A DNA stretch of 35,034 bases from Bacteroidota bacterium (GTDB lineage: Bacteria > Bacteroidota > Bacteroidia > B-17B0 > Aurantibacillaceae), in assembly GCA_021323535.1 (NCBI GenBank), contig JAJONO010000063.1:1-35034 (forward strand). Reading direction: 5' to 3'. The position numbers and the translations under genes are program-made. The notes under the pieces are model-generated. The model was not told the origin of the DNA. It was given only the letters and a program-made list of their open reading frames with translations, and searched no databases. Below, one piece after another: positions 1 to 35,034 of the stretch. How positions within the stretch are numbered: position 1 is the stretch's first letter; every line of letters starts with the position of its first letter.

Positions 1-4
1 TCTT

Positions 5-1144
5 ATGAACATTGGAATGGTTTGTTTTCCTACCTACGGAGGTAGTGGTGTGGTGGCCACCGAACTTGGAATTGCGCTTGCAAAAAAAGGACATAAAGTT
101 CATTTTATGTCTTATTCACAACCGTTTCGCTTAAACATATTTAACGAAAATCTGTTTTACCACGAGTTCAGCGTCAACGATTATCCACTTTTTGAATATC
201 AGCCCTACGAAAGTGTTCTGGCCAGTAAAATAGTAGATGTGGCCGTTTATGAGCATTTAGATGTGCTCCATGTTCATTATGCCATTCCTCATGCGTCTGT
301 GGCTTATACGGCCCAGCAAATCCTTAAATCAAAAAAAATAAATCTTCCTTACGTAACAACGCTTCATGGAACCGATATTACACTGGTGGGACGTGATCCT
401 GCTTTTGAGCCGGTGATCCGTTTTTCTCTCAATCATAGTAATGCTATTACTTCAGTTTCCGAGAGTCTGAAAAAAGACACGCTCAAAACATTTAAGATCG
501 ACAATAAAATCTCTGTGGTTCCCAATTTCATTAATATGAAAGAATACGACGCGCCACGCGAACATTGTGTAAAAAGTAAATACGCAACTAAAGGAGAAAA
601 GATCCTTATCCATATTTCTAATTTCAGAAAAGTAAAAAGGGTAGAGGATGTACTTCATGTATTTGACAGGGTAAGAAAACAAATTCCGTGCAAACTTATT
701 CTTGTGGGCGACGGACCTGAGCGCCCTGCCATCGAAGCGCTTTGCCGCCAGCTTAACACCTGCAACGATATTATTAATCTTGGAAAGATTACCGATCCGA
801 AAGAAATTCTAAGTATAGGAGATTTGTTTATCCTTCCTTCTGAAACCGAAAGTTTTGGGTTGGCAGCCCTTGAAGCCATGGCTATGAAGATGCCGGTGAT
901 CAGCAGCAACAGTGGTGGTTTACCTGAGGTGAACATTCATGAAAAGACCGGCTTTTTAAGTAAGGTGGGCGATGTAGACGATATGGCTGCCAATGCTATT
1001 AAATTGCTCAGCGACGAAAAATTACTCGCACAGTTCAAACAGAATGCATACGAACGTGCGAAGCTGTTTGATGTCAATGCTATTCTTCCGCAATACGAAA
1101 AGATTTATGAACAGTTGACAATGAAGAGGACGGAGTTAGTATAA
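5..1144 (+). CDS. bshA: N-acetyl-alpha-D-glucosaminyl L-malate synthase BshA
   Basis: Cytoplasmic GT4 glycosyltransferase for the first step of bacillithiol synthesis: it joins GlcNAc from UDP-GlcNAc to L-malate. The 379-residue length is normal for the family. The N-terminal FPTYGGSGVVATELG block (residues 8-22) with its glycine-rich loop is diagnostic of BshA, as are HVHYAIPHA (89-97) and TLHGTDITLVGRDP (119-132). The C-terminal Rossmann half carries VGDGPER (234-240) and the GT4 E-x7-E motif (E282 to E290) that binds the nucleotide sugar. The ATG lies 4 bases into the window, so its promoter is not visible. It stands alone before a bidirectional hairpin terminator and faces the minus-strand LON-domain gene. 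No other bacillithiol gene is in the window. The assignment is firm. Confidence 0.95.
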   Translation: MNIGMVCFPTYGGSGVVATELGIALAKKGHKVHFMSYSQPFRLNIFNENLFYHEFSVNDYPLFEYQPYESVLASKIVDVAVYEHLDVLHVHYAIPHASVAYTAQQILKSKKINLPYVTTLHGTDITLVGRDPAFEPVIRFSLNHSNAITSVSESLKKDTLKTFKIDNKISVVPNFINMKEYDAPREHCVKSKYATKGEKILIHISNFRKVKRVEDVLHVFDRVRKQIPCKLILVGDGPERPAIEALCRQLNTCNDIINLGKITDPKEILSIGDLFILPSETESFGLAALEAMAMKMPVISSNSGGLPEVNIHEKTGFLSKVGDVDDMAANAIKLLSDEKLLAQFKQNAYERAKLFDVNAILPQYEKIYEQLTMKRTELV

Positions 1145-1147
1145 AGT

Positions 1148-1189
1148 AGAATCAGGAGCCAAGAACCGAGAATCAAGATTCAAGAACCA
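1148..1189. repeat. 7-bp period tandem tract (six units)
   Basis: Directly after the bshA stop codon come six consecutive heptamers close to AGAAYCA, in perfect 7-bp register with one to three substitutions each. It is non-coding, and similar heptad-register tracts with other sequences lie at 29389-29567 and 34599-34640. Confidence 0.75.
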
Positions 1190-1202
1190 AGGGGTGACAA
1201 AC

Positions 1203-1232
1203 AAAAACGCGCACATTTCTGCACGCGTTTTT
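1203..1232. terminator. Bidirectional hairpin between bshA and the LON-domain gene
   Basis: AAAAACGCG (1203-1211) pairs with CGCGTTTTT (1224-1232) around a 12-base loop. The A-run on one side and T-run on the other make it a Rho-independent terminator readable from either strand, which fits the convergent genes here. Confidence 0.8.
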
Positions 1233-1259
1233 GCTTCTAAAAATAATTATGGTACGGGA

Positions 1260-1853
1260 CTAGTTATCAATGAACCGATCTTTGATCTGGTGCTCGGTAT
1301 TGATAATATGGTTAATGAACTTTATCTGGTTCAATAAATGTAATTGCTGGTTGCTTGACGATATAAGCCTGTATTTCTCAGGATGAGTAAGTTGCAGAGT
1401 AGAGGCAACGTTGTAAACAGTCAGACTGGCCACTGTGTCGTAATCAATGAACTGGTTCTGAATGGACCCGAAATAGTTCACCACAGCATCCTGTAAATTG
1501 TTTAACTGGATCTTCTGGTTAATGTTAATATGCTCAACTACTCCGGCACCGTATAATTTTGGTGTAAGCACTTTAGAGTATTCGATAAGGCGGAAAAGGT
1601 TGGTGCCTTCAATAAGCACATCCATTTCACCGTTTTCGTAGGTTTTTAAAATACGTTTGATCTTTACTTCGCAGCCAAATTCAGTAATGGCGCCTTTTTC
1701 AATATAAGGTATCCCAAAAGACGCGTCGTTATTAATGCACTCATTAATGAGTTGCTTGTATCTTTCTTCGTAAATATAAAGCTTGGTAGTTTCTCCGGGC
1801 AATAACACCAAACTTAAGGGGAACATCGGGATTGTTAATTGGCGTGTATTCAT
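1260..1853 (-). CDS. LON substrate-binding domain protein
   Basis: A 197-residue stand-alone version of the Lon protease N-terminal (LAN/PUA-like) domain without AAA+ or protease parts. It begins with the typical beta-strand pattern IPMFPLSLVLLPGETTKLYIYEERYKQL and has the family's FGCEVKIKRI strand near residue 60; the rest is helical. Such proteins are common in Bacteroidota and their role (substrate recognition or RNA binding) is not settled. The start is ATG with no competing upstream start. It is convergent with bshA and monocistronic. Upstream, an inverted GAGGAG/CTCCTC pair (1873-1902) lies in the presumed leader. Domain call is firm; function is unknown. Confidence 0.85.
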   Translation of the reverse strand: MNTRQLTIPMFPLSLVLLPGETTKLYIYEERYKQLINECINNDASFGIPYIEKGAITEFGCEVKIKRILKTYENGEMDVLIEGTNLFRLIEYSKVLTPKLYGAGVVEHININQKIQLNNLQDAVVNYFGSIQNQFIDYDTVASLTVYNVASTLQLTHPEKYRLISSSNQQLHLLNQIKFINHIINTEHQIKDRFIDN

Positions 1854-2012
1854 AATAAATGAATTTTTTAATGAGGAGATTCTTCTTTTGAGCGGACTCC
1901 TCTGTTTTTAACATTTGCAAAAACCGGGCCAGAGTACCTGTTCAATTATAAATACGGGTTTACACCCCTTAAACGTTGGGTATATTAACATTATTTTATA
2001 AACAGGAACAAA

Positions 2013-2043
2013 AAACGCTCGAAGTGATTTACTTCAAGCGTTT
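2013..2043 (-). terminator. Terminator of the bactofilin-to-peptidase operon
   Basis: Stem AAACGCTCGAAGT (2013-2025) with ACTTCAAGCGTTT (2031-2043), one mismatch and a 5-base loop. On the minus strand it is followed by a T-run, 30 bases past the peptidase stop codon. Confidence 0.8.
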
Positions 2044-2073
2044 GATTTACAGTTATTTAAAACAAATCCGAAT

Positions 2074-3219
2074 TTATTGTGTTATTGCCAGTTTTTTGGC
2101 AATTGCAGCCGGGAGAGCCTTTTTATGAAGCATGATGCTGGTTGTTTTGTAGAGAACATAACTTTCGCTGGCATAAAAATATCCGTCGCATTGGTTATTA
2201 TCTTTACCCCAGCTGTTTTTTACAGTATAATATGGGGTTCCGTTCTGGTCCTTTACAGTTCCAATGATATGCATACCGTGATCGTCTTGTGTTTCGAAAT
2301 TGTCGAATGCTTTCTGACGCATTTCCTGGGTGATCTTCATTTGAGAAACAGGTTTTGTGGCGGCTTCTTTTAAATCGCCGTCGGTTTCAGGAACAATAGC
2401 GAGTCCGTCAGCAAACATAAATCCTTTTTCGCTAACATCGGCCGCCCAGGCAATAGAATAACCTGTGTTGATGGCATTGGTCATAATTTCCTGCAATTCG
2501 TTTAAAGGAACATTATGAACCTGTTCCCATTTCCAGTTATCAGGAACTTCGAGTACAAATTTTGAGTAGAAAGGATGATGAGTGAATGATGTTACAAACA
2601 CATAATCTTCAGGAACAATTCCTGTTGCTTCTGCATAGGTTTTTGGAGTATATTCTTTTCCCTTATAAGTAAATTTCTCAGGAATTTTCCCAAGGTACTC
2701 ATCACAAACAGCTTCAACAGAATTATGTAAAAAGCTGAAATCAATTTTTGTTGTTTCATCGAGCGCCGCAGGATGAACAATATTTTTAATGGTTGTTTCC
2801 AGCATTTTATGGTTGTGCGGAGCGCCCGGATCTTTTTTTCCGGTGTATTGTTCTTCGGGAACCATACCGTATTTTTTTACAATATACATGGCATCCGGAA
2901 ATCCTCCACCTTCGCCAAGATTAGTGCGGCCGTGCATGCGGATATAGTTATCAGCTTTAAGCGGATAAGCTTTTCTTGCCACGAACATTTCACTAAGGTT
3001 ATAGTCTTTTCCTTTTCCTAAACGGATCATTTCACTTTCGAGGAAAGACAATGAAGAGAACGACCAGCAGGTACCGGTCATGTTCTGGTTCTGAACATTT
3101 GTAGCGTCCAGATTTTTTACCGTAGTGAATTTATAATCGCTTCCTTTTTTATTTGTTTTTTCCTGGGCGGATGCAAGAAATGTGGCGCAGATCAAACCTA
3201 AAGCTAATGTTGATTTCAT
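2074..3219 (-). CDS. Exported C1-family (aminopeptidase C / bleomycin hydrolase type) cysteine peptidase
   Basis: A 381-residue papain-fold peptidase of the PepC/bleomycin hydrolase group (C1B). A signal peptide (MKSTLALGLICATFLASAQ) sends it out of the cytoplasm, unlike classic PepC. The catalytic triad can be read directly: Cys51 in TGTCWSFSS, His314 in DDHGMH and Asn335 in VKNSWG. An upstream Gln for the oxyanion hole is plausible at Gln43 or Gln45. Typical C1B blocks are present, including LSEMFVARKAY, EGGGFPDAMYIVKKYG and the HHPFYSKFVLEVPDNW region. The start overlaps the stop of the preceding membrane gene by ATGA, so translation is probably coupled to the bactofilin/AtpZ set. Likely role: peptide hydrolysis in the periplasm or outside the cell. 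Confidence 0.92.
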   Translation of the reverse strand: MKSTLALGLICATFLASAQEKTNKKGSDYKFTTVKNLDATNVQNQNMTGTCWSFSSLSFLESEMIRLGKGKDYNLSEMFVARKAYPLKADNYIRMHGRTNLGEGGGFPDAMYIVKKYGMVPEEQYTGKKDPGAPHNHKMLETTIKNIVHPAALDETTKIDFSFLHNSVEAVCDEYLGKIPEKFTYKGKEYTPKTYAEATGIVPEDYVFVTSFTHHPFYSKFVLEVPDNWKWEQVHNVPLNELQEIMTNAINTGYSIAWAADVSEKGFMFADGLAIVPETDGDLKEAATKPVSQMKITQEMRQKAFDNFETQDDHGMHIIGTVKDQNGTPYYTVKNSWGKDNNQCDGYFYASESYVLYKTTSIMLHKKALPAAIAKKLAITQ

Positions 3220-3593
3220 GTTTTCTGGGTTTCCCGTTTTTTAATAATGAGTAGCAAATATCTAATTTCAAATACAGTAAACAAAATATAATGCGCTATA
3301 AAATGCATGGCAAAGGCAAATAATCCTTTTTTATCCAGAATGGCATAAAGGAAAACCACAATCATTAATACAAAAGCCTTTCCTCCAATGGTTCCAAACA
3401 GCATTTCGGAGTAGGAGCGGTTGTTAGTCTTCATATTATAAAGAAAATTTAAAGCAAAGAATATGACCGCGAATACAAGCAGACTGACCCACCAGTTGTA
3501 TGAATGACAGATCTGAAACTGATTGAGCAATAAGGATACAGCTGTGCTCAAAACGGATGAAGTTCCAATTGTAAAAAGCCCTTTTAAAAACAC
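3216..3593 (-). CDS. AtpI-like small membrane protein
   Basis: About 125 residues with four hydrophobic segments and a short Lys/Arg-rich tail. It sits immediately after AtpZ, the slot that in many Bacteroidota holds an AtpI-like protein just ahead of atpB. An ATG at 3647 would overlap atpZ by more than 50 bases. I prefer the GTG at 3593-3591, one base after the atpZ stop codon, giving a start of VFLKGLFTIG. Known family members are thought to help assemble the F1Fo ATP synthase c-ring or move Mg2+; that role is inferred here from position and topology only. No atpB follows; the next gene is the exported peptidase, overlapped by 4 bp. Confidence 0.6.
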   Translation of the reverse strand: MFLKGLFTIGTSSVLSTAVSLLLNQFQICHSYNWWVSLLVFAVIFFALNFLYNMKTNNRSYSEMLFGTIGGKAFVLMIVVFLYAILDKKGLFAFAMHFIAHYILFTVFEIRYLLLIIKKRETQKT

Positions 3594-3594
3594 G

Positions 3595-3801
3595 TTATTG
3601 CTTTGGTTTGATGAGATCTTTGAGAACAAGATAAAGTCCGGCCCCAATGCCTAAAAGGCTTAAAATAATAGTAAAAACGGGTTTGGAATTGTTATAATAA
3701 GCATCCAGTTTTTTACCTCCCCATGCGCCAAGGCCAATAGGAACGGCCAGTTGAAAAGCCAGATTGCTGTATTTGATAAAAGGATTAGGCTGTTGTGGCA
3801 T
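3595..3801 (-). CDS. atpZ: AtpZ/AtpI family F1Fo-ATPase-associated protein
   Basis: A 68-residue protein with two transmembrane helices: FQLAVPIGLGAWGGKKLD and a second rich in Gly/Leu (FTIILSLLGIGAGLYLVL). The GxxxGxKLD pattern between them is typical of the AtpZ family, which is encoded ahead of ATP synthase genes and has been linked to Mg2+/Ca2+ transport and c-ring assembly. It overlaps the bactofilin gene by 17 bp and is followed one base later by the AtpI-like gene. The ATP synthase structural genes themselves are absent here. The call rests on motif, size and order. Confidence 0.85.
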   Translation of the reverse strand: MPQQPNPFIKYSNLAFQLAVPIGLGAWGGKKLDAYYNNSKPVFTIILSLLGIGAGLYLVLKDLIKPKQ

Positions 3802-4192
3802 TTAAAACCGACTTGGCGGGTTGGTGCATGCTTTTAACCTTGGCCCCCATGTTACAGGTGCCGGTAAACGTGGCGCCTGGTTCAATGGCTAGCTTGCCAG
3901 TAATAATATCGCCATTTATCCTGGCAGTGCTTTTAAGTGATAACATCTCGGTAACCTGAACAACTCCCTTTACTTCGCCGCTCAAATCAGCATTGTTGCT
4001 GGTTACATTGCCTTCCACAACACCGTTTGGCCCCAGTACAAACTTCCCGCTTGTATGAAGGTTGCCTACCAGGTTCCCGTCAATCCTTACATCACCGTTA
4101 GAATTAATATCTCCTACGATTTTGGTACCCGTTCCGATAAGGTTCACTGATCCGGCATCGGTCGATTGGTTTTTATTGCTCTTTCCTAACAT
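3785..4192 (-). CDS. Bactofilin family polymer-forming protein
   Basis: A 135-residue bactofilin. The core (about residues 18-115) is a right-handed beta-helix made of short Gly/Val/Ile-rich rungs such as GTKIVGDINSNGDVRIDGNL and GNVTSNNADLSGEVKG. The ends are short and disordered. Bactofilins polymerise without nucleotide into membrane-associated filaments that scaffold cell-shape, stalk or motility proteins. It is first in a minus-strand operon with atpZ, the AtpI-like gene and the C1 peptidase. A bactofilin ahead of atpZ is a common Bacteroidota order. A possible weak promoter (TAACTTTA, about 25 bases upstream) precedes it. Confidence 0.92.
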   Translation of the reverse strand: MLGKSNKNQSTDAGSVNLIGTGTKIVGDINSNGDVRIDGNLVGNLHTSGKFVLGPNGVVEGNVTSNNADLSGEVKGVVQVTEMLSLKSTARINGDIITGKLAIEPGATFTGTCNMGAKVKSMHQPAKSVLNATTA

Positions 4193-4258
4193 AGAATCAA
4201 GTTTTAGTAAGAGTAAAGTTAAGGAATATAATCCGAAATAAAAACCCTCCGGGAGCCA

Positions 4259-6931
4259 TTATTTTGGGCCATTGGCGCCGCCTGCGGTGAATTTTTTGTA
4301 ACTGTCGGTGAAGAACAGCTTATAACCGCTCAGGTTCTTCTTTTTGAATAATAAAGGCAGATTGGCCGCGCTGATAGGATATACCTCTACCAGTTCTTTT
4401 TTTACGGTTCCCTTCCACATATCCTTATCATTCATGAGGTAATCATAATAACCCATTACCTCCTGCGCGTTAGGGAATGTTTTAAGGATCACCATTTGTT
4501 TTTGGCCGTTGAAAAGATTACTGGTAATGTTAAACGTTTTGGAGCTATAGAATTTTCTGCCAAAAGCGTCCAGGTTCGTTTTAAATACATCTGCAATTTT
4601 AGGATCATCGGGTACGATAGCAATAAGAAAATGTTCTGCATCGAAGTTTACAGTGAAAGTATCTAAGTTCATTTTGCCCGGCTCGCCAGGTTTAAACATA
4701 TCAGGATTTTTTTGCTTTTTAATAGCGAGTAAAATATCGTTTGCCAGAGGTGTTACTTCTGATTTAGGATGTGAAGCAACAAGCAATTTCAATAAAGTTT
4801 CGAGAGTGTCAATGGTATTAGTGTGACCATAACTCATGGCTTTGATGAATTCAAATTTAGGAAGATAATCGCTCTTGCCGAATTTGCTTATTCCTTCGCT
4901 GCTAAGCTGGGCCGATTCGGTGTATTTGCCTTCATTATAAGCATTATAGGCTGTAGCGTAAAAAGCCTCCACTTCGCTTTTCTTGGCGTTAATATCGGCG
5001 GCGGCATTTGGATTTTTGATCAGCAGCGCAAATTCGCTTTCAGGAAATTCGTTCAGGATCTTTTCTTTGTAAAATTCGGCTTTAGGTTCGTTTTTTTCGC
5101 TTTGGTAAATACGGTAAAGTGTATAGTACGAATTGAGAAGGTACTTGTTTTTTGGGTAGCGCTGGTTCAGTTCTTCAAACGCAGCTACAGCACGACGGGT
5201 ATTGTGAAGTTCTTCCTTGTAAATAGAACCCATCAGGTAATAAGCATCCACAATTTTGGCGTTACTTTTGGCAATAAGTGAGTCGCTGAAAGGCAGATCT
5301 TTCAAATAGACTTCGCGCATTTTTACCGGATCTTTTGTAGTAGTATTTGTAGTGTTATTGTTGGTTGGATCGCTCTGGTTGTTGGTGTTATTATCCATAA
5401 CTACCGCTTTATTGGCCCTCCTCCAGTTATCCTCGTATTTTCTGTTTCCCCATTTTTTCTGGAAATCCGCTACACCAAAGGCCACAGTATTCTGGTTATA
5501 AAAATAAAATGTAGCGGCCTGATTTCCGAAACCACCGGGTTCCTGAATACCCGGTACACCAAGTCCATTATTAGGTAATTGATTGGCGCTTTCCAAAGCT
5601 TCTTTTTCTTTTTGTTTGCGCAGTTCTTCTTTTTCAATACGATCAATGATTTTGTCGATGAACGCATTTCGTTCGGTATCGCTCATTTTTGCAATACGCT
5701 GCAAACTATCTTCGTTTTTAATGGTGCGGATATGTCCAACCAAAGCCTCGAGTGTTTTTTTACGGGCCACAATACTTTCGTAATCCGGATGATCTTTTGG
5801 CAGGGTTACAACCGCGCTGTCATAATAAGATTCTGCAGGCTGGTAGTTTGAAAGGTCGAAATTGATCTCACCGAGTTTCAGGTATGATAATGCTTTCTGG
5901 TTAACGTTAACGGTGCTGGTTTGTACAGAACGTTTGTAGTAGTAAAGCGCCTTGTCAACATTTTTTTCTTTTTCTTCAATTTCGCCAAGTGTGTAATAAA
6001 TAACATCGTAGTAATCGCTGTTCTTAAACTCTTTGGTCATTTTAATAAGTTCCTTTTTTGTTTTTTCGGAGCTGTTTCGTTTTACATCGAGCAGGCGCGC
6101 AATTTTGATCTTGCTGTAAAACACCATGTCGTAATTAGGTTTTAACTTGATGGTACGCTGATAAAAAGTAATGGCTCTTTTATTTTCTTTCTGGGCTTCG
6201 AATAATTGTGCAATGATGAACGAATAACGGGCCCTCTGGCTTTTTGGAACACCATTGATGATGTTTCCGTTCCTACTGGCTTCCATTAATTTGGTGGCTG
6301 CTTCGGTATATTGCCCGCGGCGCATGTAGTAATCAGCTTCTACCGCGGGTAATTCGTTTTTTATTTTGGTAGGAAGTTTTTTTTCGTTTTTAAGAAGGCT
6401 GATAATAGGTTCAGAATTGCTCACGGACCCAATTTCATTATTGGCCTTAGCGATCCAGATCATGGCCTCGTATTTATCTTTTGATTTGGTATATGTTCTG
6501 GCAACATATTCGAAAGATTCTAACCCGCTGAAAAATTCTCGTTTGTAGAAATGCGATTTTCCGATGTTGATCCAGTTGTTATCGATCCATTTTCCGGCAG
6601 TAGGATTTTCATTCCCGCCTTTGTCTTTAATCGCATGTTTCTGAATGCAGAGCGAGGATTTTTTTATCGCTTTATCAAATTCGGGAAAGGTATTTTTTGC
6701 TTTTTCAGGCGTAGGATACACGAACACAGGGAGGATCTTATCGAAATTGTCTTTATGGGCCTTGTTGATCTTGTAAATACCCTCATCAATATTAAGATTG
6801 GAATAATAATACCCATTATACCTTGCGGTAATGTTATGATAGCCCCTGCTTACAACAGTGTTCTTTTTAGTGCTGCAGGAAGTAAGAATGGTAAGTGAAC
6901 CTAAAAAATATAAAAGCCTTTTAACGGACAT
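4259..6931 (-). CDS. porW: PorW/SprE-type TPR lipoprotein (type IX secretion / gliding)
   Basis: An 890-residue outer-membrane lipoprotein: signal peptide with lipobox LTSC, lipid-bearing Cys19. The N-terminal block (about 30-150) holds ITARYNGYYYSNLNIDEG and WINIGKSHFYKREFFSGLESF, typical of PorW/SprE. TPR-like helices follow through residues 150-400, then a charged coiled segment, a low-complexity Asn/Thr linker near 510-535, and a second TPR set (about 545-700). The C-terminal 190 residues form a compact domain. PorW/SprE proteins are needed for T9SS function and gliding in Bacteroidetes, probably linking the PorLM motor to the translocon. The two T9SS cargo genes in this window fit an active system. 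No other por/gld genes are near. Confidence 0.85.
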   Translation of the reverse strand: MSVKRLLYFLGSLTILTSCSTKKNTVVSRGYHNITARYNGYYYSNLNIDEGIYKINKAHKDNFDKILPVFVYPTPEKAKNTFPEFDKAIKKSSLCIQKHAIKDKGGNENPTAGKWIDNNWINIGKSHFYKREFFSGLESFEYVARTYTKSKDKYEAMIWIAKANNEIGSVSNSEPIISLLKNEKKLPTKIKNELPAVEADYYMRRGQYTEAATKLMEASRNGNIINGVPKSQRARYSFIIAQLFEAQKENKRAITFYQRTIKLKPNYDMVFYSKIKIARLLDVKRNSSEKTKKELIKMTKEFKNSDYYDVIYYTLGEIEEKEKNVDKALYYYKRSVQTSTVNVNQKALSYLKLGEINFDLSNYQPAESYYDSAVVTLPKDHPDYESIVARKKTLEALVGHIRTIKNEDSLQRIAKMSDTERNAFIDKIIDRIEKEELRKQKEKEALESANQLPNNGLGVPGIQEPGGFGNQAATFYFYNQNTVAFGVADFQKKWGNRKYEDNWRRANKAVVMDNNTNNQSDPTNNNTTNTTTKDPVKMREVYLKDLPFSDSLIAKSNAKIVDAYYLMGSIYKEELHNTRRAVAAFEELNQRYPKNKYLLNSYYTLYRIYQSEKNEPKAEFYKEKILNEFPESEFALLIKNPNAAADINAKKSEVEAFYATAYNAYNEGKYTESAQLSSEGISKFGKSDYLPKFEFIKAMSYGHTNTIDTLETLLKLLVASHPKSEVTPLANDILLAIKKQKNPDMFKPGEPGKMNLDTFTVNFDAEHFLIAIVPDDPKIADVFKTNLDAFGRKFYSSKTFNITSNLFNGQKQMVILKTFPNAQEVMGYYDYLMNDKDMWKGTVKKELVEVYPISAANLPLLFKKKNLSGYKLFFTDSYKKFTAGGANGPK

Positions 6932-6981
6932 TAATTTACAATAACGACGGAAAGGCGAATATAGTATATTTTTAAGTGAAA

Positions 6982-7905
6982 TTATACCAAAGAAATGTCA
7001 AATTGCACGAGATCAACGAACTCCTGAACACGCTCGTCCACATTTTCTTGTGAAAGGCCAATGAGGCGCTCGGTTCCGAATTTTTCGACCGTAAAACTGG
7101 CCATGGCGCTACCGAAAATAATGGCGCGTTTCATGTTATCAAAGCTGATATCTTTTGTTTTTGCTAAATAGCCAATGAAGCCGCCTGCAAAGCTGTCGCC
7201 GGCACCAGTTGGATCATAAACATCTTCAAGCGGAAGGGCAGGAGCGAAGAACACTTCTTCATTGTTAAATAATAAAGCGCCGTGCTCACCTTTTTTGATC
7301 ACCAATACTTTCGGACCCATTTTAAGGATCTTTTGAGCTGCTTTTACCAGGCTGTACTCGCCTGAAAGCTGGCGGGCCTCAGAATCGTTAATAGTGAGAA
7401 CGTCGATCATAGCGATGGTTTTAAGAAGATCCTCAAGAGCGATATCCATCCAGAAATTCATGGTATCGAGCACGATCAATTTCGGACGTTTTGTAAGTTG
7501 TTTGATAACTGATTGTTGAACGGCAGGAACCAGGTTTCCTAACATCAGGAAATCAGGAGCTTTTGCGGATTCAGGAACGATGGGGTTAAAATGTTCGAGC
7601 ACATTAAGTTGTGTCTCAAGTGTATCGCGTGAGTTAAGATCGTTGTGGTATTTTCCGCTCCAGAAAAAAGATTTCTCACCTTTTTTAATTTGCAGACCTT
7701 CAAGGTTAACACCCTGTGTTTTAAGTGTGTTCATGAAATCATTTGGAAAATCGTCGCCCACCACAGAAACGAGATTAATATTGCGGGTGAAATAAGAAGC
7801 GGCCAGTGCGATATAAGAAGCGGCACCGCCAACAATTTTATCGGTTTTTCCGAAAGGGGTTTCAATGGCGTCGAACGCAACAGAACCAACAACTAAAAGA
7901 CTCAT
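6982..7905 (-). CDS. PfkB-family (ribokinase-like) sugar kinase
   Basis: A 307-residue cytoplasmic kinase of the ribokinase/PfkB fold. The N-terminal substrate lid and Gly-Gly switch are seen as VGGAASYIAL (25-34). The anion-hole and catalytic motif is DPTGAGDSFAGGF (231-243) with catalytic base Asp237. NDSEARQL (173-180) is the conserved mid-domain motif. The substrate cannot be fixed; ribose, adenosine, fructose phosphates or other sugars are possible. The start is the ATG at 7905; the TTG one codon upstream is less likely. It is transcribed away from the tRNA-Asn gene, with an A/T-rich divergent region between. Confidence 0.9.
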   Translation of the reverse strand: MSLLVVGSVAFDAIETPFGKTDKIVGGAASYIALAASYFTRNINLVSVVGDDFPNDFMNTLKTQGVNLEGLQIKKGEKSFFWSGKYHNDLNSRDTLETQLNVLEHFNPIVPESAKAPDFLMLGNLVPAVQQSVIKQLTKRPKLIVLDTMNFWMDIALEDLLKTIAMIDVLTINDSEARQLSGEYSLVKAAQKILKMGPKVLVIKKGEHGALLFNNEEVFFAPALPLEDVYDPTGAGDSFAGGFIGYLAKTKDISFDNMKRAIIFGSAMASFTVEKFGTERLIGLSQENVDERVQEFVDLVQFDISLV

Positions 7906-7936
7906 CAAATAATTTTTTAAAATTTGCGTAAAGATA

Positions 7937-7967
7937 TTGTTTATTTCGAAAATGTGTAGTAGTTTTG
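7937..7967 (+). promoter_or_regulatory. Bacteroidota-type promoter for tRNA-Asn
   Basis: TTG (7937-7939), a 20-base spacer and TAGTTTTG (7960-7967) match the Bacteroidota primary sigma pattern TTTG / TAnnTTTG. The predicted start is about 7974, giving a 58-base leader before the tRNA. Confidence 0.6.
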
Positions 7968-8032
7968 CAGCCCCGATAGGAAAAATCTTCTAAAAAAGAC
8001 GATCCTAAAAGGAATAACCAGATTAAATAAAT

Positions 8033-8106
8033 TCCTCCTTAGCTCAGCTGGTTAGAGCACATGACTGTTAATCATGGGGTCCCTGGTTCGAGCCCAGGAG
8101 GGGGAG
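8033..8106 (+). tRNA. tRNA-Asn (anticodon GTT)
   Basis: A 74-nt cloverleaf. The acceptor arm is TCCTCCT (8033-8039) with AGGGGGA (8099-8105), one G:U pair. The D-arm contains AGCTCAGCTGGTTAGAGC. The anticodon stem is CATGA/TCATG with loop CTGTTAA and anticodon GTT at 8067-8069. The T-arm is CCTGG-TTCGAGC-CCAGG. The discriminator base is G, and CCA is not encoded. Confidence 0.97.
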
Positions 8107-8114
8107 CAACAAAG

Positions 8115-8154
8115 AGCGGGTCAAGAGAGCGAAAGCGAACTGACCCGCTTTTTC
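8115..8154 (+). terminator. Terminator of tRNA-Asn
   Basis: AGCGGGTCA (8115-8123) pairs perfectly with TGACCCGCT (8141-8149), followed by a T-rich run. The loop contains a small internal GCGAAAGC hairpin. Confidence 0.88.
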
Positions 8155-8187
8155 TTTTCCTCATATCCCGCACTCAAATTCGTGCAC

Positions 8188-8742
8188 TCATCGGCTAATT
8201 TTCAGGGTAAATAATTTGAGACTATAACTTTGATTTTGCCTTTCTTCTCTGGCTTTTGGAGGATTAAATTTAACTATATCCCTTTTTAAGGACATAGATA
8301 ACTCATCAACAATCATTTTTGTCTTATCGGTATTTTCCGAATAGATAATAAATAGCTTTTTAGTATGAGATTGATTCAATAAAATAATTTTCCCCGTTTG
8401 CCAGATTTCAGTACCAATGTTGGTCGGTATTCTTACCATGGAATATTCACTTTTAAGCGTTGCTGCATGAACTGAAACGTATTTAAATTCACTATAAGAA
8501 GCCCACTTGCCAAATCGAAAAAATAAAATCCTATAATATTCCCTATAAAGTTGTTTTTCTGATATAAATTCAATTCCCGTAAAACAAAAAGCAACCGAAA
8601 GCATTAATAAACCAAAAAGACCAATAATCCATTATGGGGTTATTTTTTGAGTTATGAGAGCAGCGCCAAATACACCAAGTAAAACAGAAGCTCCTCTTCC
8701 CGTTAACGTTCCGCGGGAGTATGAAATATTTTTACGTTCCAT
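8188..8742 (-). pseudogene. Membrane-anchored PH-like protein, interrupted by an in-frame stop (left copy)
   Basis: Read from the ATG at 8742, this is a 184-codon gene homologous along its length to the intact gene at 14804-15313. Shared blocks include SYSRGTLTG, GASVLLGVFG, GTEIWQTGKIILLN/GTEVWQTGKIILLN and DIVKFNPPK/EIVKFNPPK. Codon 37 (8634-8632) is TAA where the intact copy has a Leu codon, in the loop between the two N-terminal membrane helices. Everything after it stays open, and an ATG at 8604 could restart inside helix 2. The C-terminus is about 15 residues longer than the paralog. One or two base changes would repair it, so the loss is recent, or the stop is a sequence error. Function is unknown. 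Confidence 0.75.
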
Positions 8743-8753
8743 CTTTTAATGCC

Positions 8754-9194
8754 TCAATAATAAAAACTCTCCGCCACTTTACTCCATTCAATCTGCATGA
8801 TCTTGTCGCGGATCTCTACGTCGATTGGAAAGGCGTAATTTTCCTGGAACCAAACTACAGTCAGTTGAGATCCTTCGCCGTCTTCGTTTCTAACTGGTTC
8901 TAAGCTGTAAAGGTTGGTAACACAAACGGTGTCGGGTAACGACATTGGCTTACCAAAAGGATATGGATGTTCACGTTCGTAAGGAAATGGCGTTTGTTCC
9001 GGTTGAATAACGTATACTGCATCGCAAAATGGAACATGGCGTTTAGCGTCTTTTGCAATGTTCTCAAGTATTCCCTGGTTCATTTTATCTGTTGGAAGCC
9101 CTTCAAGTAATCCTGAATAAGTTTCCCACTGATAAAGTCCTTTCATATAAAGGGTTCTGTCTGTTTCAACTGTAAAGGTCCAGATGCTTTTCAT
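8754..9194 (-). CDS. Hypothetical protein (146 residues)
   Basis: I do not recognise the family. It is a soluble protein of 146 residues with no signal peptide or membrane segment. It is rich in aromatic residues and contains the segments FTVETDRTLYMKGLYQWE, VIQPEQTPFPYEREHPYPFG and LTVVWFQENYAFPIDVEI. The start is taken as the ATG at 9194 because the sequence becomes typical coding sequence there; an in-frame extension to 9215 adds an unlikely MCSRYCI lead. It lies 11 bases upstream of the interrupted PH-like gene on the same strand and is divergent from the prenyltransferase operon. It is a cytoplasmic protein of unknown role. Confidence 0.7.
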   Translation of the reverse strand: MKSIWTFTVETDRTLYMKGLYQWETYSGLLEGLPTDKMNQGILENIAKDAKRHVPFCDAVYVIQPEQTPFPYEREHPYPFGKPMSLPDTVCVTNLYSLEPVRNEDGEGSQLTVVWFQENYAFPIDVEIRDKIMQIEWSKVAESFYY

Positions 9195-9232
9195 AATGCA
9201 ATATCTAGAACACACAAGTTACATAAAACTTT

Positions 9233-10207
9233 TTGGTCCCCCGATATCTCACCCAAAGTCCTATATTTACTGGTAAGATTTTTTTAGTGTCGCTTAACAT
9301 CATATTCGCTTTCATTTTATCGATTCTTCCTTTAGGTTTTTTACCGCTGATTGGAACTTCAGTCACAAGAGCCTTGTTAGGCGATCTCCGCTTACCACGC
9401 ATTCTTCATTATTTCATCCTCTCTCTTCTTGGCTGCGTTTTATTTTTCGGAAGTTTTGAAAAGCTAAAACAAGGATTAAATATGGATCTTGCTCTGAATT
9501 TCATTCTCCTTTTTATTTGCCTTGTCTACGCCGCTGTATTTGCCATCGTCACCAACAACATCGAAGATCTTGAAGCGGATAAAATCTCAAATATTGATCG
9601 CCCGCTTGTGAAAGGAATCATTGACCGTAAAAAATATTTATGGATTGGGATAGTTTGTCAGATTGTTGCTTTTGCGATTGCCGCGTTAACAGATTTAAAT
9701 ATGCTAATTGGCATTGCGGCAATTTCACTGGGATATTTTGTTTATTCGTGTCAGCCATTTCGTTTAAAGAGAATTCCTTTTCTTTCCAAGTTTATTATTG
9801 GAATCAATTCGTTTTGTGTTGCAGTGTGTGGATTTGTCCTGGCTGGAGGAAACATGTCGGAATTTCCATTGTTATGGGCTATTTACATTCTTGTCCCACT
9901 TGCGCTTAGCGCCAATTTCATAGATCTAAAAGATGTGGAAGGCGATAGAGCCACCGGCATAAAAACTCTTCCTGTGATGTTTGGTGAAACAAAAGCCAGG
10001 CAGCTCATTGTTTTTTTTACAGTGTGTTCTTATGTTATGGCAGCAATTTTACTGAACGTTATGTGGATGTATCCTTTGGTAGCAGGCGCATGTGTGATTC
10101 ATCTCTGGTTATTATTCAGAAGACCCTATAATGAGAAACCCGTATTTTTTGCGTATCTCTTTGCAATATTTGCGCTCAATGTGTTACTTTTATTAAAGAG
10201 CACGTGA
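9233..10207 (+). CDS. UbiA-family prenyltransferase
   Basis: A polytopic membrane prenyltransferase with about eight or nine helices. Both Asp-rich motifs are intact. The first is around N109-IE-D112-LEA-D116, followed by NIDRPLVKG. The second is D231-LK-D234-VEG-D238-RATGIKTLPVMFG. The helix-loop YSCQPFRLKRIPFLSK is also typical. UbiA enzymes transfer a polyprenyl group from its diphosphate (Mg2+ held by the Asp motifs) to an acceptor in the membrane. The acceptor is unknown; menaquinone, heme O, chlorophyll/bacteriochlorophyll and DGGGP-like synthases all share these motifs. The start is uncertain: TTG at 9233 is the most upstream, and GTG at 9287 leaves a better divergent spacer. It is first of four genes coupled by 4-bp overlaps. 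Confidence 0.88.
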   Translation: MVPRYLTQSPIFTGKIFLVSLNIIFAFILSILPLGFLPLIGTSVTRALLGDLRLPRILHYFILSLLGCVLFFGSFEKLKQGLNMDLALNFILLFICLVYAAVFAIVTNNIEDLEADKISNIDRPLVKGIIDRKKYLWIGIVCQIVAFAIAALTDLNMLIGIAAISLGYFVYSCQPFRLKRIPFLSKFIIGINSFCVAVCGFVLAGGNMSEFPLLWAIYILVPLALSANFIDLKDVEGDRATGIKTLPVMFGETKARQLIVFFTVCSYVMAAILLNVMWMYPLVAGACVIHLWLLFRRPYNEKPVFFAYLFAIFALNVLLLLKST

Positions 10208-11211
10208 CCCCTTTAAAAATAATCAGAACAGTTTCCGGAAAATTATTTCTGTTAATGCTTTTTTCCTTTACAGCATTTTCACAGGATAAAATACAAATTA
10301 ATTCTTCCATTGAAAAAGGAATTTCTTTCCTGAAAAAGATCCAGTGTGCCGATGGCGCCATTTGCGATACTTCTAATTCTTTATTCGATGTTTGGGAAAC
10401 CATATCCGCCGCTGAAGCTTTGTATTCTGTGAATAAGGACACGAATGAAATCTGTTTTAAAAAGGCAATGAGTTTCCTTCGCACTAACGAAAATGAAAAA
10501 GGACTGATCTGTCACAATAAAAAATGTAAAGAAGCTTATTGTCTCGAAACAACAGCTGCTTATTTTTTACTGTTGTTACAAACCGGACAAAAAGAAAAGG
10601 TGATGAAGTGCATTCCTTTTATTCTCGATCTTCAGAAAAATACCGGTGAGTGGGAAATAGGAAATCCAGATGTGCGCGAACAAAAATCCTTCCCTTCTGT
10701 AACAGCTTTTATGGTGTGGCTCCTTAATGAAGTTAAACTTAAACCAAAGTATGAAAAAGAAGTGGTGCTGTTTGTGCGAAAGACACAAAACGATACAGGA
10801 CACTGGGGCGCAGCATGGGAATACTATAACATTCCCGCTTATGCCTTATGGCCAATGATGCATCTTAATCGTACAGAGACGAAAAAACAATTAAAGAGCA
10901 CGAACAAGTATATCAGAAAATCTCAAGAGAAAGATGGAAGCTGGGATCATCACAAAAAAGATAATCAACCATCGGCGTCACTCCAAACTGCATTGATGCT
11001 TGATGCGCTTATGACTTATTCTTCGGAGGAGAATACAAAGGCAATAGAGAAAGGTCTTTCGTTTCTTTTAAAAGAGCAGAACAGTAGCGGTAACTGGGAT
11101 GGCGGACAGTTTCCCATTGACAGTAAAAGTTATCTTAAAAAAGAATATGTGTTCGCAACAGCAAGAAGCATAATTATTCTTAACCGGTATCTTCAGATAA
11201 AACAGAAATGA
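10204..11211 (+). CDS. Exported squalene-cyclase-like QW-repeat protein
   Basis: 335 residues starting at a GTG that overlaps the UbiA stop (GTGA). A signal peptide ends near TAFS-Q27. The mature protein has an alpha/alpha-toroid repeat pattern with four clear QW motifs about 46-51 residues apart: QKNTGEW (144), QNDTGHW (195), QEKDGSW (241) and QNSSGNW (292). A degenerate unit near QCADGAI (47) is also visible. This is the prenyltransferase/squalene oxidase repeat of terpene cyclases. The length is about half that of squalene-hopene cyclase, and no class II DxDD catalytic motif is present anywhere. Seven Cys residues lie in the first 136 residues. It could be a periplasmic binding or modified catalytic protein for an isoprenoid, or a distant relative with another ligand. 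Function is inferred from fold and operon only. Confidence 0.7.
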   Translation: MTPLKIIRTVSGKLFLLMLFSFTAFSQDKIQINSSIEKGISFLKKIQCADGAICDTSNSLFDVWETISAAEALYSVNKDTNEICFKKAMSFLRTNENEKGLICHNKKCKEAYCLETTAAYFLLLLQTGQKEKVMKCIPFILDLQKNTGEWEIGNPDVREQKSFPSVTAFMVWLLNEVKLKPKYEKEVVLFVRKTQNDTGHWGAAWEYYNIPAYALWPMMHLNRTETKKQLKSTNKYIRKSQEKDGSWDHHKKDNQPSASLQTALMLDALMTYSSEENTKAIEKGLSFLLKEQNSSGNWDGGQFPIDSKSYLKKEYVFATARSIIILNRYLQIKQK

Positions 11212-12191
11212 AGTACCTTGTTTTTATATTAATCATTGCTCTTTGTTCGTGTAAAGGAAAAAAAGTACTGGAGAAAGAACTGTCACTTTTTCCTGTAAAA
11301 GGAGAAAACAGGATTTATCTCGTGAATAGTATTGCCATAAAGAAAAATGGCGGCCAGGTTCATTTATGCACATTACTACAATTAGAAAGAAAAGGTGATA
11401 AGAACACCGTGAATATATATTCTTCATTTTATGATACAAGAGATACCGCTTTCGCTTTTGGAACGGCTTATTCAGAAGATGTTTTTATAAATGATAAACA
11501 AAACTTCCCGCTTAATTTTATTCTTCATCCGGGAGATTCTGTCAATTATGAGAAAAGTCTGAGTATCGATCGGAAAAGAATAAAGTTAGCCTGTAATATG
11601 ACCGATGATCCTGTAAGAAAAGGTGAAGCGATAAAATTCAGAATGAATCATAAGGGACGACAGCAATATCATTTTCTTCCTATGGATGTGAAATACGGGA
11701 TCAAAAATCTGCATGAAGTTATTTCATCGCGACTTAAAATGACTGGTGGAATTGAGAAAAACAATAACAGTATTTTTATTGGATTTATCCCACAACCTGA
11801 AAAACTGACGAATCTCAAACCCGGCCATTCTCTTGTCTGGCTTGATCTTTTACTGGAAAACAAATATCCTTTCAGCGTACTTTTTGAAATAAGTGAAAAC
11901 AAAACAGAAATCATTGCCTTTAGAGTAACACACCGAAATTGTTACTCAATTGAAATGCCAGAATCTTCTGTGGAAAGCGACTACTCCGGTAAAGCTTATG
12001 ATCTTTCATTTCTTCTTAAAGTTGGTGGCATAGGAGAAGAATGGCTCGTTCAACCAAAAGATTACAGCCAGGAACTTCCCCTAAAGAAAAGCTCTTTCTG
12101 GATGGGCGCGGTTGAAGTGCGCGACAACAAAACAAAAGCTGTTATTGGCACAGGAAATATGTATAACTTCAGCAACAAAACCAGCGATTGA
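11208..12191 (+). CDS. Lipoprotein, possibly CrtC/AttH-like
   Basis: A 327-residue lipoprotein with lipobox LCSC (lipid Cys15). It begins with an ATG overlapping the stop of the QW-repeat gene (ATGA). The body is mostly beta-strand. The C-terminal segment SSFWMGAVEVRDNKTKAVIG, then TGNMYNF, resembles the closing strand of CrtC/AttH lipocalin-like domains (carotenoid 1,2-hydratase group), which typically end with a W-x-GAV, short loop, GxG pattern. The resemblance is by eye and weak, and the rest is not recognised. If correct, it would bind or hydrate a long hydrophobic isoprenoid at the membrane. Location: periplasmic face of the inner membrane or the outer membrane. Its place between two UbiA-related genes supports an isoprenoid link. 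Confidence 0.55.
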   Translation: MKYLVFILIIALCSCKGKKVLEKELSLFPVKGENRIYLVNSIAIKKNGGQVHLCTLLQLERKGDKNTVNIYSSFYDTRDTAFAFGTAYSEDVFINDKQNFPLNFILHPGDSVNYEKSLSIDRKRIKLACNMTDDPVRKGEAIKFRMNHKGRQQYHFLPMDVKYGIKNLHEVISSRLKMTGGIEKNNNSIFIGFIPQPEKLTNLKPGHSLVWLDLLLENKYPFSVLFEISENKTEIIAFRVTHRNCYSIEMPESSVESDYSGKAYDLSFLLKVGGIGEEWLVQPKDYSQELPLKKSSFWMGAVEVRDNKTKAVIGTGNMYNFSNKTSD

Positions 12192-13390
12192 ACAGGTTTC
12201 AGCAAATATTCATCAACATCGTCAACAGGATTGAGAGCAACGATGCGCCTGTAAAACGATATATTTTTCTGTTCTTCGCCATTCTTGTGTTGCGCCTCAC
12301 GCTTGAGTTTTTTTCCAGTCACCGCCTCTTTACTTTTTTTGATGTGATGCATATTGGCCTGTGGTTCATTTTTATTGTGAGTGCGTTCCTTCTCCAGTTG
12401 TATTATTTTTCAGGAGAAGATATTCATAAAGTGATCAAACTCGTCATTACCTGTTTCACGATTGCTTTAACAGCGCCTATCATAGATATTATTGTTTCGT
12501 GGGGACAAGGCGCTAAAATGAATTATCTTTCTGTGAATTCATGGAAGGATGTTGTGTTTGCCTATTTTACAATCGGGGGCTCAAGCCTTACCCGTGGCGC
12601 TACGCTTGGTATCCGTATTGAGATAGTTCTTCTTGTGATAGCCTGCTTCAATTATGTTTACACCAAACGTGGAAGTATTATAAAGGCATTGGTTGCGTCA
12701 CTGATCATTTACACGGTTTTGTTTTTATCTGGAACCATTCCTTTTTTGCTTGGGATTATTGTAAATACGTTTCAATTGCAATATCAGCACGACGATAAAT
12801 CCACTTTACTTTTACTGCTCACGCTCGACCTTATTCTTTTATTCTTTATTATTTCTGCAAGATCAGGCACAAAACTTAAAGAGGCTGCAGCGAATGCTCC
12901 CTGGCTGTTTTCAATATTACCAGTGGCTTTATTTGTTGGCGGGACCCTGCTTGCCAAACAAAATTACCCCGATAACTGGTCGGTTAATCCAACTACTATT
13001 TTCTGGTTTCCTTTGCTAACTGCAATTTATTTTTGCTTCACGTTTTATGTTGGCATCATCAGATCAAAAAATAATTCGGGATTCTCTTCGCAAAACGCGC
13101 TTCTGTTTTTTTTGTTGCTCATCAGCGCCTTGATCTCCACTAACACTTTTTTTTCGGTGAGTTTGTTGTGGGGACTTCTTTTTCTTTTATTTGAAGCCCC
13201 TCTTAAGCTGAACAAAGTTCCTGTACTCAACAGCCTGTTAAAGTCTATGGCATTGCTGGTTTGTGCTTTGATGGGATTTATGACATTTGGCGCCCCTATG
13301 ATAGGTTTTCCGGTTTGGTGCATTCTTGGAATCCTGATGAGCTCTTTTGTCGTATATGAAGGTTTACGATTAATAATCAAAAGAAATTGA
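12188..13390 (+). CDS. Polytopic membrane protein with UbiA-like C-terminal half
   Basis: 400 residues with about ten hydrophobic segments. The start is a TTG overlapping the lipoprotein stop (TTGA). The N-terminal half (1-190) has a membrane domain I do not recognise, with a conspicuous loop GGSSLTRGATLGIRIE. The C-terminal half resembles UbiA: FLLFEAPLKLNKVPVLNSLL then GFMTFG lines up with the YSCQPFRLKRIPFLSKFI then GFVLAGG segment of the first operon gene. The Asp-rich motifs that bind prenyl diphosphate are not evident, so it may be a non-catalytic partner, a transporter-like derivative, or a diverged enzyme. It ends the operon; the next gene has its own promoter. Confidence 0.6.
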   Translation: MNRFQQIFINIVNRIESNDAPVKRYIFLFFAILVLRLTLEFFSSHRLFTFFDVMHIGLWFIFIVSAFLLQLYYFSGEDIHKVIKLVITCFTIALTAPIIDIIVSWGQGAKMNYLSVNSWKDVVFAYFTIGGSSLTRGATLGIRIEIVLLVIACFNYVYTKRGSIIKALVASLIIYTVLFLSGTIPFLLGIIVNTFQLQYQHDDKSTLLLLLTLDLILLFFIISARSGTKLKEAAANAPWLFSILPVALFVGGTLLAKQNYPDNWSVNPTTIFWFPLLTAIYFCFTFYVGIIRSKNNSGFSSQNALLFFLLLISALISTNTFFSVSLLWGLLFLLFEAPLKLNKVPVLNSLLKSMALLVCALMGFMTFGAPMIGFPVWCILGILMSSFVVYEGLRLIIKRN

Positions 13391-13430
13391 GTATACCGTG
13401 GGATCTATCCAGTAAATGGCAATGAATGTT

Positions 13431-13460
13431 TTTGACATTCTGATGAAAATGGTATAATTT
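13431..13460 (+). promoter_or_regulatory. Promoter of the T9SS cargo gene
   Basis: TTTG (13431-13434), an 18-base spacer and TATAATTT (13453-13460) lie 18 bases before the ATG at 13479. The match to TTTG / TAnnTTTG is good except for the last base. Confidence 0.5.
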
Positions 13461-13478
13461 AGTTTCCTTATTCTCTTT

Positions 13479-14762
13479 ATGAAGAAAAATAGAAATACCA
13501 GATTGTTTTTTTTGTTTTTATCATGGGTATTTTGTTTTTCTATAAAAGCACAAACTACTGTTTACAGCGAAACATTCAATAATGGATGCGCTTCTAACTG
13601 TCTGTTGACAGCCTATGGTGGCGGATGGACGGTTGTTGACAATGTTGGAGGAACAACAGGTGGCGCACCAAATAACTGGTTTGTAAGTTGTGCCGAAGAA
13701 GGTATAACACCTCCGGGTTGTGGAAGTTCGTGTGTTGGCGATGCTTGTATGCACATAGGGGCCAATGCCGGTGCTGGGGGTGACATGGGAGCTTCTTTTA
13801 ATGAAACCGGCGCAAACAATGCCACTTACAGGCTTGCACAAACACCATTGATTAATACGACCGGATATTCGGGACTTACATTGCTTTTTGATTTTATTGC
13901 TTATGGAAGTTCTGCCTGTTCTGATGACAGGGCTCAATTGAGATTAAGTACAGACGGTGGCGCCACATGGCCCGCTGGGTATCAGTATTGTCTCACCAGC
14001 GTTTGTTGTGGGGCCTGTAACGGCTACAGCCAGGGGCAATGGACCTTATATACTCTGGCACTGCCGGCAGCTTTTGATAACAATCCAAACGTAAGAGTAG
14101 GTTTTCATTGGAGAAATAATGGAAACGGTTCGGGAACCGATCCTTCTGCTGCAATTGATGATATTCGAATTACATCAACCATTTCGTTACCATTAACACT
14201 CCTTGAATTTACCTGCGCGAAACAAAATAAAGGTGTTAAGCTGAAATGGACAACAGCTTCTGAAATCAACTTTAGCAGATTTGATGTGGAAAGATCAACA
14301 GACGGACTTTCGTTTAAAGCAATTTCTTCGGTACCCGGAAAGGGTTTGGGTGAAGGAAAGAATACTTATAATTCCGACGACAATTCAATGCTGCAGGATG
14401 TTTGTTATTACCGCCTTAAGATGATAGACAGGAATGGCTCATATACTTACTCAAAAATTATTTCGGCAAATGGTGATGTTTTTGGAGGAAACGGAATAAG
14501 CCTTATTTCAAACTCTATCAATAATGATGTGATGAAAGTGATTTTGAATTCATCACATGACGGCGCAGTAACTCTGAATATTTTTGACACGCATGGAAAA
14601 CTTCTGGTTAATCTTAAAGATCAGAAAGTGAAACGGGGAAATAATATTCTGAATGTGGATGTGAACTCCCTTCAGGGTTCGATGTACATCCTCAAGATCA
14701 CTAACGGAAAAGACAATACTTCTTCCAGCGCCATTACAGAGAAATTTGTTAGGACGAAATAA
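13479..14762 (+). CDS. Secreted protein with T9SS type A sorting domain
   Basis: 427 residues. A signal peptide (about 1-25, ending FSIKAQ) is followed by a Cys- and Gly-rich beta domain (about 28-235). Its Cys pairs (NGCASNC, PPGCGSSC, CLTSVCCGAC) and ending DIRITS are typical of a jelly-roll/MAM-like adhesive domain seen in Bacteroidota surface proteins. A middle domain (about 240-330) begins LLEFTCAKQNKGVKLKWTTASE, with FDVERSTDGLSF and YYRLKMIDRNGSYTYS. The C-terminal about 80 residues form the sorting beta-sandwich (NIFDTHGKLL, GSMYILKITNGK, EKFVRTK), recognised and removed by T9SS with attachment to the cell surface. It has its own promoter and is probably an adhesin or surface structural protein. 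Confidence 0.82.
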   Translation: MKKNRNTRLFFLFLSWVFCFSIKAQTTVYSETFNNGCASNCLLTAYGGGWTVVDNVGGTTGGAPNNWFVSCAEEGITPPGCGSSCVGDACMHIGANAGAGGDMGASFNETGANNATYRLAQTPLINTTGYSGLTLLFDFIAYGSSACSDDRAQLRLSTDGGATWPAGYQYCLTSVCCGACNGYSQGQWTLYTLALPAAFDNNPNVRVGFHWRNNGNGSGTDPSAAIDDIRITSTISLPLTLLEFTCAKQNKGVKLKWTTASEINFSRFDVERSTDGLSFKAISSVPGKGLGEGKNTYNSDDNSMLQDVCYYRLKMIDRNGSYTYSKIISANGDVFGGNGISLISNSINNDVMKVILNSSHDGAVTLNIFDTHGKLLVNLKDQKVKRGNNILNVDVNSLQGSMYILKITNGKDNTSSSAITEKFVRTK

Positions 14763-14803
14763 ATTCTATTTACTACCCATTTATCAATTCAACGATCGTT
14801 ATT

Positions 14804-15313
14804 TTATTTTTTTCTTCTTTGGCTCTTAGGAGGGTTAAACTTAACAATTTCCATTTCCAGGGAATCAGATAATTCATCGATGATCCTTTTTGTTTTGGTA
14901 GCATCTTCTGAATATACAATGAATAATTTTTTAGTATGGGTCTTATTCAATAAAATGATCTTACCGGTTTGCCAGACTTCTGTTCCAATGTCTGTTGGAA
15001 TTCTTACCATTGAGTATGTACTTTTCAAAGTAATTCCGTGAACAGAAACAAATTTAAAATCATCATAAGAAAGCCACTTACCAAATCTTAAAAATATAAT
15101 CTGGTAATATTCCCTGTAAACTTTTTCTGTGGGATTAAATTCAATTCCTGTTATACAGAAGGCTACTGTTAACATCAGTATTCCAAAGAGGCCAATTATC
15201 CACAATGGTGTTATTATTTGAGTGATTAACGCAATACCAAATACTCCCAATAAAACAGAAGCTCCTGTGCCGGTTAAAGTTCCTCGTGAATATGAAAGTG
15301 AAGTATTTTTCAA
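14804..15313 (-). CDS. Membrane-anchored PH-like protein (intact right copy)
   Basis: 169 residues from a TTG (15313) that lies two bases after the stop of the upstream gene, so translation is likely coupled. Two N-terminal membrane helices (about 17-33 and 38-56) are followed by a compact beta-rich domain (YREYYQIIFLRFGKWLSYDD, FVSVHGITLK, TGKIILLN, KKLFIVYSE) and a terminal helix (TKRIIDELSDSLEMEIVKFN). This order resembles small bacterial membrane proteins with a PH-like domain. It is the intact paralog of the interrupted gene at 8188-8742, and the two share the same N-terminal SYSRGTLTG block. The exact role is unknown. The basic tail SQRRKK is cytoplasmic by the positive-inside rule. Confidence 0.72.
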   Translation of the reverse strand: MKNTSLSYSRGTLTGTGASVLLGVFGIALITQIITPLWIIGLFGILMLTVAFCITGIEFNPTEKVYREYYQIIFLRFGKWLSYDDFKFVSVHGITLKSTYSMVRIPTDIGTEVWQTGKIILLNKTHTKKLFIVYSEDATKTKRIIDELSDSLEMEIVKFNPPKSQRRKK

Positions 15314-15315
15314 AA

Positions 15316-16131
15316 TTATTTACTCATTATTTTTCCGTAGAGTTCCTGGCCTTTATTTACACAGATGATATTTTTTGTGTCGATGATCCTAAACTGGAAT
15401 TTTTCTGCAGGTGGACCAAGATATTGTGTAGTGATATTAATTGATCCGTTCTCGATTTTTCCGGAGATGATCTTGTAATCGCTCCATGATCGCATCATTC
15501 CGCTGTAACGCGAATAGGTGCCGGTAATTTTATTGTTCTGAATATTTATTTTCAGCGAAAACCTGTAAGGCACCATGTCATGGGCAATACCTGTGTTTCG
15601 TGAATCCATCCAGTATTCATGCCAGAATTCATACTTACCATCAGGCAGTGTTTTAACCGGACTATTCTTTATCGCTGCTACTTCGCTTACTACATCTGTT
15701 TCTTTGGTGATTTTCCATTGTCCGTTTATAAGATTAAAATTTAAAAGGGCCGTCACCGTTTTGGTTCCTTTATCCATATAAATTTTATCGAACTCTGCTA
15801 TCAGAATATTTTCAGAACCTTCAGGAAAATAAACGCTCATGTGTTTTAGTTCCTGCTTATAACCGGGATTCGCTTTTAACCATTTTTCCTTGGATGAGAT
15901 GCAATCGGCGGACGAAATGCTTTTACCGTAATAATCTACTTTGGAGGTATAAAGATCCAATAATTTTGAAGTTTGATTTGTATTGATGGCGCTGTTCCAT
16001 TTTGTAACCAGTTCCTTTATTTTATCCATGTGCCTGAATATGTTCACAGAGTCTGAGGATTGGGCGTTGTAGCACACAACCAAAATTGTAAGGAAGATAC
16101 TATTTAAAACTCTGTTAGAAATGATCATCAT
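15316..16131 (-). CDS. Exported NTF2-like protein of unknown role
   Basis: 271 residues with a signal peptide (two adjacent ATG codons, hydrophobic core SIFLTILVVC, end near YNAQS). Residues 30-145 read as an NTF2/SnoaL-like domain: an N-terminal helix (IKELVTKWNSAINTNQTSKLLDLY), YYGKSISSADC, a long strand pattern (TVTALLNFNLINGQWKITKE). Residues 155-271 form a second beta-rich domain with paired strands (YRFSLKINIQNNKITGTYSR and KIENGSINITTQYL), lipocalin-like in spacing. No catalytic residues can be named. It is co-transcribed with the PH-like gene two bases downstream of its stop. Predicted periplasmic or surface protein. Confidence 0.68.
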   Translation of the reverse strand: MMIISNRVLNSIFLTILVVCYNAQSSDSVNIFRHMDKIKELVTKWNSAINTNQTSKLLDLYTSKVDYYGKSISSADCISSKEKWLKANPGYKQELKHMSVYFPEGSENILIAEFDKIYMDKGTKTVTALLNFNLINGQWKITKETDVVSEVAAIKNSPVKTLPDGKYEFWHEYWMDSRNTGIAHDMVPYRFSLKINIQNNKITGTYSRYSGMMRSWSDYKIISGKIENGSINITTQYLGPPAEKFQFRIIDTKNIICVNKGQELYGKIMSK

Positions 16132-16342
16132 TTATCGTCTTGTTTTGTCGATCTAAATTATGAAAAGAATCAGGAGATCATAGCAAAAGTAGTATTGAAA
16201 TCGTATGAAGGGAGTATTGATTTTTAATGATACAATCAAGCTTTGTTAGAAACTGGTAGTAAAAGTGCGTTTTAAAACTATTAAAATTGTACAGCGTTAA
16301 CGTTGCTTAACATTGGCTGTTTTCTTCGCACAAGGGACTGAC

Positions 16343-16350
16343 TAAATTTG
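16343..16350 (+). promoter_or_regulatory. -7 element of the outer-membrane barrel gene
   Basis: TAAATTTG is an exact match to TAnnTTTG, 23 bases before the ATG at 16374. No clear TTTG lies at the usual upstream spacing. The 16132-16373 intergenic region holds nothing else I can name. Confidence 0.5.
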
Positions 16351-16373
16351 CAGAACAAATAAAATATTTTATT

Positions 16374-17063
16374 ATGAAAAAAACAGCCATCCTTTTTTTA
16401 CTGATACTTCCGGTTTTAAAAATGTATTCCGGGGATACATTAAGACTCAGAAAAAGTAACCGCTTTTTATTAGGAGTTACCGTTTCTTCTTATAATTTTA
16501 AAAGTTCATTTTATGGTAGAGATCAGTCCTGGGTTTATAACGAGGGTCCCGCTGTCAGAATGGGATTAGAAGCTAAAATCAAACTCAACAATTACGTATA
16601 TTTCTCTCCGGGATTTTATTTTGCAGACTTTAAATCCAGTATGTATGTTCGTGATGATCATTCAGTAGCCGGACCAATCACCTACAAACACGAGTTCATG
16701 GTTCGATCCTTCCAGGTACCGCTTAAATTTGATTTTATTTTAACCAATAAAAAAATATCGCCTCTTATAGTGGCTGGATTTAATCCAGAGTATTTTATAC
16801 AAATGCGACACAAAACCACCACTATATTCGGTGATGGAACAACACACGAGCAGCAATTCAAGTATAGTGTCCCTCGTTCCACTTTATTTCCTTCAAGAAC
16901 TTACATTACAATGGGTGCAGGTATAAATGTGAATCTGAAAAAAATTAGTTTGCAGGCTTATCCAACTTATGAATTTTCGATCATGAGAACACCGGTAAAA
17001 TCTGGTTCTTACTACTTCAACCGAAGAATAGGAGGCGTTGTATCGGCGTTTTATAAGTTCTGA
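16374..17063 (+). CDS. PorT-like outer-membrane beta-barrel protein
   Basis: 229 residues. A signal peptide (about 1-20, KKTAILFLLILPVLKMYSG) is followed by alternating amphipathic strands, e.g. RFLLGVTVSSYNF, VYFSPGFYFADF, FQVPLKFDFIL, PLIVAGFNPEYF and ISLQAYPTYEF. It ends with VVSAFYKF, a terminal Phe as in outer-membrane proteins. The pattern fits the PorT/OmpW-like eight-stranded barrels common in Bacteroidota. The substrate or partner is unknown. It is monocistronic, preceded by a TAAATTTG promoter element, and convergent with the UbiX-type gene 13 bases away. Confidence 0.75.
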   Translation: MKKTAILFLLILPVLKMYSGDTLRLRKSNRFLLGVTVSSYNFKSSFYGRDQSWVYNEGPAVRMGLEAKIKLNNYVYFSPGFYFADFKSSMYVRDDHSVAGPITYKHEFMVRSFQVPLKFDFILTNKKISPLIVAGFNPEYFIQMRHKTTTIFGDGTTHEQQFKYSVPRSTLFPSRTYITMGAGINVNLKKISLQAYPTYEFSIMRTPVKSGSYYFNRRIGGVVSAFYKF

Positions 17064-17076
17064 AACGGGAGGTACT

Positions 17077-17646
17077 CTACTTTTCTCCCCACCTGAAACT
17101 CTCATTCTGCAGGCCAGCCAGATCGATCACACGATCAATAACAGTGGCGGCTGCTTGTTCAATACTCTGAGGTTTACTATAGAATGAAGGAGAAGCGGGA
17201 CAAATAATTCCTCCTGCTTCAGTTACAGTTTTCATGTTGTTAATATGAATGAGACTTAAAGGCGTATCACGCGTAATGAGAATTAATTTTCTTCTTTCCT
17301 TTAAAACCACATCGGCGGCTCTTGTAATAAGATCGTTGCTGATTCCTGTGGCAATGCGGGCAAGTGTTCCCATGCTGCACGGACAAACCATCATGATATT
17401 ATATTTTGCAGACCCCGAAGCAAAAGGAGCGTTGAAATCCATCTTGCTGTAAGTTTTAAAATTATAATCCTTATACGATGAGTTACCAAGTTCGTGTTCC
17501 CAAACAGTTTTGGCGTTATCACTCATTACAATACTAAGTTCGCTGTATTGGGAATTTAATTTTTTCAGTTTATCTAAAAGTACTTTGACGTAAATACTTC
17601 CGCTGGCCCCTGTAACGGCTACAACTATTTTATTCGGTTGGTGCAC
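17077..17646 (-). CDS. ubiX: UbiX-type flavin prenyltransferase
   Basis: 189 residues. It makes prenylated FMN by joining dimethylallyl (mono)phosphate to FMN, the cofactor of UbiD-type decarboxylases. The FMN phosphate loop VTGASGSIY (11-19), the CPCSMGTLARIATGISNDLI block (88-107) and ERRKLILITRDTPLS (117-131) are all diagnostic of the Pad1/UbiX family. The start is a GTG at 17646 that overlaps the end of the upstream barrel gene by 17 bp. With mqnE three genes upstream on the same strand, its likely role is in the late decarboxylation step of futalosine-pathway menaquinone synthesis (MqnM-like in that setting). No ubiD/mqnL gene is in this window. Confidence 0.93.
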   Translation of the reverse strand: MHQPNKIVVAVTGASGSIYVKVLLDKLKKLNSQYSELSIVMSDNAKTVWEHELGNSSYKDYNFKTYSKMDFNAPFASGSAKYNIMMVCPCSMGTLARIATGISNDLITRAADVVLKERRKLILITRDTPLSLIHINNMKTVTEAGGIICPASPSFYSKPQSIEQAAATVIDRVIDLAGLQNESFRWGEK

Positions 17647-18298
17647 TGGTCTTTTTCTTTATATCAATTTTGTAAGCAACAAAAAATGTGAGTATGTTAT
17701 TGTATAATCCTTTATTGAAACTCTGGGCAATAATGTTTGAGTAGTAAACAGTACTTGTAAATCCGCTGCCGTAAGGACGAATTGTTCCTATCGAATTTGA
17801 AGTTCGTACTTCAACAAAAAATTTATCCTTAATCTTTTTACCAAGTCCGAAATTAATACCGTATTCAAAATCCTCAAAAGGATATACGCCTGTCCAGTCG
17901 CCACGCTCAGTTTCTTCATGATAATTTATGAGGTAGGCCATAGAAGGACCAACAGTGATGAAATAATCTTTGTTGAGATATCTTCTGTAAGAAAGTGGTA
18001 GATCGATATAATTGAGATTGACGAAATAAAAACTGTAATCACCTTTTTCGGGATTCTGATTGTGACGTGCCCCTTTTTGTGAAAAATAAAATCCCATTTC
18101 CAAACTTGATTTTGGACCAAGCCTTGCATTTACAGCCGCGCCTCCAAAGATGCCCGCTTTATTGAAACCGCTGTAATTATCACCGTGTATCTGGCAGCCA
18201 TTTATTCCTAAGGCAGGTTTTAAAGTAAATACCGGTTCTGTATTCTGCGAAGCCAGTTTCAGGGTCGAGATGAGAACTATGATAAGGAATTTTTTCAA
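17630..18298 (-). CDS. PorT-like outer-membrane beta-barrel protein
   Basis: 222 residues. The start is a TTG at 18298 (KKFLIIVLISTLKLASQN signal peptide follows); no ATG is available nearby. The mature part alternates strands and polar turns: LKPALGINGCQIHGDNYSGF, GGAAVNARLGPKSSLEMGFY, YIDLPLSYRRYLNKDYFITV, FEYGINFGLGKKI, NILTFFVAYKI. This matches the PorT-family barrel. It ends with a basic cytosol-like tail KKKTSAPTE, odd for a barrel and possibly a consequence of overlap with the UbiX-type gene. It sits between DUF3078 and the ubiX gene and is probably co-transcribed. Specific role unknown. Confidence 0.72.
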   Translation of the reverse strand: MKKFLIIVLISTLKLASQNTEPVFTLKPALGINGCQIHGDNYSGFNKAGIFGGAAVNARLGPKSSLEMGFYFSQKGARHNQNPEKGDYSFYFVNLNYIDLPLSYRRYLNKDYFITVGPSMAYLINYHEETERGDWTGVYPFEDFEYGINFGLGKKIKDKFFVEVRTSNSIGTIRPYGSGFTSTVYYSNIIAQSFNKGLYNNILTFFVAYKIDIKKKTSAPTE

Positions 18299-18330
18299 GA
18301 TGAATAAAGTTAGTGATAAATTCCGGATGA

Positions 18331-19317
18331 TCAGAATTTATAGGCAAACCCAAAGGCGAATGTCGTCAGCGCCTGCAGGCGTGGTCCATTAATATCACTT
18401 GGATTTGTATAAAGCCCGTCTTTATCCCAGTCTCTTTTTGTGATAATATCATCGTCATAAAGAAGCTGCGAAATAATACTCGCAGTAAAATACCTGGTGA
18501 TTTTAAAAATCACAGTGTTATTTACAACAACATCGATATTCCCCGGGTTGTTTCCGTAATTCGAAAACAGATCGACATATGAATCGAGCGCAATACTTTT
18601 AGTAATTTCTTTTTTAAACTTAAGAACTATCCTACCTCCAAACTCAAAACGGTTTCGTTTTCCAGGAGTAATAATATTTCCGGCAGAATCTTTTTTTGCG
18701 GCTTCCACACCAAAGGCCCCTTCGTCGGCAAGATGCTGGCGGCTCACAAAGGTGCCCTTACCGGCAACCGGAGCGAAGGTGATGCTAAAGTAATCCCCCA
18801 TTTTAAAATCCATACCAAGCGCGAGCTGAACATATCCCGGAGACATAATATCCGAATTCGCTCTTCCAACAATGCTATCGCCTACATAAGTGTATCCAGG
18901 AGCAAATTGTGTTCTGAAATCGCCCTGTAAACTGTAGAACCAGTATTTACTATTAAATGCTTTGATATCAACTTTAGAAAGCGCGAAGAGGCGGTCAATA
19001 TTTTTTCTTAAAGGGGAAAGACCAAGTTTGATCAGACCATACTGCGCATCGACTTTATTTGTGAGCTGGTAATTTTCTCTTTTATAAATGGGGTCGTATT
19101 TAAAAAGTGATGTAATGGAAAAATTATTTTCACCACCTCCCTGCCAGTCGCTTAAAGCAGTTTGACTAACGTTGACGCTGACAAGACCAGGATTTTTATT
19201 GCTCGTATCGCCAAGTAATAATTTAATGATGGGATGTTCTGCAAGCCATAAAGAATCGTGCTGTGGAAATCCAGTAAAAGCAAATAATACAAATAATGGG
19301 AATAGAATTTTTTTCAT
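18331..19317 (-). CDS. DUF3078 domain outer-membrane protein
   Basis: 328 residues with a signal peptide (1-18, ending FTGFPQ). The DUF3078 signature near the start is clear: VSVNVSQTALSDWQGGGENN, then SITSLFKYDPIYKRENYQLT. The rest forms long beta-strands with aromatic belts (YWFYSLQGDFRTQFAPGY, YFSITFAPVAGKGTFV, FEFGGRIVLKFKKEI) and ends with FGFAYKF, a C-terminal Phe typical of barrels. DUF3078 proteins are widespread in Bacteroidota with no assigned function. It lies just downstream of mqnE on the same strand with an 11-bp gap and is likely in the same transcript. Confidence 0.85.
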   Translation of the reverse strand: MKKILFPLFVLFAFTGFPQHDSLWLAEHPIIKLLLGDTSNKNPGLVSVNVSQTALSDWQGGGENNFSITSLFKYDPIYKRENYQLTNKVDAQYGLIKLGLSPLRKNIDRLFALSKVDIKAFNSKYWFYSLQGDFRTQFAPGYTYVGDSIVGRANSDIMSPGYVQLALGMDFKMGDYFSITFAPVAGKGTFVSRQHLADEGAFGVEAAKKDSAGNIITPGKRNRFEFGGRIVLKFKKEITKSIALDSYVDLFSNYGNNPGNIDVVVNNTVIFKITRYFTASIISQLLYDDDIITKRDWDKDGLYTNPSDINGPRLQALTTFAFGFAYKF

Positions 19318-19327
19318 AACGTTTACC

Positions 19328-20476
19328 TCAGTTTACCGAGTAATCTTTAACAATACCATATAACGTATCACGTTCAACAGGAGTGCGGCCAACACCTTTG
19401 ATCAGCTCTACTAATTGTTGTGTACTTAGTTTAGGGGTTTGTTCTTCTGAACCTGCCATGCTGTAAATTTTTGTTGTATCGTCAATTGTACCATCCAGGT
19501 CATCGGTTCCAAAGTTGAGCGATAACTGAGCGGTATTTCTTCCGATCATGGCCCAGTAAGCTTTTATATGCTGAAAATTATCAAGGTAAATTCTTGCAAT
19601 GGCATAATTACGTAAATCTTCGATCACACTCACTTCAGGAACATTGGCCATTTCATTGTCCTTGTTTCTGAACTTAAGCGGAATAAACGCGTTGAAGCCT
19701 TTGGTTTTATCCTGTAATTTTCTGAGACGATCCATATGGTCGATACGGTGCTCGAACGTTTCAATATGTCCGTAAAGCATGGTGGCGTTTGAATGAAGCC
19801 CCATACCGTGCCAGATCTCGTGAATAGAGAGCCATTCTTCGGTGGTACATTTCCCTCCTGCAATTTTATCGCGAATATCCTTGTCAAATATTTCAGCGCC
19901 TCCTCCGGGTAAACTGTCAAGCCCCGCCTCACGCATGATCTTTAAGCCTTCTTCATAGGTCAGTTTTGCTTTTTTGAAAATATAGTGGAATTCAACAGGG
20001 GTAAGGGCCTTGATATGCAAATCAGGGCGATGTTGTTTTATTCTTCTGAATAATTCAGTATAAAAGGCAAGATCCTGTTTAGGAACCACACCGCCGGTAA
20101 TGTGCACTTCGGTAACAGACTGGCCATCGTATTTTTTTATAATATCCAGGATCTGATCAACCGAAAGTTCCCATCCTTGTTCGCGGTTTTTGATAAGACG
20201 CGAATAGGAACAGAAAGCACAGGAATACACGCATACATTGGTTGGTTCAACGTGAAAATTATGGTTGAAGTAAACATAATTACCATTCTTTTTTTCGCGG
20301 ATAAAATTAGCCAGCGTACCAACGAATGCCAGGTCGGCTTCTTTGTAAAGGGTTACACCTTCATCAAAAGTAACGCGTTCGCCGGCGAAGACTTTTTTTG
20401 CAATGGCTTTTAATTTATCAGAGTGATTTGCGCTTAAAAGAAGTTCTGGTGAGAGTGATGCATGGGTTTGAATCAT
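19328..20476 (-). CDS. mqnE: Aminofutalosine synthase MqnE
   Basis: 382-residue radical SAM enzyme of the futalosine menaquinone pathway. It joins the MqnA product (3-[(1-carboxyvinyl)oxy]benzoate) to S-adenosylmethionine to give 6-amino-6-deoxyfutalosine. The CxxxCxxC cluster motif is Cys82, Cys86, Cys89 in NVCVYSCAFCSY. LTPVEFHYIFKKA (158-170) and LDSLPGGGAEIF (186-197) are the MqnE/CofH-type substrate blocks. The C-terminal region has IPLKFRNKDNEM and YWAMIGRNTAQLSLNFGTDD. MqnC is related but lacks this combination, so MqnE is favoured. It heads a minus-strand group with DUF3078, a barrel and the UbiX-type gene; other mqn genes must lie elsewhere. Confidence 0.94.
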   Translation of the reverse strand: MIQTHASLSPELLLSANHSDKLKAIAKKVFAGERVTFDEGVTLYKEADLAFVGTLANFIREKKNGNYVYFNHNFHVEPTNVCVYSCAFCSYSRLIKNREQGWELSVDQILDIIKKYDGQSVTEVHITGGVVPKQDLAFYTELFRRIKQHRPDLHIKALTPVEFHYIFKKAKLTYEEGLKIMREAGLDSLPGGGAEIFDKDIRDKIAGGKCTTEEWLSIHEIWHGMGLHSNATMLYGHIETFEHRIDHMDRLRKLQDKTKGFNAFIPLKFRNKDNEMANVPEVSVIEDLRNYAIARIYLDNFQHIKAYWAMIGRNTAQLSLNFGTDDLDGTIDDTTKIYSMAGSEEQTPKLSTQQLVELIKGVGRTPVERDTLYGIVKDYSVN

Positions 20477-20516
20477 GGTGTAAAGTTAGTGGTTTTTAGG
20501 ACAGAGTCGATTTTTT

Positions 20517-20604
20517 TAGCCACAGATTTCGCGGATTTCACAGATAGATGTTAATCTGAATTTTTTAGATTATTGATTCTGAAAATCTGTGTAATCTGCG
20601 GCTA
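20517..20604. repeat. Intergenic inverted-repeat element (CAGATT type)
   Basis: The left arm begins TAGCCACAGATT and continues to TCACAGAT. The right arm, reverse-complemented, begins TAGCCGCAGATT and continues to ACACAGAT. The 88-bp unit has no open frame and looks like a non-autonomous element or fossil hairpin. A related, shorter copy lies at 21745-21794. Confidence 0.7.
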
Positions 20605-20617
20605 AAACATGGAGCAA

Positions 20618-20648
20618 TAAAAAAGCCCCCATTCCTGGAGGCTTCTTT
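20618..20648 (-). terminator. Terminator of the Cys-rich small protein gene
   Basis: AAGCCCCC (20623-20630) pairs with GGAGGCTT (20637-20644) with one mismatch and a 6-base loop. Read on the minus strand it is followed by a T-run, 20-odd bases past the stop at 20668. Confidence 0.78.
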
Positions 20649-20667
20649 TATATTTTGTCTGAAAAAA

Positions 20668-20895
20668 TTATTTTGTTGTTTCAGCTGTTTTAGTATCAGC
20701 GTGAGTTTTTCCTTTGCAGCAAGATTTGGTTTCTTTTGTGCAACCTTCTTTTTTCTCACCAGCGCAAGCTTTACCTTCGCCTTTTTTGCAGCATTCTTTT
20801 TTACCTTTTTTGTCTTTGTCGTCACCATAAGTATTGGCAACAGCGCTGCTTGCTAATAATCCTGAGAAAGCAGCTAGTAATAATAATTTTTTCAT
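20668..20895 (-). CDS. Small exported Cys/Lys-rich protein
   Basis: 75 residues. A signal peptide (KKLLLLAAFSGLLASSAVA) is followed by a highly charged, disordered tail. It has six Cys: Cys35-36 and Cys59-60 as adjacent pairs, Cys44 and Cys52 alone, within Lys/Glu-rich sequence (KKECCKKGEGKACAGEKKEG). There is no fold I recognise. Paired cysteines in an exported Lys-rich peptide suggest metal binding or a redox role; that is inference. It is monocistronic, with a good promoter (TATATTTG) and its own terminator, which supports a real gene despite the small size. A longer frame on the same strand over this region is a shadow. Confidence 0.75.
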   Translation of the reverse strand: MKKLLLLAAFSGLLASSAVANTYGDDKDKKGKKECCKKGEGKACAGEKKEGCTKETKSCCKGKTHADTKTAETTK

Positions 20896-20921
20896 TGTTG
20901 TTTTAGATTTAACTGGTTATG

Positions 20922-20929
20922 CAAATATA
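20922..20929 (-). promoter_or_regulatory. -7 element of the Cys-rich small protein gene
   Basis: Minus-strand TATATTTG matches TAnnTTTG exactly, 26 bases before the ATG at 20895. The upstream TTTA at a 17-base spacing is a weak -33 candidate. Confidence 0.55.
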
Positions 20930-20987
20930 GAGGAATTATCCGTATATAAATGTTAAAATTTCTCAAGCTATGAACAGGCAAGGGTCA

Positions 20988-21596
20988 TTATTTATTGAGG
21001 TTAACAACATCAAGAACCACGAGAAGGGCGAAAATAATGCCTGGCAGGAAAAACAAGATATCCAGGATAAGAGTTATCCAGAAATTCAGGGTAACGTCTT
21101 TATCGTCTTTCAGATACACTGAAATAAGGTTAATGAAAGGGAAGAAACAAAGAATAATCATAATTATGAACATGACATCATCATCTGGTTTATCCTTACT
21201 GGTTTGTTTATTAGATTGTTTTAAAGCAACAGGCCTGAATGAATTTTTAGAATAATCTTTCTTTTTTTCTGCAGAGGCAAGCGGGGTATGTTTAGATGGA
21301 TTGGTGGTTTTATTTTCGGGTTTAAGAACAGTTGCTGAAGGCAAAACTTTTATTTCATTATCAACAGAAGAAAAAGTTGATGCGACTTCACTTGCTACAG
21401 GTTCTTCACTTGAAGACTTTGTTTGCTTTTTATTTTTAACTGCAGTTAAATTATCGTTTTTAGGATCAGTTGTTTTTTTATGGCTGACATCAACATGATA
21501 TCCCTTATTGTATTTACGTTTTACGATGCTGAATTTGTTCGCGCAGGAACTCAGTAAAACAATCGCTATTAGTGGTAAAATAAATTTTCTGATCAT
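20988..21596 (-). CDS. Lipoprotein with YqaE/Pmp3-like membrane domain
   Basis: 202 residues. An N-terminal lipoprotein signal (lipobox LSSC, Cys18) is followed by a long low-complexity Lys/Ser/Thr linker (about 30-135). The C-terminal two-helix domain begins VMFIIMIILCFFPFINLISV and continues to FLPGIIFALLVVLDV. That domain matches the YqaE/Pmp3 (UPF0057) pattern: two helices with a short polar hairpin (KDDKDVTLNFW). Stand-alone Pmp3 is about 50-60 residues, so this is a fusion of a lipid anchor, linker and Pmp3-like hairpin, a type seen in Bacteroidota. Pmp3 proteins affect membrane potential and salt stress; the role here is unproven. Confidence 0.75.
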   Translation of the reverse strand: MIRKFILPLIAIVLLSSCANKFSIVKRKYNKGYHVDVSHKKTTDPKNDNLTAVKNKKQTKSSSEEPVASEVASTFSSVDNEIKVLPSATVLKPENKTTNPSKHTPLASAEKKKDYSKNSFRPVALKQSNKQTSKDKPDDDVMFIIMIILCFFPFINLISVYLKDDKDVTLNFWITLILDILFFLPGIIFALLVVLDVVNLNK

Positions 21597-21744
21597 AACT
21601 ATACATTTTTAATGGTTATGGTTCAAAAATAATAAAAAAACGTGCCTGAGAAATAGATTATAAAAATGAGTTATAAGCAAATCATTGTAGAAATTGTTGT
21701 GATTTCGTTTAGGGGTAAACAAGATTTTTTGAGTCTATTGTTTT

Positions 21745-21812
21745 AAGCCGCAGATTACGCTGATTCCCACAGATAAAATCTGCGTTAATCTGTGATCCCG
21801 GTAGCTATCGGG
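21745..21812. repeat. Second CAGATT inverted repeat plus CCCGGTAGCTATCGGG palindrome
   Basis: AGCCGCAGATTACGCTGATT on the left and AATCTGCGTTAATCTGTG on the right (21745-21794) form an inverted repeat like the one at 20517-20604. It is followed by a 16-bp palindrome, CCCGGTAGCTATCGGG (21797-21812), whose only non-Watson-Crick pair is G:T. The palindrome lies just past the end of the EEP-fold gene on the minus strand and could also act in termination. Nothing else is seen in 21597-21830. Confidence 0.65.
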
Positions 21813-21830
21813 AGGGCAAAAAAAGACTAG

Positions 21831-22901
21831 TTATTGTTCAAAAGTAGCGCTGATAGGGAAGTGGTCAGTGTAGGTTTCATCCGGACGTTTATATTCAACG
21901 CACCTTAACGATTTTCCATGAAGAATATAATCTATCCTGAATTGGGGCCATTTGCCCGCGTAGGTCCTTCCTAAACCCTTACCTTTTTCAACAAAGCAAT
22001 CCTTCATGCCGGAAGATAATTTCTGATAAGCGAACGAAGCTGGTGTATCATTAAAATCACCACATAAAATAATTTTGTGCCGACAGGTTTTCATGTGAAG
22101 CGTTATCATTTCCACCTGTTTTGTTCTTTTTACAAAGGCTCTTTTTAAACGACGAAGAATGTTCTTGCTATTTTCAACTTCATCTTCGGCGTCTTTTTCA
22201 TCAGACATCACGTCGGCCAGAAAATCATTATCCTTTTTACTGAAACTGATCGATTGCAGATGAATGTTGTAAACCCGAACTGTATCCTTGTTTATGATCA
22301 TATCGGTATAAATACAGATGTTGTTGGCCTTAGTGTTAAAGAGTATTTTTCCCTGGTTAACGATAGGGTATTTACAAAAAGTAGCAATTCCCCAATGATC
22401 GTTTCCTCTCAACGTGGTGGTGTATTCAACGTGGTAATTATTGGTTCTGAATAATTTTTTCAACGTATCAACGTTATCGAAATCACCTTTTTCTTCCGAT
22501 GTATAAAATTCCTGCAGACAAAGTATATCAGGTTTTGTTTCGTTTAGAGAAGTCAGTATAAGATTGCGGGTTTCTGCATTCTTCGTCCAGTTATAAAGAT
22601 CAAACAGCATGCAGTTGTATGATGTTACTTTAAACAGTTTTTTTCCATCCGATTTATAATCTGAACTGTACTGTATGTACCTGTAAGCTGTTGTAAGGCT
22701 AAGTACCAGTGCCAGCATACCAAAGATGAACGCGTGCTTAAACTGAATGAACCAGTAAATGATAAAGAGTAAATTGAGAAGAAAAAGATACGGGAAAGCA
22801 AGTCCGAAAAAAGCTGGCAGCCAGAAGAGAAGCGGGGAGATGTATTTTGAAAGAATAGAAATGAGAAGGCATACAATGACAATGTAATTGAGCCATAACA
22901 T
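21831..22901 (-). CDS. Membrane-anchored endonuclease/exonuclease/phosphatase-fold protein
   Basis: At least 356 residues. Three hydrophobic helices (about 4-25, 28-52, 54-72) anchor a DNase I/EEP domain. Catalytic motifs of the fold are present: PDILCLQEFY (Glu metal ligand), HWGIATFCKYPI, VYNIHLQS, ILCGDFNDTPASF, and the final DHFPISATFE with the Asp-His pair. The substrate is unknown; relatives act on nucleic acids, phospholipids or phosphoinositides. The frame stays open for about 33 codons upstream of the ATG at 22901 and encodes a basic amphipathic stretch (ELRKLARFREQQKLGFFNKL) like the N-terminal part of relatives. The real start is therefore probably upstream, at a non-ATG codon, overlapping the end of map. 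Confidence 0.86.
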   Translation of the reverse strand: MLWLNYIVIVCLLISILSKYISPLLFWLPAFFGLAFPYLFLLNLLFIIYWFIQFKHAFIFGMLALVLSLTTAYRYIQYSSDYKSDGKKLFKVTSYNCMLFDLYNWTKNAETRNLILTSLNETKPDILCLQEFYTSEEKGDFDNVDTLKKLFRTNNYHVEYTTTLRGNDHWGIATFCKYPIVNQGKILFNTKANNICIYTDMIINKDTVRVYNIHLQSISFSKKDNDFLADVMSDEKDAEDEVENSKNILRRLKRAFVKRTKQVEMITLHMKTCRHKIILCGDFNDTPASFAYQKLSSGMKDCFVEKGKGLGRTYAGKWPQFRIDYILHGKSLRCVEYKRPDETYTDHFPISATFEQ

Positions 22902-22995
22902 TAATTTATTAAAGAAACCGAGTTTCTGCTGTTCCCTGAAGCGGGCCAGTTTACGAAGCTCGGAGACAGATATTTTACTGAATACCGAAATGGGA

Positions 22996-23793
22996 TTATT
23001 TATTTAAGGCAAGAGCTTCTTCTATGTAAGCGTAACTGCTCAGAATTTCAGGTTTTCCGTTTACGATGGCTACATCGTGTTCGAAGTGCGCGCTTGGCAT
23101 CCCATCAACAGTCACAAAAGTCCAACCGTCCTTTAAAAGTTTAATACCTTTTTTTCCCATGTTTATCATAGGTTCAATCGCAAAGACCATTCCTTCCGAA
23201 AGTTTTGGTCCGTCGCTTCTGCGCCCGTAATTAGGGATTTGTGGATCCTCGTGAAGATTTCTCCCGAGGCCATGTCCAACAAGGTCTTCCACAATACCGT
23301 AACCTTGTTTTTTTACATGTTGCTGAATAGCGTAGCTGATATCGCCAACGCGATTGCCACTTACCATTTGTTCAATTCCCTTGTAAAGCGATTCTTTGGT
23401 TACATCTAAAAGTTGCCTTACTTCAGGTTTAATTTCTCCAACCGCAAAAGTGTAAGCATGATCGCCGAAGAATCCGTTTTTCTTCACACCGCAATCCACC
23501 GAAATAATATCGCCTTCGTTTAAAGGTTTATCAGTTGGAATTCCGTGAACCACGGCTTCGTTGATAGAAATACAAAGTGTTGCTGGAAAGTCGGGAGCGC
23601 CATTATGGCTCTTGTAGCCTTTAAACGCAGGAACGCCGCCATTATCGCGGATATATTCTTCCGCCAGTTTATCAAGATAAATGGGTTTTACACCAGGTTT
23701 AACTTCTTTAGCAATCAGGCCAAGTGTGCGTGATACCATAAGGGCAGATTCACGCATTATCTCAATTTCTTCTCGTGTTTTTAAGTAGATCAT
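22996..23793 (-). CDS. map: Methionine aminopeptidase, type I
   Basis: 265 residues, cytoplasmic. It removes the N-terminal Met from nascent proteins. All metal ligands of the pita-bread fold are present: Asp100 in ISVDCGV, Asp111 in FFGDHAYTF, His174 in VGHGLGR, Glu207 in FAIEPM and Glu238 in FEHDVAI. His83 in VVHGIP is the conserved substrate-pocket histidine. The spacing is type I with no type II insertion. It overlaps the upstream HAD gene by ATGA. The order gpmA - HAD - map - EEP protein on one strand with tiny gaps suggests one operon. Confidence 0.97.
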   Translation of the reverse strand: MIYLKTREEIEIMRESALMVSRTLGLIAKEVKPGVKPIYLDKLAEEYIRDNGGVPAFKGYKSHNGAPDFPATLCISINEAVVHGIPTDKPLNEGDIISVDCGVKKNGFFGDHAYTFAVGEIKPEVRQLLDVTKESLYKGIEQMVSGNRVGDISYAIQQHVKKQGYGIVEDLVGHGLGRNLHEDPQIPNYGRRSDGPKLSEGMVFAIEPMINMGKKGIKLLKDGWTFVTVDGMPSAHFEHDVAIVNGKPEILSSYAYIEEALALNK

Positions 23794-24251
23794 TTCTTAC
23801 CAAATAGTTTTTTAAAGATGGAACCTTCAGGTTTGTTGTAATTGTGATGCGCTTCCTCGTTTCTTAACTGGTGAAGAAACTCTCCTCCTTCGGGATGAAG
23901 GGTCTGCCAAACATCACTCCAGCCAAGAAAGCCGCCAACATTACGATCGTCAATGAAAATATCAGCGTTTATTTTGCGTGAAATACTGTCGCTCATAACT
24001 TCTTCAGGATAATTTCTGTTCACAGCATAAAATTCAACGCCATTCTTCCTGCAGAATTCGACAGCTTCGGTTAAAGTATCTCCTGCGCGAAAGGTCCAGA
24101 GAATAAGTTTATGTCCTTTCTTTTGTAATTCCTTCAGTGTAGCAAAAGCAAAGAGCATTTCCTTTCCAATTGCAGGATATTTGTGCTCAACAATGGTTCC
24201 ATCGAAATCAACTGCTATTACTTTACTATCAGTATTTACAAAAGTCTGCAT
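23790..24251 (-). CDS. BT0820-like HAD-superfamily hydrolase
   Basis: 153 residues. HAD motif I is VDFDGTI with nucleophile Asp15 and acid Asp17. Motif II is the LILWTFRAG strand with Thr53. Motif IV is FIDDRN (Asp101, Asp102). There is almost no cap, as in the BT0820 subgroup of C0 HAD phosphatases. The substrate is unknown. A Lys/Phe-rich tail (GSIFKKLFGKK) follows the fold. It is preceded two bases upstream by gpmA and overlaps map by 4 bp. Confidence 0.86.
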   Translation of the reverse strand: MQTFVNTDSKVIAVDFDGTIVEHKYPAIGKEMLFAFATLKELQKKGHKLILWTFRAGDTLTEAVEFCRKNGVEFYAVNRNYPEEVMSDSISRKINADIFIDDRNVGGFLGWSDVWQTLHPEGGEFLHQLRNEEAHHNYNKPEGSIFKKLFGKK

Positions 24252-24253
24252 GA

Positions 24254-24859
24254 TCAGAGATTTTTCGCGTTAAGTAAATTCATGTTTGTGTCAAGATCAT
24301 ATAATCTTGGTTGCGCTGTACCAATTTCAAATTCGAGGATCTGTTGTGGTGTCATTTTTTCGAGGTACATGATCAGCGCACGCAGACTGTTTCCATGAGC
24401 TGCGATCACCACATTTTTTCCGGCCTTAAGTTTTGGAATAATTTCGCTTTCAAAATAAGGGATCACGCGGGCCGCGGTGTCTTTGAGACTTTCACCGTTT
24501 GGAGGTGCAATATCGTAACTTCTTCTCCAGATCTTCACCTGGTCGTCGCCGTATTTTTTAGCGGTTTCAGTTTTATCGAGTCCCTGTAAATCGCCGTACA
24601 TACGCTCATTAAGAGCCTTGTTATAAACAGGTGAAAGAGGGTGGTGCCCCGCAGATTCTAAAGCCAGCGTAAGGGTTTTTTGCGCGCGTTGAAGGTCGGA
24701 GGCATAGGCGTAATCGAAATGATAACCTTTGAGTTTCTGACCAGCGTTTTTCGCTTCTTCAATTCCTTTTGGGGTAAGTTCTACATCCACCCAACCGGTA
24801 AATTTGTTCTCGAGGTTCCAGGTGCTTTGTCCGTGACGGAAAATAACTAATTGTGCCAT
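24254..24859 (-). CDS. gpmA: 2,3-bisphosphoglycerate-dependent phosphoglycerate mutase
   Basis: 201 residues. It interconverts 3- and 2-phosphoglycerate in glycolysis through a phospho-His. The RHG motif is R8-H9-G10 in IFRHGQSTWN; the second His is His155 in AAHGNSLRAL, and the acid is Glu85 in LNERMYGDL. ENKFTGWVDVELTPKG and GESLKDTAARVIP match GpmA rather than general histidine phosphatases. It is about 50 residues shorter than E. coli GpmA, lacking part of the C-terminal region, as is usual for the short GpmA form. It heads the operon with the HAD gene and map. A TATATTTA sequence about 25 bases upstream may be its promoter. Confidence 0.93.
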   Translation of the reverse strand: MAQLVIFRHGQSTWNLENKFTGWVDVELTPKGIEEAKNAGQKLKGYHFDYAYASDLQRAQKTLTLALESAGHHPLSPVYNKALNERMYGDLQGLDKTETAKKYGDDQVKIWRRSYDIAPPNGESLKDTAARVIPYFESEIIPKLKAGKNVVIAAHGNSLRALIMYLEKMTPQQILEFEIGTAQPRLYDLDTNMNLLNAKNL

Positions 24860-25072
24860 AAAATAATGGCGTAAATATAAGGCTAAATTAGGAGTATTTC
24901 CATTAAAGAATGTAAAAATCCTGTGGATAAAAGATTAACGAAAAAGGACATATGACTGTGGAATGGAAGAGAAAAAATGAAAGATTTCGTTTATGCCAAA
25001 ATTGTTCTTACACAAATTGGTGCGAATTCACGAATGGTTTTCTCAATCTCAGTAATAAGTAAGGAATTGTGC

Positions 25073-26884
25073 CTATATCTCCAGCGCTTTTTTAAAGTCA
25101 GGAAGATTATCGGCGCCTTCAGGAAGCTCTTTTACAGTGAATTTCTTTGCTTCACTTTCAGCAGTTGCTTTAAAAGCATCTTTACTACAGAGAAACATTT
25201 TGTTTTTAGAAAACACTACAAAACTATTAATGGCTGAAGGGTTATAACTTATTTTTTTGAAATCGTTCTCGTAAAAATTATAGACGGTATTTCGTGAATG
25301 ATCGACAAGGTAAATCACGTCGGGTTTAACGGATCTGCCATCCGCGTCTGAAACAAACATTGGTTCAATTGGTCTTGCATCGGGCATGGCGTGCGGACAA
25401 TCAGAATTATAAATCCCGAATTTTGAAACCTGGAATATTCTTGTGGCGCGTATTTGATTGTTCATTTTATCAAAACCATTAGACAGATCGTTTGTTTCCT
25501 GCATCTGCATTTTAGCAAGGGCAAGCGAACGTTCTTTTTCGTATTGCTCCTGTTTCTTTTTCAGTTCGGCCATGTAAACTTTTTGTTTCGCTTCCATTTC
25601 GGCCATTAATTTTTTCTCGTCGGCAATACGTTTTTCTGTTAATGCCTCGTATTCACTGAATTTCTGCGAGTATTTTTTCTGCGCTTTTTCAAGATCGGCG
25701 CCGCTGAGAACAGGATATACAATAAGTTTCTCAACGCGTTTACGGTAAGTAAGAGTAAGAAGATAATTGGCGCCTTTTTGCGGACCTTCGCTTACTTTAA
25801 CATCGCTCCAGGTAATATCGTGAAGTGATTTGGAATAGTTGGTGTTCTCTGATCCTACTTCGAAAATAACGTTGTCGAATGCTGCCAATTCAGGAAATTC
25901 TGTTGTGCTGCCATCTATGAGAAAGGTCGGGCGACCCGTTGGCTTCGATGGTTTTGAAGGCTCTTTAGGTTTAGGAAGCGCTTCTGTTTTTTTTGTGTAA
26001 ACAACTTTTACACTGTCTATTTTTTTGGGGATGTTGATTTCAATATCTTTTTTTAGTCCTGCCAGTTTAGGATTGGAGTTGAGTGCAGCAGTTTTTTCTT
26101 TTGAGGAGATGGCGTCTTGTTTACCATGGTCGGGTATAGGTTTATCAGAAGAGGCAACAGGATCATCATGTTTAATGTAGCTCCAGTTACGCGCAATGGT
26201 ATCTAAATAATATTGATTGAAACGGTTTTCGTCGGAGGCCGATGCGAGTTGTACCTGCAGATCTTTTCCATCTTTTATAAAAACAGGAATTCCGTCTTTG
26301 GTGCCGCGAATATCGAACATGCCTGCGCTTTCGAGATTATATTTTTTTCCGGCGCTGTCATAAGCCATCGGAATACCTGAAGCAATAATGTCGCCTTTAT
26401 CATGAAACTCGCGGTATTCAATCACTACTTCGCCAACAATATCTTTTCCTTCTTTATCTACGAAAGTACTTTTAGGAACTTTAATTTTAGAAGAAGTGGT
26501 ATGTTTAATATCTCCGCCTTTGGAATTATCAATTTTATAGGAAGAGTAGGGAACGGCGAGCTTTGTAGAAGGAGATTTTACAAACGCTGTTTGTGTATTG
26601 GTTTTATTTTGTGAGGACTTTTGTTTTGAAGTAGTTAATGTTTCATTCGTGGAATTGTTTTTATTGTTATTTAAAAGAGAAAGAGCGGTGACGATACACA
26701 CAACTGTGGCGCCGGCTATGACGGTGGAATATCGGACTCGTTTGTTCCGCCACCAGCTTTGATCTTGCCGGGCTTTCTTTAAGCTTTGTTGCTTAAATTG
26801 TTTTACTAATTGGTTAAAATCTTTGTGTTTATTGATTTCTTCGTCACTAATCTTAGGTCGATCAATATTGAATTTTGGTTCCAT
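25073..26884 (-). CDS. Large single-pass membrane protein paired with the sigma factor (anti-sigma candidate)
   Basis: 603 residues. A short cytoplasmic N-terminus (1-51, rich in Lys/Gln) is followed by one membrane helix (about 53-72, YSTVIAGATVVCIVTALSLL). A Ser/Thr/Asn linker then leads to a periplasmic domain of about 500 residues. That domain includes a beta region (about 115-210: FVDKEGKDIVGEVVIEYREF, SAGMFDIRGTKDG), a Lys/Pro-rich stretch near 305-320, a charged coiled coil (about 405-470, EYEALTEKRIADEKKLMAEM) and a C-terminal beta domain. It starts one base after the sigma gene stop, which is the normal place for an anti-sigma factor. No classic zinc anti-sigma (HxxxCxxC) motif is seen. 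It may instead be an envelope sensor; sigma binding by residues 1-51 is inference. Confidence 0.7.
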   Translation of the reverse strand: MEPKFNIDRPKISDEEINKHKDFNQLVKQFKQQSLKKARQDQSWWRNKRVRYSTVIAGATVVCIVTALSLLNNNKNNSTNETLTTSKQKSSQNKTNTQTAFVKSPSTKLAVPYSSYKIDNSKGGDIKHTTSSKIKVPKSTFVDKEGKDIVGEVVIEYREFHDKGDIIASGIPMAYDSAGKKYNLESAGMFDIRGTKDGIPVFIKDGKDLQVQLASASDENRFNQYYLDTIARNWSYIKHDDPVASSDKPIPDHGKQDAISSKEKTAALNSNPKLAGLKKDIEINIPKKIDSVKVVYTKKTEALPKPKEPSKPSKPTGRPTFLIDGSTTEFPELAAFDNVIFEVGSENTNYSKSLHDITWSDVKVSEGPQKGANYLLTLTYRKRVEKLIVYPVLSGADLEKAQKKYSQKFSEYEALTEKRIADEKKLMAEMEAKQKVYMAELKKKQEQYEKERSLALAKMQMQETNDLSNGFDKMNNQIRATRIFQVSKFGIYNSDCPHAMPDARPIEPMFVSDADGRSVKPDVIYLVDHSRNTVYNFYENDFKKISYNPSAINSFVVFSKNKMFLCSKDAFKATAESEAKKFTVKELPEGADNLPDFKKALEI

Positions 26885-26885
26885 A

Positions 26886-27461
26886 TCAGAGTTTTAGTTT
26901 GCTCAACGATTTTTTAAGTTTTTCAATTATTCTGTACATTCTTACTTTGGCGTTAACTTCGGTAATATCCAGTATTTCCGCAATTTCTTTGAAGGGACGT
27001 TTTTCAAAGAAGCGCATTTCAACCATTTGCAGGTCGTCGCTGTTTAATTCAAGGATCAGTTGTTTGATCGCAGGAATATATTCTTCAAAAAACGGTTCTT
27101 CGTTCTCTTCACAGATAAAACGGAGGTCCCCGATATCAGCATTTACTGCACGTTTGTCTTTAAGCGTGCGAAACATCTGCATCAGTTCATTGTGCGCGAT
27201 GCGATAGAGCCAGCTTGCAAAAGGAACACCTTTGAACTGGTAACTATTAATGTTTGTGAGAGCCTTTAGAAACACCTGTCCTGTAAGGTCAAACGCGGTG
27301 TCTTTACAATCCATCCTCTGATAAACATAGTTAAAGATCTGTTTATAATATTTATCATACAGGGGGCCAAAACGCTCGGGGTTTTGTTTGGCTGCTTCAA
27401 TGATCATTAATTCCTCATTAAGCTGCTCTGATGTGTGATGATAATGTGGATTAATTGCCAT
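26886..27461 (-). CDS. ECF-type sigma-70 family RNA polymerase sigma factor
   Basis: 191 residues. Region 2 (about 25-95) includes YDKYYKQIFNYVYQRMDCKD, DLTGQVFLKAL and FASWLYRIAHNELMQMFR, the -10 recognition and core-binding helices. Region 4 (about 135-190) has LNSDDLQMVEMRFFEKRPFK and the helix-turn-helix IAEILDITEVNAKVRMYRII. Regions 1.1 and 3 are absent, as in ECF sigmas. It is the first gene of a two-gene operon with the membrane protein that follows after one base. A perfect palindrome CCCATATGGG (27498-27507) lies 37 bases upstream of the start codon and could be an operator. Confidence 0.9.
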   Translation of the reverse strand: MAINPHYHHTSEQLNEELMIIEAAKQNPERFGPLYDKYYKQIFNYVYQRMDCKDTAFDLTGQVFLKALTNINSYQFKGVPFASWLYRIAHNELMQMFRTLKDKRAVNADIGDLRFICEENEEPFFEEYIPAIKQLILELNSDDLQMVEMRFFEKRPFKEIAEILDITEVNAKVRMYRIIEKLKKSLSKLKL

Positions 27462-27497
27462 AAGCTAAAAGGCTATTTTAGACTTATAAGTAAATAA

Positions 27498-27507
27498 CCC
27501 ATATGGG
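27498..27507. promoter_or_regulatory. Palindrome upstream of the sigma-factor operon
   Basis: CCCATATGGG is a perfect 10-bp palindrome (AACCCATATGGGGTT with flanks) in the leader/promoter region of the sigma gene. It is a plausible binding site for a dimeric regulator. No match to a known operator is claimed. Confidence 0.35.
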
Positions 27508-27610
27508 GTTACGCCAACATTTCAAAAAACTTTAATAATATAAGTTTATGCTCGCATTTGAACTTAAAAAGGAGAAAGGTGAACTTCCTCCAATGTGATT
27601 TTATTTTGTT

Positions 27611-27618
27611 TACTTTTG
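27611..27618 (+). promoter_or_regulatory. -7 element of the second T9SS cargo gene
   Basis: TACTTTTG matches TAnnTTTG exactly, 19 bases before the ATG at 27638. No convincing upstream element is seen. Confidence 0.45.
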
Positions 27619-27637
27619 ACGGAAAACAGCATCCCTC

Positions 27638-29032
27638 ATGAAACACGTTTTTACTTTTTGTCTCGCGATTTTGTCGCTAGGTTCTTTCGCGCAGTGTCCT
27701 CCAAATCTTACGTATTCAACTTCACTTAATTCAAAAACTCTAACCTGCAGCAATCCAACAATTGTTGCTATAGCTACATCAACAACTCCTAACACAGTTA
27801 TTTACTGGATGCCTCCGGGATTACCACCAGTGATCAATTCTTCAAGTGTTGTTCTTGGCCCACCGACCGGACCTCCAACAAGCACTTCGTCTACTGCCTA
27901 TGCAAGTTATACCGTAGTAGCAACAAACACATTAGCTTCTTGCAACACCCAATCTGTCGTAATCGTCAACCAGAACTTTAAAGCACCTACCACCAGTATT
28001 TCTGTTGGATTCTATTCATTGGTGACTTGCGTTAAACCTGCCGTTTTAAGTGTAACCAATGCAGCTGTTACATCAGGTGTAACAGGAGCTTTTCCTATCA
28101 TACAGTCATGGATGGGACCCGTCCCACAAGCGAGTCTTTCCGGGTCAGCTACTTACAGTGCGTATGCACAAGGTATGTATTCGGTTACGATAAAAGACAG
28201 TTATAATGGTTGTGCAACAACGGCAACTTATAATGTATCGTCAAATACTATTGCACCCGTTTTGCAGAGCAATTCACTGACATATTCAATGACCTGTGGT
28301 TCTTCCAATGGTGCAACGATTTCAATTGTACCTATAACTCCAACCACTGGACTCAGATATTACATGAGCAATTATCCTCCAGGCACTGCATTTAGTAATA
28401 ATTCTATTACTTTACCTGCAGGCGTAACTACGAATTCTGTTGCTGTTGACATGGTTGGTTTTTTTCAATGTTTGGTTACCAATACCGTTAACGGATGTTA
28501 TACTGTAGCTGATATAACTGTAACAGTTGCTGACCAAATTGGCGGGATCTCATTTTCTCCGACGCCTCCAAGTTGTTCTACCTGCTGCGATGGAAGTCTT
28601 GCAATCAATCCACCATCAGGGTTTACCACTTACAACGTTTCGGCCAGTATGGGAAATGTAACAGGTAATCCGGCAACAGCAATTACAAATTTGTGCTATG
28701 GATTTTTAAATTACACAGTAACTAACACAGCTAATTCATGTTTCTATAATGGGTCCATGACTATTGACGGAACAGTAGATGTAAAAGAAGTTGAAAACAA
28801 TAAACTGTTTTTACTTTATCCGAATCCGGCAAGTTCAAGTGTTATCATTGTGAATTTATCGGGAAAAGAGGGCTGGGTAAGAATTCTTAACATCGAAGGA
28901 AAAGAAATTCAGAAAGAAAAACTGGGTAACGAAATTAAAATCAATGATCTCGTCGCTGGAGTTTATTTTGTGGAAGTGAATCTTGATAACTCATTGTTTC
29001 GCAAAAAACTGATTGTTATGGGTGACAACTAA
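27638..29032 (+). CDS. Secreted Thr/Ser/Val-rich protein with T9SS type A sorting domain
   Basis: 464 residues. A signal peptide (1-19, ending LGSFAQ) is followed by repeated Ig-like beta-sandwich units rich in Thr, Ser, Val and Pro, with Cys pairs (TCSNPTIVA, SCNTQSVVI, TCVKPAVLS, GCATTATYN, TCGSSNGATI, SCSTCCDGSL). Proline-rich turns (GPPTGPPTSTSS) join the units. The last about 80 residues are the T9SS type A sorting domain: LYPNPASSSVII, VRILNIEGKEI, LVAGVYFVEVN, KKLIVMGDN. It is a surface or secreted structural protein, perhaps adhesive. The stop overlaps the start of the next gene (TAATG). Confidence 0.82.
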   Translation: MKHVFTFCLAILSLGSFAQCPPNLTYSTSLNSKTLTCSNPTIVAIATSTTPNTVIYWMPPGLPPVINSSSVVLGPPTGPPTSTSSTAYASYTVVATNTLASCNTQSVVIVNQNFKAPTTSISVGFYSLVTCVKPAVLSVTNAAVTSGVTGAFPIIQSWMGPVPQASLSGSATYSAYAQGMYSVTIKDSYNGCATTATYNVSSNTIAPVLQSNSLTYSMTCGSSNGATISIVPITPTTGLRYYMSNYPPGTAFSNNSITLPAGVTTNSVAVDMVGFFQCLVTNTVNGCYTVADITVTVADQIGGISFSPTPPSCSTCCDGSLAINPPSGFTTYNVSASMGNVTGNPATAITNLCYGFLNYTVTNTANSCFYNGSMTIDGTVDVKEVENNKLFLLYPNPASSSVIIVNLSGKEGWVRILNIEGKEIQKEKLGNEIKINDLVAGVYFVEVNLDNSLFRKKLIVMGDN

Positions 29033-29388
29033 TGAAAACGATTCCTTCTCTTGTCTACAAAAATTTGTTCATCGCACTCATGATCTGCGTGATTCTTACT
29101 TCACTTATTTTAATTATGGTTTTTAAAATGCTGGATCATCAAACCGCAACTTATTTTATTTATGGAGCCTGCCCACTCTTAACCGGATTACTCGGAGGAA
29201 TGCAACTCTTCTCGGTCTATTCAAGAAAAGATTCTTACTCGAATGTGTTTTTCTTAAGCATGATGATCCTTAATGTGTTTTTTGTGCACGGATTATTCAA
29301 TGGTAAAGTGTGGTTCCTGGTACTGTTTCCTTTGATAATAGGAATAGTATCAGTTGTGAAATTCGTGAAAGATCTTCGACAGCTTTAA
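29032..29388 (+). CDS. Small four-helix membrane protein coupled to the T9SS gene
   Basis: 118 residues with four hydrophobic helices (about 9-31, 38-60, 68-86, 90-110) and little else. I do not recognise the family. It begins at an ATG that overlaps the stop of the T9SS cargo gene by one base, so the two are translated from one transcript. A helper for export or anchoring of the cargo is possible but is inference only. It ends with the basic tail KFVKDLRQL. Confidence 0.65.
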   Translation: MKTIPSLVYKNLFIALMICVILTSLILIMVFKMLDHQTATYFIYGACPLLTGLLGGMQLFSVYSRKDSYSNVFFLSMMILNVFFVHGLFNGKVWFLVLFPLIIGIVSVVKFVKDLRQL

Positions 29389-29567
29389 ATGGAAAATGTA
29401 AAAGGGAAGATGCAATTACTGATGCATAAACGCAAAGTCGAAGGAATCGCAAAGGACGCTATTAGCGGGAATGTTAAAATGTAATAGGTAAAATGGAAGA
29501 TGTATAGAAATAATTTATTCTATCAACCATTGACCATAAACAATAAACTCTTTTTCATCTTTCAACC
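29389..29567. repeat. Intergenic tract with 7-bp register
   Basis: Three runs with 7-bp period lie between the membrane protein gene and the DUF349 gene. One begins at 29389 with units close to AAATGGA. One spans about 29468-29508 with units close to AAAATGT. One spans about 29521-29550 with units close to TCAACCA. All are non-coding. The sequence between them shows no gene. Confidence 0.6.
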
Positions 29568-29570
29568 CAA

Positions 29571-31280
29571 CTAACTCTTCGCAGTTTCCCTGATCTTATT
29601 CAGTTCTTCATTTACAAGCTTACGCTTCGCGGTGAGTTCTGCGAGTTTTACTTTCTCCGCTTCAATTTTCTGTTCCACTTCTTTCATTAGTGGATTTCCT
29701 TTTGAATGTTTGAAGAAACCAAGGTTGTTATCGTAGGTGCGGATGCTGTTGTTCACTTCATCACACAATTTTTTAAGGTAATCTGATTCTTTACGTAAAG
29801 CATCAAATGCATTGTCGGAAGAAGCCAGCCTATCAATTTTTGTTTTAAACTGTATCGCTGCTTTTTCCTGTTTATCGATATGCATCTTGTCGTAAAGCTC
29901 GTCCAGTTTTGCATAGAAAGCGTCATTGACACGTTTCTTTTCCTTCATTGGCACATGGCCCGCCGCGTTCCATTCCGCGGTAATCGTTTTAAGATCTTCG
30001 CGCGTATTACTTTCAGTGAACGCATTAAGTTTTGCAAGAATCTCTTCTTTTGCTTTCAGGTTGTTTTCATAAGAAGCGTCAACTTCTCCAAAATGCGCTT
30101 TTTTAGCATCGAAGAAAGCGTTACATGCTTTTCTGAATTTCTGGAACATATGAGGCTCTTCTTTATCGCCGTTACCCGGATGTTTTTTCCATTCGTCCTG
30201 TAGCTTGATAAGCGCCTGGGATGTTTTCTGCCAATCGGTGCTGGTTTGTAGTGCTTCAGCTTTAGCAATTAAGTCCGCTTTTATTTTTCTTGTCGCCGCA
30301 AATTTTTCATTCATTGTGGCAAAGAATGCTTTTTTCTTCTCGAAAAATGTATCGCAAAGCGCTCTAAATTCAGCCCAGATCTTTTCATTATCTTTTTCAG
30401 TGGTACGTCCAATTCCTTTCCATTCTCCCTGTAAAGCGATCAACTGTTCAGTGGCATCGTTCCATTTTTTTGCTCCTGCATTTTCGGCAGAGGCAATAAG
30501 TTCTTTTGCTTTTTCGATCAGGTTCAGTTTTCCCTGGAGGTTAGATTCTTTCTGTTCTTCTATTCCGTTATAATGCGTCTTTATTTTTGAATAAATATCA
30601 TCGAGCGATGTTTTATAGGCCGATTTGGTTTCTTCCCATTTTTCATTGGGAACAGGGCCAATTTCGTCCCATTCGTTACGGTAAACTTTTATCAGTCTTT
30701 CAGCTTCTTTAATATTTTCGATATGAGCCACCGCTTTTAATTTTTCGATAAGCTCCTGTTTGTTTTCGTAGTTACGTTTAAGATCGTGTTCCTGTAAATC
30801 GCGGTAGATCTTAAGGTTATAATAAAAGTCTTCAACAGCTTTGCTGTAATCGGCCTGAACTTCTTTGTATTTGTGTGATGAAACAGCTCCGCTTTCTTTC
30901 CATTGAGTTTGTAGCTCCTGGAGTTTTTTAATAGCGGCGCCAACATTTTCGCTGAGTTTACTAAGGTCACGGATCTTGGCAATGATCTCCTGGCGAATGA
31001 GTAAATTCCTCGTCTGTTCACTGGCGAGACGGGCATCGCTTTCCTTTTTAAGTTTTCCGAACTGATCGATCAGTTTTTCAAATTCAAGATCTTCGGTTTG
31101 CTTGGGATATTCAAATTCTTTGGCCTTACCGCCTTCGTCAACAAACGCCTGGCGTGCTTTTTCGAATTCAATGGTCCATTGTTTCTGGTACTCTTTCTGT
31201 AGAGCGCGTACATCGTTAGCAACTTCACTTGCGTCCTTAGCCAATAGTTCTTGTAATTTGGCAATTAATTCAGTTTTCAT
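29571..31280 (-). CDS. DUF349 repeat protein
   Basis: 569 residues from the ATG at 31280; a start 27 bases upstream adds an odd MVFLFTITE lead. It is an all-helical protein with about five DUF349 repeats. Each has a W-x3-G-x-V-like turn followed by a helix: WKESGAVSSHKYKEVQADY, WDEIGPVPNEKWEETKSAY, WKGIGRTTEKDNEKIWAEF, WKKHPGNGDKEEPHMFQKF and WNAAGHVPMKEKKRVNDAF. The C-terminus has a basic coiled coil. There is no signal peptide. DUF349 proteins are conserved in Bacteroidota and Actinobacteria, with no firm function. A strong promoter precedes it (31305-31335). It is transcribed alone. Confidence 0.9.
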   Translation of the reverse strand: MKTELIAKLQELLAKDASEVANDVRALQKEYQKQWTIEFEKARQAFVDEGGKAKEFEYPKQTEDLEFEKLIDQFGKLKKESDARLASEQTRNLLIRQEIIAKIRDLSKLSENVGAAIKKLQELQTQWKESGAVSSHKYKEVQADYSKAVEDFYYNLKIYRDLQEHDLKRNYENKQELIEKLKAVAHIENIKEAERLIKVYRNEWDEIGPVPNEKWEETKSAYKTSLDDIYSKIKTHYNGIEEQKESNLQGKLNLIEKAKELIASAENAGAKKWNDATEQLIALQGEWKGIGRTTEKDNEKIWAEFRALCDTFFEKKKAFFATMNEKFAATRKIKADLIAKAEALQTSTDWQKTSQALIKLQDEWKKHPGNGDKEEPHMFQKFRKACNAFFDAKKAHFGEVDASYENNLKAKEEILAKLNAFTESNTREDLKTITAEWNAAGHVPMKEKKRVNDAFYAKLDELYDKMHIDKQEKAAIQFKTKIDRLASSDNAFDALRKESDYLKKLCDEVNNSIRTYDNNLGFFKHSKGNPLMKEVEQKIEAEKVKLAELTAKRKLVNEELNKIRETAKS

Positions 31281-31304
31281 TTCAGTTATAGTAAAAAGGA
31301 ACAC

Positions 31305-31335
31305 CAAAAATAAGGTATTGAAGGGCCTTTTACAA
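31305..31335 (-). promoter_or_regulatory. Bacteroidota-type promoter of the DUF349 gene
   Basis: On the minus strand, TTG (31335-31333), a 20-base spacer and TATTTTTG (31312-31305) match the consensus. The ATG follows 24 bases after. Confidence 0.65.
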
Positions 31336-31382
31336 GGGATGAAAGGTTGTTTTTTTGTAAATATTTCTTTACTTTATGGGTT

Positions 31383-31498
31383 CTCACAGAGGATGCAGAG
31401 TAAGCAGAATACGCGGAGGATTAATGATTCGTATGTTTTTTATCCTATGAAAATACTTTGCGAGCTCCGCTTCCTCGGTGATTTCTGCGGGAACTCAT
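31383..31498. repeat. Intergenic inverted-repeat element (CACAGAGG type)
   Basis: The left arm runs CACAGAGGATGCAGAG to CGCGGAGG. The right arm, reverse-complemented, begins CCGCAGAAATCACCGAGG and continues to GCGGAG. The two arms are imperfect inverted copies around a 50-60 bp A/T-rich centre. No open frame is seen. It differs in sequence from the CAGATT elements near 20.5 and 21.7 kb. Confidence 0.6.
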
Positions 31499-31504
31499 AG
31501 AGAA

Positions 31505-34360
31505 CTAGGTACGATTACACACCTGATCATACGGACAAAACTCACAAATATCTACATCTTTCGTCTGTGAAAAATTGTGGTTTTCATCAAAAATAGCTTC
31601 AATGAATGTTATCAGATGAGCTTCAAAATTATCAAGGAATTCCTTGTCAAATTTTAATGGTTGCTTTCCTGCAAGAATGTTCTGAGGTTCTGGTAAAAAT
31701 TCTTTAAAAGGAACAATTCCCGGCTGCATGTATTCGGGTGAGCAGAAGTTGTTTTTATAAAGCAACCATGCGTACATGATCAACTGGAACTGCTTGTTTG
31801 TATTCAGATTAGAAAAGAGGTCTTCGAAGCTGGTAAAAACAAATTTATCGTTGTATTTGATGGAACTTTTATAATCAATAATTCGCACATTGCCGTTATA
31901 CATATCAATACGGTCTATTTTTCCTTTGATATAGATCGTTTCTTTTGTTCCTCCAATATTCACTTGCAGCGGAGCAGAGAATTCTTTTTCGAGCGCGTTA
32001 AGTGTAAGAACATTGTTCGAGCCCGACAATTTTGTGAGCCACTGCAAATCATTTTTGATCAGTTTCTCTACGTAAACTTTAATGACTTCAAATTGTAATA
32101 GATTTTTGCCCATGAGTTCATCGGTTTCGAAGAAGGTGGCAAAACTATTTTTCACAGTGTTTTCAATTTTAGGGATCTGTGCTTTTAATTCTTCCACCGG
32201 GACGATCTTCCCAATGAAATCTTTGTACAAATTCTCAAGACTCAGGTGAAGAATGGATCCGAATGTTCCTGATTCCGCATTCTCCTCCACTTTCTTTATT
32301 TCTTTTAATCCGGCCCCATAACGGAAATAAAACTTCAATCCACATTCTTTTAAAATGATGAGTGAAGAAGGAGATAATCCTCCATACTGTCCATTATCTT
32401 TGGCTTTACGTACAATTCTCTCCAATGAACTGGATGTCTTTTCTACATCAATTACGTTTTTAAGATCGGGAGGAACATCAAATGTACCGGCGACTTTTTC
32501 AGTGATAATAACATCGGGATTATAATTCTTTAATTCGAATTGTAACTGTGTAATGAAACGGCTCTTTTCTCCTTTACCAAACGTATCGGTTTCACTATCG
32601 TAGGTAATGGTTATTTCAGAAGCGCGTTGAAGTAACCTGTAAAAATGGTATGAATAAATGGCGTCTTTTTCTAGATAGAGTGGAAGACCGAATGCCTTCT
32701 TAAGATCATTTGGAATAAATGAATTGATACTTTTTCCCGAAGGAAGAACACCTTCGTTTACATTCACTAAAATCAGATGATCAAAATCCAGGGTACGTGT
32801 TTCAAGAACCCCCATGATCTGTAATCCTCTCAGGGGTTCACCTATAAAGGAGGCCGTGCTGTTGCCAACCACCTGGCTGAACAATTGTTTAAAGGCCCTG
32901 ATGTTACTGAAATGGACCTGGTACTGCAAAATTTCCTGTAAGCGGTTAAGGTTTTTAATAATGATGGCAAGATATTCGAGTTCGAGAAAAACTTTATCGC
33001 TGCCTTTTGTCTCTATAAAATGTTCCTGCAAACCGTTAAGGCATGAAGAAAACAATTTACAAAGTTCCGCCATGTGTATCTCTTCCGAAAAATAAGGGAT
33101 TAACGTTGCATTTTCTCCCTGAAAAAATTCCTTGAGGTGTTTTTGATAAATAAAGGAAATATTTCTTGCCGTAATCTCCTTGATGATATGATTGATGTTT
33201 ACAGTCAGTCCTTTTGATTCGATAAAGCTGTTGAACAAAGGTTGCTGTAGCAAAGAGATAAGATCTTTATAGTAAACGTATTTTTGTTTGCGTTCCTGTT
33301 TGGCGTAACTGAGCTGTATCTGGAGCAAACTGTCGATAAGAGCGTAAGTGGAGGTATATCTTAACGGATACTCCATAGTGATGTTCACATACTGAACATC
33401 TTCAGGTAATTGTTGTAAAACGGGCCAGAGTAGTTTTTCGTTAGCAAGAACAATGGCTACTTTATCGAGAGGAATTCCTTTATCAATATAATTCTGTACA
33501 CATTGTTTTACTACCTGCGACTGTCCTATTTGTTTAGGAACCGAAATGATCTCAAAGCTTTTCTGTTCCTTAAAATGTTTATTTATGAATTTCGGTTCTT
33601 TCTGTTGGAACAAAGAGAAATTATTTCTGAGAAACAATCCTGCTTCATGTTGTTTGTCGTGAAGGTAATATTCATCGGCATCCCACAGTATCTCCGCTTT
33701 TTTATTCTGGTAAAGGTGATTGAATATTTTAAGTTCGGCTGCATTCAGAGCGTTGAATCCGCAGAATAAAACTTTGTCAAATTTTTGTGTGTAAGAATCG
33801 GAGCTTATATTTTTTACAGCTTCTTTGTAAGCTAATCCCTGGTAAGCAAATCTCTTCTCCAGTAAAAACGCGCTGAAGTGTTTATAGATAGCGCCAAGAC
33901 TATTCATGAACTCGAGATAATTGACCTGGAACGGACTCAGGTTTTCTTCACCAAGACTCCAGTTCTCAATTACTTTAATATCCTTAAGATTTTCATACAA
34001 CTGTTCTGAGTCGGCCAGGTAACGGTCAATTTCATTAAAGTCCTGCAGTATAAGTTGCCCCCATTTAGCAAAAGAGTCAAAGGGTTCTGCATTTTCGCCA
34101 TAACACACTTTGTAGCTTTCGTAAAGGTGACACATGAGGTCGATCTCCTCAATGGATTTAAGCTGGCTGACTTCGGTAATAAATTCTTCGGCGCTGATAA
34201 TCGTTGGCAACCAGATGGTCTTTGCAAAGCTCGTGGCCAGGTGTTGTTTTAAAAAAAGTGCGCCGCGTTTATTGGGAAGTACAATACAAAGCTTTTCTAC
34301 ATTATCTTTGTAATGCTCAAAAATATGGTCGGCAACAGATTTTAAAAAGGGCACAGACAT
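31505..34360 (-). CDS. AddB-like PD-(D/E)XK nuclease
   Basis: 951 residues. The N-terminal half has the AddB inactivated-helicase fold: CIVLPNKRGALFLKQHLA replaces a Walker A loop, and further motifs include KVLFCGFNALNAAELKIF, VAIVLANEKLLWPVLQQLP, LQIMGVLETRTLDFDHLILV and VNEGVLPSGKS. The C-terminal about 300 residues hold the RecB-like nuclease: LSPSSLIILKECGLKFYFRY, LHLSLENLYKDF, GKIDRIDMYNGNVRIIDYKS with the catalytic Asp and Lys. Cys residues near 660 and at 939, 942 and 948 (ICEFCPYDQVC) form an AddB-type iron-sulfur staple. It acts with an AddA helicase-nuclease in double-strand break repair; addA is not in the window. Its ATG shares two bases with the divergent gene. Confidence 0.9.
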   Translation of the reverse strand: MSVPFLKSVADHIFEHYKDNVEKLCIVLPNKRGALFLKQHLATSFAKTIWLPTIISAEEFITEVSQLKSIEEIDLMCHLYESYKVCYGENAEPFDSFAKWGQLILQDFNEIDRYLADSEQLYENLKDIKVIENWSLGEENLSPFQVNYLEFMNSLGAIYKHFSAFLLEKRFAYQGLAYKEAVKNISSDSYTQKFDKVLFCGFNALNAAELKIFNHLYQNKKAEILWDADEYYLHDKQHEAGLFLRNNFSLFQQKEPKFINKHFKEQKSFEIISVPKQIGQSQVVKQCVQNYIDKGIPLDKVAIVLANEKLLWPVLQQLPEDVQYVNITMEYPLRYTSTYALIDSLLQIQLSYAKQERKQKYVYYKDLISLLQQPLFNSFIESKGLTVNINHIIKEITARNISFIYQKHLKEFFQGENATLIPYFSEEIHMAELCKLFSSCLNGLQEHFIETKGSDKVFLELEYLAIIIKNLNRLQEILQYQVHFSNIRAFKQLFSQVVGNSTASFIGEPLRGLQIMGVLETRTLDFDHLILVNVNEGVLPSGKSINSFIPNDLKKAFGLPLYLEKDAIYSYHFYRLLQRASEITITYDSETDTFGKGEKSRFITQLQFELKNYNPDVIITEKVAGTFDVPPDLKNVIDVEKTSSSLERIVRKAKDNGQYGGLSPSSLIILKECGLKFYFRYGAGLKEIKKVEENAESGTFGSILHLSLENLYKDFIGKIVPVEELKAQIPKIENTVKNSFATFFETDELMGKNLLQFEVIKVYVEKLIKNDLQWLTKLSGSNNVLTLNALEKEFSAPLQVNIGGTKETIYIKGKIDRIDMYNGNVRIIDYKSSIKYNDKFVFTSFEDLFSNLNTNKQFQLIMYAWLLYKNNFCSPEYMQPGIVPFKEFLPEPQNILAGKQPLKFDKEFLDNFEAHLITFIEAIFDENHNFSQTKDVDICEFCPYDQVCNRT

Positions 34361-34607
34361 GGCTTCTCAAGATATAAACTTTCCCGTATACCGTAAGTAT
34401 AAAAACAACAAGAGTTATTTTAAAATTATAAACCCAAAATTATTCGAAGAGATTCAGATCATTGGCAGTAAAAAGGTAATCAGAGAAGTGCAAGCGCTAC
34501 AGTTTCCCGAGATGAGTTTCGTACATGATTTGATTTATAGTTTTGAAAATATGGCGGTGGAGATTACTGGAGAGGAATATGAGACGATGAAAGTTTCAGG
34601 TTCTTAG
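34359..34607 (+). CDS. Small conserved-looking hypothetical protein
   Basis: 82 residues; I cannot assign a family. It contains NFPVYRKYKNNKSYFKIINP and FEEIQIIGSKKVIREVQALQ, then FPEMSFVHDLIYSFENMAVEI. It is a soluble alpha/beta protein without signal or membrane segments. The ATG at 34359 overlaps the ATG of the divergent nuclease by two bases, and no other in-frame Met exists until residue 52. The last residues (VSGS and stop) are encoded by the first unit of a 7-bp period tract, which suggests the tail was altered by that repeat. Confidence 0.62.
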   Translation: MASQDINFPVYRKYKNNKSYFKIINPKLFEEIQIIGSKKVIREVQALQFPEMSFVHDLIYSFENMAVEITGEEYETMKVSGS

Positions 34608-34640
34608 TTGCTGGTTCAAGGTCTAAGGTTAAAAGTTATT
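34599..34640. repeat. 7-bp period tract at the end of the small gene
   Basis: Six units close to GGTTCTT/GGTTCAA in 7-bp register begin inside the last codons of the 34359-34607 gene and run into the intergenic DNA. Confidence 0.6.
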
Positions 34641-34806
34641 CGCTATGCGTTCCTCGCGTTGCCTTAGCTTACGTCTTCGCCATAGCTTCATCGGCAAGGG
34701 CAGGGTTATTATAATTGAGCAATTGCATATTATAACATGTGGGGGTTATGTACCTGTTTCGTTAAAAATGTACCATATTATTGAGATTCTTGTAGCGATA
34801 TTCACC

Positions 34807-35034
34807 CCCCTCTGGGGCTGTTTCGCAAAATTTCATTTTGCTATTCATATTCAATCCCTTCGGGATTGCGGTTGATTCCAAGGAACCCCGAAGGAGTTCA
34901 ATGTGAATAGACGGGTAATTCCAAAATTATTGCGACCCTGAAAGGTTGAATCACGGTGTCACTGTTTGTTGTTCCGAACCCCAAAGGGGTTCAATATTAT
35001 TAGGCAAGTAATGCAGGAATGTTATCCATCCCCG
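34807..35034. repeat. Degenerate palindromic-core repeat array, continuing past the window
   Basis: Five cores of the form CCCC-NNN-GGGG recur: CCCC/GGGG (34807-34817), CAATCCC/GGGATTG (34852-34868, 7-bp perfect stem), AACCCC/GGAGTT (34884-34898), ACCCT/AGGTT (34935-34947) and AACCCC/GGGGTT (34977-34991). Centres are 31-50 bases apart, and several cores are followed by TTCAAT or TTGAAT. Together with 34641-34806, where I see no gene, this fills the end of the window. Confidence 0.65.

Follow-up and report, generated by a model that had tools for sequence, protein, structure and literature searches.

A conserved five-gene block of uncultured Bacteroidota looks like a pathway for an isoprenoid envelope lipid

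Small, lipophilic molecules are the acceptors of UbiA enzymes, and these enzymes, like the class II terpene cyclases, are known as cytoplasm- or membrane-facing proteins; we know of no meroterpenoid cyclase that is exported. Tocopherol biosynthesis joins a prenyltransferase, a methyltransferase, and a cyclase in one module. Class II cyclases carry a DxDD motif in which the middle Asp is the acid (PMC11795633), and merosterolic acid synthase (MstE) cyclizes geranylgeranylated dihydroxybenzoate (PMC9401909). The CrtC/AttH lipocalins that have been studied catalyze the hydration of carotenoids or else cyclizations (PMC4717167, PMC2954199, PMC8159843), and the catalytic residues of CrtC are His239, Trp241, Tyr266, and Asp268 (PMC4717167). 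The ebo cluster includes a UbiA protein with an intact predicted active site in an unusual operon and serves metabolite transfer to the periplasm (PMC6282210).

The window analyzed here is a 35,034-nt stretch of a Bacteroidota contig (JAJONO010000063.1). It holds a block of five genes, g1 to g5 (Table 1), which occurs in several uncultured Bacteroidota and looks like an unstudied pathway in which an isoprenoid lipid from the inner membrane is finished or carried outside the cytoplasm. Our main reading, to which we give a probability of about 40%, is that the block is a mobile envelope island for one isoprenoid-bearing lipid; the lipid would be meroterpenoid-like, with late steps taking place outside the cytoplasm, and its chemistry is what we infer from the protein families. 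If true, this would be a new class of envelope lipid for Bacteroidota. We found no published description of the gene set in titles and the beginnings of abstracts, a search that had most subscription literature outside its scope.

Table 1. Positions of the genes, motifs, and repeats in the window
Feature	Position	Strand	Description
Left copy of flanking direct repeat	8241..8726	-	Small membrane-protein gene; ORF listed 8188-8604
g1	9233..10207	+	Intramembrane prenyltransferase of the UbiA family with both catalytic motifs preserved; 324 aa
g1 first Asp motif	9554..9580	+	NNIEDLEAD (NxxxDxxxD)
g1 second Asp motif	9923..9946	+	DLKDVEGD (DLKDxxGD)
g2	10204..11211	+	Single-domain alpha/alpha toroid resembling class II terpene cyclases, with QW repeats; predicted to be exported; 335 aa
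g2 signal-peptide-like stretch	10204..10281	+	Judged by eye
g2 CHNxKCxxxYCxET stretch	10510..10551	+	Invariant in 6/6 clusters; C103, H104, C108, C113, E115
g3	11208..12191	+	Lipoprotein, CrtC/AttH-type lipocalin domain(s), 327 aa
g4	12188..13390	+	Polytopic membrane protein, 400 aa; a rare domain at the N terminus and a UbiA-like half that lacks the catalytic motifs
g4 N-terminal domain	12188..12811	+	Outside genus-type clusters found only in G097
g5	13479..14762	+	427 aa; secreted Cys-rich protein with a tail for T9SS sorting
g5 C-terminal T9SS sorting domain	14523..14726	+	PF18962, residues 349-416
Right copy of flanking direct repeat	14811..15297	-	ORF 14804-15313, 169 aa

A preliminary description of this DNA had recognized a four-gene overlapping operon, and the first four ORFs indeed overlap successively by 4 nt, with TTG, GTG, ATG, and TTG as the start codons of g1 to g4 (the g1 start is uncertain, as N termini differ among aligned relatives). 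Four-base overlaps are common in operons and are little evidence alone. The kept gene order, rather than the overlaps, exceeds chance: across the six complete clusters that we found, order and strand are constant, while the overlaps vary. The gaps from g1 through g5 were -4, -4, -4, and +88 nt in the window; +23, -4, -13, and +58 in L046; +22, -4, -13, and +58 in L047; -4, +10, +2, and +80 in L048; -4, +134, 0, and +97 in L049 (start codons chosen by hand); and -4, -4, +1, and +30 in L091 (taken from ORF ends). The neighborhood check thus found g1 to g4 adjacent and in the same order in all six clusters. The four-gene unit stands with this constant neighborhood, but its boundary does not: the conserved unit has five genes, since the next gene downstream of g4 is in every case g5, a cargo of the type IX system (T9SS).

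Five of the clusters belong to one genus (the window, from genome G000, and L046, L047, L048, and L049, from G019, G006, G026, and G027), and L091 is unplaced; the five named genome records are metagenome assemblies. That small and narrow sample is what speaks for the view that unrelated genes are traveling together without a joint function. We consider this very unlikely: order and content hold despite synonymous divergence (dS between the window and L046 was 1.7 to 2.5 or saturated, and between L048 and L049 it was saturated) and despite the four different surroundings in which the six clusters sit, and three lipid-linked folds lie in the one unit. For the closest pair, L046 and L047, dN/dS was 0.09 to 0.17 across all five genes (0.12 for g4).

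Searches for relatives covered the phylum of the host and GTDB genome contigs. When 40 genomes of the genus were searched, g2 and g3 each turned up in five, and these were the same five; g4 was present in those five among 60 relatives, and g1 matched at an E value of <1e-70 in the same five again. This patchy occurrence agrees with the accessory-looking location that had been proposed. Among 395 genomes of the class, g4 matched six: four belong to the genus, and the others are G097 and G352; the last was dropped as a chance match (E = 5e-4, seven stops in frame). With a profile of the g4 N-terminal domain, six of 395 phylum genomes matched, including that of the window, and the five others were discarded as short pieces (E = 0.003 to 0.0085). 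Wide conservation of the unit was accordingly rejected, as g4 was confined to the genus and one partial relative among the 395 class genomes. A first scan of GTDB genome contigs with g1 found no relative.

The first gene had been called a UbiA prenyltransferase, and its PF01040 match is well over the cutoff (E = 2e-34; 119.5 bits, cutoff 34.2). Its best NCBIfam matches were to prenyltransferase, ChlG, and DGGGP synthase models, with no cutoff reached among the best 25 of 33 matched models. Both Asp motifs of the UbiA superfamily (DGGGP synthase, chlorophyll synthase, and MqnP) are shared by g1, in which N108, N109, D112, and D116 of the first and D231, K233, D234, G237, and D238 of the second are invariant in all seven aligned rows (six g1 proteins and a fused protein of G097, described below). 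Three further UbiA proteins are encoded in the window genome: one ubiA_other/MqnP-like, one heme o synthase, and one PRK12872-like.

The claim that g4 is a UbiA-like membrane protein is moderately supported; its UbiA fold is putative, and the catalytic motifs are lost. Its C-terminal half aligned with the g1 profile (hhalign probability 80.7, E = 1.3e-5) and resembles DGGGP synthase 7bpu over residues 227 to 395 (157 residues, root mean square deviation [rmsd] 3.4) at a VIA Z score of 10.4, which is below the value of about 13 advised for helical bundles and comes from a low-confidence model (pLDDT 61); the VIA comparison was limited to structures ranked by Foldseek, which itself gave no match to the g4 model at an E value of ≤0.001 (E = 2.8). 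The window g4 had no Pfam match, and PF01040 did not match g4 of the window, L046, L048, L049, or L091. When five g4 rows were aligned with g1 and the fused protein, both Asp motifs were gapped or absent. Compared with the superfamily, g4 also has an extra N-terminal domain, which had no solved relative by sequence at an E value of ≤1. In G097, which belongs to another family, this domain and an intact UbiA form a single fused protein (L053, positions 9277 to 10812), and g1 and g4 therefore look like a split pair. The two genes and the fused protein would be an example of a single enzyme divided between two partners, one catalytic and one inactive, and would open the function of the added domain to testing.

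The G097 locus is a prenyltransferase, methyltransferase, and lipocalin set: a SAM methyltransferase lies between a g3 relative and the gene for the g4/UbiA fusion, with three g5-like proteins adjoining. It is similar to the tocopherol module by analogy only; no tocopherol cyclase model was among the matches for the tested proteins, and the G097 lipocalin is a lipoprotein. The ebo cluster is alike in placing an intact UbiA protein inside an unusual operon. Membership in it was rejected, as the G097 UbiA protein scored 23.1 bits against an EboC cutoff of 250, and EboC was absent for g1 among the best 25 of 33 families matched. No g2 relative was found in the G097 region read (L053, L104, and L105), so a cyclase step would not be part of every version of the pathway.

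For g2, the preliminary description had proposed a QW-repeat protein of terpene cyclase fold, and profile matches and structure comparison (VIA Z, 28 to 30) agree on this. PF13243 matched with an E value of 3.9e-19, PF00432 and PF13249 were likewise over their cutoffs, and the profile matched squalene-hopene cyclase (E = 3e-19), 8pak (6.6e-10), and MstE (0.004 to 0.007). The predicted structure (pLDDT 83, pTM 0.85) has the alpha/alpha barrel fold of class II terpene cyclases, with Z scores of 29.8 to 8pak, 29.0 to squalene-hopene cyclase, and 28.3 to MstE. The best 21 rows (Z, 28.0 to 29.8; 282 to 297 residues; rmsd, 2.9 to 3.2) were all class II cyclases or 6ij1, which is named a prenylcyclase. 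MstE and the other one-domain cyclases (8pak, 8paj, and 6ij1) share the fold over g2 residues 24 to 333 (rmsd, about 3 Å), at an identity of 17 to 20% over the aligned part.

The best unrelated alpha/alpha barrels, which are sugar enzymes, reached Z scores of about 22 to 23, and some terpene cyclases (23 to 25.5) were scarcely above them. Mycobacteria have UbiA-type polyprenyl-phosphate sugar transferases, and the block might likewise be a sugar pathway, with g1 as such a transferase and g2 as a glycan enzyme that has an alpha/alpha barrel and is exported; the window g2 has weak Pfam matches to Pec_lyase and Glyco_hydro_88, under the cutoffs. We regard this as improbable, because the top class II cyclases outscore the GH76 and epimerase barrels in the fold comparison and g3 falls in a lipocalin group. 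TED_complement, the A-macroglobulin thioester domain, exceeded its cutoff of 22 in g2 of L048 (31.5), was under it in L091 (20.5), and was unlisted for the window and L049; SQHop_cyclase_C outscored it in all four.

Unlike the MstE group, g2 begins with what looks like a signal peptide, lacks DxDD, carries a Glu near the putative acid position, and keeps an invariant stretch of Cys and His residues. Judged by eye, the N terminus is hydrophobic and ends in ..SQ or ..AQ in all six clusters; export of a terpene-cyclase-like protein is unusual. The six sequences have 79 invariant columns, among them those of CHNxKCxxxYCxET, and no invariant DxDD. E115 may lie at about the position of the class II catalytic Asp (D109 in MstE, as given in PDB titles), in a register that fits the fold comparison and the best local alignments; forced global alignments disagree, and the alignments are repeat-prone.

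The third gene had been called a lipoprotein, and its lipobox-like Cys is invariant in six aligned rows and present in L091 as well; what the earlier reading missed is its identity. By profile comparison, g3 is a member of the CrtC/AttH lipocalin group. PF17186 (Lipocalin_9) was over the cutoff in five of six members tested (L046, L048, L053, L049, and L091; L047 was left out), the window g3 being under it (19.3 bits, cutoff 26.2). PF07143 (CrtC) was over the cutoff in L053 only, and the g3 profile matched AttH (2ich) with an E value of 5e-7. In contrast to the studied members of the group, g3 is a lipoprotein encoded beside a UbiA protein, and carotenoid precursors are apparently not made in two of the host genomes.

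Lipocalin folds are frequently lipid carriers. It is possible, if on the unlikely side, that g1 makes a prenylated lipid and that g2 and g3 are binding proteins that shuttle or sense it between the inner membrane, the outer membrane, and g5. The missing DxDD of g2, the subthreshold Lipocalin_9 score of the window g3, and the loss of catalytic motifs in g4 are all in line with this. The 79 invariant columns of g2, which include CHNxKCxxxYCxET next to what is presumed to be the active site, exceed what a loose carrier seems to need and speak against this view.

As for isoprenoid supply, polyprenyl synthases were found in all six genomes searched. Squalene/phytoene synthase (SQS_PSY, PF00494) had no match in the window genome (a draft, 97.5% complete) or in G097; this favors products of the UbiA type over squalene or carotenoids. 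The other 10 of the 12 genomes searched had a match. The family resemblances of g2 and g3 might suggest a carotenoid or hopanoid branch, with g2 as a squalene-cyclase relative, g3 as a carotenoid hydratase, and g1 as a lycopene-elongase-like UbiA protein. Four other island carriers of the genus do have PF00494; given the two genomes without it, we set this substrate aside as extremely unlikely.

The T9SS sorting domain of g5 scored 28.9 bits against PF18962 (Por_Secre_tail; cutoff 27), and that of L091 scored 30.9. Many of its Cys residues are conserved among the five genus rows, and a G097 relative has a weak choice_anch_J match, under the cutoff. The g5 domain is widespread, occurring in 176 of the 395 class genomes, and 14 regions around g5-like genes in 14 other genomes, picked by hand from the matches and in some cases ending at contig ends, contained no relatives of g1 to g4; the same was true of two further such regions in G097 and one in G352. 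The domain was therefore rejected as a marker of the island.

Eukaryotic protein prenyltransferases are alpha/alpha barrels too. They use zinc, and NctPC prenylates a peptide Trp and then cyclizes the product with an MstE-like domain (PMC13290415). A protein-attached terpenoid, with the Cys-rich g5 or other T9SS cargo receiving a prenyl or cyclized prenyl group from the unit, would fit the constant downstream position of g5, its conserved Cys residues, and the retention of C103, H104, C108, and C113 in g2. The small, lipophilic acceptors of UbiA enzymes and the frequency of the g5 domain away from the island make this reading improbable in our view.

Under our main reading of an isoprenoid lipid pathway, g1 would act in the inner membrane as its family does, attaching the linear polyprenyl chain of a polyprenyl diphosphate to an acceptor that is small and probably aromatic. 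The presumably catalytically dead g4, with its extra membrane domain, may pair with g1 and present or move the product toward the periplasm, where exported g2 would take the chain end into its barrel and cyclize it; Glu115 might serve as the acid. The lipoprotein g3 could then bind, finish, or carry the product to the outer membrane, and g5, displayed on the surface via the type IX system, may bind, hold, or use it. With an exported cyclase-like protein and a CrtC-like lipocalin in one conserved operon, terpenoid tailoring would shift to the periplasm and cell surface. The fully specified version is improbable: a terpenoid would be made and cyclized outside the cytoplasm, with a split UbiA pair (g1 catalytic, g4 inactive with a presenting domain) feeding a prenylated lipid to an exported Glu-using class II cyclase, and the cyclic product would be brought by a lipocalin lipoprotein to a T9SS surface protein, or be fixed on it, as a terpenoid decoration of the surface.

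This pathway is supported by the gene order in six of six clusters, the co-occurrence of g1 to g4, the low dN/dS, the intact g1 motifs, the cyclase folds nearest to g2, the family of g3, the G097 set, the polyprenyl synthases, and the two genomes with no PF00494 match. It is weakened by the lack of DxDD and the uncertain Glu115 register in g2, the TED_complement score in L048, the terpene cyclases barely above sugar-enzyme barrels, the window g3 score, the G097 region without a g2 relative, the lack of export among known meroterpenoid cyclases, the metagenomic origin of the five named records, and the finding of no aromatic-acceptor gene within the unit. The preliminary proposal of an envelope pathway that makes, binds, or senses an isoprenoid is thus partly supported, by folds and neighborhood, and the isoprenoid itself is something that we infer. 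Neither of the outcomes named in advance as refuting it, genes that are rarely neighbors or a QW protein with a non-isoprenoid ligand fold, was observed.

A promoter and terminator scan yielded fewer sites than shuffled sequence did and is given no weight here. The block lies between two direct repeat copies, which are 75% identical over 488 columns; the similarity in the left copy extends about 120 bases beyond the listed ORF start.

The four overlapping ORFs of the preliminary description (g1 to g4) are present where it placed them, each overlapping the next by 4 nt, and a further ORF (g5) directly follows g4 (see the table). A genome-contig scan yielded five comparison loci, all from MAG records: L046 to L049 (in genomes G019, G006, G026, and G027, respectively) and L091. 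The check on conserved gene order proposed earlier showed g1 to g4 as neighbors in all six loci including the window, with g5 as a constant fifth gene and with order and strand unchanged throughout. The single parts are known families. What is new is their combination, together with the export of a cyclase-like protein and the splitting of a UbiA pair, and we found no paper describing this gene set in the open literature, searched for the set and for its parts. The best explanation is that g1 to g5 would form a pathway of the cell envelope that yields a single isoprenoid-bearing lipid and whose late steps take place beyond the cytoplasm.

Coordinates of the unit, its surroundings, and related features in other genomes
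Feature	Sequence	Position	Strand	Description
g1	Window	9233-10207	+	UbiA
g2	Window	10204-11211	+	QW-repeat, terpene-cyclase-like
g3	Window	11208-12191	+	Lipocalin-type lipoprotein
g4	Window	12188-13390	+	UbiA-like membrane protein
g5	Window	13479-14762	+	Secreted, Cys rich, T9SS tail
Left repeat	Window	8241-8726		Small membrane-protein gene
Right repeat	Window	14811-15297		Small membrane-protein gene
Radical SAM gene	Window	19328-20476	-	CofH/MqnC C-terminal region
Extra ORF	L049	11961-12929		322 aa
Second QW protein	G026:C58	79284-79730		One domain, 361-aa frame
Shared flank gene	L091	18197-19471		Several kb off unit
g5-like region	L053	776-7380		Three g5-like proteins
Overlapping ORF	L053	4730-6166		Other frame than third g5-like gene
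Fused UbiA	L053	9277-10812		g4-like N terminus plus intact UbiA

The first gene had been called a UbiA prenyltransferase, and both its family match and its two Asp motifs, invariant in the aligned rows, identify it as an intact member. It reached the cutoff of none of the 25 NCBIfam models listed. The window's genome (G000) encodes three further UbiA proteins, which resemble a ubiA_other/MqnP-like protein and a heme o synthase, each above the cutoff of one model, and a PRK12872-like protein, below the cutoff. The g1 enzyme thus comes in addition to these three. In L049, an ORF some 5 kb away from the G027 cluster grouped weakly with g1 (E = 0.00065 to the UbiA profile) and is possibly another UbiA-like protein.

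The UbiA-like nature of g4 has moderate support. Its second half aligned with g1 (hhalign probability of 80.7; E = 1.3e-5) and, in structure comparison, with the DGGGP synthase 7bpu (Z = 10.4; rmsd of 3.4 over 157 residues), although the model pLDDT was only 61 and Z values below about 13 call for caution with helical bundles. The Asp motifs are missing from the aligned sequences, and Pfam and NCBIfam searches gave no family match. The first ~210 residues of g4 form an additional part in which polar residues are conserved and for which sequence searches found no solved relative. A protein from G097, a genome of another family, explains this combination, as it joins a g4-like N terminus to an intact UbiA. 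Its identity was 36 to 40% to the six g1 proteins (E = 7e-66 to 3e-52). To the six g4 proteins it was 24 to 28% (E = 3e-19 to 9e-16; 400 to 431 columns in three and 169 to 196 in three). Most simply read, these sequences would go back to a single fused enzyme that underwent duplication and then splitting, with g1 keeping catalysis and g4 the extra domain. The dN/dS of g4 between L046 and L047, a single pair, was 0.12 (0.09 to 0.17 for the other unit genes), which indicates that g4 is not decaying. The window g4 lacks the last ~70 residues found in L046 to L049; that of L091 is likewise shorter.

The G097 set comprises a g3-like lipoprotein, a SAM methyltransferase, and the fused UbiA, preceded by genes for three g5-like proteins; no g2-like gene was found in regions L053, L104, or L105 of this genome. 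Tocopherol synthesis also uses a prenyltransferase, a methyltransferase, and a lipocalin-like cyclase, so the G097 set may be viewed as analogous to that pathway rather than as a member of it. One L053 ORF overlaps the third g5-like gene in another frame, as if the gene were broken.

Pfam, profile, and fold comparisons of g2 all indicated class II terpene cyclases, bearing out the terpene cyclase fold previously proposed for the QW protein. With the predicted structure, the best 21 matches had Z scores of 28 to 30 and included one-domain cyclases such as MstE, which has a geranylgeranylated aromatic substrate. Some other terpene cyclases (23 to 25.5) scored hardly above sugar epimerases and GH76 barrels (22 to 23), so the fold alone leaves another ligand possible. 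The L048 protein also exceeded the cutoff of a complement thioester-domain model, a barrel of like kind. Unlike MstE, g2 has a signal-peptide-like start (six of six proteins, judged by eye) and lacks the DxDD motif, none being invariant across the six sequences. This absence of the canonical class II acid makes it a serious alternative that g2 and g3 are carriers rather than enzymes. The YCxETT motif of g2 contains an invariant Glu115, which we infer to lie at about the position of the catalytic Asp. This register came from the best-scoring profile alignment with squalene-hopene cyclase, the top local hhalign alignment with oxidosqualene cyclases of related genomes, and residue counting along the structural ranges to MstE. 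In all three, the aligned stretch ends before that residue, or only range ends are given, so its placement is an extrapolation from the order of the helices. Forced global alignments gave another register, and the repeats can slip by one unit. G026, an island carrier, encodes a second one-domain QW protein outside the island.

An invariant Cys near the N terminus makes g3 a lipoprotein, as first described. Lipocalin_9 was above the cutoff in five of six members tested (the window's own was below), CrtC was above the cutoff in the g3-like protein of L053, and the nearest solved structure by profile was AttH (2ich). Members of the CrtC/AttH lipocalin group are carotenoid hydratases (PMC4717167), AttH-type proteins for which a role in lipid metabolism has been proposed (PMC2954199), and a Diels-Alderase that is AttH-like (PMC8159843), among others. 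The g5 protein combines a T9SS tail with a Cys-rich domain that many genomes of the class encode (176 of 395).

SQS_PSY matched in 10 of 12 genomes searched, all genus relatives and including the four other genus carriers, with no match in G000 (a draft assembly) or G097. The squalene/carotenoid entry enzyme thus seems to be absent from the G000 draft, where PF13243 matched g2 alone (two matches). Neither squalene nor carotenoids therefore appear necessary. Polyprenyl synthases were present in all six genomes searched. The comparisons establish which genes make up the unit, their order and families, the motifs that were kept or lost, and selection on the genes. The substrate, the direction of the pathway, catalysis by g2 and g3, and what g4 and g5 do are inferred.

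The stretch had been considered accessory looking, and its distribution agrees. Both g2 and g3 matched an identical 5 of 40 genus genomes, own genome counted, and g4 again matched these five in a set of 60 relatives that included 37 genus members. At an E value of ≤0.001, g1 matched 22 of the 40, with E < 1e-70 in the five unit carriers only and best values of 2e-12 to 9e-4 in the remaining 17. Across the class, g3 matched 17 of 395 genomes (E < 1e-80 in five, namely G097 and those four genus carriers that were in the sample) and g4 matched 6: its own, three other genus members, G097, and G352, which was dropped as a weak match with stops in frame. Flanks differed between loci. The window has a repeat of a small membrane gene beside the unit, L046 and L047 have a T9SS cargo gene and a sigma-54 gene, L048 and L049 have genes for a FecCD transporter, and L091 has other genes, with the exception of one L091 gene 77% identical to an L049 flank gene. 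We conclude that g1 to g5 are an accessory unit, moving or rearranging as one block. The direct repeat bracketing the island in the window (75% identical copies) may be a trace of how the block was inserted; its left ORF may be broken, as similarity extends ~120 bases beyond the start. About 5 kb from the island, a radical SAM protein perhaps belongs to futalosine-pathway menaquinone synthesis.
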